Shown here: positions 1-64,000 of the stretch, in pieces
Position numbering within the stretch: the stretch's first letter is position 1
How the letters are laid out: the number at the start of each line of letters is the position of its first letter
Assembly: GCF_022227765.1 (NCBI RefSeq)
Contig: NZ_JAJMLZ010000001.1
Coordinates: 434,001-498,000 of the forward strand
Length of the DNA: 64,000 bases
Direction of reading: 5' to 3'
Source of the DNA: Ectothiorhodospira shaposhnikovii
GTDB lineage: Bacteria > Pseudomonadota > Gammaproteobacteria > Ectothiorhodospirales > Ectothiorhodospiraceae
Translations under genes and position numbers: made by a program
Notes under the pieces: generated by a model
Database searches by the model: none
What the model was told of the DNA's origin: nothing
The model's input: only the letters and a program-made list of their open reading frames with translations

Positions 1-1
1 C

Positions 2-139
2 CGCGGCGACACCGCCACCGGCGGCACCAAGCCGGCCACGCTGGAGACCGGGGCCGTGGTCAAGGTGCCCCTGTTCGTGAACGAAGGGGACGTGATCCGC
101 GTGGATACCCGCACCGGCGACTACGTCTCCCGCGCGTGA
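2..139 (+). CDS. efp: elongation factor P, C-terminal part (5' end outside window)
   Basis: This is the last 45 codons of EF-P, which relieves ribosomes stalled on polyproline. Visible are the segment [20 protein letters not shown] and the ending [17 protein letters not shown], both typical of OB domain III of EF-P. The modified lysine lies in the missing N-terminal domain. The stop codon overlaps the GTG start of epmA, whose product modifies EF-P, so the two genes are translationally coupled and functionally paired. Identification rests on the C-terminal motif and on this neighbour. Confidence 0.93.
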
Positions 140-1086
140 GTTGGTTTCCCTCCGCCGCTCCGGCGATGTTGCGTCGTCGGGCGGATCTGCTTCGGTCGAT
201 CCGCCACTTTTTCCATGCGCGGGGGGTGCTGGAAGTGGAAACCCCCTGCCTGTCCCGGGCGGGGGCCACGGATCCCGCCATCGAGAGCCTGACCGTGACC
301 CTGCCGGAGGCTACCCTCTGGCTGCATACCTCCCCTGAGTTTCCCATGAAGCGCCTGTTGGCCGCCGGGTCGGGGGATATCTATCAGATTGCTCGGGTCT
401 TTCGTGCCGGGGAAGCCGGTCGCTTTCACAATCCGGAATTCACCCTGCTGGAATGGTATCGGGTCGGGTTCGACCACCATCGGCTGATGGCTGAAGTCGA
501 TGATCTGGTGCGTGGTCTGGCCGGTGACCGGCTATCCCGTCCGACCATCTGGCTGAGTTACCGGCAGGCCATGCTCGATCATGCCGGTATCGATCCCCTG
601 CATGCCGATGTCGGGGAACTGGCCGACAGGGCGCGGGCGCTCGGGCTGGATGTGCGGGGTGAACTGGATCGGGATGGCTGGCTGGACCTGATCATGTCCA
701 TGGTGGTGGCACCCGCGCTACCCGCGGATGGTCTGACTTTCATCCATGATTATCCTGCCAGCCAGGCCGCGCTGGCCCGGATCTGTCCGGAGAATCCGGC
801 GGTGGCCGAGCGCTTCGAGCTGTATTGGGGTGGGGTGGAACTGGCCAACGGTTTTCATGAGTTGGGGGATGCGGTGGAGCAGGGCGCCCGTTTCGAGGCG
901 GACAACCGCCGCCGCCGGGCCGCCGGGCAAGCGGCGGTGGCGGTGGACCATCATCTTCTGGCGGCCCTGGCCGAGGGTTTGCCGGACTGCGCCGGCGTGG
1001 CCCTGGGCGTGGACCGGTTGCTCATGTGCCTGAGTGGTTGCGACCACATCCGGCAGGTGCTGGCCTTTGACTGGGAGCGGGCCTGA
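136..1086 (+). CDS. epmA: elongation factor P--(R)-beta-lysine ligase EpmA
   Basis: A 316-residue class II lysyl-tRNA-synthetase-like enzyme without an anticodon-binding domain, the size expected for EpmA/GenX/PoxA. It activates (R)-beta-lysine with ATP and attaches it to EF-P. Visible class II features are motif 1 ([20 protein letters not shown]), motif 2 ([23 protein letters not shown]) split around residues 93-115, and motif 3 near the C-terminus ([13 protein letters not shown]). The GTG start overlaps the efp stop. EpmB, which makes beta-lysine from lysine, is not in the window. Confidence 0.95.
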
Positions 1087-1100
1087 AAACAGGGCCTTTT
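1079..1100 (+). terminator. weak intrinsic terminator after epmA
   Basis: The sequence folds as CCTG-AAAA-CAGG extended by two GC pairs around a bulged G, followed by TTTTG. It begins at the epmA stop codon and separates epmA from the convergent phosphoglucomutase gene. Confidence 0.45.
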
Positions 1101-1106
1101 GTCTCT

Positions 1107-3339
<2,233 letters not shown>

Positions 3340-3343
<4 letters not shown>

Positions 3344-3368
3344 CTCCCCAGCTTGGTTTTGTGAGACT
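3340..3368 (+). promoter_or_regulatory. putative sigma-70 promoter of the isc operon
   Basis: A TTGACT -35 box at 3340-3345 is followed after 17 bp by a weak -10 (GAGACT, 3363-3368) preceded by TGTG. It sits directly upstream of an IscR-type operator, as in other gammaproteobacterial isc promoters. An alternative -10 (TCTAAA, 3372-3377) would overlap the operator. Confidence 0.45.
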
Positions 3369-3374
3369 GCCTCT

Positions 3375-3399
3375 AAACCTGACTTAGCAAGTCGGGAAT
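3375..3399 (+). promoter_or_regulatory. IscR type 1 binding site (autoregulatory operator)
   Basis: The half-sites CCTGACT and AGTCGGG are separated by five bases (TAGCA), matching the known type 1 IscR consensus YYGACT-RWWWY-AGTCRR. The site lies 34 bp upstream of the iscR start codon. Holo-IscR binding here would repress iscRSU when Fe-S clusters are plentiful. Confidence 0.8.
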
Positions 3400-3432
3400 T
3401 GTGAAGCCTGACAACCGAGGAAGGGGGCGTCC

Positions 3433-3918
3433 ATGAAACTGTCAACCAAGAGTCGATACGCGGTGACCGCCATGCTGGACCTGGCCATCCACGATGGGAT
3501 CGGCCCTGTCACCCTGGCGGATATTTCCCAGACCCAGGGGATTTCCCTGTCCTACCTGGAACAGCTCTTCGCCAAGCTGCGCAAGCATGGTCTGGTGGAG
3601 GGGGTGCGGGGTCCCGGCGGCGGCTATCGCCTGGCGCAGCCCGCCGACGAGATCACCGTGGCGAGCATCATCATGGCGGTGGACGAAAACGTGAAGATGA
3701 CCCGTTGCCTGGGTACCGGTGACTGCCACGACGGGCAGCGTTGCCTGACTCACCAGCTTTGGGATGAACTCAGTCAGCAACTGTTTGCGTTCCTGGACGG
3801 GATCACCCTGGACCAGTTCGCCAACCGTCCCGAGGTTCAGCAGATCGCCCGGCGCCAGGAACAGCAGCATCCTCGCCATGCCCACCAGCATTTCATTTTC
3901 CGTCGCTCCGCCGCCTGA
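3433..3918 (+). CDS. iscR: Fe-S cluster assembly transcriptional regulator IscR
   Basis: A 161-residue Rrf2-family winged-helix regulator. The N-terminus [18 protein letters not shown] and the HTH around residues 28-60 are typical. The cluster-ligating cysteines fall at C92, C98 and C104, the positions known in E. coli IscR, with the usual histidine just after the third (LTH). It senses Fe-S status and controls the isc operon through the operator upstream. The C-terminus (after about residue 130) is histidine- and glutamine-rich ([15 protein letters not shown]), as in other IscR tails. Confidence 0.96.
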
Positions 3919-3928
3919 GGAGATCCCC

Positions 3929-5149
<1,221 letters not shown>

Positions 5150-5185
5150 GCCACCCGGGACAACCCATTCGAGAGGTAATCGAAC

Positions 5186-5611
5186 ATGGCCTACAGCGAC
5201 AAAGTCATCGACCACTACGAAAACCCCCGCAACGTGGGCTCCCTGGACAAGGCAGACCCCCACGTGGGCACCGGCATGGTGGGCGCACCGGCCTGTGGTG
5301 ACGTGATGAAACTGCAGATCCGGGTCAACGATGCCGGCGTCATCGAGGACGCCAGGTTCAAGACCTACGGTTGCGGTTCCGCCATTGCCAGCTCCAGCCT
5401 GCTCACCGAGTGGGTGAAAGGGAAAACCCTGGAGGAGGCCGGCGCCATCAAGAATACCCAGATTGCCGAGGAACTGGCCCTGCCGCCGGTGAAAATCCAC
5501 TGTTCGGTCCTGGCCGAGGACGCCATCAAGGCCGCGATCGCGGATTTTCGCAAGAAGTCGGTCCAGGGCCATCCCGGCGATCATGAGGAACCCCAACGAC
5601 TGTCGGCATAA
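5186..5611 (+). CDS. iscU: Fe-S cluster scaffold protein IscU
   Basis: A 141-residue scaffold on which [2Fe-2S] clusters are built. The ligand cysteines are C37 (GAPACGDVM, with D39), C63 (TYGCGSA) and C106 (KIHCS); the HscA-recognition motif LPPVK is present at 99-103. The C-terminus carries about 13 residues beyond the usual 128. It is the last isc gene here: an intrinsic terminator follows, and iscA, hscB, hscA and fdx, which usually come next in gammaproteobacteria, are absent. Confidence 0.96.
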   Translation: MAYSDKVIDHYENPRNVGSLDKADPHVGTGMVGAPACGDVMKLQIRVNDAGVIEDARFKTYGCGSAIASSSLLTEWVKGKTLEEAGAIKNTQIAEELALPPVKIHCSVLAEDAIKAAIADFRKKSVQGHPGDHEEPQRLSA

Positions 5612-5688
5612 CCCGCCGGCATCCCCCCGACAAAGCCCGGCTCACAGGGACGTGGGCTTGTCTGCTTCCCTCCCCATTGGGCTTTGTA

Positions 5689-5713
5689 CCCGCCGGCAAC
5701 GGCGGGTTTTTTT
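5689..5713 (+). terminator. intrinsic terminator after iscU
   Basis: A 7-bp perfect GC stem (CCCGCCG/CGGCGGG) with a GCAA tetraloop is followed by seven T. Just before it, ACAAAGCCC (5631-5639) and GGGCTTTGT (5680-5688) can pair over a longer distance. The T tract overlaps the last codons of the convergent transglutaminase gene. Confidence 0.85.
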
Positions 5714-5716
5714 CGA

Positions 5717-7705
5717 TCAGGGATTGATTCGCCGCAACAGCCCGCGCAGTTGCCCGAAACGTTCCGGGTCGGGACCGGCACCGTAGCGCAGGGCCACGTA
5801 TTCCCGGGTGAAGGCCGCCACCGGTTCCGCCAGATCCGGGCGTTCCCGGGCGATGCGTCGGGCAAAGTCCATGGGCGGTTCATGGGGGGCGCGGGTCAGT
5901 CCGGCCCGGGCCAGACGACGGCAGAAACGCCGATAGACCACGGCCAGCGGATCGGCGACCGGCAGGCGATTGCGCCACAGGAACACGGCCGCGAACACCA
6001 GCACCACCGCGCCGATGAGTACCACCATCAGGGTGATCATCCCGCGCCAGTCCAGGCGTCCCAGGCCCAGCCGCTCCAGCAGTTCCTCCTGTCGCTCGGG
6101 ACCGAAGGCCAGCACCCAGCCGCTCCAGTAGTAGTCGATGCTGTCGCGCCATAGCTCCCACTGCAGCCTCACCATGCCCCAGTCCAGGCTGCGACGGATA
6201 AAGTCCGGGGCGCCCAGATCCCCCGACAGGGCGATCCGGATCCCTTGTTCGATGCGTTCCGGAGCGACCGCGGCGGTGGGGTCCACCCGTACCCAGCCCC
6301 GGCCTTCCAGCCAGACCTCGGCCCAGGCATGGGCATCGGACTGACGCACCAGCAGGTAATTGCCCAGGCGGTTGTATTCGCCGCCCTGGTAACCGGTGAC
6401 CACCCGTGCCGGGATGCCGGCGGCCCGCATCAGCACCACGAAGGCGCTGGCATAGTGTTCGCAGAAACCGGCCCGGGCCTCGAACAGGAACTGATCCACC
6501 GGGTCCCGCTCCAGTCTGGGGGGAGACAGGGTGTAGAAGAAGGGTTCTTCGTTGAAGTGCCGCAGGGCGGCCTGGATCAGGGTGTCGTCTTCTTCATGTT
6601 GTGCCCGCCAGGCCTGCGCCAGTGCCTGCGCCCGTGGGGCCGCGCGAGCCGGCAGGCTCAGTGCCTGGCGGCGACGTGCCTCGGACAGTTCCGGTTCCAG
6701 GATCAGATCCGTCCGCGAGGCCAGGCTGTACTGCACCAGGCGCCGTACCGGGCGGTCGGCCACCAGATAGTGATCCTCGGTCATGCGGGCATCGGGCGGC
6801 ACGGCGACGGGGACATCCAGGGCCAGCAGCCAGCGGCGTTCGTGGGGTTCCAGATTAAGGGTGTAGGTCACCATGCCATCGGTATCCGGCAGCAGGGGCA
6901 GGGCGTCGATTTCCGTCTCCCGGCCCGCCCGCCAGGTGCGCCCGTCGAAATGGGCGAATACCGGCCCGCGCCAGTACCGCTGTGCCGGCGCGGGCGGCTC
7001 GTCGGTGAATGAAACCCGGAAAGCGGGGGCGTCGGACTGCAGTAATTCACTGATGGAACCGGGGGACATGCTGTCGGACAGGCCGGTCACGCCGGTGGTG
7101 CTGTCCTGGGGCATGCCCCAGAGGGGGCCGGGCAGACGGGGAAAGAGCAGGAACAGGATGATCATCACCGGCACCGCCTGGCCCAGCATCAGACCGGCCA
7201 GGCCGAAGGACTCCCTTGCCGGTTGTACCCCTTCACCGGCATTGAGCCTGACCAGGGCGGCGGTGGTGGCGAACACCGCCACCAGCATGTAGAGGGCGGC
7301 CGGGATCTCCTGGGAGTAGAAGAAGTTGGTGATGATGACGAAATAGCCCAGGAACACCACCAGCATGGCATCCCGGTAGGTGCGGGTTTCCAGCAGTTTC
7401 AGGCCTGTCATCAGGACCAGCAGGGCCACGCCGGCGTCGCGGCCGAAGAGGGTGCCGTAGCGACCCAGGACCAGGCCGGTCATGAGTATGGTGAGCAGCA
7501 CCAGTATCCAGCGGGAGGGCATGGGCAGTCGGCCCAGATGGACGCCGCCGCGCCAGGCCAGGGCCAGGACCGTGGTCAGCACCACCCACACGGGTTGATT
7601 GAACAGGTGGGGCACGATGGCCACGCCGATGGCGGCGATCACCCACAGCAGGGCGCCGGAACGGGCCGGTAGCCGGTCTTCCAGCCTCATGGGTGCGACG
7701 CTCAT
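5717..7705 (-). CDS. membrane-anchored transglutaminase-like protease (TgpA/DUF3488 family)
   Basis: A 662-residue protein: about six N-terminal membrane helices (DUF3488, residues about 10-200), a large periplasmic part, then a transglutaminase core and a last membrane helix (ITLMVVLIGAVVLVFAAVFLW) before a C-terminal cytoplasmic DUF4129-like tail. The catalytic triad is visible: Cys in ARAGFCEHYASAF (about 414), His in SDAHAWAEVW (about 456), Asp in GWVRVDPTAAV (about 474). The start was set at the ATG overlapping the stop of the DUF58 gene. Family size is about 660-670. In Pseudomonas the homologue TgpA is essential; its substrate is unclear. Confidence 0.92.
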   Translation of the reverse strand: MSVAPMRLEDRLPARSGALLWVIAAIGVAIVPHLFNQPVWVVLTTVLALAWRGGVHLGRLPMPSRWILVLLTILMTGLVLGRYGTLFGRDAGVALLVLMTGLKLLETRTYRDAMLVVFLGYFVIITNFFYSQEIPAALYMLVAVFATTAALVRLNAGEGVQPARESFGLAGLMLGQAVPVMIILFLLFPRLPGPLWGMPQDSTTGVTGLSDSMSPGSISELLQSDAPAFRVSFTDEPPAPAQRYWRGPVFAHFDGRTWRAGRETEIDALPLLPDTDGMVTYTLNLEPHERRWLLALDVPVAVPPDARMTEDHYLVADRPVRRLVQYSLASRTDLILEPELSEARRRQALSLPARAAPRAQALAQAWRAQHEEDDTLIQAALRHFNEEPFFYTLSPPRLERDPVDQFLFEARAGFCEHYASAFVVLMRAAGIPARVVTGYQGGEYNRLGNYLLVRQSDAHAWAEVWLEGRGWVRVDPTAAVAPERIEQGIRIALSGDLGAPDFIRRSLDWGMVRLQWELWRDSIDYYWSGWVLAFGPERQEELLERLGLGRLDWRGMITLMVVLIGAVVLVFAAVFLWRNRLPVADPLAVVYRRFCRRLARAGLTRAPHEPPMDFARRIARERPDLAEPVAAFTREYVALRYGAGPDPERFGQLRGLLRRINP

Positions 7706-8694
7706 GGACAGGCGTCCGCCGGCAGGGCGAAGCAGGCCAGGTATTCCAGGCAGCGTCGCTGATGGGCCTCGCCCGTGTCCGGCTCCAGCTCCAGGCCGGG
7801 CATGCGCAGGCCGAAGCGTAGCCCCTGAGCCTGGGCCTGAAGGACCTGGTGACACATCATGGACAGCCGGATCTCCAGATCGCCTGCCGGCAACTGGTCC
7901 CAGTCCAGCCAGACCTGCCCGCCGCTCACCTCGCCGAACTGCTTGATGTAAAGATCACCGGTACGGGCCAGGGCCTTCCAGTCCAGATGGCGGGGGGAGT
8001 CTCCCGGCTGATAGCCCCGGACACCGGCAAACTCCTCTCCGGCGGGATCGGTCCGTTCCCGGCTTTCGCCTTCATCCTGCCCGGCAAAGGGGGGTGCCTG
8101 ATCCATGGGTAGGGGCTTGGGGTAGACCAGCACGGATTCATCGAAATGCAGCCAGGACCAGGCCCGGAACAGTCCCATGGGATAGCGGCCATGGAGTCGC
8201 AGGCGACCGGGTCGCAACACGCCCCGGCGCCGGGCGGGCAGGTCCAGGGTGACCTGGGTTTCATCCCGGGCGCCGACATCAAAGGGCACCGGTGTGCCAT
8301 CCAGGGTCTCCAGTAGCAGGCCGCGACGGGTCACCCGACTGGGGTTTTCCACGGTGTAGACGAATTGGGCGGTCTGGCCGGCAAAGACCGGCTGAGCCGG
8401 TCGGCGCGTGACCCGCAGCCCCAGCAGGTTTCTGTGGGTATGCCACATGGCATTGGCGCCCAGGGCCGCCAGCAGGAAGGTCAGCATGAAGGCCATGCTG
8501 TTGCTGTAATTGATGGCCCCCAGCAACATCACCAGGAGGATCAGGGCAAAGGTGTAGCCCTGACGGGTGGGCAGGATGTAGATGCAGCGCCGGTGCAGCC
8601 GCAGGGTCCGTCCTTCCGGCAGTTGGCGCCGGGTGATCCAGGCGATGGCCCGTTCCCTCAGCCGCCGACGATCCAGGACCAGGGCCTTCATCAC
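7702..8694 (-). CDS. DUF58 domain-containing protein
   Basis: A 330-residue protein with two adjacent N-terminal membrane helices (around residues 45-85, AINYSNSMAFMLTFLLAAL) and a C-terminal DUF58 domain recognisable by ERTDPAGEEFAGVRGYQPGD followed by RHLDWKALARTGDLYIKQF. DUF58 proteins are von Willebrand A-like and occur with MoxR ATPases, as here. The gene overlaps moxR upstream and the transglutaminase gene downstream by four bases each, so the three form one translationally coupled operon. Confidence 0.9.
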   Translation of the reverse strand: MMKALVLDRRRLRERAIAWITRRQLPEGRTLRLHRRCIYILPTRQGYTFALILLVMLLGAINYSNSMAFMLTFLLAALGANAMWHTHRNLLGLRVTRRPAQPVFAGQTAQFVYTVENPSRVTRRGLLLETLDGTPVPFDVGARDETQVTLDLPARRRGVLRPGRLRLHGRYPMGLFRAWSWLHFDESVLVYPKPLPMDQAPPFAGQDEGESRERTDPAGEEFAGVRGYQPGDSPRHLDWKALARTGDLYIKQFGEVSGGQVWLDWDQLPAGDLEIRLSMMCHQVLQAQAQGLRFGLRMPGLELEPDTGEAHQRRCLEYLACFALPADACP

Positions 8695-9632
8695 GGGACC
8701 GGAACGGCCTCGATCAGACGCCGGGTGACTTGTTCCGGTGCCAGGCCGGGGGATTCGCTCAGGTGCAGTCGATGCCCGGCCACCGGTGGTAGGACCGCCT
8801 GGATGTCTTCCGGCAGGACATGATCCCGATGGTCCACCAGGGCCCAGGCCTGGGCGGCGCGCAGCAGTGCCAGCACCGCCCGTGGTGATAAACCCATCCG
8901 GTACACCCCCGGTCGACGGGTATGGGCGACGATGGCCTGCAGGTAGTCCAGCAGGGCATCGGAGACATGAACCTGCGTGACTTGTCGCTGCAGCGCCAGC
9001 AGGGCAGGGGCATCCACCTGGGCGGGGAGTTCCTCCACCAGCTCACGGCGGTCCCGCCCCCGCAGCAGTGCACGTTCTGCCGCCGCGTCCGGATAACCCA
9101 GATGGATGCGCATCAGGAAGCGGTCCATCTGGGATTCGGGCAGGGGGAAGGTGCCGATCTGTTCCTGGGGATTCTGGGTGGCGATGACGAAGAACGGCTC
9201 CGGCAGACGCCGGGTGGTGCCTTCGATGGTGACCTGCTGTTCCTCCATGGCCTCCAGCAGGGCGCTTTGGGATTTGGGCGTGGTGCGGTTGATCTCGTCC
9301 GCCAGCACCAGTTGGGAAAAGACCGGACCGGGATGGAACTCGAAGCGCTTGCGCTCCGTGCTGAACACCGAGACGCCGAGGATGTCCGCCGGCAGTAGAT
9401 CGCTGGTGAACTGAATGCGTTGGAATTGCAGCCCCAGGGTGCGGGCCAGGGCATGGGCCAGGGTGGTCTTGCCGACCCCCGGCAGGTCTTCCACCAGTAG
9501 GTGACCCCGTGCCAGCAGGCAGGCCAGGGCCAGTCGGATGGGGCCGGGTTTGCCGAAAATGACCGTGTTCAACTGCGCCAGGATGGCATCGATGCGGGCC
9601 GCCATCGCAGTATCGGGCAGGGTCTTGTTCAT
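8691..9632 (-). CDS. MoxR-family AAA+ ATPase
   Basis: A 313-residue AAA+ ATPase of the MoxR branch. Walker A is EDLPGVGKTTLAHALA, Walker B is LVLADEINRTTPKSQSALLE, sensor 1 is FVIATQNPQEQIGTFPLPES, and the arginine-finger and sensor 2 region contains GLSPRAVLALLRAAQAWA. MoxR ATPases act as chaperones for VWA-like partners; here the partner is presumably the DUF58 protein encoded immediately downstream. First gene of the moxR-DUF58-transglutaminase operon. Confidence 0.93.
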   Translation of the reverse strand: MNKTLPDTAMAARIDAILAQLNTVIFGKPGPIRLALACLLARGHLLVEDLPGVGKTTLAHALARTLGLQFQRIQFTSDLLPADILGVSVFSTERKRFEFHPGPVFSQLVLADEINRTTPKSQSALLEAMEEQQVTIEGTTRRLPEPFFVIATQNPQEQIGTFPLPESQMDRFLMRIHLGYPDAAAERALLRGRDRRELVEELPAQVDAPALLALQRQVTQVHVSDALLDYLQAIVAHTRRPGVYRMGLSPRAVLALLRAAQAWALVDHRDHVLPEDIQAVLPPVAGHRLHLSESPGLAPEQVTRRLIEAVPVP

Positions 9633-9670
9633 GGGCGGCTCCGGCCCTCCGTGATCGGTTGTGAACCCTG

Positions 9671-10267
9671 CTAGAGGGACTTGACCCAGAAGACCATGCT
9701 CTTTTCCGATTCCCTTGGCTGATCCAGATCCTTCCAGGAAAAGAGGGTGGTGAGGCTGGGTTGCTTGCGATAACCCCGTTTTTTCCAGAACTCATCCAGC
9801 GGTGTGTAGTCGGAAGGACGGCGGGGGTCGTCTTTCGGCCGATAGACGGCGCAGAAGGTGGCGTGGGTGAAACCGCCCAGGGATCTGGCATGGGCCTCCC
9901 GTTCCTGGAAGAATCTCACCCCCAGCCCCTGACCCCGGTATTCGGGCAGCAGCACGGATTCCCCCAGATAGAAGACCCGCGCCGGATCGTAGCCGTGCTG
10001 ACGCAGGGGGCGGATCACGTTCTCCGGCTCGTGCGCCAGGGGCAGGGCGGTGGAGGCGCCGACGATCCTGTCGCCGTCACGGACCAGCACCACGACGCTT
10101 TTGGGGGAGGCCGTGTAGGTGGCCAGGTAGTTCTCCTCGTACTCCGGGTCGCCGTCATAGAGATAGGGATAGGCGCGGAAGACGTTGATCCTGAGCCGGG
10201 CCAGCTCGGCTAGCCAGGGGGTGGCCTGTGGACCCGCCAGGCGTTCGATGTGCAGGGTACTGGACAT
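9671..10267 (-). CDS. GNAT family N-acetyltransferase
   Basis: A 198-residue GNAT-fold enzyme. The acetyl-CoA-binding segment is LPEYRGQGLGVRFFQEREAHA (Q/R-x-x-G-x-G/A core at about residues 110-130), preceded by the strand RVFYLGESVLL. The substrate cannot be told from sequence. The C-terminal half (YTPLDEFWKKRGYRKQPSLTT) matches a family of uncharacterised bacterial GNAT proteins. It lies 38 bp upstream of moxR on the same strand and could share its transcript. Confidence 0.85.
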   Translation of the reverse strand: MSSTLHIERLAGPQATPWLAELARLRINVFRAYPYLYDGDPEYEENYLATYTASPKSVVVLVRDGDRIVGASTALPLAHEPENVIRPLRQHGYDPARVFYLGESVLLPEYRGQGLGVRFFQEREAHARSLGGFTHATFCAVYRPKDDPRRPSDYTPLDEFWKKRGYRKQPSLTTLFSWKDLDQPRESEKSMVFWVKSL

Positions 10268-10368
10268 GACGATCCCGGGTGTTCTGTCAAAAAATAATTG
10301 GACTGTCCCCGTGCGAGGGGGTTCATCGTCGCTTTCTTCTCCTGTTCAGTCTGGCAATATGGAGCGAC

Positions 10369-11550
10369 ATGTTCAATGGTTTGCCATGGAGTTCGCGTGT
10401 TCCCGTGGGTAAAAAGACATCCGTGAATGAAGGCGGCGCACAACTGAAGGTCTCACCCGGCCCGGCGGGTGAGTGTATCCTCGAGCTGTCCGGCCGCCTG
10501 GACGCCTATACGATAGGCCCGCTCTGGCCCCGGGCCGGACGCATGCTGGAGGATCATGTCGATACGCCGGTGCGGGTGGATCTGGCGGCGGTCGACTACT
10601 GCGACGGCGCCGGCGTGGCCCTGTTGCTGGATCTGCTGCGTCAGACCCGGGCACCGGGGGCAGAGGTGGCGCTGGTGAATGTGCCAACCAAGGTGGCGCA
10701 ACTGCTGGAGCCCTTCGATGCCAGGGCCTTGAGCGGTACCCCGGAGGCGCGTCGCGCGCCCGGACTGGGCCGGCGCCTGGGTGACGGGGTCCATGACCTG
10801 GGGCGCGATCTGTATAACCACGTGGTGTTTGTGGGCGAGGCCGCGGCCGCCCTGGCCCATGGCCTGGCCCACCCCTCCCGCGTGCGCTGGAAGGACGCCC
10901 TGCGCATTGCCCAGGAAGCCGGGGTCAATGCCCTGCCCATCGTCGCCCTGATTGCCTTTCTCATGGGGGTGATCCTGGCGTTTCAGTCCGCCGTGGCGAT
11001 GAAACAGTTTGGTGCCGAGATCTTCGTCGCCAACCTGGTGGCCCTGTCCCTGTTCCGGGAGCTGGGTCCGTTGATGACGGCGATCCTGCTGGCGGGCCGT
11101 TCCGCTTCCGCCTTTGCCGCCGAGATCGGTACCATGAAGGTCAACGAGGAACTCAATGCCCTGACCACCATGGGACTGGATCCGGTCCGTTTCCTGGTGG
11201 TGACCCGGGTCATGGCGGCGGTGATCATCGCGCCTTTGTTGACCATCTTTGCGGACCTGGTGGGGCTGATGGGGGGGGCCATGGTGATGATGACTTTCGA
11301 CGTGCCCCTGGTGGCGTTCATGAACCAGGTCAGTCAGGCGGTGTCGCCGGGAGACTTCCTGGGCGGCCTGTTCAAGGCCACCGTGTTCGGCCTGGTCATC
11401 GCCGGCGTGGGCTGTCTGCGCGGCCTGGAAACCCGCACCGGTGCCTCCGCCGTGGGGATTTCCACCACCCGGGCGGTGGTCAGCGCGATTATCCTGATCG
11501 TGGTTCTGGACGGTCTGTTTGCCGTGATTTTCTTCCATCTGGGTATCTGA
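10369..11550 (+). CDS. ABC transporter permease with N-terminal STAS domain (MlaE-like)
   Basis: A 393-residue fusion. Residues about 20-105 form a STAS domain (CILELSGRLDAYTIGPLW, then VDYCDGAGVALLLDLL), like MlaB. Residues about 130-393 form an MlaE/YrbE permease with five or six membrane helices and the family signature FRELGPLMTAILLAGRSASA followed by EIGTMKVNEELNALTTMGLD. With the ATPase and MCE protein downstream it should move phospholipids between the membranes. The start is the ATG after GGAGCGAC; the frame is open further upstream without homology. The next gene overlaps its stop by one base. Confidence 0.9.
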   Translation: MFNGLPWSSRVPVGKKTSVNEGGAQLKVSPGPAGECILELSGRLDAYTIGPLWPRAGRMLEDHVDTPVRVDLAAVDYCDGAGVALLLDLLRQTRAPGAEVALVNVPTKVAQLLEPFDARALSGTPEARRAPGLGRRLGDGVHDLGRDLYNHVVFVGEAAAALAHGLAHPSRVRWKDALRIAQEAGVNALPIVALIAFLMGVILAFQSAVAMKQFGAEIFVANLVALSLFRELGPLMTAILLAGRSASAFAAEIGTMKVNEELNALTTMGLDPVRFLVVTRVMAAVIIAPLLTIFADLVGLMGGAMVMMTFDVPLVAFMNQVSQAVSPGDFLGGLFKATVFGLVIAGVGCLRGLETRTGASAVGISTTRAVVSAIILIVVLDGLFAVIFFHLGI

Positions 11551-12326
11551 TGCAGCCCGACTCTCAATCGCCACCGCCGATCATCCAGGTACGGGACCTC
11601 ACTCTGGGGTTCGGCGGTACGCCGCTGCTGGCGCATCTGTCCTTCGACATTGCGCCGGGCGAGATCTTCGTCATCCTGGGTGGTTCCGGCTGCGGCAAGA
11701 GCACCCTGCTCAAGCATATGATCGGACTCTACGAGCCCATGGCCGGGGAGGTGGTCATCGGCGGCGAGGTCTTTACCGGGACCGAGGGCCAGGCCCGTCG
11801 GGATATCCTGCGACGTTTCGGTGTCATGTACCAGATGGGGGCCCTGTTCGGCTCCATGACCTTGCTGGAAAACGTGCGCCTGCCCCTGGAGGAGTTCACC
11901 GACCTGCCCGACGAAGCCATGGATCTGGTGGCCCGCCTCAAGCTGCAGCTGGTGGGACTGGCCGGGTTCGAACAGCACATGCCGGCGGAGATTTCCGGCG
12001 GGATGCAAAAACGCGCGGCCATCGCCCGGGCCATGGCGCTGGACCCGGACATCCTGTTTCTGGACGAGCCCTCCGCCGGTCTGGATCCCATCACCTCGGC
12101 CGAACTGGATCAGTTGATCCTGCGCCTGAGCCGCATCCTGGGCATCACCTTCGTGGTGGTGACCCACGAATTGCCCAGCATCTTCACCATTGCCGACCGG
12201 GTGATCATGCTGGACAAGGAAACCCGGGGTATCCTGGCACAGGGCGATCCCGCCCATCTACGGGACCACAGTGAACACCCGTGGGTGCGTCGTTTCTTCA
12301 ACCGTGAAGCCACGGAGGCATCGTGA
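11550..12326 (+). CDS. ABC transporter ATP-binding protein (MlaF-like)
   Basis: A 258-residue ABC ATPase: Walker A GGSGCGKSTLLKHMIG, Q-loop YQMGALFGSMTLLENV, signature EISGGMQKRAAIARAMALD, Walker B ILFLDEPSAGLDPITSAEL, and the H-switch in VVVTHELPSIF. The EISGGM signature is typical of the MlaF/Ttg2A subfamily. It powers the MlaE-like permease encoded upstream; start and stop codons overlap with both neighbours. Confidence 0.93.
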   Translation: MQPDSQSPPPIIQVRDLTLGFGGTPLLAHLSFDIAPGEIFVILGGSGCGKSTLLKHMIGLYEPMAGEVVIGGEVFTGTEGQARRDILRRFGVMYQMGALFGSMTLLENVRLPLEEFTDLPDEAMDLVARLKLQLVGLAGFEQHMPAEISGGMQKRAAIARAMALDPDILFLDEPSAGLDPITSAELDQLILRLSRILGITFVVVTHELPSIFTIADRVIMLDKETRGILAQGDPAHLRDHSEHPWVRRFFNREATEAS

Positions 12327-13330
12327 GTAGTCGTGCCGGTTATTTTCGTCTGGGGTTGTTCATCGTCGGTGCCTTTGCCGCTACCGTCGTGATCCTGCTG
12401 GCGCTGGGTGTGGGCGCGCTGTTGCGGCCCAAGTTGATGATGGAAACCTATTTCGACGGCTCCATCCAGGGGCTGGACGTGGGGGCGCCCATCAAGCTGC
12501 GCGGGGTCACCATCGGCGAGGTGAGTCAGATCAGCTTCACCTATGCCCATTACCAGAAAGAGCTGCCTGTCGCCGACCGTGCCCAGTATGTGATGGTCAG
12601 GGGTTGGTTGCGTCCGGATCTGCTCAGTGCGCCCATGAGGGAGGCGGATATCAAGGATGAGCTGGCGCTGTTCGTGGAACGGGGGTTGCGGGTACGCATG
12701 ACCAGCCAGGGAGTGACCGGGATCAACTTTCTGGAACTGGATTTCTTCGATGCGGACACCTTCACCCCGGTGGTCATCGACTGGACCCCGGAGTACCTGT
12801 ACATCCCCTCCGCCCCCAGCACCATGACCCAGTTCCTGCAGTATGCGGACAATATCATGCGCCGGGTGGACAGGATGGACGTGGAGTCCATCCTGTCCAA
12901 CATCGAGCGTTTCACCATCAACCTGAACGAGATCGTGGAGGGCGTGGACGCCAAGCAGCTCATGAGTGAACTGGCCGGCAGCCTGGAGCAGACCCACGAT
13001 ATCCTCAAGCGGGTGCAGCGCCTGGCGGACTCACCCCAATTGGCCAGGATTCCGGAAGACCTGGGGGCAACGGCACAGAATCTCCGGCGCTTGTCGGAGT
13101 CCCCCGAGATCCGCCAGTCGTTGGAAGGCCTGACCCGCTCCCTGGATCAGCTCAAGGGCACCGTGGGACGTGCCGACGACCTGATCGCCGGTCATGAGCA
13201 GGACATTGCCGCTTCGCTGGACAACCTGCGGGCCATGACCGACAACCTGCGTGCCCTCACCGAGGATCTGCGCCGCCATCCGGGGGCGATCCTGAATCGT
13301 CCCCCTGAACCCGCCGAACTGTCCCGATGA
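12323..13330 (+). CDS. MCE/MlaD-family lipid-binding protein
   Basis: A 335-residue protein with one N-terminal membrane anchor (LGLFIVGAFAATVVILLALGVG) and an MCE domain at about residues 40-125 (IQGLDVGAPIKLRGVTIGEV). The long C-terminal part (about 170-330) is predicted helical, with repeated leucine-rich patterns (RRLSESPEIRQSLEGL), as in longer PqiB/Mce proteins and not the short MlaD (about 180). It is probably a periplasmic shuttle or tunnel subunit. It starts with GTG inside the end of the ATPase gene. Confidence 0.9.
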   Translation: MSSRAGYFRLGLFIVGAFAATVVILLALGVGALLRPKLMMETYFDGSIQGLDVGAPIKLRGVTIGEVSQISFTYAHYQKELPVADRAQYVMVRGWLRPDLLSAPMREADIKDELALFVERGLRVRMTSQGVTGINFLELDFFDADTFTPVVIDWTPEYLYIPSAPSTMTQFLQYADNIMRRVDRMDVESILSNIERFTINLNEIVEGVDAKQLMSELAGSLEQTHDILKRVQRLADSPQLARIPEDLGATAQNLRRLSESPEIRQSLEGLTRSLDQLKGTVGRADDLIAGHEQDIAASLDNLRAMTDNLRALTEDLRRHPGAILNRPPEPAELSR

Positions 13331-13974
13331 TCCGGAGCCCGATCATGCCTCGACTCATCAAGTCCCTGTTGCTGTTCCTGCTGGTGCCGGCCTTGCTGAT
13401 GACCGCCGCCTGCAGCGTGAGTCTGGACCGCGATCCGCCGGTACGTACCACCTATCTGATGGAGGCCAAGCGGCCGGCCCTGCCGGTGCACGAGCCGGTC
13501 GGCGGCAGTTTGGTCATGGGGACGGTGCGGGTGGCACCGGAGTTCGCCACCCGGGGCCTGATCTACCGCATGGATGACACCCGGTATGTCTCCGATTTCC
13601 ATCATGACTGGTTTGCTCCAGTGCGGGATCAGGTGTACAGCACGACCCGGGAGTGGTTGCATGACGCCCGGGTGTTCCACACCCTGTTGCCGCCCAGCCT
13701 GGCCCGGGAAGCGGACTACCGCCTGGATATTCTGGTCAACACCATCCATGGCGATCTGCGGGATGAGCAGTCTCCGGCAGCGGTGCTGGAACTGCAGGCC
13801 TACCTGTCATCCCGTGGACAGGAGGGAGAGCGTCGTATCCTGCTGGCCTCTACCCTGCAGTCCCGTCAGCCGCTGTCCGAAGCCACCCCGGCCCAGGTGG
13901 CCGCGGGCCTGTCCCGGGGGCTGGCGGATATCCTGACCCGGCTGGAATCGGAGCTCACTCAAGCCCTGCCGTAG
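13327..13974 (+). CDS. ABC-type transport auxiliary lipoprotein (PqiC/YmbA-like)
   Basis: A 215-residue lipoprotein. The signal peptide ends in the lipobox LLMTAAC (Cys at residue 29). The mature part has the pattern of the DUF330/ABC-auxiliary family (TYLMEAKRP near the start, GTVRVAPEFATRGLIYRMDD, then a C-terminal ALPVH-type strand pattern). Such lipoproteins close the MCE pathway at the outer membrane. Its start overlaps the MCE gene by four bases, completing a four-gene operon of permease, ATPase, MCE protein and lipoprotein. Confidence 0.85.
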   Translation: MIRSPIMPRLIKSLLLFLLVPALLMTAACSVSLDRDPPVRTTYLMEAKRPALPVHEPVGGSLVMGTVRVAPEFATRGLIYRMDDTRYVSDFHHDWFAPVRDQVYSTTREWLHDARVFHTLLPPSLAREADYRLDILVNTIHGDLRDEQSPAAVLELQAYLSSRGQEGERRILLASTLQSRQPLSEATPAQVAAGLSRGLADILTRLESELTQALP

Positions 13975-14014
13975 AGCGGGCAGACCATAACGACCACCCA
14001 CAGGAGGGCGGAGG

Positions 14015-14998
14015 ATGTATCGAGCCATCGTACTGAACAAGACCGAAAGCGGCGTCGAGGCGAAGCTGGAATCCCTGGATGAGCAGGCGCTACCGGAAGG
14101 CGATGTGACCGTCAGGGTGGCCTGGTCCACCCTCAACTACAAGGACGGCCTGGCAATCACCGGCAAGGCCCCCGTGGTCCGCCACTATCCCATGGTCCCG
14201 GGAGTGGATCTGTCGGGCACGGTGGAACACAGCGATCACCCCCGCTGGCGGCCGGGTGACCGGGTCATCCTCAATGGCTGGGGGGTGGGTGAAGCCCACC
14301 CCGGCGGTCTGGCCGAGAAGGCGCGCCTCAAGGGGGACTGGTTGGTACCCCTGCCGGAGGCCTTTGACCTGCGCCAGGCAATGGCCATCGGCACCGCCGG
14401 CTACACCGCCATGCTCTGTGTGCTGGCCCTGGCCCGCCAGGGTGTCCGGCCCGACCAGGGTGATGTTCTGGTGACCGGCGCCGGTGGTGGGGTGGGCAGC
14501 ATCGCGGTGATGCTGCTGGCGGGGCGCGGCTACCGGGTGGTGGCATCCACCGGGCGGTCGGGGGAGGCGGCATACCTCAAGGGCCTGGGCGCGGCGGAAG
14601 TCATGGATCGGGCGGAGCTGTCGTCCCCCGGCAAGCCCCTGGGCAAGATCCGCTGGGCCGGGGCAGTGGACACGGTGGGCAGTCATACCCTGGCCAATGT
14701 GCTGGCTTCCACCTGCTACGGCGGCAGTGTGGCCGCCTGCGGGCTGGCCCAGGGCATGGACCTGCCGGCGACCGTGGCACCCTTCATCCTGCGGGGGGTG
14801 AACCTGCTGGGTGTGGACAGCGTCTACACACCCATGGAGCGGCGTCTGGAGGCCTGGGATTGCCTGGCCCGGGAACTGGATCCGGAGCGGCTGGCGGCGG
14901 CCACCACGGAGGTGGCATTGGCGGAGGTGATTCCGCTGGCTGAACGGATCCTGGCCGGGCAGGTGCGGGGGCGCACGGTGGTGGATGTCAACCGCTAG
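14015..14998 (+). CDS. acuI: acrylyl-CoA reductase / YhdH-type quinone oxidoreductase
   Basis: A 327-residue zinc-free medium-chain dehydrogenase/reductase of the YhdH/AcuI family, NADPH-dependent. Family features are the N-terminal [46 protein letters not shown] and the nucleotide-binding [18 protein letters not shown]. AcuI reduces toxic acryloyl-CoA (for instance from DMSP breakdown) to propionyl-CoA; the substrate in this organism cannot be read from sequence. An AGGAGGG ribosome-binding site precedes the ATG. Its end overlaps the convergent kinase-like gene by 11 bp. Confidence 0.88.
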
Positions 14999-15887
14999 GA
15001 GCACGGGGAAACTGGATCTCGATCCGGGTGCCTTGATCGAGGCGGGAGTCGATCCACATGCGTCCCTGGAGGCGCTGGGTCACCCAATAGGCCTTGGTCA
15101 GGCCGAAGCCCCCGCCGTAGGTTCTGCGGTTCTGTACGTTATCCGCCCGAAACCCGAGCTTGACGACATCCTCGACCTGTCCGGGGGGAATGCCGACGCC
15201 GGTATCCTCCACCACGAAGCGGATTCTTTGGCCGTCATCATCCAGGCCTGACAGGATGCGCCCGCCGGGTGGAGTGTACTTGCGCGCATTGGCGACCAGG
15301 TCGCGAATCACGTCGTTGAACACGGCTGGCATGAAAATCTGGTTTCCATCCCGGCTGGTGACATCGAATTTCACCAGATAGTCCCGCTCTTCCTGTCCGG
15401 CGATGTTGTGCTTGATGCCGAAGCCGCCGTTGCTTTTCTGCTGCATCACCTGAAACAGGATCGCCAGATCTTCCTTGAGCAGTTCCAGGTCATACCATTG
15501 CCAGATCATCGGCACGCCGGCACGGGCCGTCAGCTCCTTGACCCGGGTCTTGAAGATCGCCATGACGGCTTCAATGTTGTCCAGACATTCCTGGGCGGCC
15601 GGGGTAGGGGTGATGCCGGCCACGGCGGTTGCGACCGCCTGCTGGATTTCCCGGTGAATGGCATCAATGTCCCTGACCCAGAGTATGGCCTGAAACGGGT
15701 CTTGCAGGGCCTGGGCAAACTCATGCACGGTGCCGATGCCGCGTTTCAGCGACTCAGGGCGGTCCAGATGCAGCGCCAGCAGATCCATTTCCGCTGAAAG
15801 TACGTTGAGCACATTGAGAAAACTGTGCAGATCCACCAAGGCTTCCTGCTCCGGTGTGAGATTCAAGGCCTTGATGATCTCTACCAC
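14988..15887 (-). CDS. histidine-kinase-type ATPase protein without sensor domain
   Basis: A 299-residue protein whose C-terminal half is a HATPase domain: N box [18 protein letters not shown]1 box [15 protein letters not shown]2 box [12 protein letters not shown]. The N-terminal 150 residues are helical with one possible phospho-acceptor histidine at [12 protein letters not shown] (about residue 21). There is no membrane segment, PAS, HAMP or receiver domain, and no response regulator is adjacent. It may be a soluble kinase or phosphotransfer protein acting with partners elsewhere. The end overlaps acuI tail to tail. Confidence 0.75.
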
Positions 15888-16172
15888 AATGCGATATACC
15901 TCCCCGTGACATGGCGACAGGCTCAGGCTGTTGGATACAGTCTAGCGATGCCGCAAGGAAACGACATTCCGGCCATCGGCCATTTTGCTGCCTTCATCTT
16001 CAGTATCAGCCACAATACTGTGAGGAGTGTCACATTTTAAGAGGGCACGGAACAAGTCTCTTCCCACGACTCCTCATCTGTCTTTTGTCTTTTCCCGTGC
16101 CTCCCGTGCCTTTTCCACCCATGACTCCCGTTCTCTTTTTTCTTTTCCGTCATTCCCGCCTTTTTCTCCGTC

Positions 16173-16192
16173 ACTCCCGCGAAGGCGGGAGT
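16173..16192. repeat. REP-like palindrome (CTCCCGCGAAGGCGGGAG type)
   Basis: A perfect 8-bp arm palindrome ACTCCCGC-GAAG-GCGGGAGT. The same family recurs at 16224, 42680, 45806, 45850, 45911 and 45972, always between genes. The sequence context (GTCA before, CCA after) is conserved among copies. Confidence 0.85.
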
Positions 16193-16223
16193 CCAGTATT
16201 TTCAGCCTGTGTTCCGTGACCGG

Positions 16224-16243
16224 ATTCCCGCTTTCGCGGGAAT
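16224..16243. repeat. REP-like palindrome (ATTCCCGC-GCGGGAAT type)
   Basis: The copy ATTCCCGCTTTCGCGGGAAT forms a stem around TTTC and is flanked by GG and GACTG. It is in opposite orientation to the copy 31 bp upstream, so the pair could form a larger fold-back structure. Confidence 0.85.
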
Positions 16244-16318
16244 GACTGATTAAAATCCTGAGAGATCAAGGGTAGATAGGCACCGGGACTCCATTCCCGG
16301 TGCCCGCGGGACACTCGA

Positions 16319-16612
16319 TTATTCCCGCGCGTCTTCCACGGCTTCCTCCGCCGCGTCCACGGCGTCATCGATCTCACGACCGGCCTGCTCTGCCGGACCG
16401 GGTTCATCCACGGCATCGCCGATGGCTTCCGCGGCGTCGTCCAGCCTCTCTTCCGCGGCTTCCACGGCGTCTTCGTAACGTTCCTGAGCCTCTTCAACCA
16501 CTTCATCCACGGTCTGGCCGGCCTCTTCGGCCGGGCCTCGGTCGGAGCATCCCACCAGGAAAGCCAGGGGGAACATGGACAGAGCGGCGATGAATGTGTG
16601 ACGGTGCTTCAT
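16319..16612 (-). CDS. small acidic lipoprotein
   Basis: A 97-residue predicted lipoprotein: signal peptide with lipobox FLVGC (Cys at residue 22), then an Asp/Glu/Ala-rich region made of imperfect repeats of the type DEVVEEAQERYEDAVEAAEE, very likely one long amphipathic or coiled-coil helix. A strong AGGAGG ribosome-binding site lies 6 bp before the ATG. I know no function; it could be a periplasmic stress or envelope-spacer lipoprotein. Strong bias to acidic residues would suit a halophile periplasm, which is inference. Confidence 0.8.
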   Translation of the reverse strand: MKHRHTFIAALSMFPLAFLVGCSDRGPAEEAGQTVDEVVEEAQERYEDAVEAAEERLDDAAEAIGDAVDEPGPAEQAGREIDDAVDAAEEAVEDARE

Positions 16613-16811
16613 GCAAACCTCCTACACGAGTGATTGGGTGATGAATCCATTGATCAAAAGATGCGTGGGAAAGCCATGCCTCAATGACGGCAGACCCATG
16701 TCTATGGATTGCACGGCACAGCTTATGTTCCTTTGACCAGGGATTCGGTGCTGTGTCTCAAACTTTGGGACGAGAATCGGTGGTGCCCCACTCCGGACAG
16801 TACCGTGCATA

Positions 16812-17249
16812 ATGCGCGGCATGTCTGACGCAATGCCCGTGGTGGGCCTGAATCCCTCATCCCTGACCCTCATTCTGCTGGGTGGCGCCCTGGGCGGGCT
16901 GCTCCGCTATTGGATGACCGCGTGGATCAGTTCGCGGATAGGGGACACCTTTCCCTGGGGTACCCTGGTGGTCAATGTCAGCGGCGCCAGCCTGATCGGC
17001 GTGGCCGCCGCCTGGATGCTGTCAGGAGGTCCGGGAGGAGGTCAGATCAATGCTTGGGCGTGGCTGGTGGTAGGGATTCTGGGCAGCTACACCACCGTCT
17101 CCTCCTTCAGCCTGCAGACCCTGATTCTGTTGCGCGGTAGCCGACTTCCGCAGGCGTTTTTCAATATCTTCCTTTCCGTCTTTTTATGTCTGGGAGGTGC
17201 CGCGTTGGCGTACACCGTCACGGGATACGTACTGGCGCGAGGTATCTGA
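16812..17249 (+). CDS. crcB: fluoride efflux transporter CrcB (first copy)
   Basis: A 145-residue membrane protein with four helices, a Fluc/CrcB fluoride channel. Family signatures: GGALGGLLRYWMT at the N-terminus, FPWGTLVVNVSGASLIG (the conserved G-T-x-x-V-N), and GSYTTVSSFSLQT (the S/T-T-F-S-x-F region, with the usual first F replaced by V-S-S). Three in-frame ATGs lie within 21 bp; the exact start is uncertain. No fluoride riboswitch is visible upstream. The stop overlaps the second crcB start by one base. Confidence 0.9.
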   Translation: MRGMSDAMPVVGLNPSSLTLILLGGALGGLLRYWMTAWISSRIGDTFPWGTLVVNVSGASLIGVAAAWMLSGGPGGGQINAWAWLVVGILGSYTTVSSFSLQTLILLRGSRLPQAFFNIFLSVFLCLGGAALAYTVTGYVLARGI

Positions 17250-17665
17250 TGCGTGACCGTTACCGAATCTGGCTAGCCGTGGCCCTGGGCAGTGGCCTGG
17301 GGGCTGTGTCACGGCACTTGGTGTCGGTGGCCGCGCTCACCGCATTGGGACCAGCCTTTGCGTGGGGTACGCTGGCGGTGAACTTGGTGGGTTCCTGGCT
17401 CATCGGCCTCTATGCCGCCCTGACCGAGCCGGGCGGAGCCCTGATGGTGGGGCCGGCCATGCGCCAGTTCGTGCTCGCCGGCTTTTGTGGTGGATTCACC
17501 ACCTTTTCCGTTTTCAGCCTGGAGGCGCTGATCTGGTTGCAGCAGGGGCGTCCCGGATTGGCCGCGGGGTATGTGCTCGGTTCCGTGGTTCTGTGGATGT
17601 CGGCAGTGTGGATGGGATACGCCCAGGGCATGGGGTTTAATGACCGCCTGGCACGGTCTGGATAA
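17249..17665 (+). CDS. crcB: fluoride efflux transporter CrcB (second copy)
   Basis: A 138-residue paralogue of the upstream protein: GSGLGAVSRHLVS, FAWGTLAVNLVGSWLIGLY and the canonical GGFTTFSVFSLEALI. Fluc channels are dual-topology dimers. Tandem diverged copies, as here, usually form an obligate heterodimer with opposite topologies. The TGATG overlap implies coupled translation and equal dosage, consistent with a heterodimer. Confidence 0.92.
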   Translation: MRDRYRIWLAVALGSGLGAVSRHLVSVAALTALGPAFAWGTLAVNLVGSWLIGLYAALTEPGGALMVGPAMRQFVLAGFCGGFTTFSVFSLEALIWLQQGRPGLAAGYVLGSVVLWMSAVWMGYAQGMGFNDRLARSG

Positions 17666-17703
17666 GTGCCGGCGGCTGATTTTCATGGGTGGATAAAAAA
17701 GTG

Positions 17704-17731
17704 TTGACACCCTGAAACAGATCTGTAGAAT
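17704..17731 (+). promoter_or_regulatory. sigma-70 promoter for tRNA-Gly
   Basis: A perfect TTGACA -35 (17704-17709), 16-bp spacer and TAGAAT -10 (17726-17731) end 17 bp before the tRNA, as expected for a strong tRNA promoter. Confidence 0.85.
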
Positions 17732-17748
17732 ACGCGCCATCAAGTGAC

Positions 17749-17824
<76 letters not shown>

Positions 17825-17853
17825 AACAAGTCCTTGTGATTCAAGGAAAAAAA

Positions 17854-17876
17854 GCCGCCTCACAGGGCGGCTTTTT
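17854..17876 (+). terminator. intrinsic terminator after tRNA-Gly
   Basis: GCCGCC-TCACAG-GGCGGC stem-loop preceded by seven A and followed by five T; it can act in both directions. Confidence 0.88.
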
Positions 17877-17945
17877 GCATTTCCCGTACCGGTGGCAAGT
17901 GGTATTTGTGTCCATCGGGAAGATGAAGCGCCAGGTTACAAGGGG

Positions 17946-17974
17946 TTGCCAAACACCGGGTATCTGGATAGAAT
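17946..17974 (+). promoter_or_regulatory. sigma-70 promoter for tRNA-Cys
   Basis: TTGCCA (17946-17951), 17-bp spacer and TAGAAT (17969-17974) lie 25 bp upstream of the tRNA-Cys gene; the -10 is identical to that of the tRNA-Gly promoter. Confidence 0.75.
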
Positions 17975-17999
17975 CCGCCCTTCACTTGTCGATTCCCAT

Positions 18000-18073
18000 G
18001 GCTGGGTGGCAGAGTGGTTATGCAGCGGCCTGCAAAGCCGTGGACGCCGGTTCGATTCCGACCCCAGCCTCCA
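18000..18073 (+). tRNA. tRNA-Cys (GCA)
   Basis: A 74-nt cloverleaf: acceptor GGCTGGG/CCCAGCC, anticodon stem GGC-pairing around loop CTGCAAA (anticodon GCA), T arm GCCGGTTCGATTCCGAC, discriminator T (U73, the identity base for CysRS) and encoded CCA. Confidence 0.97.
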
Positions 18074-18109
18074 GATGATTGAGGACGTCTTTCTCGTCCT
18101 TCTGAAAAA

Positions 18110-18134
18110 GCCCGCTTGAACGCGGGCTTTTTTT
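18110..18134 (+). terminator. intrinsic terminator after tRNA-Cys
   Basis: GCCCGC-TTGAAC-GCGGGC with seven following T. A second stem (AGGACG/CGTCCT, 18082-18100) lies between the tRNA and the terminator and may guide 3' processing. Confidence 0.9.
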
Positions 18135-18289
18135 GTTTGCAGTCCAGGTCGGCTCGGATGATATGTCGGCATCCCGGCAAAATTTGGTGTGTGGTGGGCG
18201 GGTTGTTCAGTGGAGTTTGAAAAGGCCGGATAGTAAGATCAGAACGAAGGATCGGTCTGGCTTCCGGTCAATACTGGGGTGAATGGAAA

Positions 18290-19528
18290 TTGCTCAAGAA
18301 GATTCGTGTCGAAGACCTGAAATTAGGGGTGTATATCACGGAATTCTGCGGCTCTTGGCTGGAGCACCCCTTCTGGCGTACCAGCTTCCTGCTCTCCAAC
18401 CCCAATGACCTCAATGCCATTCAGGCCAGTCATATCAAGGAAGTCTGGATTGATAGCGACAGGGGAGAGGATGTAGATAGTGCCCCATACGCTGCATCAC
18501 TGGACCCTCTGAAATCCGGGATCGATACCCGGCTTGAGGAAATGGCTGATATCAGCCGTGCTGCGTCACCGGTCGACATGGAGGAGGAGTTGACCCAGGC
18601 CAGGAAAATTCTCCATTTGTCCAGGGAAGCCGTGGCGGAAATGTTTTCCGCCGCGCGGATGGGTAATGCCGTGGACATGGGCGTGGCCAGAAATATCATC
18701 GAGCAAATATCGAATTCCCTAGCTCGAAATCCCTCTGCCTTGATCAGTCTGAGCCGGCTGAAGCAAGTGGATGAATATACCTACATGCATTCAGTGGCCG
18801 TTGCGGCCTTGATGATGGCGTTGGCTCGGGAGCTGAAATTCGACCAGGCCAAGGTCAAGGAAGCGGGCATGGCAGGATTGATGCACGATATCGGTAAGGC
18901 CGCCATTCCTAGGGCGATCCTCAATAAACCGGGAAGATTGACAAACTACGAATTCGGAGTCATGAAGTCTCACCCGCGGCGAGGCGGTGAAATGCTTTTG
19001 TCCCAGGGGGTGTCCAGCGATTCAGTCACGCTTGATGTCTGTCTCCATCATCATGAGAAAATGGATGGTTCGGGTTATCCCCATGGCCTGGCTGGTGATC
19101 AAATCAGCATGCAGGCCAAGATGGGAGCGGTTTGCGATGTTTACGATGCCATTACATCAAACCGCCCCTACAGAGAGGGATGGGATCCCTCCATTGCAAT
19201 ACAGAAGATGATGAGCTGGGCTGGAGGTCATTTTGATCAACGCATCTTCCAGGCCTTCGTCAAGACGCTGGGCATCTATCCTGTTGGCTCGCTGGTCCGG
19301 TTGAGTTCCGGGAAACTGGCCATTGTCATGGAGCAGTCGGAGGGATCCTTGCTCAAGCCCATTGTCAGGACATTCTATTCGGTGAATCGGGCCCGGAAGA
19401 TCTCTCCGGTGGTGATGGATCTGTCTCGTCCCGGATGCGACGAATCCATCATCCAGCGTGAAGACCCGCGAGACTGGGGCCTGACCGATGTTCATGCCCT
19501 GTGTTTTGGTGATGTACTCAATGGCTGA
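18290..19528 (+). CDS. HD-GYP domain cyclic-di-GMP phosphodiesterase (DUF3391 N-terminus)
   Basis: A 412-residue protein. The N-terminus (about 1-130) matches the DUF3391 domain found before HD-GYP (VEDLKLGVYITEFCGSWLEHPFW). The HD-GYP domain (about 160-330) has the metal-binding pattern: YTYMHSVAVAALMMALA, GLMHDIGKAAIPRAILNKPG, SHPRRGGEMLL, CLHHHEKMDGSGYPHGLAGD and YDAITSNRPYREG. The catalytic HD and the GYP signature are intact, so it should hydrolyse c-di-GMP. The best start is a TTG; no ATG or GTG is in frame nearby. Confidence 0.93.
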   Translation: MLKKIRVEDLKLGVYITEFCGSWLEHPFWRTSFLLSNPNDLNAIQASHIKEVWIDSDRGEDVDSAPYAASLDPLKSGIDTRLEEMADISRAASPVDMEEELTQARKILHLSREAVAEMFSAARMGNAVDMGVARNIIEQISNSLARNPSALISLSRLKQVDEYTYMHSVAVAALMMALARELKFDQAKVKEAGMAGLMHDIGKAAIPRAILNKPGRLTNYEFGVMKSHPRRGGEMLLSQGVSSDSVTLDVCLHHHEKMDGSGYPHGLAGDQISMQAKMGAVCDVYDAITSNRPYREGWDPSIAIQKMMSWAGGHFDQRIFQAFVKTLGIYPVGSLVRLSSGKLAIVMEQSEGSLLKPIVRTFYSVNRARKISPVVMDLSRPGCDESIIQREDPRDWGLTDVHALCFGDVLNG

Positions 19529-19538
19529 TCCCTGTGGT

Positions 19539-20270
19539 TCAGATCACTGACCGCACGATGGCAGCCATGCCGGCGACGCCGGAAAGCCACAGCACGGCGG
19601 GCCGTAGCCAGTGACGGTCCAGATAACCCGCCACCCAGCCGGAGATCCAGAATCCCACCAGGATGGCCGGCAGCAGTGACAATCCCAGCAGGATTTCCGT
19701 CATTCCGAATCGGTCCAGCAGGGCCAGGGCGGTCAGGGACAGCAGGCCGGCGGGCACGAAGATGGCCGACAGGGTGCCCCGCAGCCGGGGGCCGGTGACA
19801 TTCTGGAAGGCCAGGGCCAGAGGCGGACCGCCGATGGAGGTGATGGTGGCCATGAAACCGGACAGGCCCGCGGCACCCACCAGGTGGGCCGGTCGAGGTT
19901 CGGGCACCCGATGCACCAGGCTCAGGGCCACGGCCAGCAGCACCAGACCGCCTAGCAGCACCCCCATGACATCTTCCGCGATGCTGCCCAGCAGGGCGGC
20001 GGCCAGCGCCGTGCCGGCCAGACTGCCGGGCAGGGCCCAGGCCACGTCCCTGGGACGCACGGCGCGCCATTCCCTGGACAGGATCAGCAACGGCAGGGTC
20101 ATGCCGATAATGATCATGGGGGCCGGAATCAGTTGGGGATGGATCAGGTAGAGCAGGGGCGCTCCCAGCAGGGCCACGCCGTAGCCGATGCCGCCCTGGA
20201 TGACGGCGCCGATGATGATCACGAGACTGGCCATTAGCCACTGAGAGATGTTGAGGGGGAAATCCATCAT
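19539..20270 (-). CDS. TauE/SafE family membrane transporter
   Basis: A 243-residue integral membrane protein with seven or eight helices, of the TauE/SafE (DUF81) family of putative sulfite or organosulfonate exporters. The repeated family motif is seen in the first half (GAVIQGGIGYGVALLGAPLL) and the second (GLSGFMATITSIGGPPLALA). Substrate is unknown. The start lies 8 bp after the stop of the FAD oxidoreductase gene on the same strand, so both are probably co-transcribed. Confidence 0.9.
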   Translation of the reverse strand: MMDFPLNISQWLMASLVIIIGAVIQGGIGYGVALLGAPLLYLIHPQLIPAPMIIIGMTLPLLILSREWRAVRPRDVAWALPGSLAGTALAAALLGSIAEDVMGVLLGGLVLLAVALSLVHRVPEPRPAHLVGAAGLSGFMATITSIGGPPLALAFQNVTGPRLRGTLSAIFVPAGLLSLTALALLDRFGMTEILLGLSLLPAILVGFWISGWVAGYLDRHWLRPAVLWLSGVAGMAAIVRSVI

Positions 20271-20277
20271 GATGCCC

Positions 20278-21888
20278 CTACAGTGGCCTGACCAGGTCCC
20301 TGGCCACCGCCTCGGCTACGCGGATGCCGTCCACCCCGGAGGAGAGAATGCCGCCGGCGTAACCGGCCCCTTCGCCCGCCGGGTACAGACCCTTGAGGTT
20401 CAGGCTTTGCAGGTCCTGGCCGCGGGTAATGCGCAAAGGGGCGGAGGTCCGGGTCTCCACTCCGGTGAGTACGGCGTCGCCCATGGCGAACCCCTTGATC
20501 TGTCGATCAAACACCGGCAATGCCTCGCGCAGGGCCTGGATGGCGAAGTCCGGCAGGGCCTGGGCCAGGTCCGTGGCCGTGACGCCCGGTGTGTAGGAGG
20601 GCTCCACACTGCCCAGGGCACTGGAGGCCTGTCCGGCGAGAAAGTCCCCCACCCGCTGGGCCGGGGCGTGGTAATTGCCGCCCCCCAGCCGATAGGCCAG
20701 GGATTCCAGACCCTCCTGAAACTCAATGCCCGCCAGCGGACCACCAGGATAATCCTGCGCCGGGGAAATACCCACCACGATCCCCGCATTGGCGTTTCTT
20801 TCATTGCGGGAGTACTGACTCATGCCATTGGTGACCACCCGCTCCGGTTCGGACGTGGCGGCCACCACGGTGCCACCCGGGCACATGCAGAAGCTGTAGA
20901 CCGAGCGACCATTGCCGGCGTGGTGGACCAGCTTGTAGTCGGCCGCACCGAGCTTCGGGTGTCCCGCATACTTGCCCAGACGGGCCTTGTCGATCAGGGA
21001 CTGGGGATGTTCGATGCGAAACCCCACCGAGAACGGCTTGGATTCCATGAATACCCCACGGGCGTGGAGCATGCGGAAGGTGTCCCGGGCGCTGTGACCC
21101 AGGGCCAGGATCACATGACGGCTCGGGATCTCTTCCCCGCCTTCCAGCATCACCCCCCGCACATGGCCATCTTCCATCAGCAGATCCGTGACCTTGTTCC
21201 GGAAGCGCACCTCGCCACCCAGGGCCTTGATCTGTTCCCGGATGTGCGCCACGACGCCGGTGAGCCGGAAGGTGCCGATATGGGGTTTGCTGCTGTAAAG
21301 GATCTCTTCCGGCGCCCCGGCCTTGACGAACTCCTCAAGCACCTTGCGCCCGTGGTGCCTGGGGTCCTTGATCTGGCTGTAGAGCTTGCCGTCGGAAAAG
21401 GTCCCGGCCCCGCCTTCACCGAACTGCACGTTGGATTCCGGGTTCAGGATCTCGTTGCGCCACAGGCCCCAGGTGTCACGGGTGCGCTGACGGACCTCGG
21501 GACCCCGCTCCAGCACGATGGGCCTGAAACCGCCCTGGGCCAGGATCAGGGCGGCGAAGATGCCGGCGGGGCCAAAGCCCACGATCACCGGACGCTCCCG
21601 CAGACCTTCCGGTGCATGCACCTCCGGCCTGTAGCGCATGTCCGGGGCCGGACCCACATGCCGGTCCTCGGCCAATTGCCGGAGCAGGTCCGCCTCGTTG
21701 CGGACTTCCACATCCACCGTATAGATGAACTGGATCTCGCTGTGTTTCTTGCGGGCATCATAGCTGCGGCGGAACAGCCGAAAGGTGATCAGGTCCGCTG
21801 CATCGATCCCCAGGCGCCTGATGATGGCCTCGCGCAGGGCCGCGTCGGGGTGATCCAGGGGCAGCTTGAGTTCGGTGATGCGCAGCAT
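20278..21888 (-). CDS. FAD-dependent oxidoreductase of the COG2509 type
   Basis: A 536-residue protein. Residues about 1-90 form an N-terminal ferredoxin-like region (LFRRSYDARKKHSEIQFIYT) typical of this family, followed by an FAD-binding Rossmann motif VIVGFGPAGIFAALILAQGG (about 100-120) and a C-terminal flavin signature GLYPAGEGAGYAGGILSSGVDG split near 505-525. A CMCPGGTVV segment (about 337-345) contains conserved cysteines. The reaction is unknown; relatives are annotated as uncharacterised FAD-dependent dehydrogenases. Confidence 0.88.
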   Translation of the reverse strand: MLRITELKLPLDHPDAALREAIIRRLGIDAADLITFRLFRRSYDARKKHSEIQFIYTVDVEVRNEADLLRQLAEDRHVGPAPDMRYRPEVHAPEGLRERPVIVGFGPAGIFAALILAQGGFRPIVLERGPEVRQRTRDTWGLWRNEILNPESNVQFGEGGAGTFSDGKLYSQIKDPRHHGRKVLEEFVKAGAPEEILYSSKPHIGTFRLTGVVAHIREQIKALGGEVRFRNKVTDLLMEDGHVRGVMLEGGEEIPSRHVILALGHSARDTFRMLHARGVFMESKPFSVGFRIEHPQSLIDKARLGKYAGHPKLGAADYKLVHHAGNGRSVYSFCMCPGGTVVAATSEPERVVTNGMSQYSRNERNANAGIVVGISPAQDYPGGPLAGIEFQEGLESLAYRLGGGNYHAPAQRVGDFLAGQASSALGSVEPSYTPGVTATDLAQALPDFAIQALREALPVFDRQIKGFAMGDAVLTGVETRTSAPLRITRGQDLQSLNLKGLYPAGEGAGYAGGILSSGVDGIRVAEAVARDLVRPL

Positions 21889-21926
21889 GGGAGATTTCGC
21901 TATCGGAAGAGGTGGCAGGGGCGGAA

Positions 21927-24512
21927 TTATACCCGCCGGATTTCACCCATGCGCCGGTGCAGCCAGGCCAGTCCCAGCAGCGACAGCCCCAGCCCCATGA
22001 AGGAGGCCACCCGCCACAGGCCATCCAGGCCCGACAGGTCCACCAGGAACAGCTTGGCAATGACGATGACCAGCAGGGCCATGCCGGCCCGGTACAGGCG
22101 GATCCCGCGCCAGTAACCGCCGGCGACAATGGCACTCGCCGCCAGGATCAGCCAGGCCGCGGAGTAGGTGTAGAGTTCGCCGTTGCCGGTGGGCAGGGTG
22201 ATGGACAGTGCCCCCTGCTGCCAGAGATGGCGGATCTCCAAAGTGATGAACAGCCACAGGCCCAGGCCGGCGATGGCCAGCGCGACGGGACGAAAACGCG
22301 CTTCGTGGTAGCGGGCCACCAGCAGGGCCATCATCACCGGCAGGCCGTAGGCCAGGAGCAGCAGATTGGCGATGGGGCGGGTGGCGACGGTTTCCTGTCC
22401 CCACAGGGGATTGAGGATCGTGACCGCCAGGGCATAGCTGCCCAGGGCCATGAGCAACAGGAGCCTGGAGCAGAGCCGGTAGAGACCTGCCAGTGTCTGG
22501 CTGTGCCGGGCCCGTTGCCGGTAGGTCAGAGCCAGGCCCGACCAGAGGGCGGCGTTGATGGCGGCTTCCGTGAGGCTGTAGCGGGCAATGAAGATATTGC
22601 CGTCATAGAGCTGGTAACGGACCTCGGCCCCCAGGGTGAGGACCAGCAGATGCAGGGCGCCCGCCTCCAGCCAGCGTTGCAGATCGGGCCGGGATCGGGT
22701 CTGCCAGGCGGCCAGGGCGCAGAACAGGGTGGCGCCGCCGCCGGTCCACAGGGACCAGTGCAGCTCGGGCGGATAGCTCAGGATCCAGGGATTGAAGGTG
22801 AGGCGGATGACCACCAGCACCAGGATGCCCTTGATCAGGGTGTCCAGCCAGGGCAACTGGTAGCGCTTCATCACCCAGGCCAGGGACAGCAGCTGGGCCG
22901 ACAGGACCAGGGTCAGTCCGGCCTCCCGGAACATGATGGCCGCGGCCAGGGAGTAGGCCAGATGCCCGCCGATGACGAACCAGACCCCGGCACCGGTCTC
23001 ACCCCGGTGCCGCTCCAGGCGCCAGGCGGCAATGGCACCATAGATCATGCCCGTCAGCAGCAGGCCCGCGGCCCAGCCCGGTGAGCGGGACAGATCCTCG
23101 GTCAGCAGATAGGCCAGGGCCACCCAGGCCAGCGGGGAGACGAAGGCCAGGGCGGCCCAGGGGTGGGAAAATCCCCGTACCCGCAGGTGCAGGGCCGCCA
23201 TGACCGCATAGAGCAGGGCCATGAGCGCGGCGAATTGCAAAAAGGCCGGTTGCAGATCGGCGTCAATGCCGATCAATCGATACTGCCCGCCTGTCCAGTC
23301 CAGGACCATGGCGGCACCCATCCAGGCCAGCCACTGCACGCCCAGGGTCATCCAGGGCAGCCAGCGCAGGCTGTCCCGATGCCGGGCAGCCAGGGCCAGC
23401 AACAGCACCATCGGCCCCCATTGCCACAGGGCTTGGTCGTCAAAGCCTTGTTGCCGGATGGATAGACCCCAGGCCAGGATGATAAGCACGAGGGTGATCT
23501 GGTCCAGCCGAAACACCCGGCCAAACAGGCTCATGGGTTGATGTCCGGGCCGGGTATCGGCGGGCTCGCCGCGATCCAGGCGCCAGTCGAAGGTGGGGAT
23601 GGCCAGCACGCCCCAGGCCAGCAAGGCCAGATACAGACCCCGGAATCCATCGGCCTGGGGGAGGGTCAGGGACAGCAGCCACCAGCCCAGGGCGCCGACC
23701 ACCACGCCCCACCAGAGCCAGGTACGGAATATCCGCCGCAACAGCAGCAGGGCGGCGCCGCTGATGATCAGGGCGTAGAGCAAGGCGCTCAGGATGTTGC
23801 CGCTCTCTTCGGACACCAGCAGGGGAACCCCATAGGCACCCACCAGACCCATGGCCGCCAGGGCAGGGCCGTGGAGCAGGGACTGCATCATGGTGAACAG
23901 GGAAACCAGGGCCAGCAGGACGAAGATCAGCCTGGGGTCCATGAGGCCGTACAGGTGCAGGGCGGCCAGCAGGGCGGCGTAGAGGGTGATGCTGGCGCCG
24001 CCGGCCAGGGCGGCGATGGACGGGTCCGGTCCGCTCCTGCGCCGCAGCCATTCGGCCAGGACGTGCAGGCCGATCCCGGTGACCAATCCCATCATCACCC
24101 GTCCCCAGGGACCGAGCAGCCCGGCATCGATGCTGTACTTGACCATGAAGACGCCGGCCAGGGCCACGCACAGGCCGCCCAGCCAGATCATCCAGTGTCG
24201 GGACAGGTGCACCAGCCAGGCCGGGCGTCCCGGCGCCCCGTCGGCGGACCATGAGGTATCCGAAGGCGGGGCGGATGAGGGCATGGCCGTGACCGGTTGC
24301 GGGTCCGGCGTGGGTGTCTCCGTCGCCTGATCGGGTTCAGGGGGCGGTATCGGTACCGTGGATGGCCGGGCGGTCAGTGCCTGTTCCAGCCGGAAGACCC
24401 TTTGCCGCAGGGCGCGTACATGAAAGAAACCCACCCAGCCCAGGACGGCGCCGACGATGACGCCCAGAAAGAGCACAAAGGACAGGAGCGAGAGGAGGTC
24501 CAGGGTGGTCAT
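21927..24512 (-). CDS. DUF2339 large multispanning membrane protein
   Basis: An 861-residue protein with one N-terminal helix, a Pro/Thr-rich cytoplasmic linker (about 55-85) and more than 20 further membrane helices. The family marker is the start of the membrane domain, HWMIWLGGLCVALAGVFMVK followed by SIDAGLLGPWGRVMMGLVTG. DUF2339 proteins have no settled function; some are thought to act in envelope biogenesis. Six bases separate its ATG from the stop of the GGDEF gene on the same strand, which suggests co-transcription. Confidence 0.88.
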   Translation of the reverse strand: MTTLDLLSLLSFVLFLGVIVGAVLGWVGFFHVRALRQRVFRLEQALTARPSTVPIPPPEPDQATETPTPDPQPVTAMPSSAPPSDTSWSADGAPGRPAWLVHLSRHWMIWLGGLCVALAGVFMVKYSIDAGLLGPWGRVMMGLVTGIGLHVLAEWLRRRSGPDPSIAALAGGASITLYAALLAALHLYGLMDPRLIFVLLALVSLFTMMQSLLHGPALAAMGLVGAYGVPLLVSEESGNILSALLYALIISGAALLLLRRIFRTWLWWGVVVGALGWWLLSLTLPQADGFRGLYLALLAWGVLAIPTFDWRLDRGEPADTRPGHQPMSLFGRVFRLDQITLVLIILAWGLSIRQQGFDDQALWQWGPMVLLLALAARHRDSLRWLPWMTLGVQWLAWMGAAMVLDWTGGQYRLIGIDADLQPAFLQFAALMALLYAVMAALHLRVRGFSHPWAALAFVSPLAWVALAYLLTEDLSRSPGWAAGLLLTGMIYGAIAAWRLERHRGETGAGVWFVIGGHLAYSLAAAIMFREAGLTLVLSAQLLSLAWVMKRYQLPWLDTLIKGILVLVVIRLTFNPWILSYPPELHWSLWTGGGATLFCALAAWQTRSRPDLQRWLEAGALHLLVLTLGAEVRYQLYDGNIFIARYSLTEAAINAALWSGLALTYRQRARHSQTLAGLYRLCSRLLLLMALGSYALAVTILNPLWGQETVATRPIANLLLLAYGLPVMMALLVARYHEARFRPVALAIAGLGLWLFITLEIRHLWQQGALSITLPTGNGELYTYSAAWLILAASAIVAGGYWRGIRLYRAGMALLVIVIAKLFLVDLSGLDGLWRVASFMGLGLSLLGLAWLHRRMGEIRRV

Positions 24513-24518
24513 GGGGGA

Positions 24519-26147
24519 TCAGAAAGGTTCGGCAAGCACGGCTTGGTTTCTGCCTTCGGACTTTGCCCGGTACAGGGCGCGATCCGCGCGCACGATGAGC
24601 TGGCCGAGGTCTTCCCCCGGGCCGGCCTCCGCCAGCCCCAGGCTGATGGTGATCTGCTCCAATGGCGGCACTCGCAACCGGGCTACCTCTCTCCGCAGGC
24701 GTTCCGCCAGCTTCAGGGCTTCCTGAAGGTCCGTATCCGCCGCCATCACCATGAATTCCTCGCCCCCCCAGCGTGCAATGACGTCATTGCATCGCACCGT
24801 ATCCTTGAGCGTGTCTGCCAGTCTTCTCAGGACCTTGTCACCCACGTCGTGTCCGAATCGGTCATTGATCTTTTTGAAGTGATCCACATCCATGAGGATG
24901 ATCGAAAGCGGGCTGGGTGTGCGCAGGCGGCGGGCCGCCTCCTTGGCCAGGCATTCCTGCATCCAGCGACGATTGGAAAGTCCTGTCAGGGGGTCGGTTC
25001 GGGCCAAGCGCTGAACTTCTTCCAGAGCCTCGCGCAGACGCTGGTTGACGATTTCAAGCTCGGTCTTGGCCTGTCGTACATGCTGATACTGTTGTTGTCT
25101 GGCCAGGGTCGCTGAAAAGTTTTCCGCGGCCAGGCTGAGCATGGCCTTTTCGGTGGAAGAAAAATCCCGCTCTTCCTCCACATCGTCAAACCCCACGAAG
25201 CCCAGCAGTTCGCCATCTGCAAGCAGTGGGTGGAGGATCACGGAACGGATGCCCTGCATTTCCAGGAGTTCCCGGCAAATCTTGAATTCGGGAGGCAGAT
25301 GGTCCAGGGCGGTCAGAATGAAGGGTTGTCCCTGCTGGAAGCGTTCGATGATACCCGGGAGATAATCGAAGGAGACCCGCTGAAGATCTTCAATGTGACT
25401 GCTGATCCCCGGGGCACACCACTCGTGAGTATTGGTCCAGTATCTTTCCCTCAGATTATTACTGAACAGATAGGCCCTGTCCGCATCCAGAAAGCCTCCC
25501 AGAATGGCAAGGCACTCGTGCAGGCCTTCATCCATGCGGTCGATTCGAAGTTTTGCGTTGGCGGTGGCCAGTCGGGCGGCGGCATCGTGAAAGCGATTGA
25601 GTTCCTTGAGAATTTCCGCCTGTTGGGCGGTCTTCTGATTGAGGGTGGAGTCGTGAATGTCAATCAGCGAGCCGGCAACTCGAATGGGGCGCCCGCTGGC
25701 ATCTCGTTGGGTATCGCCGGTGGCCCGAAACCAGCGATAGTGTCCATCCCGGCATTTCAGACGGTATTTCAGGTCGTAGGGTGTCTGTTGGTCCCGGTCC
25801 ATCAAGTGTTTTTGGAAGGTCCGCAGGGTACGGGCCTTGTCGGCGGGATGCAGGCGGGAAGACCAGCTTTCCAGGCGATTGGGAAATTCCTCCTCCGTTT
25901 CAAACCCCAGAAGCCTGCGAAAGCTCTCCGACCAGAAAAAGACGTTGTCGGGGTTCAGAGGATCCGCCTCCACCACGCACATATCCCAAAGCCCCACACC
26001 GGCATACCGGCAGTAGAGGCCCAAGCGTTGCGCATCCACGCAAAGCCTTTCGGGGACATGACCCGAGTCGCGCAGCCATTGACGATATGCGGGTGTCTCC
26101 GTGCACGGCTTGAATTCAGGCGGGGGACCTGCGTCGTCTTTGCCCAC
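24519..26147 (-). CDS. PAS-GAF-GGDEF diguanylate cyclase
   Basis: A 542-residue soluble sensor. A PAS fold (about 55-165: FFWSESFRRLLGFETEEEF, then YRLKCRDGHYRWFRATGD) is followed by a GAF domain (about 205-355: ILGGFLDADRAYLFSNN, ILHPLLADGELLGFVGFDD), a short coiled coil, and a GGDEF domain with the active-site motif GGEEF (about 457-461). The inhibitory I-site RCND stands five residues before it. It should make c-di-GMP in response to a cytoplasmic signal. No membrane segments are visible. Confidence 0.92.
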   Translation of the reverse strand: MGKDDAGPPPEFKPCTETPAYRQWLRDSGHVPERLCVDAQRLGLYCRYAGVGLWDMCVVEADPLNPDNVFFWSESFRRLLGFETEEEFPNRLESWSSRLHPADKARTLRTFQKHLMDRDQQTPYDLKYRLKCRDGHYRWFRATGDTQRDASGRPIRVAGSLIDIHDSTLNQKTAQQAEILKELNRFHDAAARLATANAKLRIDRMDEGLHECLAILGGFLDADRAYLFSNNLRERYWTNTHEWCAPGISSHIEDLQRVSFDYLPGIIERFQQGQPFILTALDHLPPEFKICRELLEMQGIRSVILHPLLADGELLGFVGFDDVEEERDFSSTEKAMLSLAAENFSATLARQQQYQHVRQAKTELEIVNQRLREALEEVQRLARTDPLTGLSNRRWMQECLAKEAARRLRTPSPLSIILMDVDHFKKINDRFGHDVGDKVLRRLADTLKDTVRCNDVIARWGGEEFMVMAADTDLQEALKLAERLRREVARLRVPPLEQITISLGLAEAGPGEDLGQLIVRADRALYRAKSEGRNQAVLAEPF

Positions 26148-26468
26148 ATCACCCTCCTTCTGGGGGGATATGCATGCTCACTCGCTGTCTCGATGAATGG
26201 ACTATAAATCTCGGTTATATGAGGCTTTGCTTGTCTCTGCAAGACCTTTCTTGATCATCATGATCCGGGCTTGGGACGGACGGCATGTCCTGTATCCACA
26301 GAAAGGGTGGACAACCCTGTGGATAATGCAGGGATAGCCATCCGAATGCCTTGTCGGACGGGGGGCATCCCCTGGATTGGACAGAAAATGATCAAGCCAT
26401 CATGGACGGTGATCATCTTCCGGAATCGGTATGATTGAGCCCGCTATTCATGCGCAGGAATCCCGCTC
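26148..26468. other. 321-bp intergenic region with DnaA-box-like repeat
   Basis: Divergent promoters of two diguanylate cyclase genes must lie here. The only clear structure is the repeat at 26293-26396, with copy 2 at 29960-30063. A further inverted pair ATGATC...GATCAT (26388-26416) lies at its end. Confidence 0.6.
26293..26396 (+). repeat. about 104-bp dispersed repeat, copy 1, with two inverted DnaA-box-like sequences
   Basis: Starts with TATCCACAG and, 15 bp later, has CTGTGGATAA, so the two 9-mers form an inverted repeat; the second contains a perfect DnaA-box consensus TTATCCACA on the opposite strand. Copy 2 at 29960 shares TATCCACAGAAA, GTGGACAA, CCTGTGGATAATG, GGGATA, ATGCCTTG, GGACG and ATGATCAA in the same order and spacing. 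Confidence 0.8.
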
Positions 26469-27917
26469 TTGAATCTCGTACCAGGCATCTCCAGTGGCTT
26501 GATCACCCTGATTTTCATCGGGCTGTTCTGGGTTCCCCCACTGTGGGCGCAGGATCGGGCGTGGCTGAGTCCGGAACAATGGGATTATGTCGCTTCCCGA
26601 GGCGTCGTTCGGTATTGCGCTGATCCCGACTGGGCACCGTTTGAATATATGGATGCCGCGGGAGAACATCAGGGTATCGGAGCCGACCTGCTCAGGCTGG
26701 CGGCTGAGCGGGTCGGGCTGACTCTGCAACTCCATCCGACGCCAACCTGGGAGGCGTCCCTGGCGGCATCGCGACGGGGGGATTGCGAATTTCTCAGCCT
26801 GCTCAACCGGACCCCTGCCCGGGAGGCCTGGTTGCACTTTACCGAGCCCCTGCTGATTGATGAAAACGTCATCATCACCCGGGAAGACCATCCCTATGTG
26901 GTCAGCCTGGATCGTTTCGACGGTGAACGTCTGGCCATCCCCGCCGGTACCGCCGTGGAGGAATGGGTGCGTCGGGACTTCCCCCGTTTGCAACTGATTC
27001 TCACACAGACCGAGAACGAGGCCTTTCAGCTGGTGTCCGACCGCCGGGCGGACATGACCATTCGTTCCCTGATCGTGGCCGCCCATACCATCCGCAAGGA
27101 CGGCTGGTTCAATCTCCGTATCTCCGGGATGCAGGCCGATTACGTCAACCTCCTGCGTATCGGTGTGCGTCGGGATGATCCCATGCTGCATGCCGTGCTC
27201 GATGCCGGGGTGCGCAGCATCAGTCACAGCGAACGGGAGGCCATCATCAACCGGCATGTCAATGTGGTCAGGCATGAGGTGGAGGTGATTGAAAAATCCA
27301 TCTTCTGGCCGCTGCTGGGTGTGCTGTGGGTGGTGCTGTTGACCAGCGGGTTCTGGATCCTGCGCCAGCGTGCCCTGAACCGGCGCCTGAGCCAACTCAA
27401 TCTGCTGTTGGAAAAGGCGGCCACCACCGATCCGCTCACGGGTCTGAACAACCGCGCCCGCCTGATGCTCTGTTTCGAGGAAGACAGCCTGCGTGCCCAG
27501 CGCAGCGGGTGTCCCTATTCACTGGCCCTGTTCGACATCGACCACTTCAAGCGCATCAATGACACTTGCGGGCATGTGGTCGGTGATCAGGTGCTCCGGG
27601 AAGTGGCCGCCCTCATGGCGCGCAATGGGCGTGGCAGCGATCGCCTCGGCCGTTGGGGTGGGGAAGAGTTCATGCTGCTGTTCCATGACAGCGACATTCA
27701 GTCGGCCATGGAGGCGGCGGAGCGCATCCGCGCCGATGTGGCGGCGCATGCCTTCTCCCATGGCGGAGAGGTCACTCTCAGCGCCGGCGTGGCCCAGTGG
27801 CAACCGGGCGAGAGTCTGGTGCGGCTGATGGAGCGCGCGGACAAGGCGCTGTATCGGGCCAAGCAGGAAGGCCGCAATCGTGCCTGCCCGGAGCAGGGGC
27901 ATGAATCTGGCCCATAA
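26469..27917 (+). CDS. substrate-binding-domain diguanylate cyclase
   Basis: A 482-residue membrane protein. After a signal-like N-terminus (GLITLIFIGLFWVPPLWAQ) comes a periplasmic type 3 solute-binding domain (about 45-265: GVVRYCADPDWAPFEYMDAA, LLRLAAERVGLTLQLHPTPTW), one membrane helix (FWPLLGVLWVVLLTSGFWIL), and a GGDEF domain with GGEEF and an I-site RGSD five residues before it. It probably senses an amino acid or similar small ligand and makes c-di-GMP. The start codon is TTG after AGGAA. Its position before a chemoreceptor gene suggests related sensing. Confidence 0.9.
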   Translation: MNLVPGISSGLITLIFIGLFWVPPLWAQDRAWLSPEQWDYVASRGVVRYCADPDWAPFEYMDAAGEHQGIGADLLRLAAERVGLTLQLHPTPTWEASLAASRRGDCEFLSLLNRTPAREAWLHFTEPLLIDENVIITREDHPYVVSLDRFDGERLAIPAGTAVEEWVRRDFPRLQLILTQTENEAFQLVSDRRADMTIRSLIVAAHTIRKDGWFNLRISGMQADYVNLLRIGVRRDDPMLHAVLDAGVRSISHSEREAIINRHVNVVRHEVEVIEKSIFWPLLGVLWVVLLTSGFWILRQRALNRRLSQLNLLLEKAATTDPLTGLNNRARLMLCFEEDSLRAQRSGCPYSLALFDIDHFKRINDTCGHVVGDQVLREVAALMARNGRGSDRLGRWGGEEFMLLFHDSDIQSAMEAAERIRADVAAHAFSHGGEVTLSAGVAQWQPGESLVRLMERADKALYRAKQEGRNRACPEQGHESGP

Positions 27918-27940
27918 TTCCGGTGACTGAATATATTCTT

Positions 27941-27966
27941 TAAAGATATAGGGGTCATGCCGCTAT
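27941..27966 (+). promoter_or_regulatory. possible sigma-28 (FliA) promoter of the chemoreceptor gene
   Basis: TAAAGATA (27941-27948) and GCCGCTAT (27959-27966) resemble the flagellar sigma-28 consensus TAAAGTTT-N11-GCCGATAA, with a 10-bp spacer. It lies 75 bp upstream of the chemoreceptor ATG, where a class 3 flagellar promoter would be expected. Confidence 0.5.
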
Positions 27967-28040
27967 AGTGAGTGATCACCGTGTTTCCACGCATCCACTC
28001 ACGGTCAAAACCGCACAGGGAAAAATTAGGAGTCGCAGTG

Positions 28041-29951
28041 ATGCTCAAGAACTTTCGGGTCGGGACACGCCTGATGGTCGGGTTTGCCCTGGTGCTCCTG
28101 GTGGCCCTGGGAACGACCGTGCCGGTGGCGCTCAATGCCATTGATCGCGTCAGTGATCGTGCCCAGATCAGGCAGGCGGAGGAACTGTTTAGAACACTTC
28201 AGGCGTCGATCGAAGATGCCGGTGTGAGAGCCGAGTCCCAAGCCATGGTGGTGGCCTCCATGCCCGCGGTACAGCAGGCATTTGCAATGCGGGATCGCGA
28301 GGCTCTGCAGGCGATCACATTGCCTGTTTTCGAAGCGATGCGTGATACCTATGATGCCGTGCAGTTTCAGTTCCTGACCGCACCGGCCACCTCGTTCCTG
28401 CGTCTGCACATGCTGGATCGTCACGGGGATGATCTGAGCCGCATGCGGGAGACCATCGTCCAGGCCAACCGTGACCGTCGCCCTCTCCATGGTCTTGAGC
28501 GTGGCGTGGCAGGTCTTGGATTGCGAGGGGTGGCGCCCGTGTTTCATCAGGGCACGCATGTCGGGGTGGTGGAGTTCGGCCTGTCTTTCGGGGCGTCCTT
28601 CTTTACGGAATTCACCGAACAGTACAATGCGCCCGCGGCCCTTCATCTACGGGGAGAGCGTGGTTTTGAAACGTTTGCCGGCACCATCGCGGGGGATGCC
28701 CGTTTCACGTCCGCGGAGCTGCAACGGGTCCTTGACGGAGAGCCGCTGATCCGCAACATCACCCATGGCGGCGTCCCCGTCGCTGTCTATGGCCATGTGG
28801 TCCGTGATTTTGCGGGACAGCCTTTGGGTGTGCTGGAAATCCTGATCGATCGGACCGACTATGTGGTCGAGTATCGACAGGCGGTGACCACCATCCTTGG
28901 CATCGCCCTGCTGCTGGTGGTGATCGGTCTGAGTGCCGCCTGGCTGATCGCCCGTGGCATTGTAGGCCCCTTGCAGGCCACTGCCGCGCGGATGAACGAG
29001 ATCGCCCAGGGGGATGGAGATCTGACCCAGCGCCTGCCCACGGAAGGACGTGACGAACTGTCCGATCTCTCAAAGGCTTTCAACGGCTTCGTGGACAAGA
29101 TCCATCAGTTGATTCGACAGATCGTGGGGGCTTCCTCGCAGCTGGCGGCCGCTGCCGAAGAACTGTCATCGACGACCGAAAACACAGTCAAGCAGGTACG
29201 ACAACAGCAAAGCGAGTCGGATCAGGTGGCCACTGCCATGAATCAGATGGCCGCCACGGTGCAGGACGTGGCACGTAATGCGGCCGATGCCGCTCAAGCC
29301 GCCACCTCGGCCCGGCAAAGCTCGATGTCAGGCAGTCGGGTCGTGCAACAGAGCATTGCCTCCATTGAGACGCTGGCGGCCGAAATCGAGAATGCGGCCG
29401 GGGTCATCGGATCCTTGTCCAGCGATACCGAAGCGATCGGCAAGGTCCTGGAGGTGATCCGCGACGTGGCCGAGCAGACCAATCTGCTGGCCTTGAACGC
29501 GGCCATCGAAGCCGCCCGCGCCGGCGAGCAGGGGCGAGGCTTTGCGGTGGTGGCCGATGAGGTACGTACCCTGGCGAGTCGTACCGAGGCTTCCACTCAG
29601 GAGATTCACGAGATCATTTCGCGTTTGCAGCAGGGTTCCCGGAATGCGGTGGACGCCATGGAGGAAGGGCGGGGCAAGGCAAGAGGCAGTGTGGCGCTGG
29701 CCAGCCAGGCGGGGCAGAGCCTGCAGACCATCGATGAGGCGGTCGGTGCCATCAATGACATGAATGCGCAGATTGCCAGCGCCGCCGAGGAACAGTCGGC
29801 GGTGGCTGATGAAATCAACCGCAATATCAACAATATCAGTCATGCGGTGGAACAAACCGCAACAGGATCTGATCAGATCGCCCGCGCCAGCGACGAACTG
29901 GCCCGCCTGGCGTCCGATCTGCAGGGCTGGGTCGGGCGGTTCAGGATTTAG
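28041..29951 (+). CDS. methyl-accepting chemotaxis protein
   Basis: A 636-residue chemoreceptor: N-terminal helix ([18 protein letters not shown]), a periplasmic ligand-binding domain of about 250 residues (Cache-like by pattern, not assigned), second helix ([20 protein letters not shown]), HAMP domain (about 310-360) and a long cytoplasmic hairpin with the highly conserved tip [20 protein letters not shown] followed by [16 protein letters not shown] chose the ATG preceded by AGGAG; an in-frame GTG stands one codon earlier and the frame is open 23 codons further up. No pentapeptide for CheR/CheB docking is seen at the C-terminus (GRFRI). Confidence 0.94.
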
Positions 29952-29959
29952 GCGGCCGG

Positions 29960-30063
29960 TATCCACAGAAAACGTGGACAATCCTGTGGATAATGTCGGG
30001 ATACCTGTCCGGATGCCTTGAAGGACGTGGGGGCCTGAACGGATTGGTCATTTTATGATCAAT
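29960..30063 (+). repeat. about 104-bp dispersed repeat, copy 2, with two inverted DnaA-box-like sequences
   Basis: TATCCACAG (29960-29968) and CTGTGGATAA (29984-29993) repeat the arrangement of copy 1 at 26293 with the same 15-bp gap. It begins nine bases after the chemoreceptor stop codon and runs into the hairpin at 30036-30070. Confidence 0.8.
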
Positions 30064-30070
30064 CCGTTCA
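30036..30070. repeat. 16-bp-arm hairpin between chemoreceptor and SIMPL genes
   Basis: The arms TGAACGGATTGGTCAT and ATGATCAATCCGTTCA pair over 16 bp with one G-T position around a TTT loop. No T tract follows on either strand. It stands between two convergent genes and could be a bidirectional stem-loop ending or a protein-binding palindrome. Confidence 0.8.
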
Positions 30071-30094
30071 GTGCCTCGGATCCACGATGTCTGC

Positions 30095-30841
30095 TCAGGG
30101 GGTCTCCAGCTGGAAGGAAATGGTGGTGACTACCCGTACCTTCTTGATTTCAGGGGTGTAGTTATCCAGATCCTCGATGCTGAACAAGCCTTGGGTAGCG
30201 GTGAGGATACCGCCCACCCGGCTGCCGGAATCCTGGGCGAACTGCTCGGCGGCACGGCGTGCGTCCCGGGTGGCTTCGGCCACCATGTCCGGTTTGACCC
30301 GCTCCAGTTCCGTGAACAGGAACTGGGGCCGGTGTTCATAGCTCTGGGTCAAGGCCACGCCCGCGCTCACCAGGGCGCCGGTCTCGCGCATGGCCTGGCT
30401 CACCCGCGGGGCATCATCGCTGCGTACCAGCACCACCACGTCCGCCCCGAATCGGTAGGACGGACGGTGTTCTCCGTAGATGTTCTGTTCCCGGTCGGTA
30501 ATGGTGGGCGGCACGATCCGGATCTGTTCCCTGTCAAACCCCTGGCCGAGCAGAAAGTCGATGACCTGACCGCGCTGGCCGTCGATACCCTGTTGCAGCT
30601 CATCCAGTCGCTGCGCCTGGACCTGGAATACCACCGGCCAGAGAACCAGGTTGGCAGGAATTTCCCGTTCCGACAGGCCCCGTACCGTCACCTGTCGATG
30701 CGCACTGGTGATCTTGTCGGCGGAAGTGGTCATGCCCAGGCGCACCTGGGAGCCCAGCAGGGTCGGACCCAGGATCAGCGCCACGCAGGCCAGGGAGAGG
30801 GCCAGGATGGAAACCAGTAGAAGCGGACGTTCTTTCATCAT
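30095..30841 (-). CDS. SIMPL domain-containing protein (DUF541)
   Basis: A 248-residue protein with an N-terminal signal anchor (LLLVSILALSLACVALILG) and a periplasmic SIMPL/DUF541 domain, recognised by VTVRGLSEREIPANLVLWPV near the start and by DARRAAEQFAQDSGSRVGGI and IKKVRVVTTISFQL at the end. SIMPL proteins are periplasmic or outer-membrane proteins of unclear function, some linked to oxidative stress. The start codon lies about 8 bp from the right-end hairpin of the IscB element and has no good ribosome-binding site, so the insertion may have replaced its native upstream region. Confidence 0.85.
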   Translation of the reverse strand: MMKERPLLLVSILALSLACVALILGPTLLGSQVRLGMTTSADKITSAHRQVTVRGLSEREIPANLVLWPVVFQVQAQRLDELQQGIDGQRGQVIDFLLGQGFDREQIRIVPPTITDREQNIYGEHRPSYRFGADVVVLVRSDDAPRVSQAMRETGALVSAGVALTQSYEHRPQFLFTELERVKPDMVAEATRDARRAAEQFAQDSGSRVGGILTATQGLFSIEDLDNYTPEIKKVRVVTTISFQLETP

Positions 30842-30901
30842 TTTGCGCGAGAAACCCCGGCCTTCAGGGCGGGGAGGGATAGCGCATCGTGCGCAGCACG
30901 A

Positions 30902-32233
30902 TCACGCGGCCCTGGTCGCGTCCTCCTGTGTCGGCTTGGGTTGCAAGGCATAGCCATAGCCATCAGCCCTTTGCAGCAGGCGGCAATGGCGGTGTGAAAT
31001 CCCCTGAACCACACCCTCTCGGGTCTGGATATTGAAACTGCCGGTGGCGCGAATGGCCACCCGGCCCTGATAGGTGCCGGCCTTTTTGCCGGTCGGTACG
31101 TTGGCCTGCACCAAGTCTCCGGTCTGAAAGCCTTTTACCTGTTTTTGTCGCATCAGGTAACCACGGGGAAAGCCAAAGCGATTGAGCCGTGTGCGCTGAT
31201 AACTGCCCCGGCCCGTGGCCCGCACCGTCAAGGTGGGCACGTTCCAGTGAGTGATGGCAGTGACTGGCCCGACACAGGCCGCATCCAGGGCGTGGGTCTT
31301 GGGAATGCCCAATCGCTGTCGGTTGTATTTGGTGCGGCCACCGCTACTGGTGATCACCGGCAGGCCCGTGGCCTGAATCTGTCGGAATAGCGCCCAGCGG
31401 GTGCTGTTGACGGCGGCGGCATCCTTGAGGGGGGCCTTGGCCTGGGCCTCGATCCGTTGCAGGCGCTTGGGATCATCGGCCAGAAACACTTCCACGGGCT
31501 GATTCCCCTTGGCCTGATTGCAATCAGGACAGGCCAGGGTCAGATTGCTGACCCGATCTGACCCGCCCCGACTCCGGGGGTGGATGTGTTCCACCTCCAG
31601 GGGCAGATCCTTGGCTCCGCAGTAGGCGCAGCACCGTTGCCACTTCTCCAGCAGATATTCCCTGACCTCATAACCGTGCAATGTCCCCTGTTGGTATTCA
31701 ACGCCGCTGATTTCTGGATTTTCCATCGCCTGCGTATCGAACCGAACCCGCTCCATGGTGATCCCCGTCACCGGGGCCAGTCGGCACAATCGGTTCACCC
31801 AGGCCATGGTGGTGTCCACGCGATGTTGCAGGCTCGGGGCCAGCCAGCCCGATGGCCGGGTCCGGTTGTGGAATCGGGGCGCCCGGTGGCGCAACTGTCC
31901 CCGGCGCCGCCGACGAAAGGCACGGCGCTGGGTCAATGCATCCTTGATGTGTTGGCCCCGATGCTCGATCTCCATCAGCATCAGTACCTGCTGATGCTCC
32001 GGATCAGCATCATCCTCGCGGATCACCGTGACTCCGGTGGTCTTGCTGCCGGGATCGATCTTGATCTGGATGGGTTGCAGCGCGGATTCCTCTACCGTGC
32101 GATCCTTGAGCCGGATGGTGAACGGACGCATCCGGTGGACCACGGCCCGGCCCCGCTCCAGCAGCAACCGTGCCCGCTTCTCCGAGCAGGGCATCAGGGG
32201 CTTTTTCCTCTTGTCCAGTACCAAAACCGCCAT
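30902..32233 (-). CDS. iscB: IscB RNA-guided endonuclease (OMEGA system, Cas9 ancestor family)
   Basis: A 443-residue protein with the full IscB architecture. The PLMP domain opens the protein (VLDKRKKPLMPCSEKRARLL). RuvC-I follows with D60 in IKIDPGSKTTGVTV, an arginine-rich bridge helix (about 103-124), RuvC-II with E161 in ITMERVRFD, an HNH domain (about 201-245) with CxxC pairs and EVEHIHPRSRGGS (H216), and RuvC-III with H314 and D317 in THALDAACVG. All catalytic residues of both nuclease domains are present. The start was set at the Met of the PLMP domain; an open frame upstream runs through the RNA-coding region and lacks homology. IscB uses an omega RNA to cut DNA next to a target-adjacent motif. 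Confidence 0.95.
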   Translation of the reverse strand: MAVLVLDKRKKPLMPCSEKRARLLLERGRAVVHRMRPFTIRLKDRTVEESALQPIQIKIDPGSKTTGVTVIREDDADPEHQQVLMLMEIEHRGQHIKDALTQRRAFRRRRRGQLRHRAPRFHNRTRPSGWLAPSLQHRVDTTMAWVNRLCRLAPVTGITMERVRFDTQAMENPEISGVEYQQGTLHGYEVREYLLEKWQRCCAYCGAKDLPLEVEHIHPRSRGGSDRVSNLTLACPDCNQAKGNQPVEVFLADDPKRLQRIEAQAKAPLKDAAAVNSTRWALFRQIQATGLPVITSSGGRTKYNRQRLGIPKTHALDAACVGPVTAITHWNVPTLTVRATGRGSYQRTRLNRFGFPRGYLMRQKQVKGFQTGDLVQANVPTGKKAGTYQGRVAIRATGSFNIQTREGVVQGISHRHCRLLQRADGYGYALQPKPTQEDATRAA

Positions 32234-32244
32234 CTCAAATGCTC

Positions 32245-32515
32245 TCAAAACAGAACCCTTACGGGTCCGGTGACGTGGGGCTTTCGCCCCATCTCCCCTC
32301 GGGAATGTCTGCAACCGGCTCCCGCTGACGCGGCGGCTGGAACCTTCGGCGCTTTACCTTTCGCCAGCATGATCCCAGCCTTACAGAGCGGCGGACTGAG
32401 GCAGCATCCGCCGGTGGGTCTTAACGACCTGTTGCAAACGTAGCGGACTTTCACCGCTCTCCCTGGTCAACCCGGCTTGCTCTCACAAGCCCCCGACTTC
32501 AGTCGGGGGTAGTTG
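32245..32515 (-). ncRNA. candidate omega RNA (guide RNA) of IscB
   Basis: In known IscB loci the omega RNA is encoded just upstream of iscB, with its guide reading out of the element end. Here the roughly 270 bp between the element end and the iscB start holds no homologous protein but many hairpins: 32490-32509 (9-bp stem), CGGCGGA/TCCGCCG (32390-32414), GGCG...CGCC near 32349-32365, TGGGGC-TTTC-GCCCCA (32276-32291) and ACCC-TTAC-GGGT (32255-32266). The RNA would be read on the minus strand. The guide would come from the flanking bases near 32515-32535. Exact ends are not determinable by eye. Confidence 0.75.
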
Positions 32516-32653
32516 ACAAAACCATATAAAAAAAGTCCCTTAGAATTTTATCGCACATCCTGTGGTCAGAGTATTCCGGTATCAGGCCGGTTTTTTTCGT
32601 CGTGTGGGTCATGTGACGGCCCATCCACGCCTTGCACTGGGAGGATCAGGATC

Positions 32654-32980
32654 ATGCTTTGGTTCGCCATCTTCGTATCGGTCGTGACCATTATGGTGGG
32701 AGTGTGGTCCAGTTGTCTCTCGTCCCAGTGGTCGCGGGTGTCCCCGGTCGCAAACCCCCGGGATATCTTCTGGGTGCGACTGCTGGGCGTCTCGCTGACG
32801 CTGTTCATTCTGGAGCGGATCTGGCGGGTGGAGCAGGCGGGACTGATTCTGGGGTTCGTGATCTGGTGGCTGGCACTGGGGCCGATCATCGCCCTGGTTT
32901 CGATCTTTGCGGCCATGGGCCTGAGAGAGTCGGTGCTGGCGATGCTGAAAATGGAACGACCCGGTGCCGGGTCGTTCTGA
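32654..32980 (+). CDS. small hypothetical membrane protein
   Basis: A 108-residue protein with three predicted membrane helices (MLWFAIFVSVVTIMVGVW; a segment around VRLLGVSLTLFILERIW; FVIWWLALGPIIALVSIFAA). No known family is recognised. The ATG follows AGGATC; the frame is open about 47 codons upstream toward the IscB element but that part looks non-coding. It stands alone between the element and the convergent hydrolase gene, so it may be a native gene left next to the insertion site. Confidence 0.6.
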   Translation: MLWFAIFVSVVTIMVGVWSSCLSSQWSRVSPVANPRDIFWVRLLGVSLTLFILERIWRVEQAGLILGFVIWWLALGPIIALVSIFAAMGLRESVLAMLKMERPGAGSF

Positions 32981-33005
32981 AAGCCTGGTTGGGTCTGTGC
33001 CGTTG

Positions 33006-33587
33006 CTACCCGGCCTGGCGTACTCCCGTGGCAGACTGCTGTTGCAGGGTGCGCAACAGATCCAGTCCCTGGGGCCAGGGGCCGAAGCCGGATGCCACGT
33101 TGATGTGACCGGCGTTGCCGATGTTGATGACCGGCATGCCCCATCGGGTGGTCCAGGGGAGCAGCTTGGCCATGGGCATCCAGGGGTCATTGGTGCTGGC
33201 CACCACCAGACCGGGAAATTCCAGTGGGCGGGAGGGCAACCGGGAGGCCAGGCTTTCGGCCGGGTCTGACGGGTCCCGTGTACCGAAGGAGGAGAACCGG
33301 TCCGGGTCCGCCGGTGCCACCAGCATGACCCCGGCCACCCGTGAGGACAGATGACTGGCGGCGGTGACCGTCGCCAGGCAACCGAAGCTGTGGGCCACCA
33401 GCCAGACCGGTTCCACCGAACGTGTGATCTCGTTGCCCACGGCCTCCACCCAGCGGGACAGGACCGGCGATTCCCAGTCGATGCCGGTGACCCGGCGGGC
33501 ATCCGGAAGCAGCGATTCCATCCAGGTTTGCCAGTGTTCGGCTTCACTGCCGTGAAAGCCGGGTACGATCAGCGTGGTATGGGCCAT
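33006..33587 (-). CDS. RBBP9/YdeN family alpha/beta hydrolase
   Basis: A 193-residue serine-hydrolase-fold protein. The N-terminus TLIVPGFHGSEAEHWQTWME is characteristic of the RBBP9/YdeN family; the nucleophile elbow is LVAHSFGCLATV (S-containing AHSFG), the acid is in VVASTNDPWMP and the histidine in NIGNAGHINVASGFGPWPQG. Substrate is unknown for the bacterial members. The ATG is preceded by GAGGAG eight bases upstream, which decides this start over an open extension. Confidence 0.9.
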   Translation of the reverse strand: MAHTTLIVPGFHGSEAEHWQTWMESLLPDARRVTGIDWESPVLSRWVEAVGNEITRSVEPVWLVAHSFGCLATVTAASHLSSRVAGVMLVAPADPDRFSSFGTRDPSDPAESLASRLPSRPLEFPGLVVASTNDPWMPMAKLLPWTTRWGMPVINIGNAGHINVASGFGPWPQGLDLLRTLQQQSATGVRQAG

Positions 33588-33710
33588 GATAGTGCTCCTC
33601 AACGATCCTGGCCTGACTTTACAGGGATTGCTTATTGTCAATAAAGAATTAATATTTTTATTTTCATTCCTTTTTTGAATTTTTATGTTGTCATGCCCTG
33701 ATTGCCCAGG

Positions 33711-34124
33711 TCAGACAAGAAAATCCCCATCCACGTAATACCAGCGCCCGTCGATGCGCAGAAAATGGCTGCGCTCATGCAGACGGATACCCTTGCCGCC
33801 GACCCGGGACCGGGCCACGAATTCCACCTCGCCGTTCTCGTCCGCCGGTCCACCTCCTGACGTCGCGCGGATGCTCAAGCCCAGCCATTGCTGTTTTGCC
33901 TCCAGTTCCAGCACCTCGGGTCGGGTTTCCGGGTGCCAGGTATCCAACAGATAGTCCGCGCGCCCTTCCACGAAAGCCGTGTAGCGGGAGCGCATCAGGG
34001 CTTCGGCGGTTTGGGGGATGGACCGACCATCCAGAAACGGGCCGCAACAGTGCTCTCGGGTGAGTCCCGAGCCGCAGTGACAGTGATGATTTCCCTCCCG
34101 GGATGTGTGCTTGCGTCTTGCCAT
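33711..34124 (-). CDS. YchJ family SEC-C-type protein
   Basis: A 137-residue protein of the YchJ (UPF0225) family. Near the N-terminus it has the zinc-binding SEC-C-like pattern CHCGSGLTREHCCGPFL, followed by the conserved SRYTAFVEGRADYLLDTWHP and the C-terminal HERSHFLRIDGRWYYVDGDF. The central domain is NTF2-like. Function is unknown. It ends beside an AT-rich stretch (33615-33700) and is divergent from the hydrolase-caspase cassette. Confidence 0.92.
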   Translation of the reverse strand: MARRKHTSREGNHHCHCGSGLTREHCCGPFLDGRSIPQTAEALMRSRYTAFVEGRADYLLDTWHPETRPEVLELEAKQQWLGLSIRATSGGGPADENGEVEFVARSRVGGKGIRLHERSHFLRIDGRWYYVDGDFLV

Positions 34125-34188
34125 GCGGTGTCTCCTGAAGATGAACCCGCACTATACTCATTGGGAGGTCTCCCGCTGCGAGGGTGTC

Positions 34189-35631
34189 ATGGCCTTTTCC
34201 AAATTGAATTATGTCAACGTGGGTCCCCACGGCACGTTCAAGCGTAGCGGGGGATTGCATACGACCCCGCAGGATATCGATGCACTGTTTGAGTATCTCG
34301 CCCGGACCGGCGTGGATAAGCTCGCCGTGCATTTTCATGGTGGGCTCGTGCCGGAGGGGCGGGGGGAGATGATTGCCCGCTCCATGCAGACGGTTTTCGA
34401 GAAGGGCAACGCCCATGGACTGACCTTCATCTGGGAGACAGGACTCGTCGAGACCCTGATGCGAAACGTGACACGGGTGAATCAGACAAGGTTCTTTCAG
34501 AAACTGGTCCGCTACGTCTTCCGTCAGTTGAGCAAACGACTCGGTGGAGACCTTTCGGGCCGAGGCCCCGGGGAACCCATGACGATGTCCGAGATTGAGG
34601 CCGAGCTGTCACGGATCGACAAATTCGAGGCGTTGGAGAGTGCCGCGCGGGGCGGTGCCGATCGGCTTGACGAAGCGGATCTTGAATTTGCGCTGGGTGA
34701 GATGGAGCTGGAGTTTCTGCTGGAGCTTCAAGGCGACACTGATCTTGCGGACGGGGATTTTGATGCGCTTGTCGGGGCGGCGGTACTGGATCCGTCCATT
34801 GCGCATGAATTGCGTGATGAAACCGGGCGCGGGGTTGCGTTGTTCCAGGTGGCCAAGTACCTCGCCAGGATCACTTACCGGGTTCTGAAGCGCTATGTGG
34901 ACAAGCGGGATCATGGTCTGTACCCGACCGTGATCGAGGAAATCCTGCGTGAATTTTACCTGGCCGATTTCGGCGCATGGACATGGGGACGGATGAAGGA
35001 TGTCGCTGCCGAGATGTGGCTACCCAATGGTGCGACCCTCGACGAGAACTCCCATCCCGGGACCTACTTTCTCCACAAGCTCAAGGCGCATCAGGAGCGT
35101 CACCCTGGTTTCAAGGTCGATCTGGTGGGACATAGTGCCGGGTCCATCGCGATTTGTCATATGTTGCATGCCGGCGACGCAGCGGGCGTCCTGCCGGACA
35201 TCCGCGCCATCATCTTTCTCGCCCCCGCCTGTCTGACGCGGCTTTTGCATGATGAAATCATCGCCCACCCCGAGCGTTACGACACTTTCCGGATGTTCAC
35301 CATGGCCGATGCCCTGGAACAGAAGGACCCGCTCGTTCCGGGTGTCTATACACGTTCATTACTCTATTTCATCTCGGGCGTGCTTGAGGACGAGGTCGAT
35401 ACCCCATTGGCGGGCATGGCTCGTTTCTGGAGCGGAACACCCCCCTTCAATGAGGGTTATCTGATGGAGACGGCGCGCTGGCTCCTGGCAGAGACCGAAA
35501 ACCGCGCCGTGCTCTCGAAAACACCCGATGAGGCACTGGAGGGACTTCGTACCACATCGGGCTCCCACGGTGGGTTCGATGATGACGAACCCACCCGGGG
35601 GTCGATCACTCATCTGGTCGCGAAGCCGTAG
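34189..35631 (+). CDS. putative alpha/beta hydrolase, first gene of a caspase cassette
   Basis: A 480-residue protein without a family I can name. The N-terminal part has KLAVHFHGGLVPEGRGEMIA, an HGG oxyanion-type motif, and the second half has the nucleophile elbow VDLVGHSAGSIAICHML with S316, followed by ADIRAIIFLAPACL-like strand. It therefore looks like a lipase/esterase-type hydrolase with an acidic helical insertion (about 135-240). The start is the ATG after GAGGGTGTC. It lies nine bases upstream of the caspase-like gene, so both are surely one transcript. It could be an effector cleaved or activated by the protease; that is inference. Confidence 0.7.
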   Translation: MAFSKLNYVNVGPHGTFKRSGGLHTTPQDIDALFEYLARTGVDKLAVHFHGGLVPEGRGEMIARSMQTVFEKGNAHGLTFIWETGLVETLMRNVTRVNQTRFFQKLVRYVFRQLSKRLGGDLSGRGPGEPMTMSEIEAELSRIDKFEALESAARGGADRLDEADLEFALGEMELEFLLELQGDTDLADGDFDALVGAAVLDPSIAHELRDETGRGVALFQVAKYLARITYRVLKRYVDKRDHGLYPTVIEEILREFYLADFGAWTWGRMKDVAAEMWLPNGATLDENSHPGTYFLHKLKAHQERHPGFKVDLVGHSAGSIAICHMLHAGDAAGVLPDIRAIIFLAPACLTRLLHDEIIAHPERYDTFRMFTMADALEQKDPLVPGVYTRSLLYFISGVLEDEVDTPLAGMARFWSGTPPFNEGYLMETARWLLAETENRAVLSKTPDEALEGLRTTSGSHGGFDDDEPTRGSITHLVAKP

Positions 35632-35640
35632 ATCCGTGCC

Positions 35641-36705
35641 ATGTCGAGTCGCGAGCCGGGAGACTACGCCATTGTGGTTGGCATCGATGCCTATCCGCGC
35701 TATGGCGCTAACGGGCGTCATCTCCGCGGTGCGGTGCGGGATGCAAAACGCTTTTACCAGTGGCTTTTGAATCAGGACACGGGCGGCGGGCTCGATTCCG
35801 ACAATTGTCGCCTGATCACATCGGAACAAAACCCGATGGCGCTCACGCAGACGACGGTGGATCTGGCGCTTGACGATCTGTGGGCGAGAGCCCGGAATGC
35901 CGGGGGCGGGCGGCGGTTCTATTTTTTCTTTTCTGGCCATGGACAGTCGGTCGTGGGTTCGGATGCCACGACCTACGATCAGTCGTTCTGTCTGCCGCAG
36001 TGGTCCCAGACCATGCCCCATGCCGCACTCAATGCCGACAGCTATCCCAGGGTTGTGCAGACCTGCATGCCGTTCCGCGAGATCGTGATGTTTCTTGACT
36101 GCTGCCGTGTTCCAGCGATCAAGGTACGGGCGATGAACAGCTCGGTGGGCTGTCATGCGCCGCTGGAGGGCTTTGAACAAGTGGAATGCATGGCCTATTT
36201 TGCCGCCGAGCCCATGCGGCGCGCCTTCGAGGGCAGTGTGCAGACGGAGGATGATCAAGCGACGGATGTGCACGGCTTTTTTTCCACCGCGCTCATGGAA
36301 GCGTTGCAGAAAGGATCGTCACGCCCCGGGGGCGGCATCGGGGCGGAGGCTCTGTGGCAGTATCTGGAATACCGGGTACCGCAACTGGCCGACGAAAACG
36401 GCCGTCGACAGATACCTCAACGGGTGCCGCTGCGCTTCTCCGATACGGTGGTATTCGGTGCCGCGGGACAGGCTACGGCGCCAGAAGCCGAAAATTTCGA
36501 GATCCGCTTCAGCGCCGCGCGCCAGGGGCCAGTGCGTCTTTTTGACGCATCAGCCACCGAGATGCGTGCCGGGAATCCATCGGAAGCGTCGTGGCGAGTT
36601 CGGCTTGAGCCAGGCGAGACGTATCTGTTGATCGACGAAGGCAGCGGCCAGAGACGTGTCTTCGTTTTCCTCGCCGACATGGAGGGGACCCATGACACCT
36701 TCTGA
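35641..36705 (+). CDS. caspase-fold cysteine protease (peptidase C14 family)
   Basis: A 354-residue protein. Residues about 8-240 form a caspase-like domain: first strand YAIVVGIDAYPRYG, then the catalytic His (H100) in RRFYFFFSGHGQS and the catalytic Cys in IVMFLDCCRVPAI (C154/C155), as in bacterial metacaspase-like proteins. ADVHGFFSTALMEAL-type helices and a final YLEYRVPQLADENGRRQIPQ follow. The C-terminal 80 residues form a predicted beta domain. It overlaps the next gene by 14 bp. Bacterial caspase-like proteases often act in defence or programmed cell death with an adjacent effector gene. Confidence 0.88.
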   Translation: MSSREPGDYAIVVGIDAYPRYGANGRHLRGAVRDAKRFYQWLLNQDTGGGLDSDNCRLITSEQNPMALTQTTVDLALDDLWARARNAGGGRRFYFFFSGHGQSVVGSDATTYDQSFCLPQWSQTMPHAALNADSYPRVVQTCMPFREIVMFLDCCRVPAIKVRAMNSSVGCHAPLEGFEQVECMAYFAAEPMRRAFEGSVQTEDDQATDVHGFFSTALMEALQKGSSRPGGGIGAEALWQYLEYRVPQLADENGRRQIPQRVPLRFSDTVVFGAAGQATAPEAENFEIRFSAARQGPVRLFDASATEMRAGNPSEASWRVRLEPGETYLLIDEGSGQRRVFVFLADMEGTHDTF

Positions 36706-38341
36706 TGACAGCGCCTTGGTGCGTCTTGGACTCAGGGCCCGGAACACCCATACCGGCGATACCGATCACGACACGCGGATCAGCGTTTACGATGGTCACG
36801 GCATGCTGGTCGCACGAGAAGCAGGCCTGCTTTCGGTCACCTTGGCACGGGGTCTTTACACGCTCCGCACCGAGCGATTGGGCGAGATGGGCGAAGATCG
36901 GGTCATCCTGCTTGACCGGGACCTGGAAATGACCCTGTCTTCGCCTCGCCGTCATTCGGCCATGCCCTCGGCGGATACCGCGCATACCCATGAATTTCTG
37001 CAGGCGGTCAGCATGCGCTACAGTCGGGAGTCGAGCTGCGAGGTGCCGGGTGCGCTGGATGATGATCCACGCCTGATGGTTCTGGTGCGGGCCACGGGAG
37101 ACCAGGATCACTCCGACAGCTTCCCCGCCGGGACGCTGTCACTGATCCGCGAAGACGGCAGTGTCGTGACCCGCTTCGAGCCGGAAAATACCCAACGCAA
37201 CCAGCGCGAGGGCTGGGTGGTGTTTTCGGCCCGGCTGCACCCGGGCAACTATATCCTGACCGACATTCACGAAGGCCGCGCCGTCAGTTTGCCGGTTTTG
37301 CTGAACGGTGGTTGGGACACGTTTGTCTTCGTTCCCTTCGAGGGTGTGCCGCAACTGGCAGCCTCCAGTATCGATATGCGAAGACGCGGCGAGGGCTATG
37401 ATCCCGGAGACCGCTTCACGCAGGAGATCGATGCGGCGCTTCAGGGGCTGGGCTCGCGACTGAATCTGCTTTCCGATGTGTTACTGAAGGAGGCCATCTT
37501 CGGCAAGTTCCGGCATCCGTTTCATGGAATGGTCGGGGCTTATGCGCATCTTTTGGGAGGGCGTCGAAGTGAACGGCTGGAGAGGGACATACTGCGCAAT
37601 CTCTGGCATCTGCTCGAAGGTTCCACGGACGTGATTGCCTTGTTGCTGCTGGCACTGGAACGAGAGCCGGACGGGATTCCGGACAGCCTCGGGGAACTCG
37701 ACGCGGTAGCTGGGGAAATCTTCGGTATGAGTATCACGGACCAGTTACCACTCGGTTTCCCGCCGATGCTGCGCAGTGGACTTGATTCCCTGATCCATGC
37801 GAGCGTGAAGCTGCCTGAACTGATTGCACCGAACTCCTGGCTTGAGACGGCGGCAAACGCTTCCTATTCGGAAGGCGCTTGGGCGGTCTGGGAGCAGGTG
37901 GCGGCTATGCCCAGCCAGCAGAAACTCTATTCCGTCGTCAAACGCGCGCTTGCCGGCGCCGGACGACGCGCGGTGCATACGATTTATGCCGACGATCGGA
38001 TCAACAGCATCGTGGGAACCGACAGGGGATTGATTTCGGGCATCGTGGCCGATATCGCCCGTGATCTGAAAGATTATGTGGTCCATGTGGATCCTTCCAT
38101 CATCCAGGGTGACACGAATGTGCGTGAACTGGTGTTGTCCGTGGCCAGGGCGGCCCAGCCCCGCCAGGATTCGCCGCACAACCTGTGCCCGGACAATCGT
38201 ATTCCGGATTGGCTCGTGACCCTCGTGCGGGAGCGGTGCCGGCGGGAGGGCAAGCATTTCGATCCACGCAAGCTTGCCCGCATGGCGGGTGTGCCGCTGA
38301 AATCCGTGGAGCGGGTGATGACTCGTCCTTCAGCCGATTGA
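36692..38341 (+). CDS. uncharacterised protein, third gene of the caspase cassette
   Basis: A 549-residue protein with no recognised domain. Residues about 1-90 and 100-240 look like two beta-sandwich modules (DTRISVYDGHGMLVAREAG; RLMVLVRATGD; GNYILTDIHEGRAVSLPVLL). Residues about 245-480 are predicted helical. The C-terminus (about 525-545, DPRKLARMAGVPLKSVERVM) resembles a helix-turn-helix. The start is the ATG after GGAGGGGACCC, inside the caspase gene. The first beta module resembles the C-terminal beta domain of the caspase protein in pattern, so they may bind each other. It may be a scaffold, sensor or protease substrate. Confidence 0.7.
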   Translation: MTPSDDSALVRLGLRARNTHTGDTDHDTRISVYDGHGMLVAREAGLLSVTLARGLYTLRTERLGEMGEDRVILLDRDLEMTLSSPRRHSAMPSADTAHTHEFLQAVSMRYSRESSCEVPGALDDDPRLMVLVRATGDQDHSDSFPAGTLSLIREDGSVVTRFEPENTQRNQREGWVVFSARLHPGNYILTDIHEGRAVSLPVLLNGGWDTFVFVPFEGVPQLAASSIDMRRRGEGYDPGDRFTQEIDAALQGLGSRLNLLSDVLLKEAIFGKFRHPFHGMVGAYAHLLGGRRSERLERDILRNLWHLLEGSTDVIALLLLALEREPDGIPDSLGELDAVAGEIFGMSITDQLPLGFPPMLRSGLDSLIHASVKLPELIAPNSWLETAANASYSEGAWAVWEQVAAMPSQQKLYSVVKRALAGAGRRAVHTIYADDRINSIVGTDRGLISGIVADIARDLKDYVVHVDPSIIQGDTNVRELVLSVARAAQPRQDSPHNLCPDNRIPDWLVTLVRERCRREGKHFDPRKLARMAGVPLKSVERVMTRPSAD

Positions 38342-38471
38342 GGTGGTTCGGATTGATGTCATGAGGGGTTGTCCCGACGGGCGCCCATACGCATGAAACG
38401 GGAGGTGGTTTGCAAAATGGTCTAATCTTCCAACTCAGGATCATGCAACGGAACAGGAAAGGAGGGACGAG

Positions 38472-39623
38472 ATGAGGATCCATGCCGGCAGTCTATGGGG
38501 GGTGGTGTCTTTGTGCCTTACCCTGGTCGCGGCGCCTGCCCTGGCCGATGAAGTGGTGGCGCCCAATATCAGCTCCGAATATCAATCCATGCGCCTGGTC
38601 AAGGTGGTGGATGGGCTCACCCATCCCTGGGCGGTGGCCTTCCTGCCCGATGGGCGCAAGCTGATCTCCGAGCGCCCCAATGGACTGGTCCTGGTGGACC
38701 GAAACGGTCGCAAGACACCCGTGCAAGGGTTTCCTGCCTTCCATGCCGTCAACCAGGGCGGGGTACTGGATGTGGTGCTCCATCCCCGCCATGAGGACAA
38801 CGGCTGGATCTACGTGACCTATTCCAAGGGCGATGCCCGCGGCACGGTGCCGGCCCTGATCCGTGCCCGGCTGGACGGCGACCGGCTCACGGCGGTGGAA
38901 AACATCTTCGAGTCCAACACCCGCACCCAGCCCGGCCGCCATTACGGCTCCCGGTTGCTGTTTCTGCCCGACGGCACCCTGCTGATGACCATCGGTGATC
39001 GCGGCGCCCATCCTCCCAGGGCCCAGGACACAATGGATCACTCCGGCAGCATCGTGCGCCTGAATGATGACGGCACGGTGCCCGAGGACAATCCCTTCGT
39101 CGGGCGGGAAGGGTATGCCCCGGAGATCTACACCTACGGCAACCGCAACATCCAGGGCCTGGCCCTGCATCCCGCCACGGGCGAGGTCTGGGTCACCGAA
39201 CACGGCCCCCGGGGCGGGGATGAGCTGAATCTGATCGAAGCGGGCAACAACTACGGCTGGCCCGTGGTGACCCTGGGGCGGGATTACCGGACCGAAGCGC
39301 GCTTTCCCGATGCCCAGACCCGCCATCGGGAGGACATGGTGGACCCGGTATTCGAGTTCCTGCCCACCCTGGCACCCTCCGGGCTGGCGGTGGTGGACAG
39401 TGACCATTTCCCGCGCTGGCAGGGCAATCTGCTGGCGGGCGGCCTGCGGGCGCAGCGCATCCTGCGCCTGGTGCTGGAGGATCGGACGGTGGTCCACGCC
39501 GAAGAACTGCTGCGGGACCGGGTGGGGCGGATCCGGGATGTCCGCCAGGGGCCGGACGGGTATCTCTACGTCCTCACGGATGCCTCCAATGGTGCCCTGT
39601 ATCGCATCGAACCGGCCCGCTAA
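38472..39623 (+). CDS. PQQ-dependent aldose sugar dehydrogenase (YliI-like)
   Basis: A 383-residue periplasmic beta-propeller enzyme with a signal peptide (LCLTLVAAPALADE). Family motifs are LVKVVDGLTHPWAVAFLPDG, NQGGVLDVVLHPRHEDNGWI, GRHYGSRLLFLPDGTLLMTI, SGSIVRLNDDGTVPEDNPF, YGNRNIQGLALHPATGEVW and EHGPRGGDELNLIEAGNNYG. It oxidises aldoses at C1 with PQQ as cofactor. PQQ synthesis genes are not in the window, so the cofactor source is unknown. AGGAGGG precedes the ATG. Confidence 0.93.
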   Translation: MRIHAGSLWGVVSLCLTLVAAPALADEVVAPNISSEYQSMRLVKVVDGLTHPWAVAFLPDGRKLISERPNGLVLVDRNGRKTPVQGFPAFHAVNQGGVLDVVLHPRHEDNGWIYVTYSKGDARGTVPALIRARLDGDRLTAVENIFESNTRTQPGRHYGSRLLFLPDGTLLMTIGDRGAHPPRAQDTMDHSGSIVRLNDDGTVPEDNPFVGREGYAPEIYTYGNRNIQGLALHPATGEVWVTEHGPRGGDELNLIEAGNNYGWPVVTLGRDYRTEARFPDAQTRHREDMVDPVFEFLPTLAPSGLAVVDSDHFPRWQGNLLAGGLRAQRILRLVLEDRTVVHAEELLRDRVGRIRDVRQGPDGYLYVLTDASNGALYRIEPAR

Positions 39624-39646
39624 GCCTGGGTGCCGGCGGGCGACGG

Positions 39647-42523
39647 TTAGCCCGTACCCGGGTTACCTGCCCGGCGGGTGGGAGGTGTCCAGTTCCGGAT
39701 GGCTTCCTGAATCATCCCCACCGGCCCCGGTCGCCCGAAATAATACCCTTGGTGAGTATGGCAGCCGTTTCGGCTCAGCCACTCCCAGTGTTCCCGGGTT
39801 TCCACCCCCTCGGCGATCACCCTCAGGCCGAGCGTGCCGGCCAGGGCCACGATGGTTCGGGCAATGGCCGCGTCGTTGGGATCGTTGAGCACATCACGGA
39901 CGAACGACTGGTCGATCTTCACGTCGTCCAGGGGCAGCCGCTTGAGGTAGCTCAGGGAAGAATATCCCGTGCCGAAGTCATCCAGGGAAAACGTGATGCC
40001 CCGCGCCCGTAACTGCCGCATCTTGTCGATCACATCCTCCACGTCCTCCAGTAACAGGCTCTCGGTGATCTCCAGTTTGAGACGGTGAGGGTCGGCGCCG
40101 GTGGTGTTCAGGATCTTCAGCACGCCGGGCACGAAGTCCGGGTGCCGAAACTGACGGGCGCTCACATTGACAGCCATCTTCAGGTGCCTCAGGGAGGCGT
40201 CCCCGGCCCATTGGGCCAGTTGGGTACAGGCAGTCTCCAGTACCCATTGCCCCAGGGGCAGGATCAAGCCCGTGTCTTCGGCCAGGGCAACGAACTCACC
40301 GGGAGGTACCAAGCCCCGCTCCGGATGCTGCCAGCGCAACAGGGCCTCGGCGCCCATCAATTGGCTGTCGTCGTTTACCACTGCCTGGTAATGCAGCAAA
40401 AACTGTTTTTCCACGAGCGCTCGGCGCAGATCTCCCTCCAGGGCGGCCCGGGCCATTACCGATGCCTGCATTGCCGGGTCGAACAGCCGATGGGTGTTGC
40501 GTCCCGCCGCCTTGGCCTGATACATGGCCAGGTCGGCACGCTTCATGAGTTCGTCCACGCTCAACGATTCACGATCAAACAGGGTGATGCCGACACTGGC
40601 GGTGCCGTGGTGCTCCTGGTCACCGAGGCGATAAGGATGGTTCAAGGCGGCCAGGATCTTGTCGGCGACAAATCCAGCCTGTTGAGTGGCCTCCTGAGCC
40701 TCGTGGCTGAGCCTGTGCAGCATGACCACGAATTCATCCCCACCCAAACGGGCCACGGTGTCGTTTTCGTGCACGCAGCCGATGATGCGTTTGGCCGCCT
40801 GCATGAGCAAACGGTCACCCTGATCATGACCCAGGGTGTCGTTGAGGATCTTGAAGTTGTCCAGATCGATGAACAGTAATGCCCCATGATGGTGCTCGCG
40901 GCGGCAGAGATCGACGGACGCCTCCAGGCGTTCGGTGAGCAGACGCCGGTTGGGCAACTGGGTCAACGGGTCGTAAAAGGCCAGGGTCCTGATCTCTTCC
41001 TCAGCCTGCTTGCGGGCGGTGATGTCCCGGGCGATGCCCTGGAAGCCGGCGATCTTCCCCCCCTCGTCCCGTGAGGGTAGGGCACTGGAGCTATGCCAGC
41101 GCCAACTGCCGTCCGAATGCAGCACCCGGTATTCGATGTCCTGTATATGGTGGCCGTGGTGCATGACGTCGGCAAATGCCCGGAGGCAGAGATGGAGATC
41201 CTCCGGGTGGACGAATTCGGAGAAATGGTGACCCAGGACACTGTCAGGATCGTGGCCCAGGAGGGTCTTCCAGCTGGGGGAAACGAACCGGATATGCCCG
41301 TCGGGCGAAAACAGATAAATGATGTCGTAACTGTTATCCACCAAAAAGCGGTATTTCTCCTCGGAACGCCGCAGATCTGCTTCCGCCTCCTGACGCTCCT
41401 GGATCTCCCGGCTCAGGAACCGGTTGGCCGCTTCCAGGGAACGATGGCTGCGCTGTAGCGCCAGATCGGACCGCAGGGTATGCAGATAGCCGCGCAGTAC
41501 CAGCAAACCCAGACCGACAATGACCCACCAGGCGAGGCTCAGGGTCCACACCTTTCGCCACCAGGCGGCCATCACGACATCTTGCGCTTCGCCGGCCACC
41601 ACCAGGAAAGGCAGGTCCCTGACCATCTGGGCCGTGTAGGCGCGGCGCATCCCGTCCACCGGCGAGACAATGACGAAATGCAATGTGTCCTTCTCACCAA
41701 GAATCAGGGGCATCAGTCGGCCGACCTCCACCGGCTGGCCGATCTGGGCCTCCAGGCTCGCAAGGGCATCCCGGGGACGCCGCGCCAGTAACCGTTCCCC
41801 GTGATCCACGATGGTCAGGCTGCTGCCGGGGGTGGGTTCGGCGCGTTCCAGCCAGTGGTCGAAGAAACCCAGATCCAGGCCCACCTCCAGCAACCCGGCA
41901 AATCGGCCCTCGGCGTCACGAAGGGACTGGGCATGGACGACGAGAAACCGTTCGCTCTCACGGGACCAGAAGGCCCGGGAGACCAGGCGTTCCAGGTCGG
42001 GGTCGGCGCGCAGGGCCAGAAAATGGCTCTGATCGCTGATGTCGTGATCGATCTTCAGATCGCTGCCGGAAGCATGGGTCATCACCCCTTCGCGATCGAA
42101 CAGGGCGATGGCCTGGGCATGGGGCAGGAGGCGAAGGTGCCGTTCGAGCCACTGGTTGATGCGGGCATGGGCTTCCGGATCACCCTCGGGTGGTGGGAGG
42201 TTCTCGGGTCGGATCTCGCCGGCCATGCTGCTGAGCAGGGCACCACTGGTCTCAAAGGCGGCATACAGCCATTCGCTCACCAGCACGCTGGTGGAATGGG
42301 TACGCTGGCGGGCAGCTTCCGTGTCCTGTGCTCTGGAGGTGGTCAGGTCCCAGGCGATGATCAGGGCCAGTACCAGGCAAAAACCCAGATAGAGCATCCA
42401 GGCCTTGATAACGATGTGCCGGTGGCGGCCATCGCCAAGCGGCGGGTATTGGGTCACCGGGAGTGTCCTGGTGCGGGTATCACGGATTTTTAGGCTCCCG
42501 AGATGGGTACGGGTGACGGCCAT
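39647..42523 (-). CDS. Cache-PAS-GGDEF-EAL cyclic-di-GMP protein
   Basis: A 958-residue membrane protein. Two helices (about 42-62 WMLYLGFCLVLALIIAW and about 330-350 LAWWVIVGLGLLVL) flank a periplasmic sensing domain of the double-Cache type (DREGVMTHASGSDLKIDHDI). A PAS domain follows (about 400-510), then GGDEF with an intact GGDEF motif (VARLGGDEFVVML) and EAL with the catalytic GAEALLRWQHPERG and SLDDFGTGYSSLSYL. Both synthesis and hydrolysis sites look intact, so the net activity cannot be predicted. It faces the sugar dehydrogenase gene tail to tail. Confidence 0.92.
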   Translation of the reverse strand: MAVTRTHLGSLKIRDTRTRTLPVTQYPPLGDGRHRHIVIKAWMLYLGFCLVLALIIAWDLTTSRAQDTEAARQRTHSTSVLVSEWLYAAFETSGALLSSMAGEIRPENLPPPEGDPEAHARINQWLERHLRLLPHAQAIALFDREGVMTHASGSDLKIDHDISDQSHFLALRADPDLERLVSRAFWSRESERFLVVHAQSLRDAEGRFAGLLEVGLDLGFFDHWLERAEPTPGSSLTIVDHGERLLARRPRDALASLEAQIGQPVEVGRLMPLILGEKDTLHFVIVSPVDGMRRAYTAQMVRDLPFLVVAGEAQDVVMAAWWRKVWTLSLAWWVIVGLGLLVLRGYLHTLRSDLALQRSHRSLEAANRFLSREIQERQEAEADLRRSEEKYRFLVDNSYDIIYLFSPDGHIRFVSPSWKTLLGHDPDSVLGHHFSEFVHPEDLHLCLRAFADVMHHGHHIQDIEYRVLHSDGSWRWHSSSALPSRDEGGKIAGFQGIARDITARKQAEEEIRTLAFYDPLTQLPNRRLLTERLEASVDLCRREHHHGALLFIDLDNFKILNDTLGHDQGDRLLMQAAKRIIGCVHENDTVARLGGDEFVVMLHRLSHEAQEATQQAGFVADKILAALNHPYRLGDQEHHGTASVGITLFDRESLSVDELMKRADLAMYQAKAAGRNTHRLFDPAMQASVMARAALEGDLRRALVEKQFLLHYQAVVNDDSQLMGAEALLRWQHPERGLVPPGEFVALAEDTGLILPLGQWVLETACTQLAQWAGDASLRHLKMAVNVSARQFRHPDFVPGVLKILNTTGADPHRLKLEITESLLLEDVEDVIDKMRQLRARGITFSLDDFGTGYSSLSYLKRLPLDDVKIDQSFVRDVLNDPNDAAIARTIVALAGTLGLRVIAEGVETREHWEWLSRNGCHTHQGYYFGRPGPVGMIQEAIRNWTPPTRRAGNPGTG

Positions 42524-42679
42524 CCTGGTGTGTTCGTGGCCGACCCCGAGGGGGGGGAGGTTTGGTCTTTACTTATATCATTTTCTCCGCCTGCAAATTC
42601 AGGATCAGGACGGAACCACGCCATTCTCCCGACCGATGGTGGTTGCCGCCTTTGCCTTGAGGCAAAAGGGACATCCTGG

Positions 42680-42699
42680 ACTCCCGCCTTCGCGGGAGT
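42680..42699. repeat. REP-like palindrome
   Basis: ACTCCCGCCTTCGCGGGAGT, same family as 16173 and 45806, here 105 bp upstream of the NifA site. Confidence 0.85.
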
Positions 42700-42803
42700 G
42701 ACGGCGGGTTGATGACGTGGGAGTGGTGGCGGGTTGATGACGGCAAGGCGCCTTCGGGGGATGGCGGTCAGGGTGTCTTTCTTGAGGCAGGAGCAAGGCG
42801 CTT

Positions 42804-42819
42804 TGTAGTAAATCCCACA
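42804..42819 (+). promoter_or_regulatory. NifA upstream activator sequence
   Basis: Exact TGT-N10-ACA match, the known NifA binding motif, centred about 84 bp upstream of the -24 GG of the sigma-54 promoter, which is a usual distance. It indicates that nifV and the genes after it are activated by NifA. Confidence 0.75.
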
Positions 42820-42877
42820 ATCCCCCCGTCAAGTCACATAACCACCATCATCCCGTCATTAAATAATCATTTAAAAT

Positions 42878-42890
42878 CATTAGTTTGATT
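42878..42890 (-). promoter_or_regulatory. possible IHF site
   Basis: On the minus strand, AATCAA-N4-ATG matches the IHF consensus WATCAA-N4-TTR at all but one position, in an AT-rich stretch between the NifA site and the promoter, where IHF bends the DNA in other nif promoters. Confidence 0.35.
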
Positions 42891-42893
42891 GCC

Positions 42894-42910
42894 TGGCACG
42901 ATAATCGCTA
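42894..42910 (+). promoter_or_regulatory. sigma-54 promoter of nifVWZM
   Basis: TGGCACG...GC: the invariant GG (42895-42896) and GC (42907-42908) are separated by exactly 10 bp as required for RpoN promoters. It lies 40 bp upstream of the nifV ATG. Confidence 0.85.
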
Positions 42911-42949
42911 ACTCCTCGGCATGGCCCCATTCGCCCGACGAGGACATCC

Positions 42950-44095
42950 ATGACCCAACCGCTCGGCATCGTCATCGACGACACCACCTTGAGAGACGGC
43001 GAACAATCCGCCGGCGTGGCCTTCAATGACGCCGAGCGGGTAGCCATCGCCAGGGGGTTGGATGACCTGGGTGTTCCCGAGTTGGAAATCGGCATTCCTT
43101 CCATGGGTCCCGAGGAACGGGAATCCATCGCTCTGCTGGCCCGGCTGGGACTCAAGGCCCGTTTGCTGGTGTGGAGCCGCATGCGCGCCGATGACCTGGC
43201 CGACTGCGCGGGTCTGGGGGTTCACATGGTGGACCTGTCCATCCCCGTTTCGGATCAGCAGATCCGGCGCAAACTGGGCCGGGATCGGGAGTGGGTGCTG
43301 GAAAGCATCCGCCGTCACGTGGCCCAGGCCCTGGAACTGGGACTGGAGGTGGGCGTGGGCGGGGAGGATGCCTCCCGGGCCGATCCCGATTTTCTCTGCC
43401 GGGTGATCGAGATCGCCCAGGCTGCCGGGGCACGCCGTTTCCGCTTCGCCGACACCGTGGGCATCATGGAACCCTTCGGTGTGCTGGCACGCATCCGGCA
43501 GCTGCGCGCTGTCTCCGACCTGGAGATCGAGATGCATGCCCATGACGACCTGGGCCTGGCCACCGCCAACACCCTGGCCGCCGCCCTTGGGGGAGCCACC
43601 CATGTGAACACCACCGTCAACGGCATCGGGGAACGGGCCGGCAACGCCGCCCTGGAAGAGGTGGTGATGGGGTTGCGTCGGCTTCACGGCATCGAAACCG
43701 GAGTGGAGCTGCGCCGTTTCCCGGCCCTGTCCCATCTGGTGGAGACCGCTTCCGGCCGTCCCATCCACTGGCAGAAGAGCCTGGTGGGAGAGGGGGTCTT
43801 CACCCACGAAGCGGGCATCCATGTGGACGGTCTGCTCAAGGATCCGGCCAATTACCAGGGCGTGGATCCGGCGGAACTGGGCCGGGAGCACCGTCTGGTG
43901 CTGGGCAAGCATTCCGGCGCCCATGCCGTGATGGCGGCCTATGCGCGCATGGGAGTGACCCTGGACAAGGCCCAGGCGGCCCTGTTGCTGAGTCGTTTGC
44001 GTCGATCCGTTTCCCAGTCCAAGCGGCCGCCGACGGAGCATGAACTGGCCACCTGGTATGCGGAACTCGCCTGCCTGAACGGGGCGGTGGCGTGA
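42950..44095 (+). CDS. nifV: homocitrate synthase NifV
   Basis: A 381-residue DRE-TIM aldolase-family enzyme that condenses acetyl-CoA and 2-oxoglutarate to homocitrate, the organic ligand of the FeMo cofactor. Motifs: IVIDDTTLRDGEQSAGVAF (substrate and metal binding), GVGGEDASRADPDFL, FADTVGIMEPFG, EMHAHDDLGLATANTLAA (metal-binding HxH region), NTTVNGIGERAGNAALEEVV and GIHVDGLLKDPANYQG. The ATG follows GAGGA. It is the first gene of the nifVWZM operon under the NifA/sigma-54 promoter. Confidence 0.96.
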   Translation: MTQPLGIVIDDTTLRDGEQSAGVAFNDAERVAIARGLDDLGVPELEIGIPSMGPEERESIALLARLGLKARLLVWSRMRADDLADCAGLGVHMVDLSIPVSDQQIRRKLGRDREWVLESIRRHVAQALELGLEVGVGGEDASRADPDFLCRVIEIAQAAGARRFRFADTVGIMEPFGVLARIRQLRAVSDLEIEMHAHDDLGLATANTLAAALGGATHVNTTVNGIGERAGNAALEEVVMGLRRLHGIETGVELRRFPALSHLVETASGRPIHWQKSLVGEGVFTHEAGIHVDGLLKDPANYQGVDPAELGREHRLVLGKHSGAHAVMAAYARMGVTLDKAQAALLLSRLRRSVSQSKRPPTEHELATWYAELACLNGAVA

Positions 44096-44136
44096 GGCCG
44101 CGTGTTTCATTGATATCCACCATCGAGGTCTGAACC

Positions 44137-44469
44137 ATGACTGAAACCACCGAACTGGAAGAAGACCTGCGGGAAATGGGGTCTGCCGAAGAGTTTCTTG
44201 AGTATTTCAACATTCCTTACGATGAGGCCGTTGTCCGGGTGAATCGCCTGCATATCCTGCAGCGCTTCCATGACTACCTCTCCGGTACCCTGGACAACCT
44301 GCCCACGGACCTGTCGGCCCGACGGGATATCTACCGCAGCCTGCTGATGCAGTCCTACGTGGATTTTGTGGAATCCGATGCCCGCACCGAAAAGGTGTTC
44401 AAGGTTTTCAAGCGCCCGGCGCCGGGCGTCACCGTGGTGCCCCTGGAACAGGCCTTCATCCGGAGATAG
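44137..44469 (+). CDS. nifW: nitrogenase-stabilising protein NifW
   Basis: A 110-residue protein of the NifW family, which protects or matures the MoFe protein against oxygen. Conserved pattern: AEEFLEYFNIPYDEAVVRVN, LHILQRFHDYL and RSLLMQSYVDFVESDART, ending in VVPLEQAFI. Size agrees with the family (about 100-115). It lies between nifV and nifZ in the same operon. Confidence 0.94.
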   Translation: MTETTELEEDLREMGSAEEFLEYFNIPYDEAVVRVNRLHILQRFHDYLSGTLDNLPTDLSARRDIYRSLLMQSYVDFVESDARTEKVFKVFKRPAPGVTVVPLEQAFIRR

Positions 44470-44473
44470 CCCC

Positions 44474-44926
44474 ATGGAGCACTATCGAGAGTACGGCGAG
44501 CAGGTCAGGGTGGTCCGCCCCTTGCGCAACGACGGCACCTACCCCGGCATGGACCGGGGCGAGCTGCTGGTGCCCCGGGGCAGTATCGGGGTGGTCATCG
44601 GCAGGGGCACCTTCCTGCAGGATCAGGTGATCTACACCGTCAACTTTCTGGATGCGGGCCGTGTGGTGGGGTGCCGACAGGAAGAATTGATCGACGCCGA
44701 CGCCCCCTGGGTGCCCACCCGGTATGAATTCCGTGACAAGGTGACTCCGGCAATTCCGCTGGGGATCAACGGCGAGACGGTGGTGAGCCCCGGGACCGTG
44801 GGCGAGGTCTGCAAGGTCTTGAGGGATCTGCCGGACGGTGTGGCCTATCACGTGAACTTTGCCGGACGGGTCCTGCAGGTGCCGGAGCAGGCTCTGACCG
44901 ATCCGACCGAGGAGCAACCTTCATGA
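44474..44926 (+). CDS. nifZ: nitrogen fixation protein NifZ
   Basis: A 150-residue NifZ protein, needed for maturation of the P-clusters of the MoFe protein. It contains two tandem NifZ modules: GEQVRVVRPLRNDGTYPG with PRGSIGVVIGRGTFLQDQVI and YTVNFL, then a second YHVNFAGRVLQVPEQ copy after SPGTVGEVCKVLRDL. The start is the ATG four bases after the nifW stop; the frame is open upstream inside nifW. Its end overlaps nifM by four bases. Confidence 0.93.
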   Translation: MEHYREYGEQVRVVRPLRNDGTYPGMDRGELLVPRGSIGVVIGRGTFLQDQVIYTVNFLDAGRVVGCRQEELIDADAPWVPTRYEFRDKVTPAIPLGINGETVVSPGTVGEVCKVLRDLPDGVAYHVNFAGRVLQVPEQALTDPTEEQPS

Positions 44927-45768
44927 GTCTTACACTGGAACAGCGCCCCGAACTCCTTTACATCGAGCTGCGGGCTGCCCTGGACTACTTCGACAAGCCC
45001 CTGGGCAGCCTCTCCGATGACGAGCGAGGCATTGTTCGCCATCGCGCCCTTAGGGCCTATGACATCGGTGCGCGAGCCCTGGCCTCCAGCGAGGCCCGGG
45101 ATGTCCATGTGCCCGAGGGGCAGGTGACCCGGGCCTTGCGGGAGATCGAATCCCGTTACCCGGAGCCGCGGCAGTTTCAGGAAGAGCTGAGTCGCCATGG
45201 TCTTGATCGGGAGGGTCTTTTGCAGGCCCTTTACCGGGAATTACGCCTGGAGGCCCTGCTGGAGCGGGTGGCTGCCCGGGCCGAGCCGGTGACGGACGAG
45301 GAAGTGGCCCGGTACCATGCGTGTCACAAGGATCGCCTGCAGCGTCCGGAAACCCGTACGGTGAGGCAGATCCTGATCACCCTGAATCCGGATTTTCCTG
45401 AAAACACCCCGGAGGCTGCCCGGGCGCGGTTGGAGGCGATCCGGGAGACCCTGCTTGCTGATCCGGGGATGTTCGCCGATCTGGCCATGCGCCACTCCGA
45501 GTGTCCCAGCGCACTCCAGGGCGGGCTGCTGGGGCGGGTGCCCGAGGGGCATCTGTACCCGGAGTTGGACGCTGTACTGTTCCGGATGACGGCGGGTATG
45601 GTGAGCGAGCCGGTGCAGACAGAAGTGGGGCTGCATCTGCTCTACTGCGAAACCATCCATCCCGCCGGACCCGTGACCCTGGACGAGGCCGGTGGTCGCA
45701 TCCGTCAGATCCTGGAGCAACGGCGCCAGGCCAATTGCCGGCGGGCCTGGCTGGAGTCCCTGGGGTGA
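44923..45768 (+). CDS. nifM: NifM, peptidyl-prolyl isomerase for nitrogenase maturation
   Basis: A 281-residue protein: an N-terminal helical SurA-like region (about 1-130) and a parvulin-type PPIase domain (about 140-250) with VRQILITLNPDFP, FADLAMRHSECPSALQGGLL and GRVPEGHLYPELDAVLFRMT, then VQTEVGLHLLYCETIHPAGP. NifM helps NifH to reach its active form. It has no signal peptide, which separates it from SurA/PpiD. Last gene of the operon; REP-like repeats follow. Confidence 0.93.
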   Translation: MSLTLEQRPELLYIELRAALDYFDKPLGSLSDDERGIVRHRALRAYDIGARALASSEARDVHVPEGQVTRALREIESRYPEPRQFQEELSRHGLDREGLLQALYRELRLEALLERVAARAEPVTDEEVARYHACHKDRLQRPETRTVRQILITLNPDFPENTPEAARARLEAIRETLLADPGMFADLAMRHSECPSALQGGLLGRVPEGHLYPELDAVLFRMTAGMVSEPVQTEVGLHLLYCETIHPAGPVTLDEAGGRIRQILEQRRQANCRRAWLESLG

Positions 45769-45805
45769 TGTGCTCGTTTGCCGTCACCCCCGCTACCCAT
45801 CCGTC

Positions 45806-45825
45806 ACTCCCGCGAAAGCGGGAGT
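45806..45825. repeat. REP-like palindrome
   Basis: ACTCCCGCGAAAGCGGGAGT, 38 bp after the nifM stop, in opposite orientation to the tandem copies that follow. The pair may form a fold-back structure ending the nif transcript. Confidence 0.85.
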
Positions 45826-45841
45826 CCATGATTTTCAGCCT

Positions 45842-46024
45842 GCCACTGGATTCCCGCTTTCGCGGGAATGACGGATCATGGGCCATCACTGGCATATCCT
45901 TGGCCACTGGATTCCCGCTTTCGCGGGAATGACGGACCATGGGCCATCACTGGCATATCCTTGGCCACTGGATTCCCGCGTTCGCGGGAATGACGGGCCA
46001 TGGGCCATCATCGGCGCATCCTTG
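45842..46024. repeat. 61-bp tandem repeat built on the REP-like palindrome
   Basis: Three units with a 61-bp period: palindrome cores ATTCCCGC-GCGGGAAT at 45850-45869, 45911-45930 and 45972-45991. Each is followed by ATGACGG, then ATGGGCCATCA, then GGC-CATATCCTTGGCCACTG; units differ by only a few bases. The third unit runs to within a few bases of the convergent MBL-fold gene. Confidence 0.9.
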
Positions 46025-46027
46025 GCA

Positions 46028-46726
46028 TTACCGCAGCCTCACCGGCCCATAGGGCGTATCTCGTACTTGATCATGGTCATGCATCCGGTAGCGGGTGAAT
46101 GCCGCCACATCATCAAACTGCATGAACGGATTTCCCTCCGCCTGTTCCTTGAGCGTGGATTGCGGCTTCACGCCGTAGTCATGCCCCGGATGGATCACGG
46201 TCCCGCCCGGCAGTGTCTGCTGCAGGCGCGCCAGGGTATGGAACATGGCAGCGGGGTCCCCTCCCTTCAAGTCACAGCGACCGCAGCCGAAAACAAACAG
46301 TGTGTCACCGGTGATGAGGTCATCGCCCAAGTGGTAGCAGACTGACCCCGGCGTATGTCCGGGGGTATGCATCACCCGGATCGTGGTCTCCCCCAGCTGG
46401 ATCAGATCACCATCCTGGTGCAAATGTGCATCCACCGGGCAGTCCCCCCAGATGTCCGCTTCGGCCTTGAGCAGGTGCACCCGGGCGTCAGGGGCCTGTG
46501 CCCGCAGGCGATCAAGGCCATTGACGTGGTCCTGATGGGTATGGGTGAGCAGGATGTGGGTGATTCGCAGCCGCCGGGCGCGGGCCAGATCGGTCACTTC
46601 TTCCACTTCCCAGGCGGGATCCACCACGGCGGCGGTGCCGGAGGCGCTATCCTCAATGAGATAGATCCGGTTGCCCATGGGCCCCAGTTCCAGGGCATGG
46701 ATCTGGTAAGGCTTGTCTTTGGTCAT
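46028..46726 (-). CDS. MBL-fold metallo-hydrolase (glyoxalase II-like)
   Basis: A 232-residue metallo-beta-lactamase-fold enzyme. The zinc motif is ILLTHTHQDHVNGLDRL; further ligands are in VMHTPGHTPGSVCYHL, LITGDTLFVFGCGRCDLKGG and VIHPGHDYG. It resembles persulfide dioxygenase/glyoxalase II-type hydrolases; the substrate is not determined. The start is the ATG after GGGAG; the open extension begins with TTG and lacks homology. It is divergent from the membrane-protein gene downstream. Confidence 0.9.
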   Translation of the reverse strand: MTKDKPYQIHALELGPMGNRIYLIEDSASGTAAVVDPAWEVEEVTDLARARRLRITHILLTHTHQDHVNGLDRLRAQAPDARVHLLKAEADIWGDCPVDAHLHQDGDLIQLGETTIRVMHTPGHTPGSVCYHLGDDLITGDTLFVFGCGRCDLKGGDPAAMFHTLARLQQTLPGGTVIHPGHDYGVKPQSTLKEQAEGNPFMQFDDVAAFTRYRMHDHDQVRDTPYGPVRLR

Positions 46727-46849
46727 GATAAAGGCTCCCAAATTCCGAACATGGGTCGGCCGATTGGCCAGGCAGAGTCCATGTTACTAGAACAGGCAGG
46801 TATATTGACTGGGAAGAGCGTGAGGCTTACCGGGAGGAGGGCAGGCGGA

Positions 46850-47566
46850 ATGAACAAGGAAACCGATCCGGGCGGGGAGGCATCATCACTGCTGTATCGC
46901 CTGGCCTGCCCGGTGGCGGCGATGGCGATGATGGCGGCGGCCCTGGCGGCACTACTGCATCTTCTGGGGGTTCTGCTGTCCGCGGTGTTCCTGGCGGCCT
47001 CGCAAAGGGACTTCAGCTTCAGTACGCCCGACATGGATGCCCAGTTGCTGGCCGGCATCCTCATTCCCGTGCTATGGCAGCATGGGGTGCCCGTGACCCT
47101 CTCGACCCTTTTGATGCTGGCGGCAGCGGGCACCGTGCTTCATGGGCAGGGGTGCCGCTGGGCGCAGATGGCAGGGGGCAGTGGGGTGTTGCTGGCGATC
47201 TATCTGACCCTGATGGGGGTATCGGCATGGGTGCCGGGACTGATCTTTCTCGGCGGCGTGGCTGCACTTGGCATCAGCCCATGGCTTCATGGGCCATCCC
47301 TGACGAATGTCTTGCCGGTGTCCATGAAAACGGCCAAGGCGCCTGAACCCACCCTGGAGATGTTGCTGAAACAGGAACCACGGGACCCACCGGGGGGGAG
47401 GGAAAGCCCGGGTGTTGTCGGTTCGTCTCGCGCGGGCGGGGTTGAAACAGGTGGAAAGAAGCGTCGCCCTGGCGGGTCAAGGGAAAGGGAGTGGAGAGAA
47501 CCCGCCATCCAGTTGCAGCGGATTTTGCCTCCGGGGCAGGGGTACGGGCGGGGAAGAACGAAATGA
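46850..47566 (+). CDS. hypothetical membrane protein
   Basis: A 238-residue protein with about four membrane helices in residues 15-150 (VAAMAMMAAALAALLHLLGV; a helix around LLAGILIPVLW; LLAIYLTLMGVSAW; VPGLIFLGGVAALGI) and a soluble, strongly basic and Gly/Pro-rich C-terminal tail of about 85 residues with charged clusters (GGKKRRPGGSREREW). No family is recognised. A purine-rich GGGAGGAGGG ribosome-binding site precedes the ATG. The tail composition suggests disorder. Confidence 0.6.
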   Translation: MNKETDPGGEASSLLYRLACPVAAMAMMAAALAALLHLLGVLLSAVFLAASQRDFSFSTPDMDAQLLAGILIPVLWQHGVPVTLSTLLMLAAAGTVLHGQGCRWAQMAGGSGVLLAIYLTLMGVSAWVPGLIFLGGVAALGISPWLHGPSLTNVLPVSMKTAKAPEPTLEMLLKQEPRDPPGGRESPGVVGSSRAGGVETGGKKRRPGGSREREWREPAIQLQRILPPGQGYGRGRTK

Positions 47567-47592
47567 ACCGGTGCGCCCGAGGGCGCACCGGT
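47567..47592. terminator. perfect 12-bp inverted repeat after the membrane-protein gene
   Basis: ACCGGTGCGCCC and GGGCGCACCGGT are perfect arms separated by GA, starting right after the stop codon. No T tract follows on either strand, so it may be a transcription end helped by other factors or a palindromic protein site between convergent genes. Confidence 0.55.
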
Positions 47593-47607
47593 CAGGGCCG
47601 ATTCAGA

Positions 47608-47814
47608 TCAATTGAACGCCTGGCCCGGCTTGATGCCTGCCTTTTTCAGCACGATGGCCAGCGGGCAGAACCCGGTGAAGGCCGACTGCAGCAGGTTCAG
47701 GCCCACAAAGGCGGTGAGCCACAGCCACAGCGGGCTGGCCAGGGACAGCAGCAGGCTGAGCAGGATCATTCCGCCGGCAAAGGCAAAAACTGCGCGATCA
47801 ATCGTCATGGGCAT
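47608..47814 (-). CDS. DUF2892 small inner-membrane protein
   Basis: A 68-residue protein with two membrane helices, matching the DUF2892/YgaP-type membrane domain: [20 protein letters not shown]-like start (actual [12 protein letters not shown]) and [20 protein letters not shown] followed by IVLKKAGIK. The FTGFCP motif is the family signature. Relatives are often fused or adjacent to rhodanese domains; here it stands alone beside gltA. Function unknown. Confidence 0.88.
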
Positions 47815-47855
47815 GGCCCTCCTGTGTTTTAGGTTTTCCTAATATACAGGTGGAC

Positions 47856-49154
47856 CTAGCGCTTCTCAATGGGCACGTAGTCCCGGGCGGCGGCGCCGGT
47901 GTAGAGCTGACGCGGACGACCGATGCGGGATTCCGGGTCCTGCATCATCTCGCACCAGTGAGCGTTCCAGCCGACGATGCGCGCCAGGGCGAAGATGGCG
48001 GTGAACATGTTCAGCGGGATGCCCATGGCCCGCAGGATCAGACCGGAGTAGAAGTCCACGTTGGGGTACAGCTTGCGCTCCTTGAAGTAATCGTCTTCCG
48101 TGGCGATGCGCTCCAACTCCATGGCCACCTCGAACAGGGGCTGGTTGTCGGCACCCATCTGCGCCAGCAGTTCATGACACATCTTGCGGATGATTCTGGC
48201 CCGCGGGTCGTAGTTCTTGTACACCCGGTGACCAAAGCCCATCAGACGGAAGGGGTCATCCTTGTCCTTGGCGCGGTTGACGAAGTGATCCACGCCCTGA
48301 CCGCTTTCCACGATCTGCTCGAGCATGCGCACCACGGCTTCGTTGGCACCACCGTGCAGGGGGCCCCAGAGCGACGTGATGCCGGCGGACACAGCGGCAA
48401 ACGGGTTGGCCTCGGAACTGGCGGACAGCCGCACGGTGGAGGTGGAGGCGTTCTGCTCGTGATCGGCGTGCAGGATCAGGATCAGATCCAGGGCCTTGGC
48501 GAAGATGGGGTTGGGCTCGTAACGCTCGGTGGGGACACCGAACATCATGCGCAGGAAGTTCTCGGAATAGCCCAGCTCGTTATCCGGATACAGGAAGGGC
48601 TGGCCGATGGCGTACTTGTAGGACCAGGCGGCGATGGTGGGCATTTTGGAGATCATGCGGTGGGCCGAGATCTCCCGGTGCCGGGGATTGTGCACATCCG
48701 TGCTGTCGTGGAAGAAGGCGGACAGGGCACCGAACACGCCCACCATGATGGCCATGGGGTGGGCATCGTGGCGGAAGCCGTCGTAGAAGCGACGGATGGC
48801 CTGATGGGGCATGGAGTGCTTCTGGATGATACGGGTGAAGTTCTCCAGCTCGGTGGCGGTGGGCAGTTCACCGTACAGCAGCAGATAGCAGGTCTCCAGA
48901 TAGCTGCTGTGCTCGGCCAGCTGCTCGATGGGATAACCGCGGTACATCAGGATGCCCTTGTCGCCATCGATGTAAGTGATGTCGCTGCGGCAGCTGGCGG
49001 TGGACATGAACCCCGGGTCGTAGGTGAAGTAGCCCAGTTCCTTGGACAGGGGGCGGATGTCCACGGTGGCGGGACCGACGGTGCCCTCCAGGACGGGCAG
49101 CTCTACCTGCTTGCCGGTTGCGTTATCAATGACCGTGACGGTACGGGGTTTCAT
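47856..49154 (-). CDS. gltA: citrate synthase (type II)
   Basis: A 432-residue hexameric-type citrate synthase, the entry step of the TCA cycle. Motifs: [20 protein letters not shown]-like segment (here [20 protein letters not shown]), the catalytic His in [20 protein letters not shown] and in [37 protein letters not shown] and the acid in [16 protein letters not shown]. The N-terminal 50 residues form the beta domain that binds NADH in Gram-negative enzymes. No neighbour is functionally linked. Confidence 0.97.
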
Positions 49155-49466
49155 GGATTGTCCTCGTCATCCGTTGTTCAGTTTGGACGTTCAGGGACCT
49201 GTCAGGTCCCGAGCCTTATTCTTGTGACCAGCCCTTGCAGGTGGCCCAGACGGGGCACACTTTATTGCGATGCAACACCCGGAGTCCATGTTTTCCTGCA
49301 AGAAAATACCGGTGTAGCGAGCTGTCCCGGTTGGTCCGGATCGTGCTTTCTAACCGGTTAGGCGCCTTTGCGCAAGAAATTCAGTCTGGATGGTATTGAC
49401 ATTGATTACCATTCAGGCGCAAATTCCCAGCTGGTGTGTCGGATAAGTGAATGAGGATTTAACGGC
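49155..49466. other. 312-bp divergent regulatory region between gltA and bfd
   Basis: Holds the promoters of gltA (minus) and bfd (plus). The only well-defined elements I see are a TTGACA (49396-49401) and the overlapping Fur-like box on the bfd side. No gene or RNA is evident. Confidence 0.6.
49397..49411 (+). promoter_or_regulatory. Fur-box-like site in the bfd promoter
   Basis: TGACATTGATTACCA matches the 7-1-7 Fur consensus TGATAATGATTATCA at 12 of 15 positions and overlaps a TTGACA -35 box. bfd is a known Fur-repressed, iron-starvation gene, which supports the assignment. Confidence 0.55.
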
Positions 49467-49685
49467 ATGTATGTCTGTCTTTGCAAGGGAATCACGGATC
49501 ATCAGATCCGCCGGGCGGTGGCCGAGGGCGCTGATAGCATGCGGGATCTGCGCCGGGAACTCGGGGTATGTACCGATTGCGGAAAATGTGGGGTTTGCGC
49601 CAATCGTCTGTTGCGCGACACCCTGAATGCGGCGCCCGCGGTCAATGTGTCCATGGCGGATGCACCGCAATGGGCGCTGGGCTGA
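49467..49685 (+). CDS. bfd: bacterioferritin-associated ferredoxin Bfd
   Basis: A 72-residue [2Fe-2S] ferredoxin that releases iron from bacterioferritin. The four ligands are C4 and C6 (MYVCLCKGIT) and C35 and C38 (GVCTDCGKCG), the Bfd pattern. The helix-turn-helix-like ITDHQIRRAVAEGADSMRDL is typical. bfr follows 161 bp downstream, and a Fur-like box lies upstream. Confidence 0.95.
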   Translation: MYVCLCKGITDHQIRRAVAEGADSMRDLRRELGVCTDCGKCGVCANRLLRDTLNAAPAVNVSMADAPQWALG

Positions 49686-49846
49686 GAATCCGGGACGTCG
49701 TCGGTTGCGTCGCCCGACGGATGACGTCCTCGTGGTGATGGTCTAAACTTTTAGAGTCATTCCAAGTCTGTACTGGGTAGGTACGCTATAAAAAGAAAAG
49801 AGATCCTGCCGACCGGGTCCAACACTGACTTCGAGGAGAGCACACC

Positions 49847-50311
49847 ATGAAAGGCGACAAGAAGGTCATCGAATACCTGAACAAGGCCCTCAAGGGCGAA
49901 CTTACCGCCATCAACCAGTATTTCCTGCACGCCCGCATCTTCAAGAACTGGGGTCTGACCAAGCTGGACGAGTACGAGTACCACGAGTCCATCGATGAAA
50001 TGAAGCATGCGGACAAGCTCATCGAGCGTATCCTGTTCCTTGAGGGCCTGCCCAATCTGCAGGACCTGGGCAAGCTCTACATCGGTGAAAACACCAAGGA
50101 AATCCTGGAGTGCGACCTCAAGCTGGAGCATGAGGGCCATGCCGTTTACAAGGAGGCCGTGGCCTACGCGGAAAAGGTGGGAGACTATCCCAGTCGGGAT
50201 CTGTTCGCCGCCATCATGGCCGAGGAAGAAGAGCACATCGACTGGATCGAGACCCAGCTTGAGTTGATCGAGCGCCTGGGACTGACCAAGTACGAACAGT
50301 CCATGCTGTAG
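49847..50311 (+). CDS. bfr: bacterioferritin
   Basis: A 154-residue four-helix ferritin. Diiron ligands are visible in [17 protein letters not shown] (E18), [17 protein letters not shown] (E51, H54, and haem-binding M52), [17 protein letters not shown] (E94) and [18 protein letters not shown] (E127, H130). It stores iron as a 24-mer shell. Located after bfd with its own upstream region containing TATAAA (49787-49792). The gene pair forms an iron storage and release unit. Confidence 0.96.
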
Positions 50312-50380
50312 TCGGCCCCCGCCGTGGGGAAACCGACTCCCCACGGCACCCCTCATGAACCAGCGCCGCCGGGCGATGCC

Positions 50381-50457
50381 TGGCGCCCCGACCACGACTC
50401 GAACGTGGGACCTTCCCCTTAGGAGGGGGACGCTCTATCCACCTGAGCTACCGGGGC
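50381..50457 (-). tRNA. tRNA-Arg (CCT)
   Basis: A 77-nt cloverleaf on the minus strand: acceptor GCCCCGG/TCGGGGC, D arm GCTCAGGTGGATAGAGC, anticodon stem TCCCC/GGGGA with loop CTCCTAA (anticodon CCT), T arm CCACGTTCGAGTCGTGG, discriminator G and encoded CCA. It reads the rare AGG codon. Confidence 0.96.
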
Positions 50458-50617
50458 GGTAAAGAACACTCCGGGTACCGGAGCGTGAACGTAGGCGATT
50501 ATGGCACAGATTTCCCGCGAGACGCATCCCGTACCGTTGCCGGTCGCGGGACATGTCGCGATTTTGCCGTCGGGACAGGATAGACTCACGCCATGCCGAA
50601 TACCCGGGACGATACCC

Positions 50618-51265
50618 ATGCCCATTCACCAAGCGCCGTTCACCGTCACCACTCGGGGCCGTGGCCCGGTGGAGATCACCCATCATGTCAATGAACACCT
50701 GCGGCAGTCCGGTCTGGAAACGGGTCTGTGTCATGTGTTCTGTTGCCATACCAGCGCCTCCCTGACTATCACCGAAAACGCCGATCCCACGGTACTGCGG
50801 GATCTGGAGGGATATCTGGTCCGGACCATTCCCGATGGTGATCCCCGCTATGCTCACGACATGGAGGGGCCGGATGACATGTCGGCCCATATCCGCAGCG
50901 TGCTGACCGGCACCGGCCTGACCGTGCCTTTCGCGCGGGGGCGCCTGTCCCTGGGAACCTGGCAAGGGATTTTCCTGTGGGAGCATCGCACCCATGGCCA
51001 TGGCCGCCGGGTGATCGTGACCTGCCAGGGAGAGGCCCCGGCCTCGACATCAATGCCGTCGGAATCTCGAGGCGTGGAGGCCGACGTCGGCGAACTGCGG
51101 CAGGTCCTGACGACCCTGACGGCGGAGCGGGACCAGGCCCTTGCCGAACTGCACAGGGCCACGGCGGCCCTGGCAGAGATGCAGGGCCGGATTCAGGCCT
51201 CCGAGGATACCCGGACGGAACTGCAGGCCATCATGGCACGACTGCGGGATATCGGCGGGGGCTGA
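50618..51265 (+). CDS. YjbQ family protein with C-terminal coiled-coil extension
   Basis: A 215-residue protein. Residues 1-140 are a complete YjbQ/UPF0047 domain: GPVEITHHVNEHLRQSGLET, HVFCCHTSASLTITENADPT, YAHDMEGPDDMSAHIRSVLT and RLSLGTWQGIFLWEHRTHGH. E. coli YjbQ has thiamine-phosphate synthase side activity; the physiological role is open. The normal family length is about 138, so residues 145-215 are extra; they form an Ala/Glu/Leu-rich coiled coil (LRQVLTTLTAERDQALAELH). The ATG at MPIHQAPFTV begins the conserved domain. Confidence 0.88.
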   Translation: MPIHQAPFTVTTRGRGPVEITHHVNEHLRQSGLETGLCHVFCCHTSASLTITENADPTVLRDLEGYLVRTIPDGDPRYAHDMEGPDDMSAHIRSVLTGTGLTVPFARGRLSLGTWQGIFLWEHRTHGHGRRVIVTCQGEAPASTSMPSESRGVEADVGELRQVLTTLTAERDQALAELHRATAALAEMQGRIQASEDTRTELQAIMARLRDIGGG

Positions 51266-51306
51266 GCCGTTTCAGTCATTGGGCCACCGAAACATGGGTC
51301 CGGTGG

Positions 51307-51792
51307 TCAGTGTTCCTGTGTGTCCGGCGCAGTGCTCCGGGTGCGTGGCACGTCCTCGTCGTTCAGCGCCATGGCCGCCGAGGCCAGCTGTAGATCGCGT
51401 ACGAACATCCCCAGGGAGGCGATCAGGCTTGCCATGGCAAACACGAACATGGTACCGATCAAGCGTGGATGTTCCATGCTCAGCAGAAAATCGATGAACA
51501 CGGTCAGGATGGTCAAGCAGACCAGCATGGCCGTGGCGATGCTGAGCTTGATGCCCAGGTTGATCAATCCCGCCCGTTCATCCAGGATGTCCATTTCCCG
51601 GCGATGCAGCTCGAACCGCACCGGTTCGGGCTCCCGCAACCGGTCGGCCAGAGCGCGCTTGCGATCCACGATTCTGGCCAGGCGCACCACGAAGGCATTG
51701 ATGAATCCGGCAATTCCCACCAACAGGAACACCGGGGCGACGGAAAACTGGATGACCTGAGAAATCAGGACCGGTGAAGTGCCCTCTGTCAT
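51307..51792 (-). CDS. DUF2721 membrane protein
   Basis: A 161-residue protein of the DUF2721 family with three membrane helices: ISQVIQFSVAPVFLLVGIAG, ATAMLVCLTILTVFIDFLLS and IGTMFVFAMASLIASLGMFV. The family hallmark is the cytoplasmic RLARIVDRKRALADRL segment and the following EMDILDERAGLIN. Function unknown. The frame is open more than 370 codons upstream on this strand, but that part is antisense to the DUF389 gene. Confidence 0.88.
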   Translation of the reverse strand: MTEGTSPVLISQVIQFSVAPVFLLVGIAGFINAFVVRLARIVDRKRALADRLREPEPVRFELHRREMDILDERAGLINLGIKLSIATAMLVCLTILTVFIDFLLSMEHPRLIGTMFVFAMASLIASLGMFVRDLQLASAAMALNDEDVPRTRSTAPDTQEH

Positions 51793-51873
51793 CTGAAAGG
51801 CTCCTTGCGTTGAGGTGTGTTTCCAGTAAGCAGCGCGGGTTGCAACACGGGTCAGGAGCATGGAGATACGTCG

Positions 51874-52875
51874 ATGCGACTCATAGAAGTCATCAGCCCC
51901 GAGTATCTGCGGCCACGCCTGCTGGCACTGGCACAGGCCCATCATGCCATCGACGCCTGGTGCGGGGCCACCAATGAGGATGGCCGAATCTCCGTGCGCA
52001 TGGTCGTCAACGCGGAAAATACCCAGCGGCTGATGGAAGCCCTGCAAGGCATGATGATGAAGGAACCCACGGCGCGCATCGTGGTGCTGCCCGTTGAAAC
52101 CACGGTGCCGATGCCGGGGCAACCGGACACCGCGCCCCGGCCCGACGCCCCGGGGGGCAGGGATCTCACCCTTGAGGAACTGTATACCCGGATGGCCAAG
52201 GAGGGAAATCTGGATCGTAATTTTGTGATGCTGATTTTTCTGTCCACCATTGCCGCCACCATCGGTCTGGCCGAAGACAACACGGCGGTGGTCATCGGTT
52301 CCATGGTCATCGCTCCGTTGCTGGGACCGGTCATCACCTTTGCCTTCGGCGTCTCCATGGGCGCGCGCGCCCTGGCCATGCGCGCCCTGTTCACCGCGTT
52401 TGTCGGTCTGGGGCTGGCCGTCCTGCTGAGTCTGGTCATCGGCTTTCTGTGGCCGGTGAGCGTCAGCAATGCCGAAGTGCTGGCACGCACCGAGGTCAAT
52501 GTCGCCCATGTGGTGCTGGCCCTCACCGCCGGTGCCGCGGGTGTCCTTGCCCTGACCAGCGGCATCACCACCCGTCTGGTGGGTGTCATGGTGGCGGTCG
52601 CCTTGCTGCCGCCTGCTGCCGTGTTCGGCATGTTGCTGGGCAAGGGGGAGTTCGAGCCGGCCATGGGAGCGGCGCTCCTGCTCGGCGTCAACGTGATTTG
52701 CGTGATCATCGCGGCCCAGTTCGTGTTCCTGTTCCAGGGCGTCAAGCCCCGTCGCTGGGTGAGGGTGGGGCAGGTGGAGCGGTTCACCCCGAAGGACTGG
52801 TTCATCTGGCTGTTGATCGGCACGCTCCTTCTGGTCGGCCTGGTGGTTCTGATCCTGGTGCGCGGCGGGTTCTGA
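51874..52875 (+). CDS. DUF389 / TIGR00341 family membrane protein
   Basis: A 333-residue protein. Residues about 1-80 are a cytoplasmic ACT-like module (GRISVRMVVNAENTQRLMEA); residues about 125-330 hold six or seven membrane helices with the DUF389 pattern NTAVVIGSMVIAPLLGPVIT and GVMVAVALLPPAAVFGMLLG. Function unknown. The start ATG is preceded by GGAG. It is divergent from the DUF2721 gene, with 81 bp between them for both promoters. Confidence 0.88.
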   Translation: MRLIEVISPEYLRPRLLALAQAHHAIDAWCGATNEDGRISVRMVVNAENTQRLMEALQGMMMKEPTARIVVLPVETTVPMPGQPDTAPRPDAPGGRDLTLEELYTRMAKEGNLDRNFVMLIFLSTIAATIGLAEDNTAVVIGSMVIAPLLGPVITFAFGVSMGARALAMRALFTAFVGLGLAVLLSLVIGFLWPVSVSNAEVLARTEVNVAHVVLALTAGAAGVLALTSGITTRLVGVMVAVALLPPAAVFGMLLGKGEFEPAMGAALLLGVNVICVIIAAQFVFLFQGVKPRRWVRVGQVERFTPKDWFIWLLIGTLLLVGLVVLILVRGGF

Positions 52876-53010
52876 AAGGCAGGTGCCCGTCAAGTACATG
52901 CGCAGTGTTCGCATTGTGCGAAAATCCCTGAAATTTAAACGCTTGGAGGCGTCAAATCCGGATTTTCGAGTATCTTCGGCGCCTTCACCATTTATCCATC
53001 ACTGGACCCC

Positions 53011-55085
53011 ATGACCTCGAAACAACAGAAGCAGTGGATCACCCTGAGTGGCATTCGTAAGGATTGCGGATACAGAAACTACGAGCGCGGAAGACGGTAC
53101 TTCGAGGAGGGGCGCACTGGGCAGATCAAGATCATTCGGCGCGACCATAAGGAATTCAGCTGCCGGGCGGTGACCCGGGGCAGTGGTGGCCGCGTCTATG
53201 AACAGTTCTTGCGATTTGTCCGTGTGCGGCCGGATCGCGAGGATGCGTTCGTGGTATTGCACGGTGAATGCAGTTGCCCCGTGGGCGATAACTGCAAGCA
53301 CGTGGTGTCGGCGGCTCTGGCCATGCGCGAGCAGGAACAGGCCCTGGCGGCTTCCGCTTCGGGTAAACCGCTGTTCCTGCAGTGGCTGGAAGGGGTGGCG
53401 GAATCGTCTTCCCTGGCATCCGATGGCTCCGACGAAGCGATACCGAACCAGAACTGCCTGCTGTACCAGCTGACACTCCACGCCGCCGACGGCAGTGCCA
53501 GCGTGGGCTTTCGTCTGGCCATCTACCGCAAGGACGGCACGCCGACCAAGGGGCGGGAGGTGAGGTTTGCCACTCTGTTCCAACCCTACGGGTCCACCTA
53601 TCAGGCCATGACCGAACTGGACAAGGAGATCGTGCAACAGGTGTCGGCCGGGGGTGGTACCAGCACTTTTCCCAGCCCTGCCGCCCATTATCGCCATGAT
53701 CCTGACGATCGCAACAGCGCTCTCAGGGGCCGCCCCGGGGCGTTGGCACTGGAGATGATGCTCGATTCCGGACGTCTTTTTGCTGCATGCGGACAGGCTG
53801 CAGGCCCAGGTGGAGGAGGGGCAGGGCTGGTTCGATCTGAGATTTGATCTGGAGGTGGACGGGCGCAGGATTCCCCTGTTGCCCCTGGTGGTCCACCTGC
53901 TGGCCGACTATGTGCCCGGTACCTTGCCGGAGATCCTGTGGCTACCCATGGACGGGGGGCAGTATGTGAAAGTGGCCCGGGAACAGATCGAGCCGGTGTT
54001 GCAGACCCTGGTGGATCTGCACGACGAGTTGGGTCCCGATCAGGACGAGTTGCGCCTGTCGCGACAAGAACCCCCGCGCCCAGGCGGCCCAGGTGGTGCG
54101 TCATCTGCAGGCCGATCACCGACTGTGTCTGACCGGTACGCCCATGGAAAATCACCTCGGCGAGCTGTGGGCCCAGTTCGATTTTCTGTTGCCGGGCTTT
54201 CTGGGCAACCGGGAGCAGTTCACCCGCAACTACCGCACCCCCATCGAAAAACACCGGGATGGGGAGAAACTGCAACGGCTGACCCGTCGCGTGGCCCCCT
54301 TCATGTTGCGTCGGACCAAGGATGTGGTGGCCCGGGAGTTGCCGGAGAAATCCGAGTTGTTGCGCAGTACCCCCATCGACGGCAAGCAGGCGGCGCTGTA
54401 CGAGAGCATCCGGCTCGCCATGGAAAAGAAGGTGCGCGATGCCATCGCGCAAAAGGGCCTGGCGCGGAGCCAGATCACCATTCTGGATGCCTTGCTCAAA
54501 TTGCGTCAGGTCTGCTGTGATCCCCGCCTGTTGCCGGAGGCATTGCGCGGGGGAAGTACGAAAAAGATACCCTCGGCAAAGCTGGAGATGCTCATGGAGA
54601 TGCTGCCGGAGTTGATCAGCGAGGGCCGTCGGGTGCTGCTGTTTTCCCAGTTCACCACCATGCTGGGGTTGATCGAACAGGAATTGGCCCCGGCGGGGAT
54701 CAGCTATACGAAGCTGACCGGCCAGACCCGCAAGCGGGAAGAGGTGATCAGCCGCTTTTGTGACGGTCACGTCCCGTTGATGCTGATCAGCCTCAAGGCG
54801 GGCGGGGTTGGACTCAATCTCACCCAGGCGGATACCGTCATCCACTACGACCCGTGGTGGAATCCCGCCGTGGAAGCCCAGGTCACCGACCGGGCCCATC
54901 GCATCGGTCAGGACAAGCCGGTCTTCGTCTACAAGCTCGTTACCGAGAACACGGTGGAGGAAAAGATACTGGCCCTGCAGGCCCGCAAGCAGCAACTGGC
55001 GGATCAGGTCTATCGCGGCGGCGAGCGGGCACCGGATTCACCCCCCATCGATGCCCGGATGATTGAGGATCTGCTGGGGGGGTGA
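53011..55085 (+). pseudogene. SNF2/SWIM helicase relic (frameshift plus internal deletion)
   Basis: The N-terminal part has an intact SWIM zinc motif (CSCPVGDNCKHVVSAAL, about residues 87-103). At the T5 run 53777-53781 the frame shifts by one base; reading resumes as LLHADRLQAQVEEGQGWFDL in the next frame. Near 54058-54066 the sequence jumps from DELRLSR to KNPRAQAAQVVRHL in a third frame. The part that should lie between (Walker A and the DEAH-type box of the SNF2 ATPase) is missing. The rest reads well: LTGTPMENHLGELWAQFDFL, FMLRRTKDVVARELPEK, LLFSQFTTMLGLIEQ, KAGGVGLNLTQADTVIHYDP and DRAHRIGQDKPVFVYKL. A working ATPase cannot result. Related full-length proteins have about 1,000 residues. 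Confidence 0.88.
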
Positions 55086-55168
55086 TCCCCCGGGCCTGTC
55101 GCCAGCACCCGGGATTTCCGGTATCTTGCGGTCATTCAGGAACACTCCCTTTCCAAGGAACCCACGCA

Positions 55169-56449
55169 ATGAGCGAAAAGATCGGTGTCATCGGTCTCGG
55201 GTATGTCGGGCTGCCCGTGGCCATGGGTTTTGCGGCCCACTATCCCGGGACGGTCGGGTTTGATATTAGTGAACGTCGGGTCGGCACGCTCCAGGAAGGC
55301 CACGACTTCACCGGCGAGGTCACGCCCGAAGAACTCAAGGCCAGCACCCTCAAATACACCACCGATCCTCGCGATCTGGTGGGAACCACCTTCTTCGTGG
55401 TCACCGTCCCCACCCCCATCGACGACAATCGCCAGCCCGATCTGCGGCCGGTGCTGTCCGCCTGCGAGACCGTGGGCAGGGTACTGTCGCCCGGGGCGGT
55501 GGTGGTGTTCGAGTCCACGGTCTATCCCGGCGTGACCGAGGAGATCTGCGGACCGCTCCTGGCCCGGATTTCCGGTCTGCGTCAGGGGGTGGACTTCAAG
55601 TTGGGGTATTCCCCCGAGCGCATCAATCCCGGTGACAAGGAACACACCCTGACCCGCATCGTGAAGGTGGTCTCCGGCGAGGACGAGGCGACGCTGGAAC
55701 GGGTGGCCGAGGCCTACGGACGCATCGTCGAGGCGGGCGTCCATCGGGCGCCCACCATCAAGGTGGCCGAGGCCGCCAAGGTGATCGAGAATACCCAGCG
55801 GGATCTGAACATCGCCCTGATGAACGAGTTGGCGCTGATCTTCGATCGTCTGGGCATCCGCACCCGGGATGTTCTGGCCGCCGCCGGCACAAAGTGGAAC
55901 TTCCTGCCCTTCAGCCCCGGTCTGGTGGGGGGGCACTGCATCGGCGTGGACCCCTACTATCTCACCACCAAGGCCAAGGCCGTGGGCTACTACCCCCAGG
56001 TGATCCTGGCCGGCCGGCGCATCAACGATGGCATGGGGGCCTACGTGGCCCAGCGCCTGGTGAAGCTGCTGATCGAGCAGGATCGCCCCGTGAAGCAGGG
56101 TAGGGTGGGCATTCTCGGGCTCACGTTCAAGGAAAATGTCCCGGACCTGCGCAACTCCCGCGTGCCCGACATCATCAAGGAACTGCGCCAGTTCGGCATC
56201 GAACCCCTGATCCATGACCCGCTGGCGGATGCCCAGGAGGCGCACCATGAATACGGTCTGACCCTGTCGCCCCTGGAGGCCTTCCAGGACCTGGACGGGC
56301 TGATCCTGGCCGTGCCTCACCGGGCCTACCTGGCGGCGGGGTCCGACAGCCTTGCCCGGCGCCTGGCCTCAAGCGGGGTGCTGATCGACGTGAAATCGGC
56401 CCTGTCCCCGTCCGTCGTGGGGGCCACCCAGGCCTATTGGAGTCTTTGA
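55169..56449 (+). CDS. nucleotide sugar dehydrogenase (TviB/WbpA-like)
   Basis: A 426-residue UDP-glucose/GDP-mannose dehydrogenase-family enzyme that oxidises a UDP-sugar to a uronic acid with NAD. Rossmann motif [92 protein letters not shown]; catalytic Cys in [19 protein letters not shown]; and the C-terminal domain [20 protein letters not shown]. The VENTQRD/GGHC pattern resembles UDP-GlcNAc/GalNAc 6-dehydrogenases such as TviB. Substrate not proved. The epimerase gene overlaps its stop. Confidence 0.9.
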
Positions 56450-57456
56450 TGAAAATCCTGGTCACCGGCACTGCCGGCTTTATCGGCTCGGCCCTGGCCC
56501 TGCGTCTGCTGGCGCGGGGGGATGAGGTCATCGGCGTCGATAATCTCAACGACTATTACGACGTCAATCTCAAGCTGGCCCGTCTGGAGCGGGTGAAGGC
56601 CCATCCCGGCTTTACGGACGTGCGGGCCGATATCTCCGATCGTGCCGCGATGGAAGACCTGTTCGCCCGTCACAAGCCCCAGCGGGTGGTGAACCTGGCG
56701 GCGCAGGCCGGGGTGCGCTATTCCCTGGAGAATCCACACGCCTATGTGGAAACCAATCTGGTGGGGTTCATCAACATCCTCGAAGGCTGCCGTCACCACG
56801 GGGTGGAGAACCTGGTCTACGCCTCCTCCAGTTCCGTCTACGGGGCCAACACCACCATGCCCTTCACCGTCCACGACAACGTGGATCATCCCATGAGCCT
56901 CTACGCCGCCAGCAAGAAGGCCAATGAACTCATGGCCCATACCTATAGCTCCCTCTACGGCCTGCCCACGGTGGGGCTGCGCTTCTTCACCGTCTACGGC
57001 CCCTGGGGGCGCCCGGACATGGCCCTGTTCATGTTCACCCGCAACATCCTGGAGGGCAAACCCATCGATGTCTTCAACTACGGTCGTCATCGCCGGGACT
57101 TCACCTATATCGATGACATCGTGGAAGGGGTGATCCGCACCCTGGACCGGGTGGCCGAGCCGAACCCGGCCTGGTCCGGTGCCGAGCCCGACTCCGCCAC
57201 CAGCTTTGCCCCCTACCGGCTCTACAACATCGGCAACAACCAGCCGGTGGAACTGCTCCATTACATTCAGGTACTGGAGGACTGCCTGGGCATGAAGGCG
57301 GAAAAGAACCTGCTGCCCCTGCAGCCGGGTGACGTGCCGGATACCTATGCGGACGTGCAGGACCTGGTGAACGACGTCGGGTATCGTCCGTGTACGCCGG
57401 TGGAGCAGGGCGTGGAGAACTTCGTGCGCTGGTATCGGGACTTCTATAAGGTTTGA
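56449..57456 (+). CDS. UDP-glucuronate 4-epimerase-like NAD-dependent epimerase
   Basis: A 335-residue extended short-chain dehydrogenase: [20 protein letters not shown] (NAD site), [20 protein letters not shown] (the DN-x-N-x-YYD pattern typical of UDP-GlcA 4-epimerases), [27 protein letters not shown] and the catalytic [20 protein letters not shown], then [19 protein letters not shown]. With the dehydrogenase upstream it would provide uronic acid building blocks such as UDP-GalA for capsule or O-antigen. Start chosen at the ATG overlapping the upstream stop. Confidence 0.9.
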
Positions 57457-57460
57457 TGCA

Positions 57461-58822
57461 ATGACCGATCGTCTTGCCTGTTTCAAGGCCTATGACATCC
57501 GCGGCCGTGTCCCCGATGAGCTGAATCCGGAGCTGGCCCGGCGCATCGGCCGGGCCTACGCCCGCGTCATCCGTCCGGCGGGGCCGGTGGCGGTGGGCGA
57601 GGATATTCGTCTGAGCAGTCCGGCACTGGCGCGAGCACTGGTGCAGGGATTGAACGAGTCGGGGGTGGACACCCGGTCCCTGGGACTGTGCGGCACCGAG
57701 ACCGTCTACCATGCCGCGTCACTGCCCGGCATGGGGGGCGGCATCATGGTCACCGCCAGCCACAATCCCATGGACTACAACGGCATGAAGCTGGTGAAGG
57801 CGGGCGCCGTGCCCATCAGCGGCGACAGCGGCCTGAACGAGATCGAGGCCCTGGCCCGTGATGCCGTCCCGGTCGAGGGCCATGTGCAGATGGGCCGGGA
57901 CGAGCCGCTGGACGTGATGGCCGGCTATGTGGAGCGGGTGCTGGGTCTGGTGGATGAGTCGGTGCTCAGACCGCTGCATCTGGTGGTGAATGCGGGCAAT
58001 GGGGCCGCCGGTCCCACCTTCGATGCCCTGGCCGCCCGGTTGCCCTTCCGGGTGACCCGGGTTCACCATGCCCCCGACGGCCGTTTCCCCAACGGTATTC
58101 CCAATCCCCTGTTGCCGGAGAACCGCAGTGCCACCGCCGACGCGGTGAAGGCCCACGGAGCGGATCTGGGAATCGCCTGGGATGGCGATTTCGACCGCTG
58201 CTTTCTGTTCGACGAGCAGGGCCGGTTCGTGGAAGGCTATTACGTGGTGGGGCTGCTGGCGGCCCAGTTGCTGGAACGCCATCCGGGGGAGAAAATTGTC
58301 CATGACCCGCGCCTGACCTGGAACACGGTGGAAATGGTTCAGTCGGCCGGTGGCGTGCCGGTGATGAGCAAGACCGGACATGCCTTCATCAAGGAGCGCA
58401 TGCGTCTCGAAGACGCCCTCTATGGCGGGGAGATGTCGGCCCATCATTACTTCCGCGACTTTGCCTACTGCGACAGCGGCATGATTCCCTGGCTGCTGGT
58501 GGCCGAGCGCATGTGCCGGACCGGTCAGCCCCTGTCCGCGCTGGTGGACGAGCGGATGCGGGCCTTTCCCTGCAGCGGCGAGATCAATTTCCGGGTGGCG
58601 GACGTGGCGCGGACCCTTGCCAGGATCGGCCAGGTGTTCCGGGATCGTGCCCTGGAAGAAGATGACACCGATGGCCTGAGTATGGGCTTCGGCGACTGGC
58701 GCTTCAATCTGCGGGGTTCCAACACGGAACCGGTGATCCGGCTGAACGTGGAGTCGCGGGGGGACGAGGCCCTGATGCGTACCCGGACGGCGTTGCTGTC
58801 CGGGCTGATTCAGGAAGCCTGA
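57461..58822 (+). CDS. cpsG: phosphomannomutase (CpsG/ManB type)
   Basis: A 453-residue alpha-D-phosphohexomutase making mannose-1-phosphate for GDP-mannose. The N-terminus [20 protein letters not shown], the phosphoserine loop [20 protein letters not shown], the metal loop [14 protein letters not shown], the sugar loop [20 protein letters not shown] and the phosphate loop [15 protein letters not shown] are all intact. Length equals E. coli CpsG (456). Four bases after the epimerase gene, so the three sugar genes form one operon. Mannose-1-phosphate guanylyltransferase is not in the window. Confidence 0.92.
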
Positions 58823-58831
58823 GTCTTTTCG

Positions 58832-58870
58832 GCCCTCACCCCAACCCCTCTCCCAAGGGGAGAGGGGCCT
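58832..58870. repeat. CCCTCTCCC-type inverted repeat
   Basis: CCCTCACCCCAACCCCTCTCCC followed by GGGGAGAGGGG; the 10-bp arms CCCCTCTCCC/GGGAGAGGGG enclose three bases. It belongs to a kind of repeat common between convergent genes in proteobacteria and sits here between cpsG and the PPIase gene. Confidence 0.75.
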
Positions 58871-58888
58871 GAGTGGGTCGGCCCGCCG

Positions 58889-59725
58889 TCAGGGAGAAAG
58901 GCGGTCCTCACGCACTTCCACCCGGGCTTCCTGTCGGAGCCGTTCCACATAGTCCTGCAGGGCTCTTCGGGCCAGGATCTGCTCCAGTTGTTCCTGCACT
59001 TCGGCAAAGGGGGGCGGCTCGATGTCCCGGCTGTCTTCGCGCAGGATCACATGCCAGCCGAATTCCGTTTCCACCGGCTCATGGGTGAAACGGCCATTCT
59101 CCAACGCCAGTACCGCGTCCGAGAAGTCCGGCACCATCATGTCCGCGCTGAACCAGCCCAGATCGCCACCGGCGGAGGCGGAGCCATCCTCCGAATATTC
59201 CCGTGCCAGGGCCGCGAAGTCTTCTCCCGCCTCAAGGCGTGTGATCAGCGCCGCTGCTTCTTCCTGCGTCGCCACCAGGATATGGCGGGCCCGCAGTTCC
59301 AGGGTGTCCATGTCCGCCACCTGACGGTCATATTCGGCGCGCAGGTCCGCCTCGGTGAAGTTCAGGTCGTCCAGAAAATTCTCCACCTGAGTGTTGATCA
59401 GCAGGTTGGTGCGCATGCGTTCCATCTGCCGCACCATCCGCGGATCCTTGTCCAGTCCCGCCCTCAGGGCCGCCTGGCGCAGCAGTTCCATGTTGATCAG
59501 CTCCTCCAGCGCCATGTCCGGGGTCTGCATGCCGCCATGGTGGCCGGACATGCGGCTCAGGGACAGGAAATCGGCCAGGTCGCTGTCATAGATGGGGCTG
59601 TCGTTGACCATGGCCACCGGCTCGCCGCGGGTGGCGTCGGTCGTCGTTTCGGGGTCGTTGCCGGAGCAGGCCGACAGGGTGAAGGCCAGGGCGGCAGCCA
59701 GGGGAATCAGCTTGAAGGAGTGCAT
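58889..59725 (-). CDS. parvulin-type peptidyl-prolyl isomerase lipoprotein
   Basis: A 278-residue lipoprotein: signal peptide with lipobox TLSAC (Cys about residue 20), an N-terminal SurA-like helical domain (about 35-130) and a parvulin domain (about 140-230: LRARHILVATQEEAAALITR, AREYSEDGSASAGGDLGWFS, VPDFSDAVLALENGRFTHEP, VETEFGWHVILREDSRDIEP). It resembles PrsA/PpiC foldases that help folding of exported proteins. I chose the Met at the signal peptide; 12 further in-frame codons upstream lack signal character. Confidence 0.88.
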   Translation of the reverse strand: MHSFKLIPLAAALAFTLSACSGNDPETTTDATRGEPVAMVNDSPIYDSDLADFLSLSRMSGHHGGMQTPDMALEELINMELLRQAALRAGLDKDPRMVRQMERMRTNLLINTQVENFLDDLNFTEADLRAEYDRQVADMDTLELRARHILVATQEEAAALITRLEAGEDFAALAREYSEDGSASAGGDLGWFSADMMVPDFSDAVLALENGRFTHEPVETEFGWHVILREDSRDIEPPPFAEVQEQLEQILARRALQDYVERLRQEARVEVREDRLSP

Positions 59726-59774
59726 CTGCAATGGGGTCCTTGTGGTGATGGGCGGGTTCAAGGCAGGGCCGGAA

Positions 59775-60074
59775 TCAGGGAAACACCAATTTGAAGGGCT
59801 TGACCGTCACCTGGGCATAGACACCGGCCGCCACATAAGGGTCCGTGTCGGCCCAGGCCTTGGCGGCATCCAGGGAGTCGAACTCGGCCACCACCAGGCT
59901 GCCGGTGAATCCGGCTGGACCGGGATCTTCCATGTCCAGGGCCGGGTGTGGCCCGGCCAGCACCAGCCGCCCCGCGTCCTGCAGGGCCTGCAGGCGTTCC
60001 AGGTGGGCGGGACGGGCGCCGCGGCGCTTCTCCAGGCTGTCTTCCACGTCCTGGCTGATGATGGCGTAGAGCAT
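59775..60074 (-). CDS. yciI: YciI family protein
   Basis: A 99-residue YCII-domain protein with a ferredoxin-like fold. Signature: [40 protein letters not shown] and [20 protein letters not shown], ending in [13 protein letters not shown]. The family histidine is in RPAHLERL and the aspartate in [12 protein letters not shown]. coli YciI is a putative enzyme of unknown reaction. It lies 50 bp upstream of the PPIase gene on the same strand, probably one transcript, and divergent from yciO. Confidence 0.92.
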
Positions 60075-60232
60075 CGATGGGACTCCCTGGTTGATGGGTA
60101 ATGGCGCTTAGGGTAGCGCATGGTGGGGGGTTGGCACAGGGGCGGCTGTTTCAGAACTTCCAAGATGATTCGGGCACAAGCCCGCAGGTCTGATAAAATC
60201 ACCCTCCTGATACCGAATAACCGGGAATTGCC

Positions 60233-60859
60233 ATGAGCCGCGTGATCGAGATCCATCCGGTGGACCCTCAACCCCGCCTGATCCAGCAGGTGGTGGAAGT
60301 GGTGCAGGACGGCGGGGTCATCGTCTACCCCACCGATTCCTGCTACGCCCTGGGCTGCGCCATCGGCAACAAGTCCGGCATGGAGCGCATTCGGCGTATC
60401 CGTCAGCTGGATGAGCAGTATCACCTCACCCTGGTCTGCCGCGACCTGTCCGAGATCGCTACCTATGCCAAGGTGGGAAACACTTCCTACCGTCTGCTCA
60501 AGAGCCTCACCCCCGGTCCCTATGCCTTCCTGCTCAAGGCCACCCACGAGGTGCCCCGACGCCTGCAGCATCCCAAGCGCAAGAGCGTCGGCCTGCGGGT
60601 GCCGGATCACCCCATCACCCAGGCCATGCTCAAGTCCCTGGGACAGCCGCTCATGAGCAGCAGTCTGGAGATGCCCGGCGATGACCTGCCGTTGACCGAT
60701 ATCTACGAGATTCAGGAACGCCTGTCCTCCCAGGTGGACCTGATCATCGACGGCGGCCCCTGCGGCCTGGAGCCCACCACCGTGATCGACATGGAAAGCG
60801 ACGTGCCTCGACTGGTGCGTCGGGGCAAGGGCGAAGTGCCCCCCGGAGTGGAGGAGTGA
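60233..60859 (+). CDS. yciO: YciO-type threonylcarbamoyl-AMP synthase homologue
   Basis: A 208-residue Sua5/YrdC/YciO-fold protein. The nucleotide-binding region GGVIVYPTDSCYALGCAIGN, RIRRIRQLDEQYHLTLVCRD, LTPGPYAFLLKATHEVPRRL and KRKSVGLRVPDHPITQAML, and the C-terminal GGPCGLEPTTVIDMESDVPR, follow E. coli YciO closely. Family members with the YrdC fold make threonylcarbamoyl-AMP for tRNA t6A; YciO itself has weak activity and an unclear role. It is 28 bp upstream of the protease gene. Confidence 0.93.
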   Translation: MSRVIEIHPVDPQPRLIQQVVEVVQDGGVIVYPTDSCYALGCAIGNKSGMERIRRIRQLDEQYHLTLVCRDLSEIATYAKVGNTSYRLLKSLTPGPYAFLLKATHEVPRRLQHPKRKSVGLRVPDHPITQAMLKSLGQPLMSSSLEMPGDDLPLTDIYEIQERLSSQVDLIIDGGPCGLEPTTVIDMESDVPRLVRRGKGEVPPGVEE

Positions 60860-60887
60860 GGCCGGTTCGGGCGCGGAGGACGGACTG

Positions 60888-61568
60888 ATGGAAGGCATTC
60901 TGCAGATCATCGCCATCTGGGCCTTGCCGGTGTTGTTTGCCATCACCCTGCATGAGGCCTCCCACGGCTGGATGGCCAAGCAACTGGGAGATCCCACGGC
61001 CAAGATGCTGGGTCGTCTCACCGCCAACCCCATCAAGCATATCGATCCGGTGGGGACCATCGCCGTGCCCATCGGCCTGCTGATCTTCACCGCCCTGACG
61101 CCGGCGCCCCCCTTCGTTTTCGGCTGGGCCAAGCCGGTACCGGTGAATACCCGGAATCTGCGCAATCCCCAGCGGGACATGGCCATCGTGGCCGCCGCCG
61201 GACCCACCGCCAACCTGCTCATGGCCCTGTTCTGGGCGCTGATGATCAAGATCGGCCTGATGCTGCAGGGGACCTTCGACTGGGCGGCGGTGCCCCTGAT
61301 TTACATGGGCATGGCGGGAATCACCATCAACATCCTGCTGATGGTGCTGAACCTGCTGCCCATCCCCCCCCTGGATGGGGGACGGGTGGTGGCCGGTTTC
61401 CTGCCCGCCCGGATCGCCGCCCGTTACGAGCGTCTGGAGCCCTATGGCCTGGTGATCGTTCTGGCTTTGTTGTTCACGGGCATCCTGGGGGCGGTCCTGT
61501 TTCCCATTTTCGGGTTCATCGTGGATCTGATCCAGACCCTGTTTGCACTGCCGTCCTGGCGCATGTAA
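60888..61568 (+). CDS. site-2 protease family membrane metalloprotease (M50)
   Basis: A 226-residue membrane protease with five or six helices. The zinc motif HEASHG (HExxH) is in LPVLFAITLHEASHGWMAKQ at about residues 20-26; the third ligand lies in NLLPIPPLDGGRVVAGFLPA (about 155-172). The NPIKHIDPVGTIAVPIGLLI segment is typical of the YwhC/YydH-like subfamily without PDZ domain. It would cut transmembrane substrates; the target is unknown. It sits between yciO and trpS on the same strand. Confidence 0.92.
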   Translation: MEGILQIIAIWALPVLFAITLHEASHGWMAKQLGDPTAKMLGRLTANPIKHIDPVGTIAVPIGLLIFTALTPAPPFVFGWAKPVPVNTRNLRNPQRDMAIVAAAGPTANLLMALFWALMIKIGLMLQGTFDWAAVPLIYMGMAGITINILLMVLNLLPIPPLDGGRVVAGFLPARIAARYERLEPYGLVIVLALLFTGILGAVLFPIFGFIVDLIQTLFALPSWRM

Positions 61569-61619
61569 CCACCTTAAGTCTTCAACCTTCATCCCATCGA
61601 GCACACCCAAGGAGTCCAC

Positions 61620-62837
61620 TTGAGTTCCCTGCCTGCACAAAACCAGCGCGTCCTGTCCGGCATGCGTCCGACGGGCCGACTGCATCTGGGTCATTATCAC
61701 GGCGTCCTCAAGAACTGGGTCGAATTGCAGCATTCCTATGAATGTCTGTTCTTCGTGGCCGACTGGCACGCCCTCACCACCCACTATGAAGATCCCGGCA
61801 TCCTCGGCGAGAGCGTCTGGGACATGGTGGTGGACTGGTTGGCGGCGGGCGTGAGCCCGGGTTCGGCGCGTATCTTCATCCAGTCCCGGGTGCCGGAACA
61901 CGCCGAGCTGCATCTTTTGCTGTCCATGATCACGCCCCTGGGCTGGCTGGAGCGGGTGCCCACCTACAAGGACCAGCAGGAAAAGCTCAAGGAAAAGGAT
62001 CTGGCCACCTACGGTTTTTTGGGCTACCCGCTGCTGCAAAGCGCGGACATCCTCATCTACAAGGCGGGTCTGGTGCCGGTGGGCGAGGACCAGGTGGCCC
62101 ACCTGGAAATCACCCGCGAGGTGGCACGTCGCTTCAATCACCTCTATGGGCGTGAACCCGGCTTCGAGGAAAAGGCCGAGGCGGCCGCCGATAAGATGGG
62201 CAAGAAGAACGCCCGCATGTACCGGGATCTTCGCCGCCGCTACCAGGAACAGGGTGAGGACGAGGCCCTGGACGTGGCCCGCGCCCTGCTGGAAAGCCAG
62301 CAGAACATCTCCCTGGGTGACCGGGAGCGTCTGTTCGGCTATCTGGAAGGCAGCGGCCGCATCATCCTGCCCGAACCCCACCCCATGCTCACCAAGGCCT
62401 CCAAGATGCCCGGCCTGGACGGCCAGAAGATGTCCAAGTCCTACGGCAACACCATCTCCCTGCGGGATGAGCCGGCGGAGGTGGAAAAGAAGATCCGTAC
62501 CATGCCCACGGACCCGGCCCGGGTGCGCCGCACCGATCCGGGCAATCCGGACAAATGCCCGGTCTGGTCCCTGCACCAGATCTACACCGGCGAGGATGTC
62601 CATCAGTGGGTGCAGGAGGGCTGTCGTAGCGCCGGTATCGGCTGCGTGGAATGCAAGCAGCCGGTGGTGGATGCGGTGCTCGACGAACTGCGGCCCATGC
62701 AGGCCCGTGCCCGGGAATACGAGTCCGATCCGAACCTGGTCCGGTCCGTGGTGGCGGAAGGCTGCGAGGCCGCCCGCGACATCGCCCGGGATACCCTGGA
62801 TGAAGTCCGGCGCAGCATGGGGCTGGCCTACCGATGA
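61620..62837 (+). CDS. trpS: tryptophan--tRNA ligase
   Basis: A 405-residue class I synthetase. The HIGH-type motif is SGMRPTGRLHLGHYHGVLKN, the tryptophan pocket contains FVADWHALTTHYEDP, and the KMSKS motif is in LDGQKMSKSYGNTISLRD. It is about 70 residues longer than E. coli TrpRS because of an insertion (about 180-250) before the KMSKS region, as known from Pseudomonas-type enzymes. The start codon is TTG preceded by AAGGAG. It overlaps scpA by four bases. Confidence 0.96.
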   Translation: MSSLPAQNQRVLSGMRPTGRLHLGHYHGVLKNWVELQHSYECLFFVADWHALTTHYEDPGILGESVWDMVVDWLAAGVSPGSARIFIQSRVPEHAELHLLLSMITPLGWLERVPTYKDQQEKLKEKDLATYGFLGYPLLQSADILIYKAGLVPVGEDQVAHLEITREVARRFNHLYGREPGFEEKAEAAADKMGKKNARMYRDLRRRYQEQGEDEALDVARALLESQQNISLGDRERLFGYLEGSGRIILPEPHPMLTKASKMPGLDGQKMSKSYGNTISLRDEPAEVEKKIRTMPTDPARVRRTDPGNPDKCPVWSLHQIYTGEDVHQWVQEGCRSAGIGCVECKQPVVDAVLDELRPMQARAREYESDPNLVRSVVAEGCEAARDIARDTLDEVRRSMGLAYR

Positions 62838-63679
62838 GTGCCGAACCCGCGGCCCTGTCACCGGCGCCGGACGGTGCCGGGCAGGCCGGGGGGGCGCCGC
62901 TGGCCATCGTCCGCGGAGAACCGCTGACCCTGGTGCCCAGGGATCTCTACATCCCGCCGGATGCCCTGGAGGTCTTTCTGGAGACCTTCGAGGGGCCGCT
63001 GGATCTACTCCTGTACCTGATCAAGCGCCAGAACCTGGATATTCTGGACATCCCCATTGCCGAGATCACCCGTCAGTACATGGGGTATATCGAGCTGATG
63101 CAGGAGATGCGTCTGGAACTGGCCGCGGAGTATCTGGTGATGGCGGCCATGCTGGCGGAGATCAAGTCCCGCATGCTGCTGCCCCGGTCCGCGGCGGTGG
63201 AGGACGAGGACGATCCCCGGGCCGAACTGGTGCGGCGGCTGCAGGAATATGAACAGTTCAGGCAGGCGGCACAGGACCTGGACGACTTGCCCAGGCTGGA
63301 GCGGGATATCTTCCCGGCCACCCTGGAGCCGCCGCCGCTCACGGGCGAGCGACCACTGCCGGAGGTGGGGCTGGATGAGTTGTTGCTGGCCCTGCGGGAG
63401 GTGCTGCAGCGGGCGGATATGTTTACCCATCATCAGATCCGGCGGGAGCCCCTGTCGGTGCGCGAGCGCATGTCCCGGGTGCTGGAGGCCCTGGGGCAAG
63501 GGCCGGTGCCGTTTGCGGCCCTGTTCACCCTGGAGGAAGGCCGGCGGGGGGTGGTGGTCACCTTCCTGGCGGTGCTGGAACTGCTCAAGGCCCATCTGGT
63601 GGAGCTGGCGCAGGCGGAACTGTTTGCCCCCATCTACCTGAGCGCGGCAAGACGCGCCGATGTTGCCCATGACACCTGA
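62834..63679 (+). CDS. scpA: segregation and condensation protein A
   Basis: A 281-residue kleisin that links SMC heads with ScpB for chromosome segregation. Family motifs: FEGPLDLLLYLIKRQNLDIL, DIPIAEITRQYMGYIELMQE, AAEYLVMAAMLAEIKSRMLL and LVRRLQEYEQFRQAAQDLDD. The C-terminal winged-helix contains VVTFLAVLELLKAHLVELAQ. An N-terminal Ala/Pro-rich extension of about 30 residues precedes the domain. The ATG overlaps the trpS stop; scpB follows with overlap. Confidence 0.95.
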   Translation: MSAEPAALSPAPDGAGQAGGAPLAIVRGEPLTLVPRDLYIPPDALEVFLETFEGPLDLLLYLIKRQNLDILDIPIAEITRQYMGYIELMQEMRLELAAEYLVMAAMLAEIKSRMLLPRSAAVEDEDDPRAELVRRLQEYEQFRQAAQDLDDLPRLERDIFPATLEPPPLTGERPLPEVGLDELLLALREVLQRADMFTHHQIRREPLSVRERMSRVLEALGQGPVPFAALFTLEEGRRGVVVTFLAVLELLKAHLVELAQAELFAPIYLSAARRADVAHDT

Positions 63680-64000
63680 ACTGCTCTGTCGCATTCTGGA
63701 AGGCGCCCTTCTGGCCGCTGATCGCCCCCTCTCCCTGGAACAGATGGAACGGCTGTTCGAGGACGCCGAGCGGCCTTCCCGGGCCGAACTGCGCAAGGCC
63801 CTGGATGCCCTGGCCCAGGCCTGTGACGACCGGGGCTACGAGTTGCGTCAGGTGGGCAGCGGCTACCGTTTCCAGGTGCGCGAGGCCCTCTCGCCCTGGA
63901 TTTCCCGCCTGTGGGAGGAACGGCCGCCGCGGTATTCCCGCGCCCTGCTGGAGACCCTGGCCCTGATTGCCTACCGACAACCCATCACCCGGGCGGAGAT
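63669..64000 (+). CDS. scpB: segregation and condensation protein B (3' end outside window)
   Basis: The first 110 codons of ScpB, partner of ScpA in the SMC complex. Visible: LLCRILEGALLAADRPLSLE, LDALAQACDDRGYELRQVGS and the winged-helix beginning RYSRALLETLALIAYRQPIT. The start overlaps the scpA end by 11 bp; another ATG stands three codons upstream (63660), and neither has a clear ribosome-binding site. Confidence 0.9.
   Translation, partial: MTPELLCRILEGALLAADRPLSLEQMERLFEDAERPSRAELRKALDALAQACDDRGYELRQVGSGYRFQVREALSPWISRLWEERPPRYSRALLETLALIAYRQPITRAE

What the first reader, a model, noticed from the sequence alone, without database searches (positions are those of the whole stretch)
30902..32233. 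Apparently intact IscB (OMEGA) nuclease
All RuvC (D60, E161, D317) and HNH catalytic positions, the PLMP domain and the arginine-rich bridge helix are present in 443 residues, without stop or frameshift. IscB proteins are the ancestors of Cas9, and compact active members are of wide interest. A copy in this kind of chromosome would be a new member to test.
Basis: partly seen in the sequence, partly recalled or inferred. Interest (0 to 1): 0.75.

Follow-up and report, generated by a model that had tools for sequence, protein, structure and literature searches.

The report
Intact IscB element before start codons
This is a real, apparently intact small RNA-guided DNA-cutting enzyme (an IscB, a relative of Cas9's ancestor) with its guide RNA in a bacterial chromosome; the enzyme is one more member of a known family, but its mobile element and its relatives often sit exactly in front of the start codon of ordinary genes, which may explain how they are expressed without destroying the host gene.

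Summary
The finding is right in substance. On the MINUS strand, 32233→30902 encodes a 443-aa IscB (NCBIfam guided_IscB 472 bits, cut-off 175) with D60/E161/H314/D317 (RuvC) and H216 (HNH). The guide RNA is there: HEARO, 32517-32287, 116.8 bits. It is not isolated: the genome has a second copy at 93% and an ORF-less HEARO element. dN/dS is 0.08-0.19 in 15 of 15 pairs of copies.

Comparing copies gave the ends: left 32517, right about 30839, then ATGA. In 64 distinct junctions (35 of them halomonads) the element abuts ATGA; that ATG opens an ORF of at least 80 aa in 52 of 64, and 36 of 40 of these scanned without choice carry Pfam domains. Start-like sites are 28 of 44, against 24.7% of non-gene-breaking control ATGA. 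An empty glgC site shows exact insertion without duplication.

Verdict: new member of a known kind; the start-codon placement is the interesting part. Cleavage, expression and transposase are untested. In the window 65-73 nt of the host leader, with its ribosome-binding site, are missing.

The parts
30902..32233 (-). iscB: 443-aa RNA-guided endonuclease, ATG at 32233; D60, E161, H314, D317 (RuvC), H216 (HNH)
   Evidence: residue equivalence to OgeuIscB from passages of PMC9640706 and the alignments (drawn for its close relatives 11hx and 11hr)
32287..32517 (-). omega RNA scaffold (HEARO RNA, RF02033), 5' of iscB
   Evidence: 116.8 bits, gathering score 83, model 1-211/211; 304 nt fold with z -4.25
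32518..32537 (-). host flank that would supply the guide (20 nt taken here; the real length is inferred, not shown)
   Evidence: its last 16 nt match the empty allele in one relative 16 of 16 (13 of 16 in another), followed there by ATGAAA
30839..32517 (-). whole element, about 1679 nt; left end GTCAAC at 32517, right end ...GCGCAAAATG at about 30839
   Evidence: similarity of other copies begins at 32517 (three of them 1-7 nt further out) and ends at 30830-30838, with unrelated flanks
30855..30874 (-). right-end hairpin CCCCGCCCTGAAGGCCGGGG
   Evidence: recurs in copies; seen by eye, not scored
30835..30838 (-). ATGA next to the right end: presumed target-adjacent motif, overlapping the start of the host gene
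   Evidence: ATGA in 64 of 64 junctions kept, G before it in 63; the search pattern itself asked for ATGA or GTGA nearby
30095..30841 (-). host gene directly downstream: SIMPL-domain (DUF541) protein, 248 aa
   Evidence: PF04402 2.1e-15; 92-94% identical in two relatives

Best explanation
The window holds a complete, probably active OMEGA element: an IscB nuclease gene preceded by its omega RNA, inside a mobile element that has no transposase gene of its own. SHOWN by sequence: intact nuclease, intact omega RNA, common ends, many copies at different sites, purifying selection, and, for an ORF-less relative in the same genome, exact insertion without target duplication. INFERRED: (1) IscB with the omega RNA cuts DNA that matches the guide and is followed by ATGA(A); (2) the guide is the host sequence just outside the left end, so an allele that lacks the element is a target, and cutting it helps to keep or copy the element; (3) a Y1 transposase acting in trans moves it; (4) the ATGA is often the start codon plus one base of a host gene, so the element lands between promoter (often also ribosome-binding site) and start codon, in the right orientation for the host promoter to transcribe guide, omega RNA and iscB. 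In some lineages host translation may be restored by a ribosome-binding site in the right end or by iscB's stop codon overlapping the host ATG.
For: Family: guided_IscB 472.2 bits. Omega RNA: RF02033, 116.8 bits. Fold: IsrB Z 23.6 over 303 residues, OgeuIscB entries Z about 22 over 290-297 residues. Constraint: dN/dS 0.08-0.19 in 15 of 15 pairs. Mobility: copies with common ends and unrelated flanks. Empty glgC site: the last 16 nt before the ORF-less element are identical in two relatives and followed by ATGAAA. Start codons: ORF of at least 80 aa from the ATG in 52 of 64 junctions against 31.4% of non-gene-breaking control ATGA; start-like 28 of 44 against 24.7%. 36 of 40 such ORFs scanned without choice carry Pfam domains. 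Ribosome-binding-site core in the left flank in 18 of 44 against 11.7% of control ATGA.
Against: No cleavage, expression or transposition data. The one full Y1 gene of the genome shows no match to the element's ends, and one Vreelandella genome with at least three copies gives no Y1 match: the mover is unknown. In the window the two flanks come from two ATGA sites 65-73 nt apart in relatives and the host ribosome-binding site is lost. 12 of 64 junctions, the second copy of this genome among them, open no ORF of 80 aa. At recA the ATGA lies 18 nt upstream of the real start. In 26 annotated plasmid records the next gene starts with ATGA exactly at a recognisable right end in 10. The right end of the window type shows no ribosome-binding site.
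Confidence: 0.75

Rival explanations
1. An ordinary IscB with an ATGA-like motif; the start-codon placement is only survivorship, because insertions elsewhere break genes and are lost.
For: Crude ORF calls cover 93% of the 400 kb examined, so insertions inside genes would mostly be lost. ATGA is common at gene starts and in stop-start overlaps (passages of PMC10666635). Some copies stand before no gene.
Against: Against ATGA sites that break no called gene, start-like junctions are still 28 of 44 (64%) versus 24.7%, binomial 5e-8. Splitting a start codon from its ribosome-binding site should itself be costly, yet it is seen at alaS, argS and dnaN. The control is one genome while junctions come from several genera (19 of 64 from one species), so the size and significance of the excess are uncertain.
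Confidence: 0.4
2. A catalytically dead or decaying relic, kept by chance.
For: Internally deleted copies exist in the genus; the window copy has a rearranged flank.
Against: No stop or frameshift, all catalytic residues, full-length omega RNA match, dN/dS 0.14-0.15 to the closest copies.
Confidence: 0.1
3. A domesticated regulator: IscB and the ORF-less omega RNAs bind host 5' leaders to control genes rather than to cut.
For: ORF-less omega RNA elements stand in front of glgC and other genes; each guide would be a host leader.
Against: The nuclease residues are intact and the protein constrained; in an occupied allele the guide match and the ATGA are separated by the element, so the guide points at the empty allele; the glgC and SIMPL sites are empty in the relatives compared.
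Confidence: 0.07

Closest known systems
OgeuIscB (PDB 7xht, 8csz, 7utn, 8ctl)
   Same: PLMP, RuvC with D/E/H/D, bridge helix, HNH and C-terminal fold; omega RNA 5' of the gene; its NNRR motif (passage of PMC9640706) is compatible with ATGA
   Different: 26-27% identity in the structural alignments; 443 versus 496 aa; the motif next to the natural right end here is ATGA(A)
TbaIscB (PDB 9k30)
   Same: Best sequence match among solved structures (2.7e-49)
   Different: Not examined further
HEARO RNA / HEARO ORF (Rfam RF02033; PMC9755519)
   Same: The omega RNA is a full-length HEARO match; PMC9755519 (sections 9-11) places HEARO ORFs and IscB in one family, only rarely near TnpA
   Different: Nothing that excludes membership; placement before start codons was not mentioned in the sections and passages seen, and 'start codon' does not occur in that text
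IS200/IS605 family elements
   Same: End hairpins, no target duplication at glgC, fixed tetranucleotide at one end; 41 nt at 88% identity to this right end next to a Y1 gene of a relative
   Different: No tnpA in the element

Membership tests
IscB | Curated family model above cut-off | tested here: met
   NF040563 472.2 bits, cut-off 175
IscB | RuvC catalytic residues D, E, H, D | tested here: met
   D60, E161, H314, D317; H314 and D317 invariant, D60 and E161 at least 90% in 25 sequences
IscB | HNH domain with catalytic H (separates it from IsrB) | tested here: met
   Pfam HNH 53.6 bits at 202-245; H216, N230, N239 invariant
IscB | PLMP motif and arginine-rich bridge helix | tested here: met
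   PLMP at 12-15; Pfam RRXRR 242.8 bits
IscB | Omega RNA directly 5' of the gene | tested here: met
   RF02033 at 32517-32287, 53 nt before the ATG
IscB | IscB fold | tested here: met
   AlphaFold2 model, mean pLDDT 76.6, pTM 0.67; the first ten rows are IsrB and IscB entries, Z 18.0-23.6
IscB | RNA-guided double-strand cleavage with a target-adjacent motif | not testable with these tools
   needs an enzyme assay
IS200/IS605 element | Insertion without target duplication at a fixed short motif | tested here: met
   empty glgC site of the ORF-less relative; ATGA in 64 of 64 junctions kept. For the window copy itself the site is rearranged
IS200/IS605 element | Own Y1 transposase (tnpA) | tested here: not met
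   Y1 matches of the genome lie on other contigs; only a few HEARO nucleases are near TnpA according to PMC9755519
Cas9 | Curated Cas9 family model above cut-off | tested here: not met
   TIGR01865 27.5 bits, cut-off 100; NF049971 (Cas9d) 44.2 bits, cut-off 375

The most novel reading that the evidence does not exclude
A branch of IscB/HEARO elements uses the start codon itself as its landing mark: the motif ATGA(A) is read as 'start codon plus one or two bases', so each insertion falls into the leader of an expressed gene in the transcribed orientation. The host promoter then makes the guide, which must come from outside the element, and host translation is handed on by a ribosome-binding site in the right end (ORF-less Ectothiorhodospira elements, some cyanobacterial and Deinococcus copies) or by iscB ending on the host ATGA (9 of the 14 Burkholderiales loci held).
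Probability: 0.42. Interest if true: 0.65.

Novelty: new member of a known kind. Interest (0 to 1): 0.45.

Why it matters
As a nuclease it is one more compact IscB with a clean natural omega RNA and a predicted target motif, so it can be tested at once. The more general point is the placement. IscB guides are encoded outside the element, so something outside must transcribe them. If the recognised motif is tuned to start codons, that would explain how transposase-less OMEGA elements are expressed, why they spare the host, and how they persist as many copies in genomes such as that of Vreelandella rituensis. It would also offer a way to predict natural motifs of uncharacterised IscBs from genomes alone.

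Tried and rejected
Rejected: IsrB (HNH present); Cas9 (below cut-offs; CRISPR arrays were not searched for); pseudogene (intact and constrained). The element's ends were compared with 20 of the 43 Y1 matches of seven genomes: right-end matches in L218, L225 and L233 (three relatives) and a 14-15-nt match in the own-genome fragment L104, none at the own full-length gene L103; a look at L218 showed no shared complete ends. A promoter scan found one match in the flank, no better than shuffles. The wish to call every junction a true start was dropped after recA and L139, whose ORF looks, by eye, like the inside of a response regulator.

Counting notes; 72 loci with a C-terminal match, 65 with the right-end pattern; one duplicate dropped, 64 kept. 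The pattern asks for ATGA or GTGA within 2-13 nt of a CGCG-like tail, so ATGA is partly by construction; the nearly fixed distance and the G before it (63 of 64) are not. 44 of the 64 had a left end found; one of these (L011) was set 20 nt too far out (compare). 35 of 64 are halomonads, 19 of 64 one species: sites are distinct, lineages are not independent. Controls: 2598 ATGA and 3481 ATGA in 400 kb of one own-genome contig, with crude ORF calls. ATGAA: 45 of 64, against 103 of 355 start-like and 872 of 3481 control ATGA. Of the 52 long ORFs, 40 were scanned without choice (four without a hit), nine more with glgC were picked by me, and three (L074, L147, L149) were not scanned. Pfam hits alone do not prove a true start; no Pfam control on random ATGA ORFs was run. 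ORF-less elements: 11 loci looked at, out of 26 HEARO matches in the two genomes. Plasmids: 71 records matched, 40 were listed, 28 fetched, 26 annotated. ATGA start exactly at a recognisable right end in 10 (three are one insertion); L210 starts with ATGG and L247 has no recognisable right end, and neither is counted. Distant right ends were judged by eye. Nearer relatives (L197-L207): 7 of 11.

Literature: PMC9755519 (sections 9-11 and passages), PMC9640706, PMC10666635 and PMC13180657 (passages); all others search listings only. The 2021 OMEGA paper, the 2009 HEARO paper, the 2015 ISC paper and the 2023 paper on selfish spread are not held. I recall, from no call, that the HEARO paper named ATGA or GTGA as integration site; whether it spoke of start codons I do not know. 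That start-codon placement is unreported rests only on searches, whose listings I saw.

Full report
What is there. The ORF lies on the minus strand, 32233 to 30902, 443 codons from ATG, without interruption. It matches Pfam RRXRR and HNH, NCBIfam guided_IscB at 472.2 bits against a cut-off of 175, and solved IscB structures. By the alignments and the residues given in PMC9640706 (passages) they correspond to OgeuIscB D61, E193, H247, H340, D343. In an alignment of 25 relatives H216, N230, N239, H314 and D317 are invariant, D60 and E161 at least 90%. A predicted structure (mean pLDDT 76.6) aligns best to IsrB and IscB entries: 8dmb Z 23.6, rmsd 4.1, 303 residues; OgeuIscB entries Z 21.6-22.0, rmsd 4.4-5.0, 290-297 residues; Foldseek's first ten rows are also IscB and IsrB.

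The guide RNA. Rfam finds a full-length HEARO RNA at 32517-32287, minus strand, 116.8 bits against a gathering score of 83, 53 nt before the iscB ATG. The stretch from 20 nt outside the left end to the gene folds with z -4.25, none of 100 shuffles as well.

How common it is. The same genome has a second intact copy at 93% and a third HEARO RNA for which no iscB match was found. Among the 57 other genomes, full-length copies of 88-94% lie in two of the same genus (G003, G007). The genome collection gave 68 loci, many from halomonads, Marinobacter and Burkholderiales. dN/dS between intact copies is 0.08-0.19 in 15 of 15 pairs chosen, 0.14 between the two copies of this genome, so the protein is being kept.

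Ends and target. Other copies share sequence with the window from 32517 to about 30835; flanks differ. The left end is GTCAAC, the HEARO start. At the right end a hairpin and a short GCGCAAAA-like tail are followed by ATGA. Of 72 loci with a C-terminal match, 65 had the right-end pattern, and 64 distinct ones were kept. All 64 have ATGA, 63 a G before it, 45 an A after it. The pattern asked for ATGA or GTGA nearby, so the nearly fixed position rather than the mere presence is the evidence. ATGA fits the NNRR motif of OgeuIscB (PMC9640706).

Empty sites. For the ORF-less element before glgC, two relatives lacking it read ...GTCCGGGAAAGTCAGC directly followed by ATGAAA, and the element sits exactly between the two, with no duplication. 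For the window copy the left flank ends at one ATGA and the right flank starts at another, which in two relatives lie 73 and 65-68 nt apart; the stretch between, with the AAGGAG in front of the SIMPL gene, is absent in the window. Recombination between two neighbouring insertions would explain this, but that is a guess. The last 16 nt of the left flank equal the empty allele of one relative and match 13 of 16 in the other, each followed by ATGAAA, as a guide-and-motif model predicts.

Start codons. The ATG of the junction opens an ORF of at least 80 aa in 52 of 64 cases. Where the left end was found, 28 of 44 are start-like (such an ORF and no alternative start more than 20 codons upstream in the rejoined site), against 10.2% of all ATGA and 24.7% of ATGA sites that break no called gene in 400 kb of the own genome (binomial 5e-8 against the latter). 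Of 40 ORFs scanned without choice, 36 carry Pfam domains, among them complete DnaN, dTDP-sugar epimerase, YicC, acyl carrier protein phosphodiesterase and TraE. Ten chosen by me (nine of the 52 and glgC) gave NCBIfam matches for nine, mostly aligned from the first residues, among them AlaS, ArgS, ProC, GalE and GlgC; the tenth is the SIMPL protein of the window. Ribosome-binding-site cores lie in the left flank in 18 of 44, and in 14 of the 28 start-like ones, against 11.7% of control ATGA and 23% of start-like control sites. In 26 annotated plasmid records the next gene starts with ATGA exactly at a recognisable right end in 10, three of which are one insertion.

Results that do not fit. Twelve of 64 junctions open no ORF of 80 aa, among them the second copy of this genome (ORF of 4 aa) and L146. 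At recA the ATGA lies 18 nt before the real start and before its ribosome-binding site. Several cyanobacterial plasmid copies stand before no gene or before one on the other strand. So the claim is a strong tendency, not a rule, and survivorship explains part of it.

Translation hand-over (suggestive). Nine of eleven ORF-less elements looked at read GGAGAG just before the junction ATGA, and some cyanobacterial and Deinococcus plasmid copies have GGAG or GGAGG there. Of 14 Burkholderiales loci held (L030, L034, L036, L040, L043, L048, L052, L201, L202, L204, L205, L208, L209, L215), nine end iscB on the junction ATGA itself, five by 4-nt and four by 1-nt overlaps, the overlaps that PMC10666635 treats under termination-reinitiation (passages). 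These loci are related, and two of three frames give an overlap, so this is weak evidence of adaptation. The right end of the window type shows neither feature.

Transposase. There is no Y1 gene in the element. The genome has one full Y1 gene, beside a TnpB-like ORF (named by eye), and a fragment. A relative has a Y1 gene followed by 41 nt at 88% identity to this right end. One Vreelandella genome with at least three copies shows no Y1 match. The mover stays unknown.

Judgement. The placement before start codons is what deserves a second look. I found no statement of it in the searches listed under Tried and rejected, but the key older papers are not held.

Noticed in passing
G000:C22:62260-62670 (L131 4261-4671): ORF-less HEARO element of 411 nt directly before the glgC start codon in the same genome; ten related ORF-less loci in E. 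magna were looked at, several before genes that look like trkA, pckA and prlC (named by eye from the translations; glgC by NCBIfam).
   Followed up: partly
window 32517 and 30838: The two flanks of the window copy come from two ATGA sites 65-73 nt apart in relatives, so a piece of the SIMPL leader with its ribosome-binding site is gone.
   Followed up: partly
window 34168-38341, +: A caspase-domain (Peptidase_C14) protein at 35641-36705 lies between a 487-aa protein without Pfam match and a 561-aa ORF (36656-38341, not scanned); it could be a defence-like set.
   Followed up: no
L135, L141, L149 (E. magna; L051 and L060 are the same as L135 and L141) and L148 (= L069, E. shaposhnikovii): Internally deleted iscB copies that keep the right end; the three of E. 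magna also keep the left end and omega RNA, L148 does not. Likely non-autonomous derivatives.
   Followed up: partly
L212 (Deinococcus sp. plasmid): iscB sits between parA and a ParB-family gene that starts exactly at the right end.
   Followed up: no
Vreelandella rituensis (G058; 22 loci): Twenty-two iscB loci in one draft genome, some cut by contig ends; eight elements compared differ from each other by 5-11%, which suggests long retention rather than a recent burst.
   Followed up: partly
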